Translations under genes and position numbers: made by a program
Part shown: positions 1 through 42,893 of the stretch, in pieces
How the letters are laid out: every line of letters begins with the position of its first letter
How positions within the stretch are numbered: position 1 is the stretch's first letter
The notes under the pieces: model-generated
Seen by the model: the letters and a program-made list of their open reading frames with translations, nothing else
Told to the model about the DNA's origin: nothing
Databases searched by the model: none
Assembly: GCA_963169045.1 (NCBI GenBank)
Contig: CAUJDF010000101.1
Location: 1 to 42,893 of the forward strand
Direction: 5' to 3'
Source: Myxococcota bacterium
GTDB taxonomy: Bacteria; Myxococcota_A; Bradymonadia; UBA7976; UBA1532
DNA: 42,893 nt

Positions 1-102
1 CGGCTTCGTCGCGCCCTGCGGCTCGCTGAGGCTGAACGTCTCGGTGGAGGTCGGCGGTGCGGTGTCCATGCCGGCGAGGAGATCACGGACGCGCCAGAAC
101 AT
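1..102 (-). CDS. 5' end of a divergent gene, truncated by window edge
   Basis: Reading leftwards from an ATG at 102, the frame is open to the window edge for 34 codons and gives a protein beginning MFWRVRDLLAGMDTAPPTST. A stop in the same frame lies at 109-111, so the ORF cannot extend upstream. A TATAAC hexamer (minus strand, 113-108) ends 5 bases before the ATG, which would fit a leaderless transcript. No Shine-Dalgarno sequence is visible. The local sequence around 100-125 is AT-richer than its surroundings, as expected for a divergent promoter region. The product is not recognised; too little of it is present. It could also be a chance ORF. Confidence 0.35.
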   Translation of the reverse strand, partial: MFWRVRDLLAGMDTAPPTSTETFSLSEPQGATKP

Positions 103-337
103 CAATCGTTATACGCAGATATTCTGGCCGATCCTCTCAGACCTCGACCGCGTCGAACACATCGCTGGGATGCGCGGCGTTGCCTTCGCCGCCGATGGTG
201 GCCGCCCGGCCGCCAGCGAGGACGTCGCCGGCGACCCCGTCATGTCGAGGGCCTCGGCGCCGTTGCGAACCCTCGCCACACCCACCCGAACGCCCGCCGC
301 CGTGACTTCCTTGCGCGGGGGGCGCTTCCGGCGGACG

Positions 338-1489
338 ATGCCGGCGATGTCGCGCACATTCGTCGTGGCCTTGTGGGGCGTCGGGGTCGCGCTGGGCACG
401 CCCGTCGCGCTCGACGCGTGGTCCTCGCTGCGGGCGGCGCGGGCGCGGGCGGCGCTGGCCGACGCGCACGTGGAGGCGGCCCGGGCCGCGCTCGAGGGCG
501 GGGCGCCGGCGCGGGCGGTGGTGGGCTACTCGACGGCGCTGGAGCTGGATCCCGCGCGTGCCGAGGCCTTGCTGGGGCGGGCGCGGGCGCAGGCGGTGCT
601 CGTCGCGCGGGCGCCCGACACGCTGACGGCCGACACCGCGGTCGCGCTGCAGCACGAGCTGGCGGTCGCCCGGTCCCTCGGCGCCCCGGCGGCCGACGCG
701 GACCTCGCGCTGGGCGACGCCTGGGCGGCGCGCCGGCTGGGTCAGACCGAAGACGCCGCGCGCGCGTTCACACGCGCCGCCGAGCTGGCGCCGGAGCGCG
801 CCGACGTGCAGATCGCGCTCGCCCGCTTCCTCCTCGAGACGAAGCGCGCGGCCGAGGCCGAGGCGCTGCTCGCGCGCGCCGTCGAGCTCGACGCCCAGTC
901 TGCGGCGGCGTGGCGGGCGCTCGGCGAGACGCGCCTGGCGCTGAAGAAGCCGAGCGTCGCGGCCGACGCGCTGCGCAAGGCGGCCGAGCTCGCGCCGTCG
1001 CCGTCGGCCTGGCGGCTGCTCGGCGAGGCGGAGCTGGCCCACGCCGCCTACGCGGCCGCGGCGACGGCGTTCGGCGCCGCGGTCGAGGCCCTGGAGGGGC
1101 GCGGCGAGCGTCCCGACGCCGGCCTGCTCGAGGACCTGGGGCTGGCGCGCTTCCGCGCGGGCGACGTGCCCGCCGCGCGCACGGCGCTGCAGGCCGCCCT
1201 GCAGGCCCGCCGCGCCCCGGGCACGTTCTACAACCTCGGGCTGGTCGAGCTCGCGGCGGGACGCCCCGCCGAGGCGCTGGCCGCGTTCGACGAGGCGCTG
1301 TCTCTGCGCGCCGACCTGGCCGAGGCGCGGGTGAAACGGGTCGCCGCGCTCGTCGCGCTCGGGCGCCGCGCCGACGCCGAAGCGGCGGTCGCGGCGATGG
1401 CCGCGGACTCAGGCCCGTCCGAAGCCGCGGTCCGGGCGCGCGCCGAGCTGTCGCGCGAAACGATTGTGCGCGTACCGCCACATCAATAA
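338..1489 (+). CDS. membrane-anchored tetratricopeptide repeat (TPR) protein
   Basis: A protein of 383 residues if started at the ATG at 338; an ATG at 347 is equally possible. An open frame continues upstream to 44, but its first 98 codons have no domain character and I regard them as untranslated. Residues about 7-25 form one hydrophobic segment (signal anchor), followed by an alanine-rich helical region. TPR units (A-x-A-L-G-x-A/L-x-x-x-x-x-x-A-x-x-A-Y/F-x-x-A-x-x-L-x-P pattern) run from about residue 45 to 360, for example around ALELDPARAEAL and AAELAPERADVQ. TPRs bind other proteins, so a scaffold role in the envelope is likely but the partner is unknown. The next gene begins 32 bp downstream on the same strand. 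Confidence 0.8.
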   Translation: MPAMSRTFVVALWGVGVALGTPVALDAWSSLRAARARAALADAHVEAARAALEGGAPARAVVGYSTALELDPARAEALLGRARAQAVLVARAPDTLTADTAVALQHELAVARSLGAPAADADLALGDAWAARRLGQTEDAARAFTRAAELAPERADVQIALARFLLETKRAAEAEALLARAVELDAQSAAAWRALGETRLALKKPSVAADALRKAAELAPSPSAWRLLGEAELAHAAYAAAATAFGAAVEALEGRGERPDAGLLEDLGLARFRAGDVPAARTALQAALQARRAPGTFYNLGLVELAAGRPAEALAAFDEALSLRADLAEARVKRVAALVALGRRADAEAAVAAMAADSGPSEAAVRARAELSRETIVRVPPHQ

Positions 1490-1521
1490 ACTCCCGGGTG
1501 GCTGTATCTAGGGGGCGTGAC

Positions 1522-4425
1522 ATGGGGGGTCGGCTGCCTTCGTGGCTGGCGGGGGTCGTCGTCGTCGCTTCGGCGGGCGCGGCGCAAGCACAAGTTCCCG
1601 GGCGTCTGCACCAGGAGGGACTGCTCGTCAACGCGGCCGGCGACCCGATCGCCGGCCCGGTGCGTCTCACGTTCCGGCTCTACGCCGGCGCGGTCGGCGG
1701 CAACGCCGCGTGGACGGAGACCTTCGACGCCGTGCCGCTCGTGGAGGGCTACTACAGCGTCGTCCTCGGCGAGACGAACGCGCTGCAGGCCGACGTCGTC
1801 ACGGCGAACCGCTACCTCGCGCTGTCGATCAACGGCGGCGCGGAGCTCGCGCCGCGCACGCAGCTCGTCTCGGTGCCGTTCGCCCTGGTCGCGGGCGCCG
1901 TGAAGGGCCCGGTGCAGGCGACGACGGTCAGCGTCGGCGGCAACCTGGTGATCAACGCGAACGGGCAGTGGGTGGGCAATCCGAGCGGGCTCGTGGGCCC
2001 CGCCGGGCCGGCCGGTCCCGCCGGCCCCGCCGGTCCCGCGGGCCCCGCCGGCGGCGACGGCAGCCCCGACACCGCCGAGCAGATCCGGGTCAAGCTGCGC
2101 ACCGTCGACGGCGCCGGCAGCCTGATCGACACCGACCTCTTCGACGGGGCCGACTCCAGCACGTTCATGCGGACCAACGGCGACACCGGCACGACCGGCA
2201 AGCTGTCCGTCGGAGGCATCCTGCAGGCCGCCGGCGCCACGTTCACGGGCGCGGTCTCGGCCGCCGACAACCTGGTCTCGGGCGGCGCATTCCGCATCAA
2301 CGACCCCGGCCCCGATGGCTTCCTCTCCTGGAATGGCAGCCAGGCCAGCATCTACGTGGCACCGCTCGACGATGCCAACGCCGATGGCTGGCTCCGGCTG
2401 AAGAACGACGAAGGCATCTCCCTCGAGGCGAGGACGCGCGTCGTGGGCGACGTCGACGTCGTCGGCGGTCAGATCACGCTGGCCGACCGGGGGGTCGTGG
2501 GCGTGGGCGACCCCGGGCTGGCGTTCAACGATCCTGGCCCCGACGCCTCGATCTCGTGGGCGGGCTCCCAGGCGTCCATCTATGTCGCGCCGCTGGACGA
2601 CGCGAACGACGATGGCTGGCTCCGGCTGAAGAACGACCAGGGCGTGAGCCTCGAGAGCAACGTGTACGTGAGCGGGCGGCTCGGCGTGGGCACCACCCAG
2701 CCGGGCAGCGCCGCCGAGATCCGCGACGACAGCGCCGCCAGCACCGGCCTGACGCTCCGCAACCTGCGCGCCGGGGTCAACACCGAGACGTTCGTGCGGT
2801 TCACGTCGCGCACGAGCGCCGGGCGCGAGGCCTACGGGCTCATCCGCAGCGTCGCGGGCGCCGAGGCCGGCGGCGTCAACGGGCAGAACCACGGCGGCCT
2901 CGAGTTCGAGGTGTCGACCGGCAACGGCACGCCGAACGTGGCGATGGTCCTGCAGCACGACGGCGACCTCGGCCTCGGCACCACGACGCCGTTGGGCCCG
3001 CTGCACATCTCCCGGCCGCACCATGTCAACGCGATCATCGAACGCACCGACACGTCCGACCACCTGACGACCGTCGTCGGGAGCGGTGGCAGCGGCTTCC
3101 GCTTCTCGGACACGAACGTGTTCTTCGTGGGGACGCAGCCGTACGGCGACCGCAACGACAACAGCTCCGGCACCGAGCTGCTGCGCATGCTGCCGAACGG
3201 CAACACGGGCCTCGGCACGGCGACCCCGAACAACCGCCTCGAGGTCGTCGGCACCATCCACGGCGCGAAGTCGACGTCGAACCGCAGCCCGACCGGCTGG
3301 GAGCACAACGTGCTCTTCAACGCCCAGGACCGCTATCGCGTCACCCAGAACGGCCCGGCGACGTTCAGCCTCGGCGCTCTGTTCGACGGCCGCATGGGAC
3401 CCGACTATCCCGCCGGCGTGCCGACGGCGCAGAACCCGCAAGTCATCCTGATCGAGAACCTGCCGGGCTATCACACCCAGGCGGGCGCCTGGGTCGGCTG
3501 GACGACGCGCTACTGGCCGGCGCGGCGCTTCAAGATCGAAGGCTTCAATATCTACGGTCAGGCCGGTCAGTGGGAGACGATCGCCGACTACGAGAACACC
3601 GACTACAGCGGCTCCGACTTCACGACGCAGACCGCGCACGCGCTCTACTCGAAGCTGCGCTTCTCGATCTATGCGGGCACGGGCGAAGGCGGCCGCGTGG
3701 GCGTCTCCGAGCTCTTCTTCATCCACCCCGAAGCCACGCGGCCGTACGAAGGCCTGCTGGCGAAGGAAGGCTCGCCCGACTGCGCGTACCCGACGATCGC
3801 CGCGAACGACGACATCGGCGCCGTGCTCTCGGGGTACCTCGGCCGCTACCGTTGCATCTACCTGCAGCTCGCCGCGAACACGACGTACCGGTGGGAGACG
3901 GCCATCTCGGTGCCGGCCCGCACGGATCTATCGATCAACGGCGCGGGCTGGAACAACGGCGCGGCCAACATCACGTCGGTCATCACGATGCGCGGCACCC
4001 AGGTTTACAACTACAACGGCCAGAACTGGCGCTGCCCGTACCGGCTGCTCACCGGCGCGTACTCGACGTTCTCGATGTCCGGCGTGATGATCGACGAGCG
4101 CATCAACAACAACCTGCCGACGTACCCGTCGTCGCCGTGCGTCGCCCTGTTCGGCGTGGGGGAGATGTCGGTGCTCGAGCTGTCGCAGCTCCGCGGCAAC
4201 CTCTCGGAGAACCTCGTGAACTTCTGGGGCCACCAGTACGGGCGGGCCAAGTTCGGCCACACGTTCATGGACCGCGCCCCCGGCTCCCCGCGCAACGTGC
4301 ACATCTCGACCGCCAACAGCGGCTGGAACTTCGCGGGTCACGGCGGCGTCGTGTCGCGCAGCCACACCCATCTCGGCGCCGGCGTCACGTTCGAGGACAC
4401 GGGCCGCATCACCTACCTGGACTGA
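1522..4425 (+). CDS. exported collagen-like / tail-fibre-like surface protein
   Basis: A 967-residue exported protein. The ATG at 1522 is chosen because a signal peptide follows directly (residues 1-23, ending AAQAQ). Residues 24-125 resemble the N-terminal domain of bacterial fibre-type proteins (GRL..EG..VNAAGDPIAGPV..TFRLYAG). Six GPA collagen triplets begin at residue 159. Two diverged copies of an approximately 43-residue module (INDPGPDG..SW.GSQASIYVAPLDDAN.DGWLRLKND) occur at about 258-300 and 335-378. Short LGVGT.P-type motifs, common in phage tail fibres and peptidase-S74 fibre proteins, follow. The C-terminal 200 residues have a pectin-lyase/beta-helix look. There is no recognisable S74 autoprocessing domain at the end. 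It probably forms a trimeric surface fibre. The TSP3 lipoprotein follows after 27 bp. Confidence 0.8.
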   Translation: MGGRLPSWLAGVVVVASAGAAQAQVPGRLHQEGLLVNAAGDPIAGPVRLTFRLYAGAVGGNAAWTETFDAVPLVEGYYSVVLGETNALQADVVTANRYLALSINGGAELAPRTQLVSVPFALVAGAVKGPVQATTVSVGGNLVINANGQWVGNPSGLVGPAGPAGPAGPAGPAGPAGGDGSPDTAEQIRVKLRTVDGAGSLIDTDLFDGADSSTFMRTNGDTGTTGKLSVGGILQAAGATFTGAVSAADNLVSGGAFRINDPGPDGFLSWNGSQASIYVAPLDDANADGWLRLKNDEGISLEARTRVVGDVDVVGGQITLADRGVVGVGDPGLAFNDPGPDASISWAGSQASIYVAPLDDANDDGWLRLKNDQGVSLESNVYVSGRLGVGTTQPGSAAEIRDDSAASTGLTLRNLRAGVNTETFVRFTSRTSAGREAYGLIRSVAGAEAGGVNGQNHGGLEFEVSTGNGTPNVAMVLQHDGDLGLGTTTPLGPLHISRPHHVNAIIERTDTSDHLTTVVGSGGSGFRFSDTNVFFVGTQPYGDRNDNSSGTELLRMLPNGNTGLGTATPNNRLEVVGTIHGAKSTSNRSPTGWEHNVLFNAQDRYRVTQNGPATFSLGALFDGRMGPDYPAGVPTAQNPQVILIENLPGYHTQAGAWVGWTTRYWPARRFKIEGFNIYGQAGQWETIADYENTDYSGSDFTTQTAHALYSKLRFSIYAGTGEGGRVGVSELFFIHPEATRPYEGLLAKEGSPDCAYPTIAANDDIGAVLSGYLGRYRCIYLQLAANTTYRWETAISVPARTDLSINGAGWNNGAANITSVITMRGTQVYNYNGQNWRCPYRLLTGAYSTFSMSGVMIDERINNNLPTYPSSPCVALFGVGEMSVLELSQLRGNLSENLVNFWGHQYGRAKFGHTFMDRAPGSPRNVHISTANSGWNFAGHGGVVSRSHTHLGAGVTFEDTGRITYLD

Positions 4426-4452
4426 CTTCGGGAACGGAGCAGAGGAGCGGGC

Positions 4453-5607
4453 ATGCGCATCTGGCGCGGGCTGATCTTGGCGTGTCTCGTCGCCGCGTGT
4501 GACGGCGGCACGGGGGCGGGCGGCGGCGGCGGAAGCACTGGAGGCGCGGGCGGTGGCGGCGGCGAATCTCCCGACGGCGCGGTGAACGTGCCCGACGGCG
4601 GGCGCCCCGACGGCGCGCCTGGGCCCGACGCCGGCCCCGGCCCGGACGCGGCCCTCCCCGACATGGACGCCGGCCCGACGCCCGCCGACGGCGCGGTCGC
4701 GCAGCCCGACGCCGCCGTCGCCTCCGACGTCGACGAGGACGGCATCCTCGACGCCGACGACAACTGCCCGGACCGCTACAACCCCGAGCAGTCCGACGCG
4801 GACGGCGACGGCGTCGGCGACGCGTGCCAGCCCCTCGGGGCCGACGCCGGCCCGCCCCCGGGCGACGGCGCCCCGCCGCCGCCACCCACGGACGCCGACG
4901 AGGACGGCATCCTCGACGCCGCCGACAACTGCCCGGACCGCTACAACCCCGGTCAGGCCGACACCGACGGCGACGGCGCGGGCGACGCCTGCGACCCCTC
5001 GATGCCGCCCGACGGCGGGCCACCGCCCCTCGACAGCGACGGCGACGGCACCGCCGACGACACCGACAACTGCTACGACCTGCCGAACCCCGACCAGAAC
5101 GACGGCGACGGGGACGGCCTGGGCGACGCCTGCGACAACTGCGCCGCCATCGACAACCCCATCCAGTCGGACATCGACGGCGACGGCGTGGGCAACGAGT
5201 GCGACGTCTGCCCCGAGGACGCCGACCCTCTCCAGGACGACGCCGACGGCGACGGCGCGGGCGACGTGTGCGACCCCGACTCCGGGCCCGACGCGGGCAT
5301 GCCCGTCGACAACGACGCCGACGGCGTGCTCGATGGACAGGACAACTGCCCGCTCACGTTCAACCCCGGCCAGGCCGACATGGACGGCGACGGCATCGGC
5401 GACGCCTGCGAGGGCGGCGACGTGGGCGGCCCCGACGGCGACGGCGACGGCCGGCCCGACATGACCGACAACTGCCGCTTCATCCCGAACCCCGACCAGG
5501 CCAACCGCGACGGCGACCTGCTCGGCGACGCCTGCGATCCCTGCCCCGACATGCCGGACATCCCCGGCGTCCCCTGCGCCGTCGTGAACGGCGCCGGCCC
5601 GCCCTGA
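4453..5607 (+). CDS. thrombospondin type-3 repeat lipoprotein, calcium binding
   Basis: A 384-residue lipoprotein. The signal sequence ends in a lipobox (LVAAC, Cys at about residue 16), then a Gly/Asp/Pro-rich linker of roughly 80 residues. From about residue 95 to the end there are about seven TSP type-3 repeats of the form DxDxDGxxDxxDNCPxxxNPxQxDxDGDGxGDxCD. In this family the Asp side chains bind calcium and the Cys pairs form disulfides. An AGAGGAG ribosome-binding site precedes the ATG. The gene follows the fibre protein closely, so the two may be co-transcribed surface components. Lipidation suggests anchoring to the outer membrane. The high Asp content gives low-complexity GAC/GGC-rich DNA, which opens long meaningless frames on both strands. 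Confidence 0.85.
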
Positions 5608-5774
5608 CCGCGCGGGCGGGCTGGCGCGCCCCTCCATCCGCGATCCGCAGCCGCCACCGCGCCCCCCGCCCCGCGCGCCGGCGCCGCCCGTGCCCGCGCG
5701 GCGCGAAGCGCCGGAGGAGGCCGCCCCGACGCGCCCGCTCACGCCGCCGCGCAGCCTCGGTGCGGGGAGGAGGC

Positions 5775-6194
5775 GCGTCGTCCCGTCGCGCCAGGCGTGG
5801 CGCGACCGTCGGGGAGCAGGGCGAGGCGGTCCTGAGCGACGGCGGGCCGGGCCACGGTGCGGCACAAGCGCTCGAGGGTGTCGGGGTCGCCGGCGGGCAC
5901 ACGCGTGGCCGCGTGGCGCGTGAAGCCGTCGAGCGAGACCGAGAGCGGCTCGTCGAGCGCCGGCCTCACGAAGCCGTCGCCCTGGCGGACGAGGGGGCCG
6001 CCGGGCTCGGGGCCGAGGAGCTGGCGCTGGCCGAGCGACGCGTCGGCGCACGCGTCGAGGGCGGTGGCGTCGACGACGCTCGGCTCGCCCTTCTCGAAGA
6101 GGCGCCGGACGGACCGCACCCCTCGGGCGAGGAGGTCGGCGAGCCCGGCACGGCCCAGATCGGCCGTCGCGCCGGCGACCAGCCCGACCACCCC
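5775..6194 (-). pseudogene. decayed IS91-type (Y2) transposase C-terminal fragment
   Basis: The 638 bp between the TSP3 gene and the next gene contain no intact gene. The minus-strand translation from 6194 to 5802 reads like the C-terminal part of IS91/IS801-type transposases. It has GQRQLLGPEPGG, then a DGFTRHAATRVPAGD-like stretch, then RLCRTVARPAVAQDRLALLPDGR, matching the family pattern LDGFxLHAxVRVPAxDRxxLERLCRYxARPPLAxxRLxLLPDGR. The family then continues with a xxxxWRDGTTHL motif. Here that motif (HAWRDGTTRL) appears in a different frame, so a frameshift sits near 5800. The N-terminal catalytic half is absent and the family's end region cannot be followed below about 5775. It is a relic of a mobile element. 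Nothing else is seen in 5608-5774 or 6195-6245. Confidence 0.65.
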
Positions 6195-6245
6195 CCTCGC
6201 GCCGCAACGACGACGCGCCGGGCGGGACCATGTACTCTCCTCCGC

Positions 6246-6815
6246 GTGGCGGATTCCGCAGACAATCCGGGTCTCTGGCCGACAGTGCGCGCCGTGCTGA
6301 TCGCCGGCGTCATCGCCGTCGCGCTCGTCGAGGGGTGCCCGCTGCCCGGCAAGGAGCAGGCGCGGCGCCTCGGCGTGGAGCGCCTCGTCACCGGCGCCTC
6401 CGCCACCCGCGACGCCGTGCTGACGCCGTTCCGCCCGGTCTTCCGCGCGCTCGACTTCAGCCAGCGCTGGTCGCTCTTCCCGGTCGCCGACAAGCGGCAC
6501 TACCGCATGGTGATCGAAGCGCGGCCCGGCCCGGAGACCCCCTGGCAGGTCCTCTACCGCGTGCACGGCCCCGAACGCGCCGCCTTCGCCGACGTGCTCG
6601 AGTACCGCCGCATCCGCGGCATCTGGAACCCCGGGGCGAAGGGTCCGCGCGGCGCCTACAAAGCGTTCTGCTCGTGGATCGCGCGCGTGGTCTTCGAGGC
6701 CGACCCCCGTCTCCGGGAGGCGCGCGTGAAGATGGAGCGGGTGCGCGTGCTGCCCGGCGGCGCCGGCGTCGAGCCCACCGGCGAGGAGGCCTTCGCGGAG
6801 GTGCGGCGGCGATGA
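6246..6815 (+). CDS. small membrane-anchored protein coupled to HTTM gene
   Basis: A 189-residue protein starting at a GTG (6246). The nearby ATG at 6230 is in another frame. Residues about 14-32 form one transmembrane or signal-anchor segment (VRAVLIAGVIAVALVEG). The soluble part contains QRWSLFPVADKRHYRMVIEAR and a DVLEYRRIRGIWNP stretch. This resembles the small partner proteins (DUF5819-like) that commonly sit next to HTTM-domain genes, in which an aromatic W-x-L/M-F-x-P motif follows the anchor; this assignment is by analogy only. Its stop overlaps the start of the HTTM gene (ATGA at 6812-6815), so the two are translationally coupled. The first bases lie at the edge of the transposase relic. 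Confidence 0.7.
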   Translation: MADSADNPGLWPTVRAVLIAGVIAVALVEGCPLPGKEQARRLGVERLVTGASATRDAVLTPFRPVFRALDFSQRWSLFPVADKRHYRMVIEARPGPETPWQVLYRVHGPERAAFADVLEYRRIRGIWNPGAKGPRGAYKAFCSWIARVVFEADPRLREARVKMERVRVLPGGAGVEPTGEEAFAEVRRR

Positions 6816-7792
6816 GGCGGTGGACTCGCTTCTGGGACCGCCGCGAGCCGCCGACCGCGCTCGCCCTCGCGCGCCTGCTCGTCGGCGCCGTCCTGCTCGT
6901 CGACTTCGCGCAGATCATCGGGTACGGCCTGGTCGACGTCATCTTCGCCGCCCCACCCGCCGGGCTCGCCGTCGGGAAGCCGCTCGTCGCGCACTGGTGG
7001 GGCGCGGCGGCGGGGGGTCGCACGTTCGCCGTCGCGTTCGCCGCGCTCGCGCTCTTCACCGCCGGCGCGTTCACCCGCCTCGCCGGCCTGACGTTCGCCC
7101 TCGCCTCGGGCCAGCTCTCGATGCTCTGCCCCGACGCGGACCGCGGCATCGACGCCCTGCTGCGCGTCGTCGTCGCGGTGCTCGCGCTCTCCGGCAGCCA
7201 CGCGCGCTGGTCGCTCGACGCCCTCGTGCGCCGCGCCCTGGGCCGCCCGTTCCCCGCGCTCGTGCCCGCCTGGCCTCGCTACCTGCTCTACCTGCAGGTC
7301 GTCTGGCTCTACTTCTCGGCCGCCCACACCAAGGCCGACCCGAGCTGGGGCCCGCTCGGCGGCTTCTCCGCGCTCGGATACGTCCTCTCCGACCCGCATT
7401 ACGCGCGCTTCGCGCCGGGCTGGGTGTCGTCGGTCTACCCGCTCACGCAGCTCGGCACCGCGGCGACGATCGTCTTCGAGTGGGGCGCCCCGCTCCTGCT
7501 GCTCTTCCACTGGTGGCACGTCACGCCGGAGCGACCCGGCCGCCTGCGCCGCTGGTCGAACCGATTCCGCTTGCGTTTCGTGTACATCGCGACCGGCGCC
7601 GCCTTCCACCTCGCCATCGCCGCCACGCTGCGCCTCGGCATCTTCCCCTTCGGGGTCCTCGCGCTGTACCCGCTCCTCTTCCACCCCGACGAGCTCCGTG
7701 CCGCCGCGCGCCGCCTGCGCCTGGCGCGCGATCCGACCCCCGTCGCGGCCTCCGACCCGGCGTGGGGGCGCGACTCTTCGTCCTCGGCCTGA
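6812..7792 (+). CDS. HTTM-domain (vitamin K carboxylase-like) membrane protein
   Basis: A 326-residue polytopic membrane protein. It starts with a short cationic segment and ALALARLLVGAVLLVDF, and has about eight hydrophobic helices. Features typical of the HTTM (horizontally transferred transmembrane) family related to gamma-glutamyl carboxylase are visible: a central W-x-Y-F-x-x-A-x-x-K motif (VVWLYFSAAHTKADPSW, about residues 165-181), and late helices with FEWGAPLLLLFHWW and a GAAFHLAI segment. The family includes vitamin K-dependent carboxylases, but most bacterial members have no known substrate. It overlaps the preceding gene by 4 bp. The C-terminus is short and polar. No ribosome-binding site of its own is evident, consistent with coupling. 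Confidence 0.8.
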   Translation: MRRWTRFWDRREPPTALALARLLVGAVLLVDFAQIIGYGLVDVIFAAPPAGLAVGKPLVAHWWGAAAGGRTFAVAFAALALFTAGAFTRLAGLTFALASGQLSMLCPDADRGIDALLRVVVAVLALSGSHARWSLDALVRRALGRPFPALVPAWPRYLLYLQVVWLYFSAAHTKADPSWGPLGGFSALGYVLSDPHYARFAPGWVSSVYPLTQLGTAATIVFEWGAPLLLLFHWWHVTPERPGRLRRWSNRFRLRFVYIATGAAFHLAIAATLRLGIFPFGVLALYPLLFHPDELRAAARRLRLARDPTPVAASDPAWGRDSSSSA

Positions 7793-7826
7793 CGCTCTTC
7801 GCACGGCGCCGCGCCGCGCGCGGGGC

Positions 7827-7864
7827 CTGCAACGTCGTTTCGCGAACGTTTCAGATCGTTGCAG
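7827..7864. promoter_or_regulatory. inverted repeat upstream of sulfur operon, possible activator site
   Basis: A perfect 8-bp inverted repeat, CTGCAACG (7827-7834) and CGTTGCAG (7857-7864), encloses a second smaller dyad (CGTT...AACG). Its centre lies about 70 bp upstream of the candidate sigma-54 promoter at 7904-7919. That distance is usual for an upstream activator sequence bound by a sigma-54 enhancer-binding protein. There is no U-tract, so an intrinsic terminator is less likely. The role is inferred from position and symmetry. Confidence 0.4.
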
Positions 7865-7903
7865 CCGGCGCGACGGGCCCGCGCCGCGCGCCGTCCGTCC
7901 TCA

Positions 7904-7919
7904 TGGCATGGTCCTTGTT
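7904..7919 (+). promoter_or_regulatory. candidate sigma-54 (-24/-12) promoter
   Basis: TGGCATGGTCCTTGTT matches the sigma-54 pattern TGGCAC-N5-TTGCA with correct spacing. The -24 GG is intact, but the -12 element reads TTGT instead of TTGC. It lies 35 bp before the ATG of the sulfur-permease operon. In Cupriavidus the sulfane-sulfur-responsive regulator FisR uses sigma-54 to control persulfide dioxygenase genes, so this type of control would be sensible here. The -12 mismatch lowers confidence. Confidence 0.45.
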
Positions 7920-7954
7920 AAGACACCCCACCGAACCTACGAGGAGTCCCCCGC

Positions 7955-9175
7955 ATGGTCCTCGCCCTCGCCCTCTCGGTCCTGATCGGTCTGTCGCTCG
8001 GCCTGCTCGGTGGCGGCGGCTCGATCTTGACCGTCCCCATCCTGGTCTACGCGGTCGGCCTCGGCCCGAAGGTCGCGATCGCCACGTCGCTGCTGGTGGT
8101 CGGCGTGACGAGCGCAGCCGCCGCCGTGACCCACGCCCGCGCCGGCCGCGTGCGTTGGAAGCACGCCGGTCTGTTCGGCGCCGCCGGCATGGTCGGCGCC
8201 TACGCCGCGGGCCGCGTCGCGCACCTCGTCCCGGCCACGGCGCTGCTCATCGGCTTCTCGCTGATGATGGTCGCCACGGCGATCGCCATGTTGCGCGGCC
8301 GCAGGGTGCCGGCGGACGCGGCCCCGCAATCGCTGCGCGTGGGCAAGGTCCTGCTCGAGGGGACGGTCGTGGGCGCGGTGACCGGGCTCGTCGGCGCCGG
8401 CGGCGGCTTCCTCGTAGTGCCCGCGCTCGTTCTGCTCGGCGGCCTGCCGATGGCCACGGCGGTCGGCACCTCGCTGGTCGTCATCTCGATGAAGTCGTTC
8501 GCCGGGTTCGCCGGTTATCTGGGCCACGTCGACATCGACTGGGCGCTGTCGGGCATGGTGTCGGCCGCGGCCGTCACCGGCTCGCTCGTCGGCGGCCGCC
8601 TCGCCGGCAAGGTGAACCAGGACACGCTGCGGCAGGCGTTCGCGTGGTTCGTGGTGCTGATGGGCCTGTTCATGATCGGCCGCCAGCTGCCCGTGGACTG
8701 GACGTCCTCGGCGGTCTGGCAGGGCATCTTCGTGGACCGCTGGCCCTGGTACGCGGGCGGCGCGGCCATCGCCGCCGTCGTCCTGCTCATGCTCTGGTTC
8801 GACAACAAGCTGCTCGGTGTGTCCACGGGCTGCGCGGAGCTCTGCCGGCTCGGCAGCGACGCGAGCGCGCGGCGCTCGTGGCGGCCGCAGTTCCTGGTCG
8901 GCATCGTCTTCGGCGGCCTCGCCTCGACGCTGCTCGGCGGCTTTCATCCGACGCTGTCCCTCGGCGCCTTCGACACGCTCTTCTCCGCGGCGCCGATCGT
9001 GAAGATCCCGGTGCTGCTCGGCGCCGGCGCGCTCATCGGCTACGGCGCCCGCCTCGCCGGCGGCTGCACCTCGGGCCACAGCATCGTCGGGACCGCCCAA
9101 CTCGCCCCTGCGAGCCTGATCGCCACCGCGGCGTTCCTCGTCGGCGGCTTCGCCACCACCTGGGTGATGCCATGA
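7955..9175 (+). CDS. TauE/SafE permease fused to a YeeE/YedE half-permease
   Basis: A 406-residue membrane protein. Residues 1 to about 250 are a TauE/SafE (TSUP) sulfur-compound permease: an N-terminal [17 protein letters not shown] motif and its repeat [20 protein letters not shown] near the middle. Residues about 262-406 are a YeeE/YedE domain: [14 protein letters not shown], then [14 protein letters not shown] with the family Cys at 371. In characterised YeeE/TsuA proteins the equivalent conserved Cys residues carry thiosulfate across the membrane. The fusion of two unrelated sulfur transport folds in one chain is unusual. An AGGAGT sequence precedes the ATG. The gene opens a five-gene coupled operon ending in a persulfide dioxygenase, so the substrate is likely thiosulfate, sulfite or sulfane sulfur. 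Its stop overlaps the next start (ATGA). Confidence 0.85.
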
Positions 9176-9594
9176 ACGCGCGCACCATCGCCTTCGGCAT
9201 GGTCTTCGGCTTCGTGCTCTCTCGCGCGGGCGCGACGGACTACGATGCCATCGCCGGCATGTTCCGTCTGACGGACCTGCATCTGTTCGGTGTGATCGGG
9301 GTGGCGGTGACTGTCTCCGCCCTGGGCTTCGCGCTGCTGCGCCGGCGCGGGACGGCCCGCGACGGACGCCCGCTGGCGCTCGAGCGCAAGCCCATGAAGC
9401 GCGGGCTGGTGGTCGGCGGCCTGCTCTTCGGCGCCGGCTGGGCGATCGCCGGCGCCTGCCCCGGCACGGCCCTCGCGCAGATCGGCGAGGGGCGCTTCGC
9501 CGGGATCGTCACCTTCGCCGGCATCGTGCTCGGCGCCTGGCTGCAGGGCCGGCGCGCCGTGAGCGTCGCGCCCGCGACGACCGTCCGCACCTGA
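9172..9594 (+). CDS. YeeE/YedE-type C-terminal half-permease (DUF6691-like)
   Basis: A 140-residue protein with about four hydrophobic segments. It carries [28 protein letters not shown], the second-half signature (G-x-CPG-T/P-A) of YeeE/YedE sulfur transporters. Together with the YeeE part of the preceding fusion protein (which carries the GGCTSGH half) it would make one complete transporter. The start overlaps the previous stop by 4 bp (ATGA). The N-terminal region ([27 protein letters not shown]) is typical of the family. The transported species is inferred, not shown. Confidence 0.8.
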
Positions 9595-9638
9595 CCCTGC
9601 ACGGGCGCGAGTCCCTGACCGCGACTCTGGAGGATGTG

Positions 9639-10073
9639 ATGGATTGGCTGTTCTCGATCGCCGGCGGCGTGCTGATCGGCGCTGCGTCGGCCCTGCTGCT
9701 GCTCTTCAACGGGCGTATCGCCGGCATCAGCGGCATCGTCGGCGGCGTGCTGTCGCCGGCCCGCGGCGAGGTGCTCTGGCGGGCGATGTTCGTCGCCGGC
9801 CTCGTCGGCGCCGGTGTGCTCTTCCTACAGGTCGCGCCCGAGGCCTTGCCGACGGCGCGCGAGGACTTCGGCGGCCGCTCCCTGGCGATGCTGGTCGCCG
9901 CGGGCCTGATGGTCGGCTTCGGGACGCGGCTCGGGAGCGGCTGCACGAGCGGCCACGGCGTCTGCGGCATCGGCCGTCTGTCGCCGCGGTCGCTCGTGGC
10001 CACCGGCTCCTTCATGCTGACCGGCTTGCTGTCGGTGCTGGTCGCCCGGCTCGTGATGGGAGGTGCGGCTTGA
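9639..10073 (+). CDS. YeeE/YedE-type N-terminal half-permease (PmpA-like)
   Basis: A 144-residue membrane protein. The ATG at 9639 is preferred over the GTG at 9636 because GGAGG at 9629-9633 has proper spacing to it. It carries [25 protein letters not shown], the thiosulfate/sulfane-sulfur transporter signature, at about residues 88-112. The protein is the N-terminal half of a split YeeE/YedE permease. The adjacent gene encodes the other half and overlaps it (TTGA at 10070-10073). Similar split pairs (PmpA/PmpB) occur beside BigR/Blh sulfide-detoxification genes in other proteobacteria. Confidence 0.82.
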
Positions 10074-10534
10074 GGCATCTGCTCTCGGCGTTGCTCGTCG
10101 GGCTGCTGTTCGGCGCAGGCCTGGCGCTGGGGGGCATGACGCTGCCCGAGAAGATCGTCGGCTTCCTCGACGTGACGGGCGACTGGGATCCGTCGCTGCT
10201 CTTCGTGATGGGTGGGGCCGTGCTGTCGTACGCGGCGCTCTATCGGCGGATCGCCCGACGCGAGGGACCCTTGTTCGGTGCGAGCTTCCAGGTGCCCACG
10301 AACCGCCGGATCGACCGGCGGCTGGTGGTCGGATCACTGCTGTTCGGGGCCGGATGGGGTCTCGGCGGCCTCTGCCCGGGGCCAGCGCTCACGTCGCTCG
10401 CCACCGGCGCCACCGAGGTCGTGACCTTCGTCGCGGCGATGCTCGGCGGCATGTTCCTTTTCCGCGTCTACGAGGGCGCGCTGGCTCGCCGCCGGGCGGC
10501 GCAGCTCCACGGCTGGGAGGTGAAGCAGTCATGA
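10070..10534 (+). CDS. YeeE/YedE-type C-terminal half-permease (PmpB-like), TTG start
   Basis: A 154-residue membrane protein. The frame opens inside the previous gene. The start most consistent with coupling is a TTG at 10070 that overlaps the previous stop (TTGA), with GGGAGG at 10059-10064 upstream. The translated start [24 protein letters not shown] fits the family N-terminus. A later [18 protein letters not shown] motif is the C-terminal half signature of YeeE/YedE. It is the partner of the preceding half-permease, so this operon has two complete YeeE-type units plus the TauE/SafE domain. It overlaps the dioxygenase start by 4 bp. Confidence 0.8.
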
Positions 10535-11406
10535 ACATCGAGACCTTCTTCGACGAGCGCACCTGGACGATGACCTACGTCGTCTACGACGCGCAGACCC
10601 GCGACGCGGTGGTGGTCGACCCGGTGCTCGACTATGAACCTTGGTCCGGCCGGACGTGGAGCGAGTCGGTCGACCGCGTGCTGGCGTTCTTGCGGGGCAA
10701 GGAGCTGACGCTCCACTACATCCTCGAGACGCACGCGCACGCAGACCATCTGTCGGGCTCGCAGATGATCAAGCAGGCGTACCCCGACGCGCAGGTCGCC
10801 ATCGGCGAGCGCATCACCACGGTGCAGAAGACGTTCAAGCACATCTTCGACCTGCCCGACGAGTTCGCCACCGACGGCCGCCAGTTCGACCGTCTGTGGA
10901 AGGAGGGCGAGACCGTCGGCGCCGGCAGCCTGCAGTTCGAGGTGCTGTTCACCCCGGGACACACCCCCGCCTGCGCGACCTACCGGTTCGGCGACGTCGT
11001 CTTCACCGGGGACGCGCTGTTCATGCCCGACATGGGCACGGGCCGCTGCGACTTCCCGGCGGGCAGCGCCGACGACCTGTACACCTCGGTCCACGACAGG
11101 CTGTACGCGCTGCCGGACGACACACGCGTCTTGGTCGGTCACGACTACATGCCGGGCGGGCGCCCGCTCGCGTGGGAGACCACGATCGGCGACTCGAAGC
11201 GCGCCAACGTGCAGCTGCGGGCCGAGACCGCGCGCGAGGACTTCGTGAAGTTCCGCACCGCGCGCGACGCCTCGCTCGACGCGCCGAAGCTGCTGTTCCA
11301 GAGCGTGCAGGTGAACGTCGACGCGGGCCACCTGCCGGCGCCGCACGCCAACGGCATCCGCTACCTCAAGATCCCGCTGAACGTCTTCCGCCCCCAGGGC
11401 AAATGA
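10531..11406 (+). CDS. persulfide dioxygenase, ETHE1/Blh-like metallo-beta-lactamase fold
   Basis: A 291-residue metallo-beta-lactamase-fold enzyme. It is most like the ETHE1/Blh group, which oxidises glutathione persulfide to sulfite with a mononuclear iron. The motif THAHADH places H68, H70, D72 and H73. Further ligands are H144 ([11 protein letters not shown]), D161 (FTGDALF) and H204 ([10 protein letters not shown]). The [17 protein letters not shown] stretch after D161 is typical of persulfide dioxygenases rather than glyoxalase II. There is no fused rhodanese domain. Three overlapping permease genes precede it, so the operon links import or export of sulfane sulfur or sulfite to persulfide oxidation. 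The protein is cytoplasmic (no signal). No sulfide:quinone reductase or BigR-type repressor is in the window. Confidence 0.88.
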
Positions 11407-11514
11407 GGTGCGTCCGGCGGTGGGGGCGCGACGACTTCACGACGGCGCGGCGAAGCGAAACCGCAGGGTGACGCCTCAGACGTTCACGACTCGCGCGCGG
11501 AGGATGTCGCGACG

Positions 11515-14500
11515 ATGAACGGCCCACCCGCCGCGCCTGACTTCCGGCTCCTGTTCGAGGCCTCCCCGGGCTTGTACCTCATCCTCGAGCCGGCGCCGCC
11601 GTATCGCATCGTCGCGGTCACCGAGGCCTACCTGCGCGCGACGATGACCCGGCGCGGAGAGGTGCTCGGCCGCGGTGTGTTCGACGTCTTCCCCGACAAC
11701 CCGGACGACCCCGAGGCCAGCGGTGTCCGCAACCTCGGCGCCTCGATCGAGCGTGCCATCCGCGAGAAGGCGACCGACGCGATGGCGGTGCAGAAGTATG
11801 ACATCCGCCGCCCCGACGGCACCTTCGAGGAGCGCTGGTGGAGCCCGTTCAACACGCCGGTGCTCGGGCCGGACGGCGCCGTCGCCCACATCATCCACCG
11901 CGTCGAGGACGTCACAGACTACATGCGTGTGCAGCGCGCCGGCGCGGAGCAGGCGGCGCGCGCGCGGGAGCTCGAGGCGCGCACCGGGCAGATGGAGGCG
12001 GAGATCTTCCAGCGGGCCTTCGAGATCCAGGAGGTGAACGCGAGGCTGCGGCAGGCCAACGCCGAGGTCACGCGGCTCTACGAGAAGACGCGCGAGCTCG
12101 ACGAGCTGAAGACGCGCTTCTTCGCCTCGGTGAGCCACGAGCTGCGCACGCCGCTGGCGCTCATCCTCGGGCCGACGGAGCGGCTCGCCGCCTCGCCGGC
12201 GACGCCGCCCGCGGCGCGCGCCGATCTCGCGGTGATCGCGCGCAACGCCCGCCTGCTCCTGCGCCACGTCGACGACCTGCTCGAGGTCGCCCGCCTCGAG
12301 GCGGCGCGCATGCGCCCAAGGTACGCACGCGCCGACGTGGCGCGCCTCGTGCGCTTCGTGGCGGGGCACTTCGAGATCCTCGCGCGCGAGAAGCGCATGA
12401 GCTTCGCGGTCGAGGCCGCCGGGGCGCTGTCGTCCGAGGTGGACCCCGACCACCTGCGGCACGTCCTGCTGAACCTGCTCTCCAACGCGTTCAAGTTCAC
12501 GCCGGAGGGCGGGCGCGTCCGCGTCACGCTGCGCGCCTCGGGGGACGAGGTCGTCTTCGAGGTGGCCGACAGCGGGCCGGGCGTGCCCGAGTCCCATCGC
12601 GAGGCGGTGTTCGAGCGCTTCCGGCAGCTCGAGGGCGGGGCGACACGGCGCTTCGGCGGCACCGGCCTCGGCCTGGCGATCGCGCGCGACCTCGTCGCGC
12701 TGCACGGCGGGACGATCGCCGTGTCCGACGCGCCCGAGGGCGGCGCCCTGTTCGTCGTCCGGCTGCCGCGGTCCGCGCCGGCGGGCGCCGAGGTGCGGGC
12801 CGAGGGCGCCGAGAGCGCGGGCGCCGAGGAGGCGCGCGGGGTCGTCGAGTCGTTGCGCGCGCTGCCGCCGCCCGCGCCGCCCGAGGGGCCGCGCCATCCC
12901 GACGCGGCGCTCGTGCTCATCGTCGAGGACAACCCGGAGATGAACCGCTTCATCGCCGAGTGCCTCGCCGAAGAACACCGCGTGGCGTGCGCCCACGACG
13001 GCCACGAGGGCCTCGAGAAGGCGCTCGCGCTGCGCCCGGACCTCGTCTTGAGCGACGTGATGATGCCGGGCCTGAGCGGCGACGAGCTCGTGCGCGCGCT
13101 GCGCGGCCACCGTGAGCTCGACGCGGTGCCGATCGTCCTGCTCACGGCCAAGGCCGACGACGACCTGCGCGTGCGCCTGCTGCGCGAGGGCGCACAGGAC
13201 TACGTCACCAAGCCATTCACCGTCGAGGAGCTGCGGGCGCGCGTCGCCGGGCAGATCGCGCGCAAGCGGGGGCTCGACGTTCGCCTGCGCCTCGCCGCCA
13301 TCGTCGAGGGCAGCGAGGACGCGATCATCGCGCGGACGCTCGACGGGACGGTGCTCGACTGGAACCCCGCCGCAGAGCGCATGTACGGCTGGCCGGCCGC
13401 CGAGATCGTCGGGCGCTCGATCGAGGCGATCGTGCCCGAGGACCGCCGGCAGGAGCTCGAGGCGTTGCACCGGCGGCTGCTCGAGGGACAGACGGTGCGC
13501 GGCCTCGAGACGGTGCGGCTGCACCGGGACGGGTCGCGGGTGCCCGTCGCGCTCACGCTGTCGCTGCTCCGCGACGACTCGGGGCGCGTGCTCGGCGTCT
13601 CGGCCCTCCAGCGCGACATCAGCGGGATGCTGGCGGCGCGGGCGGCGCTCGAGGCGGCCCACGCGAGCGAGCGCCGCGCCCGGGCCGAGCTCGAGCGCCT
13701 GGCCGGCGCCGACCGCGCGATCTCCGACGCGGTTGCCGGGCTCGCCGAGGTCGGGCTCGAGACGGCGCTGCGCGCGATCATCCTGCAGGCGCAGCTGCTG
13801 ACCGGCGCGGAGCTGGCGGCGCTCGGTTTCGGCGACGACCCGGAGGTGCCGTTCGAGCGCTGGATCTCGTCGGGCGTCGACGACGAGACCGCGCGCCGGA
13901 TCGGGCGCCTGCCTCGGCCGGTGGGCCTGCTCGGCATCCCGCCGCGCGAGGATCGCGTCGTCCGCCTGGAGGACGTGACGCAACACCCCGCCTTCCGCGG
14001 CCTGCCGCCGCACCACCCGCCGGTGCACAGCCTGCTGGCGAGCCCCATCCGCTACCGCGGGCGCTCGGCGGGCAACATCTACCTCGCCAACAAGCGCGAC
14101 GGACGCGCGTTCGACGACGACGACGAGCGGACGGTCCGCCTGCTCGCGGCGCGCGTCGGCGCGGCCATCGAGACGGCGCGCCTGTACGACCGCGAGAGCC
14201 TGCAGCGCGCCTGGCTGCAGTCGATCTTCGACCAGATGCCCGAGGCGGTCGTGATCTACGACGGGCGGGGGCGCGTCGTACAACAGAACGACGCCGCCGA
14301 GCTCTACGCCCGCGACACGGGGCGCACCGACGCGTTCGGCCAGCCCGTCCGGCACGATTTCCGCGAGGACGGCGAGCCCGTCCCCGCCGAAGCGCTGCCG
14401 GTCTGGCGCGCGTTGTCCCGGGGCGAGACCGTGACCGGCGTCGAGCTCGGACTGGTCACCGCCGACGGCCGCCTCGTGCCGATGCTCGTCAGCGCGACGC

Positions 14501-15243
14501 CGGTGCGCACGCGGGAGGGCCCCGCGGGCGCGATCCTCGTGTTCCACGACATCGCGGCGCTCAAGGAGCTCGAGCGCCTGCGCGAGGAGTGGGCCTCGAT
14601 CGTGGCCCACGACCTGCGGCAGCCGCTCGGGGTGATCGCGCTGAGCGCCGAGGTGCTGGTGGACGAGGACGGGCTCTCGGACGAGGTGCGCGGGATCGCG
14701 TCGCGCATCCGCGACGCCGCGGCCCGGCTGGCGCGCATGATCACCGACCTGCTCGACGCCTCGCGCCTCGAGGCCGAGCGGCTCACGCTCGACCGCCGCT
14801 CCGTCGACTTCGGCGCGCTGATCGACGGCCTCGTCGAGGAGCACCGCGCCACCCGTCCCGAAGTCGAGCTGCGCGTCGACGCCCGCGCGCGCGGCTTCGC
14901 CAGCGTCGATCCCGATCGCGTCGTGCAGGTGATCGGCAACCTGCTGTCGAACGCGGTGAAGTACGGCGAGCCGGGGGCGCCGATCGAGCTTGCGACCGTG
15001 GAGCGAGGCGACGAGATCGAGGTGGCGGTGACGAACCGTGGGCCCGGCATCCCCGCCGACCAGGTGCCGCTGCTGTTCCAGCGCTTCGCGCGCACCCGCG
15101 AGGCGCGGGCGGGGCGCGCGGCCGGCCTGGGCCTCGGCCTGTACATCTGCAAGGGCCTCATCTTGGCGCACGGCGGGCGCGTCCACGTGGAGAGCACGCC
15201 GGGCGAGACGACGCGCTTCTCGTTCACGCTGCCGCGCGGGTGA
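11515..15243 (+). CDS. hybrid sensor kinase with two histidine-kinase cores and internal receiver
   Basis: A 1242-residue soluble kinase; no transmembrane segment. The order is: PAS (about 5-145), coiled coil (about 145-200), HisKA with H208 in SVSHELRTP, HATPase (NLLSNAFKF, DSGPGVP, GTGLGLAIA, to about 425), Asp/Ala/Gly-rich linker, receiver (about 465-585, phosphoacceptor D514 in LSDVMMPG, K566), PAS (about 590-710), GAF (about 735-890), PAS (about 900-1015), second HisKA with H1032 in VAHDLRQPLG, and a second HATPase (NLLSNAVKYG, GLGLGLYICKG) to the end. GGAGG at 11499-11503 sets the ATG. It lies 108 bp after the persulfide dioxygenase, so a link to sulfur sensing is possible but unproven. 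No separate response regulator is adjacent. Confidence 0.9.
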   Translation: MNGPPAAPDFRLLFEASPGLYLILEPAPPYRIVAVTEAYLRATMTRRGEVLGRGVFDVFPDNPDDPEASGVRNLGASIERAIREKATDAMAVQKYDIRRPDGTFEERWWSPFNTPVLGPDGAVAHIIHRVEDVTDYMRVQRAGAEQAARARELEARTGQMEAEIFQRAFEIQEVNARLRQANAEVTRLYEKTRELDELKTRFFASVSHELRTPLALILGPTERLAASPATPPAARADLAVIARNARLLLRHVDDLLEVARLEAARMRPRYARADVARLVRFVAGHFEILAREKRMSFAVEAAGALSSEVDPDHLRHVLLNLLSNAFKFTPEGGRVRVTLRASGDEVVFEVADSGPGVPESHREAVFERFRQLEGGATRRFGGTGLGLAIARDLVALHGGTIAVSDAPEGGALFVVRLPRSAPAGAEVRAEGAESAGAEEARGVVESLRALPPPAPPEGPRHPDAALVLIVEDNPEMNRFIAECLAEEHRVACAHDGHEGLEKALALRPDLVLSDVMMPGLSGDELVRALRGHRELDAVPIVLLTAKADDDLRVRLLREGAQDYVTKPFTVEELRARVAGQIARKRGLDVRLRLAAIVEGSEDAIIARTLDGTVLDWNPAAERMYGWPAAEIVGRSIEAIVPEDRRQELEALHRRLLEGQTVRGLETVRLHRDGSRVPVALTLSLLRDDSGRVLGVSALQRDISGMLAARAALEAAHASERRARAELERLAGADRAISDAVAGLAEVGLETALRAIILQAQLLTGAELAALGFGDDPEVPFERWISSGVDDETARRIGRLPRPVGLLGIPPREDRVVRLEDVTQHPAFRGLPPHHPPVHSLLASPIRYRGRSAGNIYLANKRDGRAFDDDDERTVRLLAARVGAAIETARLYDRESLQRAWLQSIFDQMPEAVVIYDGRGRVVQQNDAAELYARDTGRTDAFGQPVRHDFREDGEPVPAEALPVWRALSRGETVTGVELGLVTADGRLVPMLVSATPVRTREGPAGAILVFHDIAALKELERLREEWASIVAHDLRQPLGVIALSAEVLVDEDGLSDEVRGIASRIRDAAARLARMITDLLDASRLEAERLTLDRRSVDFGALIDGLVEEHRATRPEVELRVDARARGFASVDPDRVVQVIGNLLSNAVKYGEPGAPIELATVERGDEIEVAVTNRGPGIPADQVPLLFQRFARTREARAGRAAGLGLGLYICKGLILAHGGRVHVESTPGETTRFSFTLPRG

Positions 15244-15320
15244 CCGCCGCCGGCCCTGGTCGCCGCCGCCATCGCCGTGTAGGCTCGGCCGCGCGGATGG
15301 ACCCGGTGGGAGACCGAAGA

Positions 15321-15899
15321 ATGAGAATGCTCTCGGTGCTCGTCCTGCTCCTGGCGAGCGTGGGCTCGGCCCTCGCCGGACCCGCCAGCGAGATGGTCAG
15401 GAGCCGGCAGACGGCGCTGCTCGAGCTGCTCCGGCAGAAGGGGCCCGATCTCGACCGCGAGATGAAGGGTCTCTTCGACGAGATGCTCGACTCTCCGGCG
15501 ATGGCCGAGGCATCGCTCGGATCGGCGTGGGCGTCGCGCTCCGACGCCGAGCGCGCCCGGTTCGCCGACCTGCTCGACCGGCTCGTCCGTCAGGCGTATG
15601 CGCGCAACCTCGCGAAGATCCTGAACCACGACGTCGCGTACGTCGGCGAGCAGGCCGCCGGCGCCGCGACGAAGGTCCAGACGCGCGCCGTCCCCAAGGG
15701 CGTCGCCGGCGCCGAGCCGGTCGAGATCACCTTCGTCGTCAGCGAGAAGGGCGGCGCCTGGAAGGTGCAGGACCTCGTGATCGAGGGCGTGAGCCTGGTC
15801 GCGAGCCACCGCAGCCAGTTCACCAAGATCCTGAAGAAGGATGGCTTCCCGGCCCTGGTGGAGAAGATGGAAGCCCGTCTCGCGAAGGGTGGCTTGTAG
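15321..15899 (+). CDS. MlaC/Ttg2D-like periplasmic phospholipid-binding protein
   Basis: A 192-residue exported protein. The ATG at 15321 is chosen for its GTGGGAGA ribosome-binding site and because a signal peptide follows at once (MRMLSVLVLLLASVGSALAG). An in-frame ATG at 15297 is less likely. The mature part has the MlaC pattern: helices with FDEMLDSPAMAEASLG, RARFADLLDRLVRQAYARNLAKI, then a beta region ending GGAWKVQDLVIEGVSLVASHRSQFTKIL. MlaC carries phospholipids between outer- and inner-membrane Mla complexes. No mlaA, mlaD, mlaE or mlaF is in the window, so this is a solitary copy. The NnrS gene follows after 8 bp. Confidence 0.85.
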   Translation: MRMLSVLVLLLASVGSALAGPASEMVRSRQTALLELLRQKGPDLDREMKGLFDEMLDSPAMAEASLGSAWASRSDAERARFADLLDRLVRQAYARNLAKILNHDVAYVGEQAAGAATKVQTRAVPKGVAGAEPVEITFVVSEKGGAWKVQDLVIEGVSLVASHRSQFTKILKKDGFPALVEKMEARLAKGGL

Positions 15900-15907
15900 A
15901 AGCTGGC

Positions 15908-17038
15908 ATGACCGCCCTCTTCGCCCTCGGCTTCCGGCCGTTCTATCTGCTCGCCGCGGCGTTCGCCGTCCTCGCCGTCCCCGTGTGGGCGCTGGTGTTC
16001 GCCGGCGTGCTGCCGCCGCCGCTGCCCGGCTTCTGGTGGCACGCGCACGAGATGCTGTTCGGCTTCGCGGCGGCGGTGATCGTCGGCTTCCTGCTCACCG
16101 CGGGCAAGGCATGGACGGGCCTCGACACGCCGGGCGGCGCCCGCCTGGCGGCGCTCGCGCTGCTCTGGCTGCTCGGCCGCGTCGCGATGGCGCTCGGCGG
16201 GGGCGTCTGGGCGGCGGTCGTCGACACCGCCTTCCTGCCGGTCGCCGCGGCGGTGTTCCTCGCGGTGCTGGTGCGCGCGGGGAGCCGCCGCAACTACTTC
16301 ATCGGCGCGCTGCTGGCCGTCCTGGCGTTGGTCAACCTCGGCTTCCACCTGGCGCGGCTCGGCGTCGTCGCGCTCGACCCGCTCACGCCGCTCCACGTCG
16401 CGCTCGCGCTCGTCGTCCTGCTCGAGACGATCGTCGGCGGCCGTGTCATCCCCCTGTTCACGGCCAACAAGCTGAAGGGCGTCCGGCAGTGGCGCCACAA
16501 GCCGTTCGACTACCTGACCGTGGGGGTGACCGGCGTGGCGCTCCTGCTGTGGGCGACCGGCGCCTGGTTCGCGCCGCTCGCGGTCGTGGCGGCCGCGCTC
16601 CAGCTCGTCCGGGCCGCGGGCTGGAACCCCTGGGCGACGCGCCGCGACCCGCTGCTCTGGGTCCTGCACGTGTCTCACCTCTGGATCCCGATCGGCCTGG
16701 GGCTGCTCGCCGCGAGCGCCTGGGGCGCCCTGCCGCGCTCGGCGGGCGTCCACGCGCTCGCGATCGGCGCCACGGGCGGCCTGATCATCGGCATGGTCAC
16801 GCGCACGGCGCTCGGCCACACGGGCCGGCCGCTCGCCGCGGGCCGCGTCGAGACGGCGGCCTACGTGCTCGTCCAGGTCGCCGCCCTGGCGCGCGTGCTC
16901 ACCGTCGCCTTCGTGCCCGCCGCCGTCCTCGGCGGCGTGCACGCCGCCGCCACCGCCTGGGCCCTCGCGTTCGTGCTCTACCTCTGGCGCTACGCGCCGT
17001 TCCTGACGCGGCCGCGCGCCGACGGCAAGCCCGGCTGA
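15908..17038 (+). CDS. nnrS: NnrS family haem-copper membrane protein
   Basis: A 376-residue protein with about 12 hydrophobic helices. Family motifs are clear: LFALGFRPFYLLAA at the N-terminus, GFWWHAHEMLFGFAAAVIVGFLLTA, GGRVIPLFTAN in the middle, and VTRTALGHTGRPL near residue 300. NnrS proteins are associated with nitric-oxide/nitrite metabolism and relief of nitrosative stress; the exact activity is unsettled. Here it follows an MlaC-like gene by 8 bp and lies downstream of the sulfur operon and hybrid kinase. It is convergent with the MarR gene, their stops being only 2 bp apart. Confidence 0.9.
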   Translation: MTALFALGFRPFYLLAAAFAVLAVPVWALVFAGVLPPPLPGFWWHAHEMLFGFAAAVIVGFLLTAGKAWTGLDTPGGARLAALALLWLLGRVAMALGGGVWAAVVDTAFLPVAAAVFLAVLVRAGSRRNYFIGALLAVLALVNLGFHLARLGVVALDPLTPLHVALALVVLLETIVGGRVIPLFTANKLKGVRQWRHKPFDYLTVGVTGVALLLWATGAWFAPLAVVAAALQLVRAAGWNPWATRRDPLLWVLHVSHLWIPIGLGLLAASAWGALPRSAGVHALAIGATGGLIIGMVTRTALGHTGRPLAAGRVETAAYVLVQVAALARVLTVAFVPAAVLGGVHAAATAWALAFVLYLWRYAPFLTRPRADGKPG

Positions 17039-17040
17039 GA

Positions 17041-17457
17041 CTACGGCGCTTCGGCCATGCCGCGCTCGACCTTCTCGAGCAGCCGCTGAAGCGTCGCCTG
17101 CTCCTCGAGGCTGAGATGGCGGCGCAGCTCGCCGTCGAGCCATGCGAGCCCTGCCGCCATCGCCTCGAGCTCGGGCGCCGCCGCGTCGGTGACGGCGAGG
17201 CGCACGCTGCGGCGGTCGTCCCCTTCGCGTCGCGTCAGCAGGCCGTCCTTCTCGAGGCGCGCCACCATGCGGCTCACCGCGGGCGCGTCGATGATCAGGC
17301 GCTCGGCGAGGCCCACCTGGTTCTCGATGCCCTCGACGGCGACGGCGCGCAGGGCGCGCAGCTGGAAGTACGGCCGCTCGGACGCGCGGGCGAGCCGCCG
17401 GACGAGAAGCCGATGCGATGCGCGACAGAGCGCGCAGATGGAATCACCAATGCTCAT
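17041..17457 (-). CDS. MarR-family transcriptional regulator
   Basis: A 138-residue MarR/winged-helix protein from the ATG at 17457. The frame extends to an ATG at 17511, adding 18 residues. I prefer 17457 because a GGAG site is correctly spaced and the longer start would sit inside the operator. The DNA-binding region reads LAERLIIDAPAVSRMVARLEKDGLLTRREGDDRRSVRLAVT (about 50-95), with the R-x-x-x-x-D-R-R-S wing. A C-x-x-C pair (CALCRASH) near the N-terminus could be redox-active, as in several MarR sensors. It is divergent from a TolC-adaptor-RND pump, the classical arrangement of a repressor with its efflux operon. The inducer is not predictable. Confidence 0.88.
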   Translation of the reverse strand: MSIGDSICALCRASHRLLVRRLARASERPYFQLRALRAVAVEGIENQVGLAERLIIDAPAVSRMVARLEKDGLLTRREGDDRRSVRLAVTDAAAPELEAMAAGLAWLDGELRRHLSLEEQATLQRLLEKVERGMAEAP

Positions 17458-17503
17458 GGGGTGCTCCGCATCATACGCGAAACGCCGCGAGCCACCATCA
17501 TTG

Positions 17504-17526
17504 GTTGACATTCACAACTATTGACA
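17504..17526. promoter_or_regulatory. MarR operator-like dyad overlapping efflux promoter
   Basis: Between the MarR and tolC-like genes, GTTGACATTCACAAC (17504-17518) is an imperfect palindrome (GTTG...CAAC). TTGACA occurs twice, at 17505-17510 and 17521-17526. The first can serve as a -35 for the rightward promoter with TACATC (17529-17534) as a weak -10. This region is clearly AT-richer than its surroundings. It is the obvious binding site for the MarR product and would block both promoters. If this -10 is right, transcription begins within a few bases of the tolC ATG at 17545. Confidence 0.5.
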
Positions 17527-17544
17527 AGTACATCCATCCGCCGA

Positions 17545-18939
17545 ATGGCCACCCGCGTTCCCATCGGCATCCCGATCCTCCTCGTGTTGATGGCGTCGCC
17601 GGGCCGCGCGGCGGAGCCGCCGGCAGCCGCGCCGCCGCGCTTCGAGCCGAAGATCGAGGACGCGATGCTCGCGCCGGTGCCGCGCGCCGCGCGCGAGGTG
17701 CGCACGTGGGACGAGGCGCGCGCGCTCCTGAACGAGCGCTCGACCGACCTGCGCGCCGCCGCCGCCGGCATCGACCGCGCCGAGGGCCGCTGGCGGCAGG
17801 CGCTCTCGGTGCTGCTCCCGAACGCGCGTCTGCAGGGCGCGCTCGCCTACGACCTGCTCAACCCCGACTCGCCCTCCTTCGCGGCGATCGGCGCCGGCGC
17901 GGCGGCCGCGGGCGACGGCGATCCGCCGAGCGTGCCGACGGCCGTCGCCAGCGCCAGCGTCACGCAGTCGGTCGTCGACCTCGCCGCCTGGCGCGGGCTG
18001 TCGAGCGCCGAGGCCGGGCAACGCGGCGCCGAAGCCACGCTCGACGACGTCCGCCGGCGCGTCACCCAGGGCCTCGCGCGCGCGCTCGTCGCCGTCGTCT
18101 CCGCCGAGCGCGCCGCCGAGATCAACCGCCTCTCGCTGCGCCAGTCGCTCGAGCGCGACGCGCTGACCGAGCGCATCTTCCAGCTCGGCGCCGGCACCCA
18201 GCTCGACGTGGTGCGCGTCCGCCAGGACGTCGCCACCGCCCGCGGCGCCCTCATCGCCGGCGACGAGCTGGTCCGCCGCACGCGCGAGGCGCTCGGCCTC
18301 GCCCTCGGCCTCCCCGAAGAGGTCGGCGTGCCGCCCGCGTTCGACCTCGACGGCCTGCCGGCGGCGCTGCGCGAGGCCTGCGCGCCGCTTCGCGCCGTCA
18401 CGGAGCGCGACGACGTCCGCGCCGCCGAGGCGCAGGTCGAGGTCGCCGAGGAGAGCCGCCGCCAGGCGCGCGCGGGGTACTACCCGACGCTCGGCGTCAG
18501 CAGCAGCGTCGTCGCGCTCACGACCGACCCCGGCCCCGGCCGCTTCGCCACCTGGAACATCGCCGCGCTGGTCTCGGTGCCGCTGTGGGAGGGCGGGTTG
18601 CGCGCCGGCCTCGTCGACGAGCGGCGCGGGATCGCCGAGCAGGCCGGGCAGGTGGCCGAAGCGACGCGCCGCGGCGCGACAGTGGAGGTGGAGCGCGCCG
18701 CACGCCAGGCGCGCACCGCCGAGGCCCTGCTCGCGTCGGCGGTCGAGGTGCGCGACCTCGCCCGCCGGCAGGACGAGCTGACCCGGCGCTCCTTCGAGAT
18801 CGGCCGGGCGACGAGCCTGGACCTCGTCCTGAGCGCGGCCGTGCTGCGACAGGCGGAGCTCTCGGTGGCGCTGCGCGAGTTCGAGTGGGTGACGGCGCGT
18901 CTCGACGCGTTCCTGACCGGGGCACGGTGCGATCGATGA
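17545..18939 (+). CDS. TolC-family outer-membrane efflux channel (RND operon)
   Basis: A 464-residue outer-membrane factor. The ATG at 17545 is followed by a signal peptide (VPIGIPILLVLMASPGRAAE). An upstream in-frame TTG at 17521 is within the operator. The two internal repeats of the OEP fold are visible: a first half with long helices (WDEARALLNERSTDLRAAAAGIDRAEGRWRQA), then YYPTLGVSSSV and a VPLWEGGLRAGLVDERRGIAEQ turn in the second half. No Shine-Dalgarno precedes the ATG, which suggests a leaderless or weakly initiated message. The gene overlaps the adaptor start (ATGA at 18936-18939). With the adaptor and RND permease it forms a complete tripartite pump. Confidence 0.9.
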   Translation: MATRVPIGIPILLVLMASPGRAAEPPAAAPPRFEPKIEDAMLAPVPRAAREVRTWDEARALLNERSTDLRAAAAGIDRAEGRWRQALSVLLPNARLQGALAYDLLNPDSPSFAAIGAGAAAAGDGDPPSVPTAVASASVTQSVVDLAAWRGLSSAEAGQRGAEATLDDVRRRVTQGLARALVAVVSAERAAEINRLSLRQSLERDALTERIFQLGAGTQLDVVRVRQDVATARGALIAGDELVRRTREALGLALGLPEEVGVPPAFDLDGLPAALREACAPLRAVTERDDVRAAEAQVEVAEESRRQARAGYYPTLGVSSSVVALTTDPGPGRFATWNIAALVSVPLWEGGLRAGLVDERRGIAEQAGQVAEATRRGATVEVERAARQARTAEALLASAVEVRDLARRQDELTRRSFEIGRATSLDLVLSAAVLRQAELSVALREFEWVTARLDAFLTGARCDR

Positions 18940-20060
18940 AGCGGATGTGGCTGGCAGCGCTGCTGTTCGTGGTCGGGTGCGGCGAGAAGGCTGCGCCGCC
19001 GGGCGCTGGCAAGGCCCCGCCGCCGCGCGAGGTCGAGGTGCTGACGCTGGCGCCGTCGGAGGTGCGCGAGACGGGCGAGTACCTCGGATCGCTGCTGTCG
19101 CGCGAGAGCGTGACGGTGCTGCCGCAGGTGGCCGGTTACGTCCGGGCCATCCACGTGAAGCCCGGACAGAAGGTCGAGGCCGGCGAGACGCTGGTCGAGA
19201 TCGACGCGCGCCAGGAGACGGCGGCGCTCGACAGCGCGCAGGCGCAGGCGGGCTCCGCCCAGGCGCAGCTCGAGCTCGCGCGCACGACGGTCGCCCGCAC
19301 CGAGTCGCTCTACAACGAGGGGCTCGTCAGCGCCCAGGAGCTCGACCGCGCGCGCGCCGACGTGCGCGCCGCCGAGGCCGCCGCGCGCGCCGCCGGGGCC
19401 GGCGTGGCGCAGGCGCGCGTCCAGCTGCAGTACCACGCGATCAAGGCCGCCGTGCCCGGCGTCATCGGCGAGGTGCCGGTGCGCCTCGGCGGCTACGTCA
19501 CCCCGACCACCCTGCTGACCACGATCGCCCAGGCGGACGTGCTCGAGGTGAGCGTCGCCATCCCCGCGACGCGGGCGCGCACGGTCACGAGCGAGACGCC
19601 GGTGGAGGTGCTCGACGCGTCCGGCGGCGTCGTCGTGCGCTCCACCGTGTACTTCGTCGCGCCGCAGGCCGATCCGCGCACGCAGCTCGTCGAGGTGAAG
19701 GCCGTCTTCCCCAACCGCGCCGGGATGCGCCCGAGCGAGCTCGTCCGCACGCGCCTCGTCTACTCGACGCGCGAGGCGCTGCAGGTGCCGGCCCTCTCGG
19801 TCGTGCGCCAGAGCGGGCAGCCGTTCGTCTTCACGGTCGTCGAGAAGGACGGCAAGACGCTCGTCGAGCGCCGCCCGGTGACGCTCGGCGCGCTCGGCGA
19901 GCAGAGCTACGTCCTCGAGGGTGGCCTCGCCCCCGGCACGAAGATCGCGGTCTCGTCGCTGCAGATGCTGCGCGACGGCGCGCCGATCGTCCCCAAGCCG
20001 GCGGCGCCGGCGCCCGCCGCCTCGGACGCCCGCGTCGGCTCCCCGCCGAGCGGAGGCTGA
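18936..20060 (+). CDS. RND efflux periplasmic adaptor lipoprotein
   Basis: A 374-residue membrane-fusion protein of the AcrA/MexA type. The signal sequence ends in a lipobox (FVVGC, Cys at about residue 11). A lipoyl/barrel-sandwich half (VLPQVAGYVRAIHVKPGQKVEAGETLVEID) is followed by an alpha-hairpin (about 90-160, AQAQLELARTTVARTESLYNEGLVSAQELDRARADV). Then come the second lipoyl half (IKAAVPGVIGEVPVRLGGYV), a beta-barrel and a membrane-proximal domain ending VLEGGLAPGTKIAVSSLQMLRDGAPI. It bridges the inner-membrane pump to the TolC-like channel. It overlaps the channel gene by 4 bp; the permease follows after 6 bp. Confidence 0.92.
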   Translation: MKRMWLAALLFVVGCGEKAAPPGAGKAPPPREVEVLTLAPSEVRETGEYLGSLLSRESVTVLPQVAGYVRAIHVKPGQKVEAGETLVEIDARQETAALDSAQAQAGSAQAQLELARTTVARTESLYNEGLVSAQELDRARADVRAAEAAARAAGAGVAQARVQLQYHAIKAAVPGVIGEVPVRLGGYVTPTTLLTTIAQADVLEVSVAIPATRARTVTSETPVEVLDASGGVVVRSTVYFVAPQADPRTQLVEVKAVFPNRAGMRPSELVRTRLVYSTREALQVPALSVVRQSGQPFVFTVVEKDGKTLVERRPVTLGALGEQSYVLEGGLAPGTKIAVSSLQMLRDGAPIVPKPAAPAPAASDARVGSPPSGG

Positions 20061-20066
20061 CCCCCC

Positions 20067-23000
20067 GTGTTCGTCGACTTCTTCATCCGCCGCCCGGTCT
20101 TCGCGATCGTCTGCTCGATCCTCATCACGCTCGCCGGCGCGCTGACGATCAACAGCCTGCCGATCGCGCAGTACCCGGACCTCGCGCCGCCGCAGGTCAC
20201 GGTGACGAGCACCTACGTCGGCGCCAGCTCCGACGTCGTCGAGACGGCGGTGACGATCCCGCTCGAACAGGAGCTCAACGGCGTCGAGGGGATGCGCTAC
20301 ATCGCCTCGACGAGCAGCAACGACGGCATCAGCACCGTCACCATCACCTTCGACCCGACCCGCAACATCGACGTGGCCGCCGTCGACGTGCAGAACCGCG
20401 TCAGCCGCGCCGCCGCCCGCCTGCCGGCCCAGGTCAACCAGGCGGGCATCGTCGTCAACAAGACCTCGAGCCAGCTGTTGATCGCCTTCGGCATGTTCAC
20501 CGAAGACAACCGCTACGACACCAACTTCCTCAGCAATTACGCGGATGTGTATCTGCGCGACGCGCTCAAGCGCGTGCCGGGTGTCGGCGAGGTCCGCATC
20601 TTCGGCGAGCGGAAGTTCTCGATGCGCGTGTGGCTCGACCCCACCGAGCTCGCGCGCCGCAAGCTGACCGCGCAGGACGTCGTGCGCGCGCTGCAGGAGC
20701 AGAACCTGCAGGTCGCCGCCGGCCAGGTGGGCCAGCCGCCGCACGACGCCGCGCAGCCCTACCAGATCGCGGTGCGCGCCCGCGGCCGCCTCGTCGAGCC
20801 CGCCGAGTTCGGCGACATCGTCGTCCAGCGCGGCGAGGACGGCAGCCTCGTCCGCCTGAAGGACGTCGCGCGCGCCGAGCTCGGCGCCGAGAACTACGGC
20901 CAGATGCTGCGCTTCAGCGGCCGGCTCGGCGTGGGCCTCGGCGTCTTCCAGCTGCCCACGGCGAACGCGCTCGACGTGCGCGACGGCGTGGTCGCCGAGA
21001 TGCAGCGCCTGTCGAAGCAGTTCCCGCCCGGCCTGCAGTACGCCACCGGCACCGACACGACGCTCGCCGTGCGCGCCAGCATCCACGAGGTGAACAAGAC
21101 GCTGGCCGAAGCCATCGGCCTCGTCATCCTGGTCATCTTCCTGTTCCTGCACGGGTGGCGCAGCGTGCTCATCACCGCGTTCACGCTGCCCGTGTCGCTG
21201 ATCGGCACCTTCGCGTTCGTGAAGCTCTTCGGCTTCTCGATCAACACCCTGACGCTGTTCGGCCTGACGCTGGCGACCGGCCTCGTCGTCGACGATGCCA
21301 TCGTGGTCATCGAGAACATCGAGCGTCTCATGACCACCCGCAGGCTGCCGGCGCGGCAGGCGGCGAGCGAAGGCATGAAGGAGGTGGCCGGCGCGGTCGT
21401 GGCCATCTCGATCGCGCTCGTGGCGGTGTTCCTGCCGGTGGCGCTCTTTCCTGGCACGACCGGCCAGATCTACCGGCAGTTCGCGCTGACGATCACCGCC
21501 TCGGTGGCGCTCTCGACGTTCTGCGCGCTCACGCTCACGCCGGCGCTCAGCGCGCGCATGCTGGCGCACCACCACGGCGAGAAGTGGATCGGCTTCCGCA
21601 AGATCGACGCGATGCTCGACTGGACGCGCGCGCGCTATGGCAACCTGCTGCGGCGCATCCTGCGGCACCCGTTCCTCGTGCTCGTCGCCTTCCTCGGATG
21701 CCTCGTCGGCACGGTGCTGCTCTTCCGCGCCGTGCCCACCGGCTTCATCCCCGACGAGGACCAGGGCTACATCATCGTCTCGGTGCAGGGCCCCGAAGGC
21801 ATGTCGCTCGCGCAGACGACGAAGGTGCTCGAGCAGGTCGAGGGGGTGTTGCGAGCGCAGCCGGAGGTGACGGCGATGTTCGCCGTCGGCGGCTTCTCGT
21901 TCGGCGGCACGGGCCCCAATCTGGCGACCATCTTCACGCTGCTGAAGCCGTGGGACGAGCGGAAGGGACGCGAGCACTCCGTCGCGGGCGTCGTCGAGCG
22001 CCTGCGCGGACCGTTCGCGCGCATCGGCGGCGCGCGCGTGGTGCCGTTCCAGCCGCCGGCCATCCGCGGCGTCGGCACCGTCGGCGGCTTTCAGTTCGTC
22101 GTCGAGGACACGTCGACGGGACGCTCCCTCGCCGAGCTCGCCGCCGCCACCGGCGCGCTCGTGGCGCGGGCGAACGAGGACCCGCGCCTGCGCGGCATCT
22201 TCACCGCGTTCACCGCCGATACGCCCATCCTCGACGTCGAGGTGGACCGCGCCCGCGCCAAGGCGCTCGGCCTGCCGATCGGCGATGTGTTCGGCACCCT
22301 GCAGCTCTTCATGGGCAGCCTGTACGTCAACGACTTCAACTACGCCAGCCGCACCTATCGGGTGTACGTCCAGGCCGAGGAGCAGTTCCGCAACACGCCC
22401 CAGGACATCGGCGCCTTCTACGTGCGCAGCGAGCAGGGCGACATGATCCCGCTCGAGTCGCTCGTGCGCGTGACGCCGACGACCTCGGCGCAGGTCATCC
22501 GCCACTACAACCTGTTCCGCTCCGCGGAGGTCAACGGCCAGAGCGCGCCCGGCGTCTCGTCGGGCGAGGCGCTCGCGGCGATGGAGGAGATCGCGGCGGC
22601 CACGCTGCCCGAGGGCGTCGTCGGCGAGTGGACCGGCCTGAGCCTCGAGCAGAAGGAGAGCGGCGGGCAGACGCTGATGATCTTCGCGCTCGGCGTGCTC
22701 TTCGTCTTCCTCGTGCTCGCCGCCCAGTACGAGAGCTTCGTGCTGCCGTTCGTGATCATCCTGTCGGTGCCGCTCGCCGTGCTCGGCGCCCTGGGATTGC
22801 AGGCCGCGCGCGGCTACGCCAACGACGTGTTCTGCCAGGTCGGCCTCGTGATGCTCGTCGGGCTCGCCAGCAAGAACGCCATCCTCATCGTCGAGTTCGC
22901 CGAGCAGCTGCGCGAGCGGGGCCGGGGCCCGGTCGAGGCCGTCATCGAGGCCGCCGAGATCCGCCTGCGCCCCATCCTGATGACGTCGATCGCGTTCCTG

Positions 23001-23198
23001 CTCGGCGTCGTCCCGCTGATGCTCGCCAGCGGCGCCGGCGCCGCCGCGCGCAACTCGCTCGGCACGACCGTGTTCGGCGGGATGCTCGCGTCGACGGTGG
23101 TGAACGCGGTGTTCATCCCCGGTCTGTACGTGCTCGTGCGCGGCCGGAAGAAGGCCGTGCCGGCGCCGGATCCCGAGCCGCAGCCGTCGGCGCCCTGA
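20067..23198 (+). CDS. HAE1-type RND multidrug efflux permease
   Basis: A 1043-residue AcrB/MexB-like pump, of full family length. It begins at a GTG (20067) with CGGAGG at 20051-20056 upstream; MFVDFFIRRPVFAIVCSILI is a canonical RND N-terminus. The proton-relay aspartates D409-D410 lie in the fourth transmembrane helix (GLVVDDAIVVIEN). The two periplasmic loops and the second half start (LVLVAFLGCLVGTVLLFRAVP, VPTGFIPDEDQGYI) are intact. The late motif VGLASKNAILIVEFAEQLRERG is also present. It exports hydrophobic compounds from membrane and periplasm by proton exchange. It is the last gene of the MarR-divergent operon and is convergent with the Cys-rich lipoprotein gene, 27 bp away. Confidence 0.95.
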   Translation: MFVDFFIRRPVFAIVCSILITLAGALTINSLPIAQYPDLAPPQVTVTSTYVGASSDVVETAVTIPLEQELNGVEGMRYIASTSSNDGISTVTITFDPTRNIDVAAVDVQNRVSRAAARLPAQVNQAGIVVNKTSSQLLIAFGMFTEDNRYDTNFLSNYADVYLRDALKRVPGVGEVRIFGERKFSMRVWLDPTELARRKLTAQDVVRALQEQNLQVAAGQVGQPPHDAAQPYQIAVRARGRLVEPAEFGDIVVQRGEDGSLVRLKDVARAELGAENYGQMLRFSGRLGVGLGVFQLPTANALDVRDGVVAEMQRLSKQFPPGLQYATGTDTTLAVRASIHEVNKTLAEAIGLVILVIFLFLHGWRSVLITAFTLPVSLIGTFAFVKLFGFSINTLTLFGLTLATGLVVDDAIVVIENIERLMTTRRLPARQAASEGMKEVAGAVVAISIALVAVFLPVALFPGTTGQIYRQFALTITASVALSTFCALTLTPALSARMLAHHHGEKWIGFRKIDAMLDWTRARYGNLLRRILRHPFLVLVAFLGCLVGTVLLFRAVPTGFIPDEDQGYIIVSVQGPEGMSLAQTTKVLEQVEGVLRAQPEVTAMFAVGGFSFGGTGPNLATIFTLLKPWDERKGREHSVAGVVERLRGPFARIGGARVVPFQPPAIRGVGTVGGFQFVVEDTSTGRSLAELAAATGALVARANEDPRLRGIFTAFTADTPILDVEVDRARAKALGLPIGDVFGTLQLFMGSLYVNDFNYASRTYRVYVQAEEQFRNTPQDIGAFYVRSEQGDMIPLESLVRVTPTTSAQVIRHYNLFRSAEVNGQSAPGVSSGEALAAMEEIAAATLPEGVVGEWTGLSLEQKESGGQTLMIFALGVLFVFLVLAAQYESFVLPFVIILSVPLAVLGALGLQAARGYANDVFCQVGLVMLVGLASKNAILIVEFAEQLRERGRGPVEAVIEAAEIRLRPILMTSIAFLLGVVPLMLASGAGAAARNSLGTTVFGGMLASTVVNAVFIPGLYVLVRGRKKAVPAPDPEPQPSAP

Positions 23199-23225
23199 CA
23201 CCGGTAACGGCTCGGCGCCGCGCCG

Positions 23226-24398
23226 TCAGTTCGGCACGCAGGTGCCGGCGCCGCAATCGAAGCGGTGGCCGGCGGAGCAGCCGACCAGCCCGCGGCCCGG
23301 ACAGTCGACGACGCTGGCGCAGTCGGTGGTCGACCGGAAGCACGCCGCGCCGGCCGCGACGTCGCAGAACAGGGGCCGCTCCGCGTCGCAGCACTTGAAC
23401 TCGCCGGCCGCCGAGCAGTGGGGCGTCTCGCCGGGATCGCACGCCCGCCACTGGCCGCCGCACTGTCGGATCGTGCTGCAGTCGGTGCCCGTGGTCCAGC
23501 AGCCCTCGTTGCCGAAGGACGGGTCGCAGAAGGTGCTGTAATCGCCGCTGCAGCAGTAGAAGTTGCCGCCGCTTCCGCACCAAGGCGTCTGTCCGTGGTC
23601 GCAGGCCCACCAGCGGCCGCCGCAGCGCCGGATCGTGCTGCAATCCGTGTCGGTGTCCCAACAGCCCTCTGCGGCGGATGCGACGTCGCAGAACGTGGTT
23701 CGCTCTCCGCCGCAGCAGTAGAAGCCACCGCCGCTGCCGCAATGCGGCGCCTCGCCCGCGTCGCAGGCGTTCCGCTCGCCGTCGCACAGCGTGGCGGTCG
23801 TGCAGTCGGTGCCGCGCGGGTAGCAACCGAAGAGCTCGCCCGGCCGGTCGCAGGGCTGCTCGTCGTCGCCGCAGCAGGCCACGCGCCCGTCCAGGCAGTG
23901 CGCCACGGTGTTCGCGGGGCACTCGGGGCAGCGGCCGGCGCAGCGTTCGCTGCCGTCCGGGCAGGGAGAGCAGCGGCCGTCGACGCAGTGCTCGCCGGGA
24001 TCGCAGCTGTTTCCGCACCGGCCGCAGGCGCGGGTGGACCGCTGCAGGTCCTCGCACGAGGCGGCGCAGGCGGTGAGGCCTTCGGGGCACACGCACTCGC
24101 CCGCGGAGCACGTCATGCCTTCGCCGCAGCGTTTGCCGCAGCGGCCGCAGTGCCGCTCGTCGATGTCCACGTCCACGCAGCGACCGTCGCAGCGCTCGGT
24201 CAGCGGCGGGCAGTCGATGTCGGGCGGCGGCTCGAACCCGCCGTCGCACGGCGACGACCCCGGCACGTCGAGCCCGCAGGCGATCGGCGCGGCGTCGGCC
24301 GCCGCCGTCTCTTCGTCGATCTCGTAGGCGTCGAGCCCGAGGATCGCGTTGCACGCGGCCGTCAGCGCGGCCACACCCAGCACCGTCGCCAGGCGCAT
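23226..24398 (-). CDS. cysteine-rich lipoprotein with tandem Cys modules
   Basis: A 390-residue lipoprotein. The signal ends LTAAC and the mature protein starts CNAILGLDAYE, a signature seen on many Polyangia lipoproteins. The first half has short GxCV/CGRCGxxC units of the kind found in myxobacterial Cys-rich surface proteins (CGRCGKRCGEGMTCSAGECVCPEG). From about residue 175 there are about four copies of a roughly 58-residue module: ACDxGETPHCGSGGxFYCCxG...FCD...EGCWxTxTDCSTIRxCGG. All Cys are probably disulfide-bonded. The start ATG overlaps the stop of the upstream TPR gene (TGATG), so it is co-translated with the kinase operon. Function unknown; possibly a surface receptor or substrate for the kinase system. 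Confidence 0.8.
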   Translation of the reverse strand: MRLATVLGVAALTAACNAILGLDAYEIDEETAAADAAPIACGLDVPGSSPCDGGFEPPPDIDCPPLTERCDGRCVDVDIDERHCGRCGKRCGEGMTCSAGECVCPEGLTACAASCEDLQRSTRACGRCGNSCDPGEHCVDGRCSPCPDGSERCAGRCPECPANTVAHCLDGRVACCGDDEQPCDRPGELFGCYPRGTDCTTATLCDGERNACDAGEAPHCGSGGGFYCCGGERTTFCDVASAAEGCWDTDTDCSTIRRCGGRWWACDHGQTPWCGSGGNFYCCSGDYSTFCDPSFGNEGCWTTGTDCSTIRQCGGQWRACDPGETPHCSAAGEFKCCDAERPLFCDVAAGAACFRSTTDCASVVDCPGRGLVGCSAGHRFDCGAGTCVPN

Positions 24399-25564
24399 CA
24401 GAACGTCCCTCCCAGCCCGAAGCCCCCCGGCCGGGGGACGATGGTGGCCGATCCGCCGCCGTCGAGCGCGAGCATCGCCACGCCCACGGCGACGCCGACG
24501 AGGCCCACGCCGACGCCGCCGGTCGCGACCCAGCCCCATGTGCGCGCGGCGTCGAGGTCGTCCTCGGCGGAGGGCGGACAGCGGTTGCCGTCGCACGCGT
24601 CGTCGAGATCGCCGCGCAGACCGAGGACGTGGACGCCCGCCGCGGCCCCGCCGGCGAGCACGACCGCGCCCGCGCCGAGCACCCACCAGCCGGCGGCGCT
24701 TCGAGGCGCGGCCGTCGCCGTCGCCGAGGGGTGGCCGCCGGCGGGCACGGCGTCGGCGGGGGGCTCGGGCGGCGGCGTGGCGTCGACGGGCGACGACGCG
24801 GTCGCTCGCGTCGGGCCGCCGAACACCAGGCGCTTGCCCGGCGCCAGCCGCACCTCATGCCAGCTGCGCTCGGCGCCGCGCACCACGATCTCCACCGTGT
24901 GCTTGCCCGGTGCGATCGGTCCCATGGTCAAAGGACCAGGCACCGGCGCCCGCCCGTCCACGCTGACCTCCGCCTGCACCTCGACGCGGAGCTCGGCGGG
25001 GAAGGCGATCCGCGCGCGCGCGTCGCCCCCCGCGGGCACGTCGACCTCCGTCGACGCGGCGATGCCGTCCGACGACCAGCCGCTCACGGTGCGGCGGCCG
25101 GCGGCCACCCGTCGCCACACGACCGGACAGGGCGTCGCGGGCCGGCTGCCCTGGAGGGTCACGCGCGCGTCGGCGTCGCACTCGACGGTCACCGTGCCCA
25201 GGGCGGTCCGTTCGAGGTTGGCGATGCGTTCGCGCGCGGCCTGGTGGCTGTCCTCGTCGTCGGGCAGGCGCAGGTAGCGCTCGAAGTGCTCGGCGGCCTC
25301 CTCGAAGCGGCCGAGCTCCTCGAGGCAGCGCGCGATGTTGAAGCGGATGCCGGCGCGGTCGCCGTACTCGTCGCCCCGCGGATCGGCGCGCTGGAACTCG
25401 GCGAGGGCCGCGGCGTAGTCGCCCGCCTTGAAGAGCGCGACCCCGCGCTGGATGTGCGCCTCGACGTCGGGCGGGGGCTGCGCGCCCGCCCGCGGAGCCG
25501 CGGTGGACAGTCCGGCCGCGAGGCACAGCGACGCGGAGATCTTCAGGGCAGACGGGCTCTTCAC
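24398..25564 (-). CDS. exported TPR protein with PEGA-like region and C-terminal membrane helices
   Basis: A 388-residue protein starting at a GTG that overlaps the stop of the kinase gene (GTGA, 25564-25561). A signal peptide (SASLCLAAGLSTAAPRAGAQ) is followed by TPR units at about 33-125 (HIQRGVALFKAGDYAAALAEFQRAD, IRFNIARCLEELGRFEEAAEHFERYL). A beta-rich stretch follows at about 130-255, with PEGA-type character (VTVECDADARVTLQG, VEVQAEVSVDGRAPVPGPLTMGPIAPGKHTVEI). A Pro/Ala linker leads to two hydrophobic segments (about 290-315 and 340-362). Such TPR/PEGA proteins are common beside Ser/Thr kinases in Polyangia. It is probably an envelope sensor or scaffold for the kinase. Confidence 0.8.
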   Translation of the reverse strand: MKSPSALKISASLCLAAGLSTAAPRAGAQPPPDVEAHIQRGVALFKAGDYAAALAEFQRADPRGDEYGDRAGIRFNIARCLEELGRFEEAAEHFERYLRLPDDEDSHQAARERIANLERTALGTVTVECDADARVTLQGSRPATPCPVVWRRVAAGRRTVSGWSSDGIAASTEVDVPAGGDARARIAFPAELRVEVQAEVSVDGRAPVPGPLTMGPIAPGKHTVEIVVRGAERSWHEVRLAPGKRLVFGGPTRATASSPVDATPPPEPPADAVPAGGHPSATATAAPRSAAGWWVLGAGAVVLAGGAAAGVHVLGLRGDLDDACDGNRCPPSAEDDLDAARTWGWVATGGVGVGLVGVAVGVAMLALDGGGSATIVPRPGGFGLGGTF

Positions 25565-27411
25565 AGGCGCTCGATCCGGGGCTTGGGGGGGGCGGACGCC
25601 GGCGGCGGCGCGGCCGGCGTCGGCGCCGGCGCCGAAGCCGCGGGACGGGCGTGGCCGGCGCCGCCGCCGGTCGCCGGGCGAACCGGGGCGGGCCGGCGCT
25701 CCGGGGTCGCCCCGCGGGCCGGCTTCGCCGGCGCGGACACCACCGCCGGGACGTCGTCTGCGCCGAATGGGTCGACGAGGGTGAGGCCGGCCGGCTTCGC
25801 CGGCGCGGACACCACCGCCGGGACGGGCGCGGACTCCGCCGCCGGGGTGGGCGCGGATGGCACGGCCGGGGCGCTCGCGCCGACGTCGGCCTCGGCGGCC
25901 GCGTGCGCCTCGGTCGAGGGCGGGCGCGGGGAGGCAGGCGGCGGATCGGCCGCAGGCACGACCAGCGTCGTCCCGGCGCTGGCGGCCAGCCGCGGCACCG
26001 GCGAGGCGGGCTCGGGCGTCCGCAGCCACCAGATCGTCGCCACGGCCGACGCCCCGATCACCGCGGCGGCGCCCGCCCAGCGGTGCAGGCCGCCGCGCGC
26101 GTTCGCGATCGACGACCGGTCACGGGCCTGTCCCGCGGGGTACGTGTCCTCGGCGGGCGGCTTCGGGGCGGGCGCGGGCGGCTTCGGGGCGGGCGCGGGC
26201 GGCTCCGGGGCGGACGTCGCATCCGCCGGGTCGGCGAAGCCGATCGTCGCGGGCAGCGCGTCCTCGTCGAGGGGCACGCTCGCGCGCCGCTCCACGCGCG
26301 TGCTGCGCTGCGCCGCGTCCGACGCGGAGGGGCGGTGGCGGCGGTCGTCCGCCGGCGGGACCTCGACGCGCGTCCGGCGATCGACCGGCTCGGGTTCGCC
26401 GCTGCCGGCCCACGCGCGCGACCCCGCGTCGAGGGCCCCGAAGAGCACCTCGAGCGCCTCGAGGAACGTCTCCGCGCTCGCGATCCGGTCGGCCGGCGAT
26501 GGCGCGAGCGCGCGGCGGAAGAACGCCCGCAAACACGGCGGTACCCCCTCCGCCTCGAGGTGGGCGGTGGGATCGTGGCCCGGCTGGAGCTTCGCCGTGA
26601 GGATCTGGTCGGGCTCCGCGCCGCGATAGAGCGGGCGTCCCATCAGCAGGCGGTAGGCGATCACCCCCGCGGCATACAGGTCCGTCCAGGGGCCGATGTT
26701 GGTGCGGAGCAGCTGCTCGGGGGCCATGAAGGCCGGCGTGCCGGCGATGAGGCGCGTCTCCTGCCCCTCGCTCGTCGACTTCGCCAGCCCGAAGTCGACG
26801 AGGCGCAGCAGCCACGGGTTGCCCGGCACCGTCTGCAGCATGACGTTCTGCGGCTTGATGTCGCGATGGACGATGCCGCTGTCATGGGCGGCGGCGAGGG
26901 CATGGATCAGCTGCCGCAGGATGGGACGGATCGCCTCCGCCGGGATGCCGGCGGCCAGCGCCGCGTCGAGCGTGCGCCCGCCCTCGACGTACTCCATCAC
27001 CAGGAAGGAGCGGCGCTCGTGCACACCGAAGTCGAGCAGCCGCACGATGTTCGGGTGGTTGAGGCGCGCGAGCGCCTCCGCTTCGCCCTGGAACCGGTTG
27101 CCCAGCGCCGCCGCAGCCGGTGAGTCGCCGAGGATCTTCACGGCGGCCTTCAGCCCGATGGGCGCCTGCAGGGACAGATAGACGCTGCCCATGCCGCCCG
27201 ATCCGAGCGGCTCGACGAGCAGGTACTTGCCCCACTGCTGCCCGACGAGCGGATCGAGCCGGCGGCCCGGCGCGCAGGCGCGGTCGTAGTGGACCTGCGG
27301 AATCGGCCGGTACCCGTGCCGGCGGCATCGTGGTGTCTCGCACGGCGCCGCGACGGTGCCCGGCCCGTCACAGCCCGGGCAGATGCCGAGCGCCTGGTTC
27401 GCGAAGCTCAT
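25561..27411 (-). CDS. membrane-anchored Ser/Thr protein kinase (PknB-like)
   Basis: A 616-residue kinase. An N-terminal zinc-ribbon-like segment (CPGCDGPGTVAAPCETPRC, residues 11-29) precedes the kinase domain (about 62-325). All catalytic motifs are present: the glycine loop LGSGGMGSVY, K92, HRDIKPQN (182-189), DFG (206-208), APE (230-232). A Pro-rich stretch leads to one transmembrane segment (about 444-463). The extracytoplasmic tail is low complexity, with a duplicated VPAVVSAPAKPA unit and Ala/Pro repeats, and no recognisable ligand domain. It heads a three-gene operon with overlapping starts and stops. The operon is divergent from a TolC-like gene. A kinase with intact catalytic residues coupled to exported TPR and Cys-rich proteins suggests envelope signalling. 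Confidence 0.92.
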   Translation of the reverse strand: MSFANQALGICPGCDGPGTVAAPCETPRCRRHGYRPIPQVHYDRACAPGRRLDPLVGQQWGKYLLVEPLGSGGMGSVYLSLQAPIGLKAAVKILGDSPAAAALGNRFQGEAEALARLNHPNIVRLLDFGVHERRSFLVMEYVEGGRTLDAALAAGIPAEAIRPILRQLIHALAAAHDSGIVHRDIKPQNVMLQTVPGNPWLLRLVDFGLAKSTSEGQETRLIAGTPAFMAPEQLLRTNIGPWTDLYAAGVIAYRLLMGRPLYRGAEPDQILTAKLQPGHDPTAHLEAEGVPPCLRAFFRRALAPSPADRIASAETFLEALEVLFGALDAGSRAWAGSGEPEPVDRRTRVEVPPADDRRHRPSASDAAQRSTRVERRASVPLDEDALPATIGFADPADATSAPEPPAPAPKPPAPAPKPPAEDTYPAGQARDRSSIANARGGLHRWAGAAAVIGASAVATIWWLRTPEPASPVPRLAASAGTTLVVPAADPPPASPRPPSTEAHAAAEADVGASAPAVPSAPTPAAESAPVPAVVSAPAKPAGLTLVDPFGADDVPAVVSAPAKPARGATPERRPAPVRPATGGGAGHARPAASAPAPTPAAPPPASAPPKPRIERL

Positions 27412-27470
27412 GGCTCCGCGACGTCGGACGTCCCAGGGTCGGTGCGAGCGTTGCTTCTCATGATCGCGCG

Positions 27471-27500
27471 ACTCTAGCCCGTGCGCCACGCGCCGGACAA
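27471..27500 (-). promoter_or_regulatory. candidate housekeeping promoter for kinase operon
   Basis: On the minus strand TTGTCC (27500-27495) and TAGAGT (27476-27471) are separated by 18 bp. Both match the sigma-70-type consensus reasonably well. The predicted start near 27464 would leave a 5' leader of about 50 bases before the kinase ATG at 27411. No matching rightward promoter was seen for the divergent TolC-like gene. Confidence 0.45.
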
Positions 27501-27596
27501 CCCCGGACGTCCCTCCACCTGCCATCCGCCGATGTGGCGCGCCCCCGGCGCCGCGCCGCGCATCCTCGCCCGTAGGACGACGAGGCAGGAGCCGGC

Positions 27597-28883
27597 ATGC
27601 GGCCATGGGGCGCGACAGCGGCGGTCGCGCTGGCGGTGATCGCCGGCGCCGCGCGCGCAGAGACGCTCGCCGACTTCGTGGCCGCGGCACGCGCGCGCAG
27701 CGCGGAGGTGCGGGAGCAGGCGGCGCTCGTCGAGCGGGCGCGGGCGCGCGCGGCAGCGGCCGGGCGAACGCTGCTGCCCTCGCTCTCGCTGACGGGCCGC
27801 TACACACGCAACCAGCGCGAGGTGACGGCCCAGATCCCGAGCGGCCGCGCGGGGACGCTCGAGGACGTGACGTTCGTCCCGGTCGACGCGCTCGAGGCGA
27901 CGGCGCAGGTGGACGCGGAGCTGTTCGATCTCGGGGCCTGGCGGCAGCTCGACGCGGCCGAGGCGCAGGCGCGGCAGGCGCGGCTCGAGGCGCGCGCGGT
28001 GGCCGACGACGTCACGCGCGTCGCGGCGCGGTCGTGGTTCGACCACCTCGCCGCGTGGGCCCTGCGGCGCTCGGCCGTGGCGATGCTCGAGGCGGCGACG
28101 GCCACGCGGCGCGTCGTGGGCGCGCGCCTCGACGCCGGGCTCGCGACGCAGCTCGACGTGGAGCGCGCCGAGGCCGAGGTGGCCCGCGCACGTCAGGCGG
28201 TGGCCGAGGCGGAGGCGGCGATCGCCGACGCGGCGCGCGACCTGCGGACGCTCACCGGCCTGTCGCCGTCGGCGTCGTCGCCGCCGCCTGCCGAGGCGGA
28301 GCTGCTGGCGCCCGTGCCGCCCCTCGCGTCGTGGCTCGAGGCGGTCGAGTCGCTGCCGTCGGTGCGCGCGGCGTCCGAGGCCGCCGAGGCGAGCCGGGCC
28401 GAGGCTGCGGCGGCGGGCGCGGCGTGGATCCCGACGCTCGGCGGACAGGCGCGGGAGAGCTATACGAACGCGGCCGGCTTCGGCGAGCCGCTCAACTGGG
28501 CGGTGGGGGTCACGGCGACGTGGCGGCTCGACCCCGCCGATCCCGCTCGGGCGCAGGCGGCGGCGGCGCAGGCGCTGGCGGCGGTGCGTCGCGCCGAGCG
28601 GGCCCGGCGCGACGCGCGCGCCGCCATCGAGGCCGCCTGGGACGCGGTGCGCGCCTCGCGGGCGCGGGCCGAGGCCGCGACGGTGGAGGACGAGGCCGCC
28701 GGCCGCGCCGTCGCCATCGCCCGGGCCGAATACCCCGAGCGCGCGTCGTTGCTCGACGTCGTGCTGCTCGAGCGCGATGCCTTCCGCGCCCGGGCCGCGC
28801 GCGTGCGCGCCCTCGCCGATCTGGCATACGCGCGGGCCGAGCTGCTGGTGGCCGCCGGCCGCGGCGAAGAGCTGGCGCTCTGA
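27597..28883 (+). CDS. TolC-family outer-membrane channel protein (orphan)
   Basis: A 428-residue outer-membrane factor. The signal peptide is WGATAAVALAVIAGAARAET. The OEP double repeat is visible: LADFVAAARARSAEVREQAALVERARARAAAAGRTLLPSLSLTGRYTRN in the first half, and VRAASEAAEASRAEAAAAGAAWIPTLGGQARESYTNAAGFG in the second. It is more like CusC/type I secretion channels than the 17545 copy, but this is only an impression. There is an AGGCAGGAG site before the ATG. No adaptor or pump gene is adjacent, so it may serve another exporter elsewhere. It starts 185 bp from the divergent kinase. Confidence 0.85.
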   Translation: MRPWGATAAVALAVIAGAARAETLADFVAAARARSAEVREQAALVERARARAAAAGRTLLPSLSLTGRYTRNQREVTAQIPSGRAGTLEDVTFVPVDALEATAQVDAELFDLGAWRQLDAAEAQARQARLEARAVADDVTRVAARSWFDHLAAWALRRSAVAMLEAATATRRVVGARLDAGLATQLDVERAEAEVARARQAVAEAEAAIADAARDLRTLTGLSPSASSPPPAEAELLAPVPPLASWLEAVESLPSVRAASEAAEASRAEAAAAGAAWIPTLGGQARESYTNAAGFGEPLNWAVGVTATWRLDPADPARAQAAAAQALAAVRRAERARRDARAAIEAAWDAVRASRARAEAATVEDEAAGRAVAIARAEYPERASLLDVVLLERDAFRARAARVRALADLAYARAELLVAAGRGEELAL

Positions 28884-28956
28884 CCGACGCGGGATGACGC
28901 GCGGCCGCGGCGCCGCCCGCGAATCTTCGGCTTGGGGAGGCGAGTCGGGAGCGGCG

Positions 28957-30319
28957 ATGCGGCGAAGGCGCGCGGGAGCGGACCTCGCGCTCCAGCCCGA
29001 CGCCGGTAGCGGCTGCGGCTTCGACCTGTCGCACTTGCCCGGCATCACGCCGCTCGGTGGCTTTGGCCGCGACAGCGTGTCGCTGGCCTACCGCGACGTG
29101 GGTTCGGGGCGGCTGTGGCTCGTCGAGGCCGACTGGCAGGACGGCGATGACGCGATGACCGCCGGCTCGCGGACGCTGCTCGGCTACATGATCGGCCACC
29201 GGCGCGACTACCTGCCGCGCGAGAGCCGCGGCGTGCTCCTCGTGTGCGGCGACAGCGGGCGCGACGTCTCGACCTTCCTGCCGCCGCGCTCGCCCATCCG
29301 CGTCGCCATGGGCTGCGAGCCCGACGACGACACGCAGGCGATGCTCGTCACGCGCAACGGCCCCCGCGCGCCTCGACGGCGGGCGGGCCGCCGACTACGT
29401 CCGCCGCGGCGGCCTGATCGTCACCGAGTACGACGCCGGCGAGGCCGTCTTCAACCGCGTGTTCGGGATGGACGTCCCGGAGGGCCCCCGTGGCGGCGGG
29501 TGCGGCGACAACGTCAACCCGCCGGTCCGCTTCAACCTCGACGACGAGTTCTGGCGCGTGAACGGCAACGTCGAACCGCAGCCCGCCAACCAGGGCACGG
29601 GCTGCGGCTTCGACATGACCGCCTTCCCCGGCATCGTCCGCCTCGGCGGCTGGGACGGCCAGACGACGTCGCTCGCCTATCGCGAGCTGGGGTTCGGCCG
29701 CGTGTGGCTCGTCGAGGCCGACTGGCAGGACGGCGAGGCGGGCTTCACCGCGGCCTCGGTCCAGCTCATGCGACACATGGTCCTGCACGGCGCCTGGACG
29801 CGCGGGCTCAACCTCCCGGGCATCCAACAGAGCCTCGCGGCGGAGACGGTGGCCGGCGGCGACTTCCGGGAGTGCCACCGCAGCCGGTACACCGACCGGA
29901 CGCCGCTGGCCGACATCCGGGCCGCGTGCGACGGCGACGTGCTCCTGCTGGCCTGCCGCCCGGTGGGATCCACGCGCTACACGCTCGCGGCGATGGGCCG
30001 GCGCGACGAGGTGCTGCGCGACGTCGGCCCGGGGATCGGCGACAGCCACGCGCACAACGGCCTGTCGTGGTACTTCGACGAGTCGACGTCCTGGGGCTTC
30101 CTCCCCGCGGGGGCGCGCGTTGCGCGCGCGACCTGCGACGTCGACCGCGCCGACCGCCCCGAGCAGCGGCTCTGCTGGCACACCGAGAACGACACGCTCG
30201 CCCCCGGCTACCGCTGCGGTGGCAACTTCCTCAACGGCGACGCGGGGTGGGAGCGCGTCGTGCTGCACCGGCCGGGCCCGCTCGCCGACCGCTCCCTGCT
30301 GCCGATCCTCATCGAGTGA
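28957..30319 (+). pseudogene. internally duplicated Cys-containing protein, broken by one frameshift
   Basis: Two frames make one protein-like product. Frame one runs from the ATG at 28957 (GGGAG at 28947-28951) to RNG near 29360. Removing one C from the five-C run at 29361-29365 restores the frame as RNGPARLDGGRAADYVRRGG, continuing to the stop at 30319. The product would have about 450 residues. It contains two diverged copies of a module (GCGFD...PGI..LGG....T/VSLAYR..G.GR.WLVEADWQDG), with a glutamine-amidotransferase/ThuA-like stretch between (GVLLVCGDSG; GGLIVTEYDAGEAVFNRVFG). The Cys-rich C-terminal domain (NGLSWYF...SWGFLPAG, RLCWHT, GYRCGGNF) recalls a domain widespread in myxobacterial extracellular proteins. 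No signal peptide is visible, so the 5' end may also be missing. A sequencing error in the C run is possible. Confidence 0.65.
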
Positions 30320-30374
30320 CCGCCTCGCGCCGCCCACGCGCGCGTTCGGGCATCGGCTCGTCGGGAGGTCCCGA

Positions 30375-32561
30375 ATGGCTGTCCCGAGAGCGCACCGCGC
30401 GTGGGTCGCCGCGCTCGCCATCCTCCTCGCCGGCGCCGCGCCCCCCGAGCGTCCGCGCGTCGGGCTGGTGCTCGCCGGCGGCGGCGCCAAGGGATTCGCC
30501 CACATCGGCGTCATCCAGGTGCTCGAGGAGGCGGGCGTCGAGGTCGACATCGTCGTCGGCACGAGCATGGGCGCCATCGTCGGCGGTTTGTATGCCAGCG
30601 GATACTCCGGGTCGGCCCTCGAGGCGGCCGTCCGTGACATCGACTGGGACACGGTGTTCGTCGACGCGACCCCGCGCCGCGACCTGAGCATCCGGCGCAA
30701 GGGCGACGACTACGGCTTCCTGGCCGACCCGCGCCTCCGCCTGGACCGCGGCACGCCGAGGCTCCCGCGGGGCGTCTTCGCGGGCCAGCGCCTCATGCTG
30801 GTCCTGCGGCGGCTCGGCCTGCCGGCCACGGGCATCCGCGACTTCGACCAGCTGCCGGTGCCCTACCGGGCCGTGGCCGCCGACGTCGAGAGCGGCGAGA
30901 TGGTCGTGTTCGCCGAAGGCGACCTGCCCGTCGCCATGCGCGCGAGCATGGCCGTGCCCGGCGTCTTCCCGCCGATCGAGGTCGGCGGCCGGCTGCTGGT
31001 CGACGGCGGCATCGTCGACAACGTGCCCATCCGCGTCGCGCGCGCGCTCGGGGCCGACGTGGTCATCGTCTCGGCCTTCGCCGAGAAGCCCGTGAAGGCC
31101 GCGGAGATCGACTCCGCCGTCGCCGTCCTCGGCCGCATGGTCGATCTGATGATTTTGCAGACGACGCGGGCCTCGATCGCCTCGCTCGGCCCCGGCGACG
31201 TGCTCGTGGTCACCGATCTCGGCCCGATCGGGTCCTCGAGCTTCGACCGGGCCCCCGAGGCGATCGCCCTCGGCGCGGCGGCGGCGCAGGCCCGGCTCGA
31301 CCAGCTCGCGGCGCTCGGCGGACCGCCCCGCCCGGCGCGGCCGCCGCCGGAGACCGGTCTTGCGGGGCGCTCCGTCCGGCGGATCACGATCGTCCAGGAC
31401 ACCCCGCTCGACGACGCCGTGCTGCGCGCGCGCATGCGCACGGCGCCGGGCGAGCCCCTCGACCTCGACCGCCTCGACGACGACATCGCCCGACTGTATG
31501 GCCTCGAGCTCTTCGAGACGGTGACCTGGAACATCGGGGAGGCGGGCGCCGACGGGGTGGACGTCGAGATCGCCGCGCGCCGGTCCGCGGGCGGGCCGAC
31601 CTTCCTCCGCTTCGGGCTCGAGCTGGCGACCGACCTGGATCGCGCGGCGACGTTCACCCTCGGCACGAGCGCCACGGTGGCGCCGATCAACGCGCTGAAC
31701 GGCGAGTGGCGCACACAGTTCGCGCTCGGCCGGCGTTTCGGCCTCGTCACCGAGCTGTACCAGCCGCTCGACGCGGGGGCGCGCTTCTTCGTGGCGCCCG
31801 CCGCGACCTTCGTCGACCGCGGCGTCGCGCTGTTCGAGGAGGAGGCGCCGGCGTTCGACGCGCGGGTGATGGAGGTGCAGGGCCGAGTCGCGGTGGGCGT
31901 CAACGTCAGCGACGACCTCAGCCTGGCCGCGGTCGCCGACGGCGGCTGGGGCCACGCGCGAACCGTGCTCGGCCGCGGCGGGCCGGAGGGCTCCTTCCGC
32001 ACCGCGACCGCGGGCGCGACGCTGCTCTACGACGACCTGGACGATCTGAACTTCCCGAAGCGCGGCGCGCTCGTCGCCGCGCGGTACGTGCGCTCGCTGC
32101 CGTCGCTCGGGGCCGACGCGCGCTACGACGCCGTGCGATCCAGCGCCAACGTCGCCCTCGGCGCCGGACGCCACACGGCGGTGCTGGGCCAGATCACCGA
32201 GCTGACGCTCGACGGCCGGCTCGACGCCGCGCGTCGGTTCGAGCTCGGCGGCCCCTTCCGGATGTCCGGGCTGCTGCCGGGCGCGTCGAGCGGGGACGCG
32301 GCCCTCCTCTCGCGCCTCATCTACCTCTTCGAGGCGCGGCGCGTCGGCGCCCCCCCGTTCGAGTTCTCGGCGTACCTCGGCGCCACGCTCGAGTACGGCG
32401 GCGTCTTCGAAGCGCTCGACGCGGTCCGCGCCAGCGGCCTGCGGGTCGGGGGCAACGCCTTCGTCGGCCTGGACGCCTACGTCGGACCGGTCTACCTCGG
32501 CTACGGCTACACGGAGGGCGGCGCCGGCGCGCTCTTCCTGTCGATCGGCGGCCTCTTCTGA
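30375..32561 (+). CDS. patatin-like phospholipase with BamA-type barrel (PlpD-like)
   Basis: A 728-residue exported enzyme. A signal peptide (AWVAALAILLAGAAPP) precedes a patatin domain at about 27-320. Its oxyanion hole is GGGAKG (35-40), its nucleophile S64 sits in GTSMG, and the dyad aspartate is D210 in VDGGIVDN. The next segment (about 355-420, VRRITIVQDTPLDDAVLRARMRTAPGEPLD) is a POTRA-like domain. The rest (about 430-728) is a BamA/TpsB-like beta-barrel with alternating strands and a terminal phenylalanine (SIGGLF), the usual outer-membrane assembly signal. This is the PlpD (type Vd) autotransporter layout, but the lipase may stay attached. GGGAGG at 30363-30368 supports the ATG. Confidence 0.92.
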   Translation: MAVPRAHRAWVAALAILLAGAAPPERPRVGLVLAGGGAKGFAHIGVIQVLEEAGVEVDIVVGTSMGAIVGGLYASGYSGSALEAAVRDIDWDTVFVDATPRRDLSIRRKGDDYGFLADPRLRLDRGTPRLPRGVFAGQRLMLVLRRLGLPATGIRDFDQLPVPYRAVAADVESGEMVVFAEGDLPVAMRASMAVPGVFPPIEVGGRLLVDGGIVDNVPIRVARALGADVVIVSAFAEKPVKAAEIDSAVAVLGRMVDLMILQTTRASIASLGPGDVLVVTDLGPIGSSSFDRAPEAIALGAAAAQARLDQLAALGGPPRPARPPPETGLAGRSVRRITIVQDTPLDDAVLRARMRTAPGEPLDLDRLDDDIARLYGLELFETVTWNIGEAGADGVDVEIAARRSAGGPTFLRFGLELATDLDRAATFTLGTSATVAPINALNGEWRTQFALGRRFGLVTELYQPLDAGARFFVAPAATFVDRGVALFEEEAPAFDARVMEVQGRVAVGVNVSDDLSLAAVADGGWGHARTVLGRGGPEGSFRTATAGATLLYDDLDDLNFPKRGALVAARYVRSLPSLGADARYDAVRSSANVALGAGRHTAVLGQITELTLDGRLDAARRFELGGPFRMSGLLPGASSGDAALLSRLIYLFEARRVGAPPFEFSAYLGATLEYGGVFEALDAVRASGLRVGGNAFVGLDAYVGPVYLGYGYTEGGAGALFLSIGGLF

Positions 32562-32704
32562 CCGTACCTCGCGGCGGTCGCCGTCGTCCGGCGACGGGCC
32601 CGCGTTCCCCGGCGTGACCCCCGAGCGCCGCCCCGCCGTCGCGTCGGGGCATGCGAGCCGGAATCGTCACGACCTGCCTGCGCGGTCCCGGCCTCCCGAG
32701 CCGC

Positions 32705-34207
32705 TCAGGGCGCGACGCGCAGCGGCGCGTCGGGGCCGAGCGGCACGCCGAGGTGGATCCACACGAGCAGCAGCAGCGTCCACGCGAGGGCGAACGCGAC
32801 GGCGAACGGCAGCATCGCCGCGATCACGGTGCCGAGGCCGGCGTCCTTCCGGTAGCGCTGGACGACGGGCAGCACGATGCTCGGCAGGTAGTAGTTGAGC
32901 GGCGTGATCGTGTTGGTGACCGAGTCGCCGACCCGGTAGAGCGCCTGCGCCGTCTCGGGCGACCACCCCACGGCCATCAGCATGGGCACCAGCACCGGCG
33001 CGAGCAGCACCCACTTCGCCGACGCGCTGGCCATCAGCAGGTTCACCACGGCGGCGAGCGCGACGATCGACACGAGCAGCGGGAGCCCCGTGAACTCGAG
33101 CGCCTTCAGCACGCTGGCGCCTTCGAGCGCGAGCATCAGGCCGAGGTTCGACCACTTGAACCAGGCGAGCGCCTGGGCGGCGAAGAAGGCGAGCACGATG
33201 TACGTGCCCATGGATGCCATCGTCTCGCTCATCATGCGGGCGGCGTCGCGGTCCGAACGCACGCCGCGGGTGGCGATGCCATAGGCGAGGCCGGGCACGA
33301 CGAAGACGACGGCCATGAGCGCCACCAGCCCCGAATAGAAGGGGCCGAGGCCGCCGGTCTTCGGGTCGCGCAGGGGCGCGCCCTCGGGGGCGACGAGCAG
33401 CGCCGCGAGCCCGACGGTCGCGAGGAACGAGGCGCCGGCGATCCACAGGCCGCGGCGCTCGGTCGCCGACAGCGGCGCGAGGGGCTCGGCGGCGCCCGTC
33501 CACGGGCCGAGGCGCGGCTCGACGATGCGATCCGTCACGAACCAGCCGACGAGCGTCAACAGAGGGACCGAGGTCGCCATGAAGTAGTAGCTGGCGGTCG
33601 GCAGCACGCTCCACGAGCGGTCGTAGAGCCGCGCCGCCTCCTGCGTGATCCCGGCGAGCATGGGATCGAGCGTGGTGAGCACGAGCGAGGCCGAGAAGCC
33701 GCCGCCGATGCCGGCGAAGACGGCGGCGATGCCGGCGATGGGATGGCGGCCGAGCGCCGCGTACAGCATGCCCGCGAGCGGCACGAGGATGACATAGCCC
33801 GCGTCGGCCACAACGTGGGACATCAGACCCGCGAAGACGACGGCGGGGGTGACGAGGCGGCCGTGCACCGAGACGACCATCCCCTTCAGCAGCGCGGCGA
33901 ACAGGCCGGCGCGCTCGGCGACGCCGATGCCGATCATCGTCACCAGCACCGTGCCGAGGGGCGCGAAGCCGGTGAAGTTGGTGACCATCTCGCCGAGCAT
34001 GCGGCGCAGGCCCTCGGCGGTCAGCAGGTTGACCGCGGCGATCGCCTCGCCCGTGACCGGGTGGTGCACCACGACGCCCGCCGACGAGACGATCGCCGAC
34101 GCGACCGCCACCGCCAGCGCCAGCAGGACGAAGATCGTCACCGGATCGGGCAGGCGGTTGCCGATCCGCTCCACGGCGTCGAGCACACGACCGAAGGCGC
34201 TGGCCAT
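32705..34207 (-). CDS. AbgT-family transporter
   Basis: A 500-residue protein with about 12 hydrophobic segments, of normal AbgT length. Family motifs are intact: RIGNRLPDPVTIFVLLALAV at the N-terminus, GFAPLGTVLVTMIGIGVAERAGLFAALLK, SHVVADAGYVILVPLAGMLY, and a late TNTITPLNYYLPSIVLPVVQRY. Characterised members import p-aminobenzoyl-glutamate (AbgT) or export antimetabolites such as sulfonamides (MtrF). Which applies here cannot be told. It is convergent with the phospholipase gene (143 bp apart, containing only a short GC hairpin without a U-tract at 32581-32597). The amphi-Trp gene lies upstream on the same strand. Confidence 0.9.
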   Translation of the reverse strand: MASAFGRVLDAVERIGNRLPDPVTIFVLLALAVAVASAIVSSAGVVVHHPVTGEAIAAVNLLTAEGLRRMLGEMVTNFTGFAPLGTVLVTMIGIGVAERAGLFAALLKGMVVSVHGRLVTPAVVFAGLMSHVVADAGYVILVPLAGMLYAALGRHPIAGIAAVFAGIGGGFSASLVLTTLDPMLAGITQEAARLYDRSWSVLPTASYYFMATSVPLLTLVGWFVTDRIVEPRLGPWTGAAEPLAPLSATERRGLWIAGASFLATVGLAALLVAPEGAPLRDPKTGGLGPFYSGLVALMAVVFVVPGLAYGIATRGVRSDRDAARMMSETMASMGTYIVLAFFAAQALAWFKWSNLGLMLALEGASVLKALEFTGLPLLVSIVALAAVVNLLMASASAKWVLLAPVLVPMLMAVGWSPETAQALYRVGDSVTNTITPLNYYLPSIVLPVVQRYRKDAGLGTVIAAMLPFAVAFALAWTLLLLVWIHLGVPLGPDAPLRVAP

Positions 34208-34254
34208 GCGCGGTACCGTAACCGACGTCCCGGGCGGGGGCTACTCCGCGGCGG

Positions 34255-34476
34255 TCAGGGCGTCTCGGACCTCCAGCGGAGCTGGAGCTCGAGCTCCTCC
34301 TCGCCGCCCTCGACCTCGTGCTCGATGCTCATCTCGGCGCGCGCCGGCACCACGAAACGCGCGTTCGCCACCTGGATGCGGAACGGCTCGCCCTTCTCGA
34401 GGGCGTCGGCCAGGCGGCGCAGCGTCGCCACGAAGCTCTCCTTGCTGCAGTTCCGCTCGACGTCACGGTCCTTCAT
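34255..34476 (-). CDS. amphi-Trp domain protein
   Basis: A 73-residue protein with the amphi-Trp domain layout. A KESFVATLRRLADALEKGEPFRIQVANARFVVPARAEMSIEHEVE stretch leads to a C-terminal beta strand ELELQLRWRS containing the conserved Trp. A good GGAGG ribosome-binding site (six-base spacer) precedes the ATG on the minus strand. The family is small, cytoplasmic and of unknown function, and is found in both bacteria and archaea. The AbgT gene lies 47 bp downstream, so the two may be co-transcribed. Confidence 0.8.
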   Translation of the reverse strand: MKDRDVERNCSKESFVATLRRLADALEKGEPFRIQVANARFVVPARAEMSIEHEVEGGEEELELQLRWRSETP

Positions 34477-34552
34477 GGTTCACCTCCGCTCGCGTTGTCG
34501 CACAAGCGCCCTTCGTCCGATACTGCGGCGCGATTCCCTTCGGGAGAGTTCG

Positions 34553-36982
34553 ATGCGGCGAGGTTTCGGGCGTTGCCGGGCATGGTCCCTGGCGATCGCA
34601 GGCGCGCTGGCGGCTTGCGAGGGCGAGAACGAGGCGGCGCGGTGCGCGAGCGACGACGAGTGCACGCGGGCGGCCGTCTGCCGGGACGGACTCTGTGTGC
34701 CCGTCGGCGAGGACGGCGGCCCGCCGGATGCCAGCGACCGCGCCGACACGGGCGGTGCGCCCGCCGACAGCGGTGCGCCCGCCGACAGCGGCGCGCCGGC
34801 CGACATCGGCGCGCCCGACACCGACGCGGCCGACACCGGCGCGCCCGACGCCGGCGGCTGCGCCGCGCCCGCCCCCGACGCCGCCTGCGGGCGCAACGGT
34901 CGCGGGACGCAGGCCTGGCACTGCGCCGGCGGCGCCTGGGTGGCCGACGGCGACTGCGCCGATCCCGACGAGTGCACCGACGCCGCCAGCGAACAGCGCG
35001 CCTGCGGGCTGAACGGACGCGGCGCGGGCACCACGACGTGCGTCGAGGGGCGCTGGTCCGAGGTGGCCGAGTGCGCCGATCCCGACGAGTGCACCGACGG
35101 CGCCAGCGAGGAGCGCGCCTGCGGGCTCAACGGACGCGGCACGGGCACCGTGACCTGCGTCGCGGGGCGCTGGTCCGAGGTGGCCGAGTGCGCCGATCCC
35201 GACGAGTGCACGGACGGCGCCGAGGCGGAACGCGCCTGCGGGCTCAACGGACGCGGCCTCGGCATCGTCCTGTGCGACGAGGGCCGCTTCGGCGCCCTCG
35301 AGGTCTGTGACGACCCGGACGAGTGCGTCGACGACGCCGAAGAGGAGCGCGCGTGCGGCTTCAACGACCGCGGCCGCGTCCTCCGCGTCTGCGTGATCGG
35401 CGCCTGGCGCGCCGGCGAGTGCGCCGATCCCGACGAGTGCGCGGACGATGCCGTGGACCGGCGCGCCTGCGGCGAGCGGCCGGGCGCCACCGAGCCGGTC
35501 CTCTGCCGCGAGGGCCGCTTCGAGGTGACCGGACCGTGCTTCGACCCCGTCTGCGACGACGTCCCCGAGGCGCTCCCCGGCGACCAGGCGACGCCCGCGC
35601 CGGCGCACGCCTTCGACGCCGGCTCGTGCGGCGGCGCCGGCCGCGAGCAGGCCTTCACCTTCCGCGGCCCCGCCGGCGGCGAGTGGTTCCGGTTCTCCGC
35701 CGCCGGGAGCGCGGTCGACGCGGCGGTCTACGTGCGCGAGGCCTGCGCCGACGCGGACACCGAGCTGGCCTGCGCCGCGGGGACGGCGGCGGCGCCCGCG
35801 TCGGTGCTCCTGCCCGTGGCCGAGGACGAGACGGTGACGGTGTTCGTCGACGCGACGGGCGACGACGGCGCGCTGAACCTGCGCGTCGACGACGCCTGCG
35901 CCGCGGCGCTGCCGATCGCGACGCCCGAGGCGCCCTTCGGCGCGGTCCAGAGCGACCACTACGACCTGGCCGTCGCCGGCGACCGCATCGCGCTCACGTG
36001 GGCCGCGAGCGTCGACCGTGAGGACCGCGTCCTGTTCGGGACGTTCGACCTCGACGGCCGCCCGCTGCTGCCCGCGACGCCGGTCTCCGCGCGCCGGGCG
36101 CGCCTGTCGGCGGTGGTGTGGACCGGCGACGGCTTCGGCGTGTTCTGGGCCGACCAGGACCGCAACGACTCGCTCTACTTCCGGCCGTACGCCGCCGACG
36201 GCACCCCCGGCGACGAAGCCCTGCTGCTGCAGGTGGCGAACGCCAATGACGGCGTCCGCACGCTGAACGCCGCCTGGGACGGCGAGGCGTATGCCATCGT
36301 CTTCACGCGCTTCCTGAGCAACGACGGCTCGCACGTCGAACGCATGCGCGCCGACGGCGCGGGCCGGGTCCTCGACGGGCACTGGTCGATCGCGACGCCG
36401 ATCGACACCAACACCACGCCGCTCGTGTTTCCCGTCGCCGACGGCTTCGTCGCCTTCTATCTGCGCCGCGGCAACGGCTTCACGTATCGGCCCTGGTTCT
36501 ACCGGGAGTCGCGCTTCGGGCACCGCGCGACCACGGTGGTGCAGGCGTTCGACGAGCGCACGCACCTGAGCGCCGTCCCCTGGGGCGACGGCTTCCTGCT
36601 CGCGCACGCCGTCACGCAGGACTTCGTCCACGGCGTGCAGGTGCGGCGCCTCGACGGGAACGGCACGACCGTAGGCGCGCCGCTGACCTTCGACGACCCG
36701 GACCTCGACACCGGATCGCCGCGTCTCGCCGTCGTCGGCGGCCACCCCGGGCTCGTGCGGTCGCTCGTCGACGACGACGGCATCGGACGCCTCGTCTTCG
36801 TGCGCCTGCGCGTGACCGACGCGGGCGTGGAGGCGGTCGGCCCCGAGATCCGGCTGACGGAGCCCGGCCCGCGCTTCGGACCGCAGCTCCACGCCGCCGG
36901 CGACGAGCACCTGCTCACCTGGACGGACCCGCGGCGACAGCCCCGGCTGCGCTTCATCCGCGGCCCCTTGCGCTGCCGCTGA
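34553..36982 (+). CDS. repeat-containing lipoprotein with 39-residue Cys modules
   Basis: An 809-residue lipoprotein (lipobox ALAAC, Cys at about residue 22). An Asp/Ala/Pro low-complexity linker (about 55-100) is followed by five tandem units of about 39 residues, CADPDECTDGxxEERACGLNGRGxGxxxCxxGRWxxxxE. Unit starts are at 34955, 35072, 35189, 35306 and 35420: spacing is 117 bp three times, then 114. Then comes a region like a bacterial pre-peptidase or carbohydrate-binding domain (about 340-445; FRGPAGGEWFRFSAAGSAVDAAVYVRE, with Cys pairs). The C-terminal half looks like a beta-propeller (WTGDGFGVFWADQD, WDGEAYAIVFTRF, WGDGFLLAHA units). CGGGAGAG precedes the ATG. No catalytic residues are evident; a surface-binding role is likely. 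Confidence 0.75.
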   Translation: MRRGFGRCRAWSLAIAGALAACEGENEAARCASDDECTRAAVCRDGLCVPVGEDGGPPDASDRADTGGAPADSGAPADSGAPADIGAPDTDAADTGAPDAGGCAAPAPDAACGRNGRGTQAWHCAGGAWVADGDCADPDECTDAASEQRACGLNGRGAGTTTCVEGRWSEVAECADPDECTDGASEERACGLNGRGTGTVTCVAGRWSEVAECADPDECTDGAEAERACGLNGRGLGIVLCDEGRFGALEVCDDPDECVDDAEEERACGFNDRGRVLRVCVIGAWRAGECADPDECADDAVDRRACGERPGATEPVLCREGRFEVTGPCFDPVCDDVPEALPGDQATPAPAHAFDAGSCGGAGREQAFTFRGPAGGEWFRFSAAGSAVDAAVYVREACADADTELACAAGTAAAPASVLLPVAEDETVTVFVDATGDDGALNLRVDDACAAALPIATPEAPFGAVQSDHYDLAVAGDRIALTWAASVDREDRVLFGTFDLDGRPLLPATPVSARRARLSAVVWTGDGFGVFWADQDRNDSLYFRPYAADGTPGDEALLLQVANANDGVRTLNAAWDGEAYAIVFTRFLSNDGSHVERMRADGAGRVLDGHWSIATPIDTNTTPLVFPVADGFVAFYLRRGNGFTYRPWFYRESRFGHRATTVVQAFDERTHLSAVPWGDGFLLAHAVTQDFVHGVQVRRLDGNGTTVGAPLTFDDPDLDTGSPRLAVVGGHPGLVRSLVDDDGIGRLVFVRLRVTDAGVEAVGPEIRLTEPGPRFGPQLHAAGDEHLLTWTDPRRQPRLRFIRGPLRCR

Positions 36983-36996
36983 CCGCGCCGCGATCG

Positions 36997-37776
36997 CTAC
37001 TCGCCGGCGGACATCGCTGAGGCACAGCGCGCGACGGGCCCGGGACCGGCGGGGTCGTCGACGAGGTAGCATCCCAGGTTCGCCGCCCCGTCACAGACCT
37101 CCTTCGGCGCCCAGCTGCCGTTCGTGCAGACCATGACGCGCGCGCCGGCGGGAGGGGTGTTGCCCGGGGCGACCGCGCCCGTGTACGCGCCGTCGCAGCG
37201 GGTCTCGCCGGCGGTGCAGGGCCCGGTCGGCGCGGGCGCGTCGCCGGCGGCGTACACGCAGACGCTGAAGTCGGCGCCGTCCCAGCACGCGCGATCGGCG
37301 CCGGACCGCCGGCCCTCGCCCCAGCGCGAGTTGACGCCCTCGGCCGTGAGGCCGCGCACCTCGGCCACGCCCGGCTCGACGATGCTCACCGTGATCGGGT
37401 TCGCCCCGTTGATGCTCGGCTGGCCGAGCGGCACGATCGCGAAGCTGCCGTCACCCCCTTCGGGGCGGAACTCGCAGAGACCCTCGTACGTGACCTTGCC
37501 CCCCGACGTGACCTTGCACCGGGCCGCCGGCTTGCCCGCGGGCGCGCCGACCGCCTCCGTCGCGGGCGCGCCGGCCGCCTCCGTCGCGGGCGCCGCCGCG
37601 GTCGCGGGGGCGGCTGCCGTCGCGGGGGCGGCTGCCGTCGCGGGCGCCGCCGCCGTCGCTGGGGCGGCCGCAGTCGCGGGCGCCGCCCCGCGGTCGGACG
37701 ATCCGGCCGGCGCCCCCGAGTTACAGGCCGACACACCCGCACAGAGAGCAAGAGACAACACCCGACCAGCCGACAT
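36997..37776 (-). CDS. lipoprotein with tandem AAPAT repeats
   Basis: A 259-residue lipoprotein. The ATG at 37776 is preferred to the GTG at 37791 because GGGAGG is spaced seven bases from it. The lipobox is GVSAC. The mature N-terminus is a low-complexity arm of about seven PAT(A/E)AA units (15-bp DNA repeat with GCCGCGGTCGCGGG-type core, about 37565-37690). The C-terminal 180 residues have eight Cys: LCEFRPEGGDGSFAIVPLGQPSIN, then DRACWDGADFSVCVYAAGD, then CTAGETRCDGAY, then VMVCTNGSWAPKEVCDGAANLGCYLV. The last segment resembles modules seen in other Polyangia lipoproteins. It is divergent from the L7/L12-like gene. Function unknown. Confidence 0.75.
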   Translation of the reverse strand: MSAGRVLSLALCAGVSACNSGAPAGSSDRGAAPATAAAPATAAAPATAAAPATAAAPATAAAPATEAAGAPATEAVGAPAGKPAARCKVTSGGKVTYEGLCEFRPEGGDGSFAIVPLGQPSINGANPITVSIVEPGVAEVRGLTAEGVNSRWGEGRRSGADRACWDGADFSVCVYAAGDAPAPTGPCTAGETRCDGAYTGAVAPGNTPPAGARVMVCTNGSWAPKEVCDGAANLGCYLVDDPAGPGPVARCASAMSAGE

Positions 37777-37814
37777 CGCGAATCCTCCCACGGGACCACC
37801 ACCCGCCCCTCCGC

Positions 37815-37843
37815 TTCTGAGGCGTCGTTGCCATCACTGTCAA
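37815..37843 (-). promoter_or_regulatory. candidate promoter for the AAPAT lipoprotein
   Basis: On the minus strand TTGACA (37843-37838) is followed after 17 bp by TCAGAA (37820-37815). The -35 is perfect and the -10 weak. It would start transcription near 37808, about 30 bases before the ATG at 37776. Confidence 0.35.
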
Positions 37844-37911
37844 GGACCTCGCACCGGCAGATTGTCGCCGCCGCCCCCTTCGTGTGAGGCTCCCCGCCCG
37901 AGGAGTCGCCG

Positions 37912-39063
37912 ATGAACACACCGAACAGATTCCGCACCGCCGCGCTGGCCGTCTTCGCGTCGCTGTGCCTGGCGTGGGTGGCGCCCGCGCGCGCCGCCGA
38001 TCCCGCGCCGAAGAAGGCCGCGCCGACCGCCGGGCGCGCCGTCGACGTCGTGCTGACGGCGGTCGACCCGAAGCGCCGCGGCGAGGTCGAGGCCGCGCTG
38101 CTGCGCGCCGGGCTGACCGCGGCGCATGCGAAGGAGGCGGCGGCGAAGCCGCCGGCCGTGGTGAGGCGCGCCGTGACCGTGTTCGAGGCCGCGGCGCTCG
38201 AGAAGAAGCTCACCGCCGCCGGCGCCACGATCGAGGTGCGGGCGGCCACCGCGCCGGGCGAGCCGCGACGCCTGCCCGCGGCGGCGGTCCGCGAGGCGCG
38301 CTATGAGGTGGTGCTCGTCGCCGCCGGCAACGCGAAGATCGAGGTCATCAAGCTCGTCCGCGAGGTGCTCGGCCTGGGCCTGAAGGACGCCAAGGACCTC
38401 GTCGAGAATCCGCCGCAGCCCGTCGGACGGAACCTCGACCTCGCCGGGGCCCAGGCGCTCGAGCGGCGGTTCGTGGCGGCCGGCGCCGCGGTGGAGATGC
38501 GCCAGACGGCCGGCCCGCCGCCGGCGCCCCCCTCCGCGCCACCGGCGCCCCCCTCCGCGCCGCCGGCCGACGCGCGCTTCGACGTGGTGCTCGTCAGGAC
38601 GGGCGACCGGAAGATCGAGGTCATCAGGCAACTGCGCGACCTGCTCGGCCTCGGCCTCCGACAGGCGAAGGACATCGCCGACAACCCGCCGCAGACCTTG
38701 CGCACCGGCGTCGACCTCGAGAGCGCGCAGACGCTCCAGCGACAGCTGACCGAGGTCGGCGCCGTGGTCGAGGTGCGCCGGGACGGCGTCGCGGTCGCGC
38801 CCGAGACCGCGCCGCCGGCCCCGCCGCCGCCGCCGTCGGCGCCGCCCGACGACGGCCACTTCGACGTCTGGCTGATGAGCGCCGGCCCCTACCACATCAA
38901 CGTGGTGAAGGCCATCCGCGAGACCACCGGCCTCGGGCTGACCGAAGCGAAGAACCTCGCCGACGCCGCCCCGACGCTCATCCGCGAGGCGGTGTCCCGC
39001 GATCACGCCGAGAGCATGGCGTCGCGCCTGCGCGATGCGGGCGCCACCGTCGAGATCCGGTAG
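37912..39063 (+). CDS. exported protein of tandem ribosomal L7/L12 C-terminal-like domains
   Basis: A 383-residue protein with a clear signal peptide (ALAVFASLCLAWVAPARAAD). After it come four copies of a domain resembling the C-terminal domain of ribosomal protein L7/L12. Copy 1 (about 42-108) is degenerate. Copy 2 starts at 130 (KIEVIKLVREVLGLGLKDAK, then DLVENPP), copy 3 at about 222 (KIEVIRQLRDLLGLGLRQAK), copy 4 at about 316 (INVVKAIRETTGLGLTEAKN). Each keeps the GLGLxxAKxLxxxxP helix-turn and ends with the AGAxVExR strand. The true L7/L12 N-terminal dimerisation domain is absent. Copies are joined by Pro-Ala linkers (PPAPPSAPPAPPSAPP). It is therefore not ribosomal but an envelope protein re-using the fold. 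A good AGGAG site precedes the ATG. Partner unknown. Confidence 0.85.
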   Translation: MNTPNRFRTAALAVFASLCLAWVAPARAADPAPKKAAPTAGRAVDVVLTAVDPKRRGEVEAALLRAGLTAAHAKEAAAKPPAVVRRAVTVFEAAALEKKLTAAGATIEVRAATAPGEPRRLPAAAVREARYEVVLVAAGNAKIEVIKLVREVLGLGLKDAKDLVENPPQPVGRNLDLAGAQALERRFVAAGAAVEMRQTAGPPPAPPSAPPAPPSAPPADARFDVVLVRTGDRKIEVIRQLRDLLGLGLRQAKDIADNPPQTLRTGVDLESAQTLQRQLTEVGAVVEVRRDGVAVAPETAPPAPPPPPSAPPDDGHFDVWLMSAGPYHINVVKAIRETTGLGLTEAKNLADAAPTLIREAVSRDHAESMASRLRDAGATVEIR

Positions 39064-39118
39064 CGGCGCCGGTTCGGCGTGCGACGTCGGGCCGCCCGCG
39101 CATGCACGAGCGGCCGGC

Positions 39119-39455
39119 GAGTCGAGCCGGCGGCGGCAGCACTTCGCAGCGAAATCGGTGGAGTCGAACCGGACGCGTCGCCGAAAGCGCCGGCGCACCG
39201 GCGAGTCGAACCGGCGCCGGCAGCGTCTCGCCGCGCCGCCCGCCGAGTCGGACCGGCGACGGCGTCGTTCCGGAGCGCCGTGGCTCGAGTCGAGCCGGCG
39301 ACGCCTCCGTTTCGTCGCGCGGCCGGCCGAGTCGAGCCGGCCGGCGCTCGCGAGCTGCCCAGCGCGCCGGCGAGTCGGCCGTCGCGCGGCTGCGTTCGGG
39401 AGCGGCGTCCGGCGAGTCGGCCGTGACGCGCTCCGCCGTCCTCGAAATCTCGTGC
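39119..39455. repeat. eight-unit 42-bp array of GAGTCG-centred dyads
   Basis: GAGTCG recurs at 39119, 39161, 39203, 39245, 39287, 39329, 39372 and 39414, spaced 42 bp except for one step of 43. The best conserved box is GAGTCGARCCGGCG; the remaining 28 bp of each unit vary. In most units the box sits in a small inverted repeat whose arms differ: GCCGGC/GCCGGC (unit 1), CGGT/ACCG (2), CCGG/CCGG (3), GGC/GCC extended through TCGA/TCGA (5), GGCCGGC/GCCGGCC (6), CGGC/GCCG (7, 8). Unit 4 is weak. The period equals four turns of B-DNA, placing all dyads on one face. The array lies in a 558-bp gap with no supported gene, upstream of a sigma-54 promoter. Since 42 is divisible by three, all frames stay open, but none has a credible start or end. 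Confidence 0.8.
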
Positions 39456-39458
39456 ACT

Positions 39459-39497
39459 GCATCGAAACGACGATGCGTTTCCTCGTCGATTCGAGGA
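39459..39497. other. two consecutive perfect hairpins after the array
   Basis: GCATCG (39459-39464) pairs with CGATGC (39471-39476) across a six-base loop, followed by GTTT. TCCTCG (39480-39485) then pairs with CGAGGA (39492-39497), again over six bases. They may end a transcript coming from the left, or belong to the regulatory array. No long U-tract follows either. Confidence 0.4.
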
Positions 39498-39549
39498 GCC
39501 GCACACGCGCGCCGCGTCGCGAACGCGGATTTCCGGGCGTCGTCGCCGT

Positions 39550-39565
39550 TGGCACGCCGGCTGCT
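39550..39565 (+). promoter_or_regulatory. sigma-54 promoter upstream of unknown gene
   Basis: TGGCAC (39550-39555), GCCGG spacer, CTGCT (39561-39565) matches the sigma-54 consensus TGGCAC-N5-TTGCA/T, with a perfect -24 element and the essential GC of the -12 element. Predicted start of transcription is near 39577, leaving about 45 bases before the ATG at 39622. A sigma-54 activator (RtcR) is encoded about 1.2 kb away, and the dyad array is 95-430 bp upstream, the normal range for activator sites. Confidence 0.65.
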
Positions 39566-39621
39566 CTTACGTCTCCTCGCAACAACGACGGGCCGATGGC
39601 CCCACAGCGAGGAGAGAGTCG

Positions 39622-40485
39622 ATGGCGAAGCCCAACTCCATTGGTGGTCTGGATCGCGGACAGTCGGTGTCCTTCGGCAAGCACCTGACCGGCGAAGCGC
39701 GCGAGACGTGTCTGCGAAGCGCCACGGGCAAGATCTACGTGCGGCTGATCGAGGTCGCGCTGGCCCAGGTCGCGGCGGGCTGGGGCGCCCCCAAGGACGA
39801 AGACGGTGCGGCCGCCGCCGAGCGGGCGGTGCTCCACACCGAGCAGGGGCGGGCGCTCAAGGCCGCCCTGAAGGCCGTCAGCGTCGATCCCGGTTTCGAG
39901 CCGCCGGTCCGGGCGGCGGCGGCGCGCGTGGCCGCGGCCGTGGGCGTCGTGCCGGGCGTTCGGGCGCGGACGCAGGACCGCGCCGCGAACGCCGAGGTCG
40001 TGCAGGCCAACCTGCGCGGCCTCGGGCAGGAGCTGGCGTCGCTGCCGCCGACGATCCGCGGCGCGACGTTCGCCGCCGAGCTGGCCGCCTGGTGCAGGCT
40101 CGGCTTCGCCTTCAAGGAGGTCGTGCTCGCCGATGCGCGGCGCAACGAGACGATGAAGGGCGGTCGCGAGGTCGGCATCGCGGTCATGACGCTGAACGGC
40201 CTGTTCTCGCGCTTCCGCGCCTCCCTCGCCGACGAGCTCGCGGCCGACGAGACGCTGCCGCGCGACCTGCAGAAGGAGCTGTTCCGCCTCTACGACTCCT
40301 ACGTCGAGGCGCGCCGCGCGAAGCACACCGCCCGGAACGCGCGCAAGGCCGCCGCCGAGCGGAAGGCGGCCGAGAAGAAGGCCCCGACCGGGCCGCCCGC
40401 CGCCGAGCCGCCCGCCGCGGGGCAGCCCGCCGCCGAGCCGCCCGCCGCCGAGCCGCCCGGCACGCCGGCCCCCGCCGAGACCTGA
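39622..40485 (+). CDS. unrecognised protein with charged helix and Pro-Ala tail
   Basis: A 287-residue cytoplasmic protein (no signal or membrane segment) that I do not recognise. GAGGAGAG before the ATG is a strong ribosome-binding site. Residues 1-225 look globular and mostly helical (HLTGEARETCLRSATGKIYVRLIEVALAQVAAG; RGATFAAELAAWCRLGFAFKEVVLADARRNE). Residues about 225-255 are a basic helix (VEARRAKHTARNARKAAAERKAAEKK). The end is a low-complexity tail of PPAAEPPA/AGQPAAEPP units. A basic region next to a disordered tail could bind nucleic acid, but that is speculation. It stands behind a sigma-54 promoter and the 42-bp array, and is convergent with RtcR, so it is the natural candidate target of that activator. 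Confidence 0.65.
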   Translation: MAKPNSIGGLDRGQSVSFGKHLTGEARETCLRSATGKIYVRLIEVALAQVAAGWGAPKDEDGAAAAERAVLHTEQGRALKAALKAVSVDPGFEPPVRAAAARVAAAVGVVPGVRARTQDRAANAEVVQANLRGLGQELASLPPTIRGATFAAELAAWCRLGFAFKEVVLADARRNETMKGGREVGIAVMTLNGLFSRFRASLADELAADETLPRDLQKELFRLYDSYVEARRAKHTARNARKAAAERKAAEKKAPTGPPAAEPPAAGQPAAEPPAAEPPGTPAPAET

Positions 40486-40545
40486 TCCCCGCCCGCAGCG
40501 CCGCCCCCCGCTGAGTCCCGCCCCCCGCCTCCGCTGCCCGCAGCG

Positions 40546-40565
40546 CCTCCACCCCGCCGTGGAGG
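40546..40565 (+). other. hairpin that includes the ribosome-binding site of the small ORF
   Basis: CCTCCAC (40546-40552) and GTGGAGG (40559-40565) form a perfect seven-base stem with a six-base loop, 61 bp after the previous stop. It could be a terminator (but has no U-tract). It also pairs away the GGAGG that would serve the small ORF that follows. Confidence 0.45.
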
Positions 40566-40587
40566 GGGGCACCCCACGACCCACCGC

Positions 40588-40728
40588 GTGCTGCGCGACG
40601 GCATCCTCGTCGTCGACCGCGACCCGAGCCGGCGCATCGAGTTCGAGGTGCGGCGCCGCAACGAGTACTTCGACCTGCTGCCCGTGCTGCGCGAGTACCG
40701 CCGCGCGGCGGGCGGGCGCAGCCCGTGA
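40588..40728 (+). CDS. small conserved-looking ORF, start uncertain
   Basis: The frame ending at the TGA at 40726-40728 reads RVLRDGILVVDRDPSRRIEF, then EVRRRNEYFDLLPVLREYRR and a short basic tail. It has no low complexity and its codon use is like the neighbours, so it looks coding. The only standard start is the GTG at 40588 (46 residues), which lacks a ribosome-binding site. Four codons upstream, ACG at 40576 (ACG ACC CAC CGC) is spaced ten bases from GGAGGGGGG and could be a mutated ATG. It lies between the sigma-54-linked gene and RtcR. Function unknown; the gene may be inactive or weakly translated. Confidence 0.45.
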   Translation: MLRDGILVVDRDPSRRIEFEVRRRNEYFDLLPVLREYRRAAGGRSP

Positions 40729-40762
40729 TCGACGCCGACCTCGTCGAGAAGCGGCCGCGCCG

Positions 40763-42355
<1,593 letters not shown>

Positions 42356-42399
42356 GGACGTCTCGCGCGTGGGGCGATGCGAGACGGCATACCGCGATC

Positions 42400-42647
42400 G
42401 CGGCGCGTCCCGCCAGGGGGACGCGGCTTGCCGGCGTGCCCGCCTCCGGGCTCAGTGCGCCCTGTTGCGGCGCCGCCGCTCGGCGCCGGAACCGACGACG
42501 AATCCAGCACGTCATTCCCGAGCCCGAGCCCATCTCCTGCGGCAGCATCTCCCAAGGGATGCCGCTGCGCAGGACGCAGATGATCCCGGAGAGCACCTTG
42601 CGGTCGTCGAGCGGCGGCCTGTCAGTTGCGCTGGAGACGAACGACCA
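42400..42647 (-). pseudogene. IS5-type transposase remnant with internal deletion
   Basis: The minus-strand translation from 42647 reads DRPPLDDRKVLSGIICVLRS, then GIPWEMLPQEMGSGSGMTCW, to 42504. This matches the N-terminal domain of IS5-family transposases (RPPLDDRxVLxGILFVLRTGIPWEDLPQELGxGSGMTCW). The next family segment appears at once in another frame: LDSSSVPAPSGGAATGRTEP (42507-42448) continuing to about 42400, corresponding to the family's VDSxxVPAPxGGxxTGPNPTDRGKPG. The roughly 35-45 residues normally between them, and the whole catalytic C-terminus, are missing. It is a degraded relic in the 538 bp upstream of rtcR. No terminal inverted repeats were recognised. Confidence 0.7.
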
Positions 42648-42666
42648 CGGTGCATTCCGGCGTAGG

Positions 42667-42712
42667 CGTGGACCTGGACGTGTACGTGGACGTGAACCTG
42701 GACGGTGACGCG
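42667..42712 (+). repeat. degenerate GTGGAC/GTGTAC-type hexamer tract
   Basis: A short tract of imperfect six-base units (GTGGAC, CTGGAC, GTGTAC, GTGGAC, GTGAAC, CTGGAC, then GGTGAC). It translates as Val-Asp/Val-Asn dipeptides on one strand and His-Val on the other. It lies between the transposase relic and the truncated four-helix gene and is probably non-coding. Confidence 0.6.
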
Positions 42713-42763
42713 CCACGCGCCACGCGCACGAATTCTGCGACAAGCCGCCGCGCTGTCCGAGGG

Positions 42764-42886
42764 ATGGAGTGCAGCGCCATCGTCGACAGCTGCGCCCTCC
42801 TTGGCGCCATGAGCGCGCACGACGCGACGAAGGCGGAAGAGCTGTCGGAACGCATCGTCGCCATGCGGACCAGGATGTGCCGCTGA
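42764..42886 (+). pseudogene. C-terminal fragment of a four-helix-bundle (S23/IVP) protein
   Basis: The last 40 codons before the TGA at 42884-42886 read SCALLGAMSAHDATKAEELS, then ERIVAMRTRMCR. This resembles the final helix of the four-helix-bundle proteins related to those encoded in 23S rRNA intervening sequences (family ending LLxRIVAMLTRMxR, normally about 110-130 residues). The upstream 46 codons of the same frame are the hexamer tract and unrelated sequence, so the first three helices are missing. No good ribosome-binding site precedes the ATG at 42764. It lies beside transposase wreckage, so it is probably a truncated gene. Low certainty because the fragment is short. Confidence 0.45.
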
Positions 42887-42893
42887 CCGGCCG

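Follow-up and report, generated by a model that had tools for sequence, protein, structure and literature searches.

The gene at positions 37912 to 39063 (+) of the window, by which we mean the whole stretch of 42,893 nucleotides of DNA analysed (positions 1 to 42,893 of contig CAUJDF010000101.1, assembly GCA_963169045.1, from a Myxococcota bacterium), encodes a chain of four domains of the kind known from the C-terminus of the ribosomal protein L7/L12. On balance, we lean towards a putatively exported, adaptor-like protein that would bind multivalently through these linker-borne C-terminal domains (CTDs), with the first copy in the core role. The draft genome (9.0 Mb, 95% complete) encodes a paralogue, and the four domains are conserved to different degrees between the two proteins. 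New here are the paralogue of the same design, the position of copy 1 as the most conserved domain and, judging from the residues compared, the loss of the GTPase-binding face in the paralogue. If the protein is exported, a very old translation module, the L7/L12 CTD, would have been moved outside the cytoplasm into a multivalent chain. In addition, the conservation of copy 1 between the two paralogues, alongside the seeming loss of the GTPase face, might provide a direct test of the surface used in a non-ribosomal function.

The open reading frame of 383 amino acids extends from an ATG at 37912 to a stop codon at 39061-39063 and is preceded by a Shine-Dalgarno-like GAGGAG (37900-37905, +), seen in the sequence 6 nt 5' of the ATG. 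The L12 CTD is present four times, with three clear occurrences and a diverged one, far beyond chance. In a Pfam hmmscan, the profile PF00542 (Ribosomal_L12) covers four stretches with 234 bits over the whole protein (E 1e-70), the excised copies 1 to 4 alone reach 27.3, 75.0, 72.8 and 81.3 bits, all exceeding the curated threshold (25.9 bits), and a six-frame search of the genome with the same profile recovers the same four places with 26.9, 73.9, 71.8 and 80.0 bits. The three clear and one degenerate copies proposed in an earlier note on this DNA, which had been made from the sequence alone, are thus upheld, and PF00542 is the only Pfam family above its cut-off in the protein. All on the plus strand, copy 1 (38044-38238) has no GLGL motif and seems to have lost the factor-binding face, while copy 2 (38305-38499), copy 3 (38578-38775) and copy 4 (38860-39057) have GLGL and keep 5/5, 4/5 (plus K70R) and 3/5 (K65H, I69V) residues of this face, respectively.

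The predicted structure agrees with the fold and with the arrangement as beads on flexible linkers that the same note had suggested. AlphaFold2, run on a two-row alignment, gives four folded beads, each beta-alpha-alpha-beta-alpha-beta, with most blocks at pLDDT 72-95, and a pTM of 0.25, which indicates beads without a fixed mutual arrangement. A pLDDT below 50, read as predicted disorder in the linkers, is seen in the leader region (residues 1-41) and to linker 1 (residues 113-127; 38248-38292, +), linker 2 (residues 201-220; 38512-38571, +) and linker 3 (residues 293-312; 38788-38847, +). The description of these connections as Pro-Ala linkers fits the sequences of linkers 2 and 3, which are rich in both residues, but less so linker 1, although it is equally predicted to be disordered. 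In Foldseek searches, the top PDB matches of the full model are L7/L12 structures, including 1ctf with a TMt of 0.96 and an rmsd of 0.7. Copy 1 modelled alone attains a pLDDT of 91 and again finds 1ctf, the E. coli L7/L12 CTD, as its best match (E 7e-5, TM 0.83/0.88).

The protein is not ribosomal L12 itself, since profiles of Pfam and NCBIfam detect no L12 N-terminal dimerisation/L10-binding domain in it and a separate, canonical rplL is located elsewhere in the genome on contig C41 (114.7 bits). The equivalog profile for bL12, TIGR00855, spans only positions 50-125 in its best stretch, and its whole-protein score of 219 bits surpasses the equivalog cut-off only by summing the four copies, each of which stays below it.

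A Sec signal peptide is predicted for residues 1-28 (37912-37995, +; MNTPNRFRTAALAVFASLCLAWVAPARA^ADP), consisting of a positively charged n-region, a hydrophobic core of 12 residues with a mean hydropathy of 2.4 and a predicted cleavage site of the AxA type, PARA^AD, after residue 28, so that a leader with the n, h and c regions expected for Sec export is recovered by rule, in agreement with the signal peptide proposed in the earlier note. As 4 of the 36 background ORFs of the window also pass this simple hydropathy/AxA rule, the leader by itself is moderate evidence, supportive rather than proof. That a corresponding leader is retained in the paralogue is a stronger argument than the leader sequence itself. 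A lipobox of the form [LVI][ASTVI][GAS]C was not found in the leader, whose sole cysteine lies in ASLC with L at -1, and the mature protein has no cysteine.

The paralogue, a second, unlinked gene of the same genome (contig C28, 182281-183327, -; 349 amino acids), shows a signal-peptide-like leader followed by L12-type domains that agree in number (four) and order with those of the window protein, and aligns with it at 41% identity over 384 columns (BLASTP, E 1e-57). Pfam calls three of its four domains; the fourth was detected by a profile constructed from the copies of this analysis and is less independent for this reason. The identity between the two proteins is distributed unequally, with 70% (51/73) in copy 1 versus 35%, 33% and 46% in copies 2, 3 and 4. 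Similarly, dN amounts to 0.22 in copy 1 versus 0.57-0.82 in copies 2-4, while pS is alike across the four copies (0.32-0.41); because dS is probably saturated, with third positions nearly all G/C, only the contrast between regions is used, and selection is judged on one paralogue pair of one genome. Being better conserved between the two proteins than any other domain, copy 1 can be considered specialised and constrained rather than decaying, and its interpretation as a decaying pseudo-domain is rejected. Recent gene conversion of copy 1 is disfavoured, as its synonymous difference equals that of the other regions. The earlier note's reading of copy 1 as mere divergence or loss is not supported and is in effect reversed, given the 70% identity between paralogues versus 33-46% in the other copies. 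In a tree of the domains, the copies 1 of the two paralogues form a pair (support 0.96), copy 2 of the window protein is sister to its copy 3 (0.98; 52% identity) and the copies 4 of both paralogues group with two domains of another Myxococcota protein, L042 (0.82). From these pairings, the multi-bead design was probably already present in the ancestor of the pair.

Five residues, K65, I69, K70, R73 and K84 in E. coli numbering, which we take to be the translational-GTPase-binding residues of L12, are near-invariant in 30 L12s of the class. In copies 2-4 of the window protein, 12/15 of these face residues are retained versus 48/75 of the other invariant positions, so that selective keeping of the GTPase face is not significant (p 0.37). 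In copies 2-4 of the paralogue, on the other hand, 1/15 is retained versus 35/75 of the other invariant positions (p 0.003), and the face is, on this residue count, selectively lost. The two copies 1 together retain 2/10. With the face seemingly lost in the paralogue and in both copies 1, the function common to both proteins probably does not need it.

These counts bear on whether translational GTPases are the partners. One alternative is an exported stalk mimic, of which copies 2-4 would bind EF-Tu/EF-G outside the cell, where these factors would be moonlighting on surfaces or be derived from lysed or attacked cells. It could draw on the retention of most of the five residues in copies 2-4, on the resemblance of the four CTDs to the four CTDs, in two dimers, of the E. 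coli stalk (PMC10931766) and on a cultured member of the class that preys on other microbes (PMC7188933), yet the face is retained no more than fold positions are, is gone from the paralogue, and predation is not known for the order to which the genome of the window belongs; we consider this alternative very unlikely. Still more improbable appears a single-chain version, in which an exported mimic of the stalk would capture proteins such as translational GTPases or their relatives, either outside the cell or within other cells, and the face-less paralogue would have been retargeted.

A further alternative is a role inside the cell. Most non-ribosomal L12-CTD proteins of the phylum look cytoplasmic or attached to membrane proteins, and with the face residues kept in copies 2-4, the beads could act inside the cell, for example in recruiting translational GTPases or regulating translation, with the leader being an uncleaved membrane anchor or unused. 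We regard such a tethered or cytoplasmic protein as unlikely: the AxA site directly follows the hydrophobic core in both paralogues, copy 1 seems to lack the face, the paralogue shows a preferential loss of it, and both proteins are basic, which stalk proteins are not (mature pI 9.1 for the window protein and 10.0 for the paralogue; 5.0 for the L12 of this genome).

The same pI values, together with a paralogue that keeps the fold and loses the specific face, would suit a lineage-specific structural or charge-based binder, in which the CTD serves only as a stable basic scaffold for an acidic polymer such as LPS, DNA or polysaccharide. Copy 4, with a pI of 6.3, is not basic, and the conservation of copy 1 is more specific than net charge requires, so that this explanation seems rather doubtful to us.

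In the adaptor-like reading that we prefer, the Sec leader would direct the protein to the periplasm, the surface or the medium, and the four CTDs on flexible linkers would bind a partner multivalently, comparable to the CTDs on the hinges of the ribosomal stalk; location outside the cytoplasm, binding and multivalency are all inferred. Copy 1, specialised and strongly conserved, might perform the core role common to both paralogues. For copies 2-4, which are nearer to ribosomal L12, the differences between the paralogues suggest that partners are distinct or additional.

The neighbourhood gives no functional clue. The window locus and the paralogue locus share no neighbour proteins, which leads to rejection of a conserved operon, and no informative operon is found at the window locus; equally, no Rfam match is found in the window. 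Save for an AbgT transporter and an RtcR regulator, the neighbours are without a Pfam family, and putative lipoproteins are also nearby. Upstream are located a putative lipoprotein of 809 amino acids with several ADPDECTDGASEERACGLNGRG-type repeat units (34553-36979, +; no Pfam family) and a divergent neighbour, a putative lipoprotein with APATAA repeats (37000-37776, -; no Pfam family). Downstream, a 287-amino-acid ORF with a Pro/Ala-rich tail and no Pfam family (39622-40482, +) is followed by the RtcR-type sigma-54 activator, a regulator of RNA repair (40766-42355, -; PF06956, 114 bits).

Bradymonadia have been placed in the Myxococcota (PMC11509652). Within this class, the genome of the window belongs to another family than Bradymonas sediminis. 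No full-length homologue was detected in 56 other genomes of this class, nor in the 139 other genomes of a sample of the phylum (140 including this genome), so the survey of leader-bearing L12-domain proteins proposed in the earlier note returns, within class and phylum sample, the four-bead design in this genome only. As the survey covered this phylum, rarity is established for sampled Myxococcota only. A search of genome contigs with the full protein yielded one L12-like locus only. A phage or plasmid origin was considered and rejected, with only partial, L12-like matches covering at most 52% of the query. A search of open-licence papers found no description of an exported protein with multiple L12 CTDs. 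Reuse of L12 CTDs is frequent in Myxococcota, in proteins with two or three copies and as terminal domains of membrane proteins or of long proteins. Several genomes of the phylum encode membrane proteins (L044, L051, L055, L099) that begin with a diverged, L12-CTD-like domain without GTPase face. Another Bradymonadia genome encodes RpoC, the RNA polymerase beta' subunit, with an apparent L12-CTD-like insertion at residues about 535-598 (L045, G055:C23, ORF 3-4259, +; PF00542 35.8 bits).

Among known systems, ClpS, a cytoplasmic adaptor of ClpAP for N-degrons, has a related fold. Foldseek matched ClpS chains at a TM of about 0.7, below the L12 matches for the full model as well as for copy 1, with an identity of just 11-22%, and no ClpS profile in Pfam or NCBIfam matched up to an E of 10, so the likeness is structural only. 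The notion of a re-used peptide-binding fold put forward earlier agrees with this relation at the level of the fold. Also close are the non-ribosomal modules of other Myxococcota, in which, as here, the CTD is found outside bL12 and sometimes in tandem, with three copies in L042 and two in L041; unlike the window protein, these multi-copy proteins have no evident signal peptide. L091 (G240:C452, 2161-2967, -) is lipoprotein-like, with a leader ending in FPGC; it too differs from the window protein, having just one CTD (PF00542, 27.3 bits) and another kind of region downstream of it. Its ORF as shown reaches VVELTDYQ, where an oxidoreductase-like region tentatively seems to begin. In the weak domain tree, copy 1 falls with the L044/L051 type (0.90), and a leader combined with four beads occurs in none of the other Myxococcota L12-CTD modules seen. 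The CTD of bL12 itself is the common site for translational GTPases (PMC10931766). The window protein is unlike bL12 in its predicted export leader, the missing N-terminal domain, four CTDs on one chain, a basic instead of acidic nature and a copy 1 seemingly without the factor face. Common to both are the fold and sequence of the bead (PF00542, TIGR00855), the arrangement of several CTDs on flexible Ala/Pro hinges and, in copies 2-4, the GLGLxxAK motif with most residues of the factor face.

Follow-up and report, generated by a model that had tools for sequence, protein, structure and literature searches.

A putative RtcR-type regulon for an unnamed helical protein family associated with 42-43-bp tandem arrays in Myxococcota

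Results

The P gene and its promoter

We analysed the 42,893-nt contig C101, hereafter called the window, which belongs to a 9.0-Mb draft genome from the phylum Myxococcota. At 39622-40485 on the + strand lies a gene for a predicted all-helical protein of 287 aa whose Pro/Ala tail, beginning near residue 255, is disordered; we use the name P for this protein and for the unnamed Myxococcota family to which it belongs. Upstream of the start codon, the + strand carries a ribosome-binding site (AGGAGAGAG, 39610-39618), a small hairpin in the 5′ leader (GGGCC-GAT-GGCCC, 39590-39602) that has a similar form at the paralogues on contigs C70 and C4, and, separated from the gene by 56 bp, a predicted sigma-54 (−24/−12) promoter (TGGCACGCCGGCTGCT, 39550-39565). 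The initial annotation had described a near-consensus sigma-54 promoter and a strong ribosome-binding site ahead of a gene without a recognisable family, and these points were borne out: the promoter is an exact pattern match, the ribosome-binding site can be read from the sequence, and the ORF has no family in Pfam, NCBIfam, PHROGs or PADLOC. Searches with the same four collections over 57 P-family members returned isolated single-member matches only.

The promoter is the sole exact match to TGGCACN5YTGCW in the window, for which 0.03 were expected; with one mismatch allowed, 1 match was found versus 1.57 expected. The putative site by itself would be modest evidence. Its weight is increased by the finding that, of the five closest family members in this genome, three (the window copy and those on C70 and C4) share a site with zero or one mismatch together with an alignable promoter and leader. 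The genome also encodes RpoN.

Further features of the window lie on both sides of this gene. A gene at 37912-39063 (+), immediately 5′ of the 42-bp array described below, encodes a protein that is predicted to be exported and in which four stretches match the C-terminal domain of ribosomal L7/L12 (PF00542). Between P and rtcR, a short open stretch at 40577-40728 (+; RVLRDGILVVDRDPSRRIEFEVRRRNEYFDLLPVLREYRR) is, by appearance, the end of a nucleotidyltransferase gene and probably a remnant. At 42559-42893, a transposase-like remnant is accompanied by a dispersed repeat, which recurs on C70 of the same genome (L129, about 4430-4620), where it precedes an ORF of the S23/four-helix-bundle type.

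The RtcR-type neighbour and other RtcR genes

An RtcR-type sigma-54 activator paralogue is encoded at 40763-42355 on the − strand and is thus tail-to-tail with P, in agreement with the convergent arrangement noted initially. Its product has a CARF-type sensor, an AAA+ domain with GAFTGA and a C-terminal helix-turn-helix (HTH) region, and it matches PF06956 (E = 6e-33) and Sigma54_activat (PF00158, E = 3e-43). Because the best NCBIfam match, RtcR (NF038308), reached 516.5 bits and not the equivalog cut-off of 650, we regard this regulator as a diverged paralogue and not as an equivalog. GAFTGA, the P-loop and the C-terminal HTH region all align with those of the canonical RtcR copy on C79.

On C79, the canonical RtcR is divergent from a TROVE/Rsr-like gene, rtcB and rtcA, which lie behind their own sigma-54 site; rtcB was assigned by Pfam, and TROVE and rtcA were assigned by sequence inspection. 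The window itself contains none of rtcB, rtcA, rsr or Y RNA as an adjacent target, as had been pointed out before, and we found no rtcB, Rfam RNA or tRNA in it. The related suggestion that a new effector had taken the place of the RNA-repair enzymes did not hold up: because the canonical rsr-rtcB-rtcA operon is present elsewhere in the genome with its own RtcR, the P gene is an addition and not a replacement.

Searches of the same genome identified P paralogues on C70 (41% identity), C4, C11 and C56, and more distant ones on C11, C35, C67 and elsewhere. Three RtcR-like genes, on C101, C4 and C56, are each tail-to-tail with a P-family gene, and the P genes on C70 and C11 have no adjoining RtcR. 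Co-occurrence with rtcR in related genomes, which the initial annotation had put forward as a check, was not observed; the pairing was seen in this genome only, and the other P loci examined have no adjoining RtcR. On C56, the RtcR-like protein has neither GAFTGA nor the C-terminal HTH region, and the P gene has no recognisable sigma-54 site, so that the losses in the regulator and at P are internally consistent.

RtcR-like genes were also encountered in other settings. L024 of the same genome (C48:100752-101425) carries a frameshift and is truncated at the end of the contig. At L104, L105, L109, L110, L111 and L114, divergent RtcR paralogues lie opposite an RtcB-like gene that is mostly followed by a PrfH-like gene, with a sigma-54-like site between the divergent genes at L104 and L105. 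Divergent RtcR-like activators of other Myxococcota (L107:4295-7074 and L115:1726-4578) stand beside a small gene that is of the von Willebrand A (TerY-like) type by appearance and that is preceded at L107 by a sigma-54-like site (6038-6053).

Conserved promoters and exclusive predicted operators

A pattern search upstream of the P promoter identified the two dyads of a predicted activator (UAS) site, neither assigned to a strand: dyad 1 (CATCG-AAACGA-CGATG, 39460-39475) and dyad 2 (CCTCG-TCGATT-CGAGG, 39481-39496), which are 16 bp each, 21 bp apart and 53 bp ahead of the −24 element. The double dyad has two exact matches in the 9.0-Mb genome, both upstream of sigma-54 promoters of P-family genes (C101 and C70), no place with 1 mismatch and 13 places with 2; the reversed pattern occurs in 8 places. 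Instead of the double dyad, the P promoters on C4 and C11 carry a 15-bp element, KTTCGATAMRAMCGG, whose three exact matches in the genome are these two promoters and the canonical rsr-rtcB-rtcA promoter, versus 0 for the reversed control. Both operator patterns were derived from the very sites found, and their weight lies in their exclusiveness and position. The C-terminal HTH regions of the C4 and C79 regulators are alike and that of the C101 regulator is distinct, which is consistent with its different operator.

The P genes on C101, C70 and C4 have a sigma-54 site with zero or one mismatch 56-61 bp before the ATG, and the C11 paralogue has a decayed site at the same alignment position. The non-coding promoter and leader are conserved among these copies, including the decayed one on C11, yet the encoded proteins share about 30-42% identity, which points to selection.

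Distribution and predicted fold of the P family

The P family is widespread and multi-copy in Myxococcota: a profile search of 379 sampled genomes of the phylum found it in 26, several of which had at least 6 copies among the matches scored. AlphaFold2 on 57 sequences (mean pLDDT 88) gave helices throughout, one of them 59 residues long, with a disordered tail. The predicted fold is all-helical and without a clear known match. Foldseek with P returned no hit with E under 0.001 against the PDB or against a viral library, and the best VIA-align Z was 10.3 over 108 residues, to plant inhibitor four-helix bundles, with a guideline of about 13 for helical bundles. In the PDB, the sequence profile gave only designed or weak helical matches. 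Nop, TROVE and Avd-type proteins did not stand out in the fold comparisons, a result that excludes none of them. Profile and structure searches of the 287-residue protein, as proposed in the initial annotation, left the family without a known name and gave no clear fold match.

The basic helix and the Pro-Ala tail, which had been taken for effector traits, proved not to be a family hallmark: the tail varies, the core of the family is mildly acidic, and the basic stretch at 233-256 of the window P is not general in the family. We propose that P may be a helical scaffold- or adaptor-like protein that represents a new Myxococcota family.

Tandem arrays at P loci

Ahead of the operator in the window, autocorrelation identified a tandem array, about 8 units long and with 42 bp per unit (43 bp in one), with the core CCGGCGAGTCGA.CCGG at about 39085-39445, with approximate edges and no assigned strand. 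Neither this array nor the double dyad had been noted initially. The best lag among 28-59 was 42 (z 7.7), and the unit spacings are 42, 42, 42, 42, 42, 43 and 42. Arrays on C4 and C70 occupy the same position ahead of the operator, and their unit sequences are unrelated.

For P loci chosen by protein similarity only, an adjacent intergenic 42-43-bp array was present at 37 of 65 (z > 4), and the best autocorrelation lag (28-59) was 42 or 43 in 45 tested flanks. Among control genes, such an array flanked 14 of 580 (2.4%) in the same genome and 12 of 268 (4.5%) in the Polyangium-type genome G340, counts that rest on 778 kb and 400 kb of these genomes, respectively; the same test on genes at RtcR loci of other genomes gave 0 of 101. 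A binomial test with a 5% background, which ignores relatedness, yielded about 4e-31. In the P tree, arrays occur in deeply separated clades and on both flanks of the gene, and the labels change 16 times or more. The arrays lie up- or downstream of P and comprise few to about ten units; in 37 arrays, which together have 227 units, the spacing was 42 or 43 bp in 185 of 190 cases and 44 in the remainder. Unit sequences are locus-specific, yet recognisably alike between orthologous loci. Of two scans of genome contigs, one led to four loci (Polyangium and Byssovorax) and the other gave no match. We consider it about as likely as not that P and the arrays are functionally linked.

Arrays of 42-43 bp are not exclusive to P and were also found beside other genes and beside a second helical family. 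In G340, arrays away from P lie at L256:4467-4724, L259:10603-10966 and L266:5018-5311, which suggests a wider class of such arrays. The second family, which is unnamed and comprises proteins of ~200-235 aa without Pfam matches (L129:5417-6025, that is C70:215417-216022; L274; L263:3344-4051), has an array with a 43- or 86-bp period directly 5′ in several copies; we rejected it as a P homologue at an hhalign probability of 0.4%. The array was also rejected as an RtcR binding site, as P loci that lack RtcR or sigma-54 sites have arrays too and the canonical C79 promoter has none.

Dyads occur in a number of unit consensuses, and certain arrays have fold energies far below those of shuffled sequence. 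An RNA hairpin array was not supported by covariation, which within arrays amounted to 803 paired cells versus 799 in shuffles. Fold energies gave no overall preference for a transcribed strand, and Rfam gave no match to the arrays at gathering score. A weak common GGTCGR-type core of the units scored above column-permuted controls. With covariation in the arrays no higher than in shuffles, no overall strand preference and a mildly acidic family core, there is no support for nucleic-acid binding by P.

Discussion

P and the array could constitute an RNP-type system in which unit transcripts of ~43 nt would form hairpins held or used by P, a system comparable to Rsr-Y RNA or to solo TasA/TIGR and RtcR-controlled in this lineage. 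The fixed unit length, the locus-specific sequence, the small non-enzymatic protein next to it, the strong dyads of certain arrays that fold well below shuffles and the TROVE/Rsr-like gene in the canonical RtcR operon of this genome are consistent with such a system. We consider it doubtful, however, with no covariation within arrays, no overall strand preference, no Rfam family, no Nop or TROVE domain by Pfam, an acidic family core and a unit consensus that has no variable-spacer pattern. P or a partner might otherwise bind the array DNA at phased sites about four helical turns apart, with a role in autoregulation, condensation or centromere-like assembly, and the unit length of 42-43 bp, close to four turns of B-DNA, the dyad symmetry in several unit consensuses and the GGTCGR-type core above its column-permuted controls would fit; this is nevertheless unlikely in view of the acidic family core, the finding of no known DNA-binding fold, the location of arrays on either gene side and the lack of a preference for other multiples of the helical repeat (e.g., 53). 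It is likewise improbable that the arrays are lineage-specific functionless intergenic repeats and that only RtcR control of P is meaningful. Arrays away from P, notably in G340, and units that vary without covariation would agree with that explanation, but the arrays are enriched over ten-fold compared with equally tested control genes, in several families across the phylum, and their unit sequence is recognisably common to orthologous loci.

Because the pairing is repeated, the promoter and leader are conserved, the predicted operators are exclusive and C56 shows joint decay, P is likely to be under RtcR-type control. The initial annotation had proposed an RtcR-controlled locus with a new effector, and the repeated tail-to-tail pairing, conserved promoters and shared operator elements agree with that proposal. 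Its caveat that control followed from proximity only stands in part: control is still something that we infer, but pairing, promoter conservation and operators now add support. That another activator uses the sigma-54 site and the RtcR neighbour is coincidental is very unlikely, for although matches to the sigma-54 consensus are, on their own, only somewhat rarer than chance and RtcR does not adjoin the P genes on C70 and C11, the tail-to-tail pairing recurs, an operator element is shared with the canonical RtcR operon, and regulator and promoter decayed jointly on C56.

With P under RtcR-type control, the diverged RtcR paralogue (40763-42355) would bind the two dyads, which are two helical turns apart (39460-39496); bacterial enhancer-binding proteins bind dyad sites. 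Its CARF-type domain may be triggered by an RNA-derived or related ligand, by analogy with known RtcR, which is triggered by RNA ends from damaged tRNA (PMC7790460). The triggered paralogue would then drive sigma-54 RNA polymerase at 39550-39565, leading to the production of P, and the sister P gene on C70 is probably another target of the window activator. P could then work together with its array or with RNA transcribed from it, or else serve this response as a scaffold. In this scheme, the steps that we infer are the binding to the dyads, the signal that induces P, and any interaction of P with its array. We lean towards the view that the locus is a small RtcR-type regulon making P, which would work with the array or its transcript, and the regulatory half of this model is stronger than the P-array half.

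As in the known RtcR - rsr/Y RNA - rtcBA operon of Salmonella and E. coli (PMC7790460, PMC9650030), a CARF/AAA+ RtcR-type activator adjoins a sigma-54 promoter at the P locus, and a 15-bp element is common to two paralogous P promoters and the canonical promoter of the same genome. In contrast to that operon, the target here is neither a ligase or cyclase nor Rsr but an unnamed helical protein; the regulator has diverged, and the target gene is convergent with it. The regulatory part is a variant of the known RtcR system. At the RtcB/PrfH-like loci of other Myxococcota (L105, L109, L111 and L114), an RtcR-like paralogue has also been recruited to different targets, but these are RNA-repair and release-factor genes (named by eye), and RtcR is divergent from the operon.

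TIGR-Tas arrays consist of alternating 8-12-nt repeats and two variable spacers of ~9 nt, from which a tigRNA of 36 nt is processed (PMC12045711). P loci resemble TIGR-Tas and solo TasA in combining a small non-nuclease protein with an adjoining short-unit array whose units are conserved within and different between loci and are palindromic in some clades (PMC12045711). They differ from TIGR-Tas in that the P-array units are 42-44 bp long and have no two-spacer pattern or guide-like variability. Pfam Nop gave no match in 57 P-family members at E 0.01, and the fold comparison had no clear match to any protein. TROVE was absent from the P family by Pfam, and Rfam gave no Y RNA match at gathering score. 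A repeat array adjoins a protein gene in CRISPR as well, but the P-array units are arranged in direct head-to-tail tandem without unique spacers, and no cas relatives were found among P-family members.

A literature search on myxobacterial 43-bp arrays found nothing relevant, and as far as the sources searched go, the P family and its association with arrays are undescribed. With somewhat less than even confidence, we suggest that P and the 42-43-bp arrays may form a new two-part Myxococcota system that is distinct from CRISPR and TIGR and that, in one lineage, would have come under an RtcR-type RNA-damage regulator with its own operator. RtcR is known mainly as an RNA-repair switch. RtcR paralogues that are each associated with a gene of an uncharacterised family and with matching operators would mean that this switch has been reused, which makes the logic from signal to effector testable. 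The P locus may stand for a new type of locus involved in stress or in the handling of RNA/DNA, and the P family, with its arrays of constant length and variable sequence, is common enough for comparative and experimental work.
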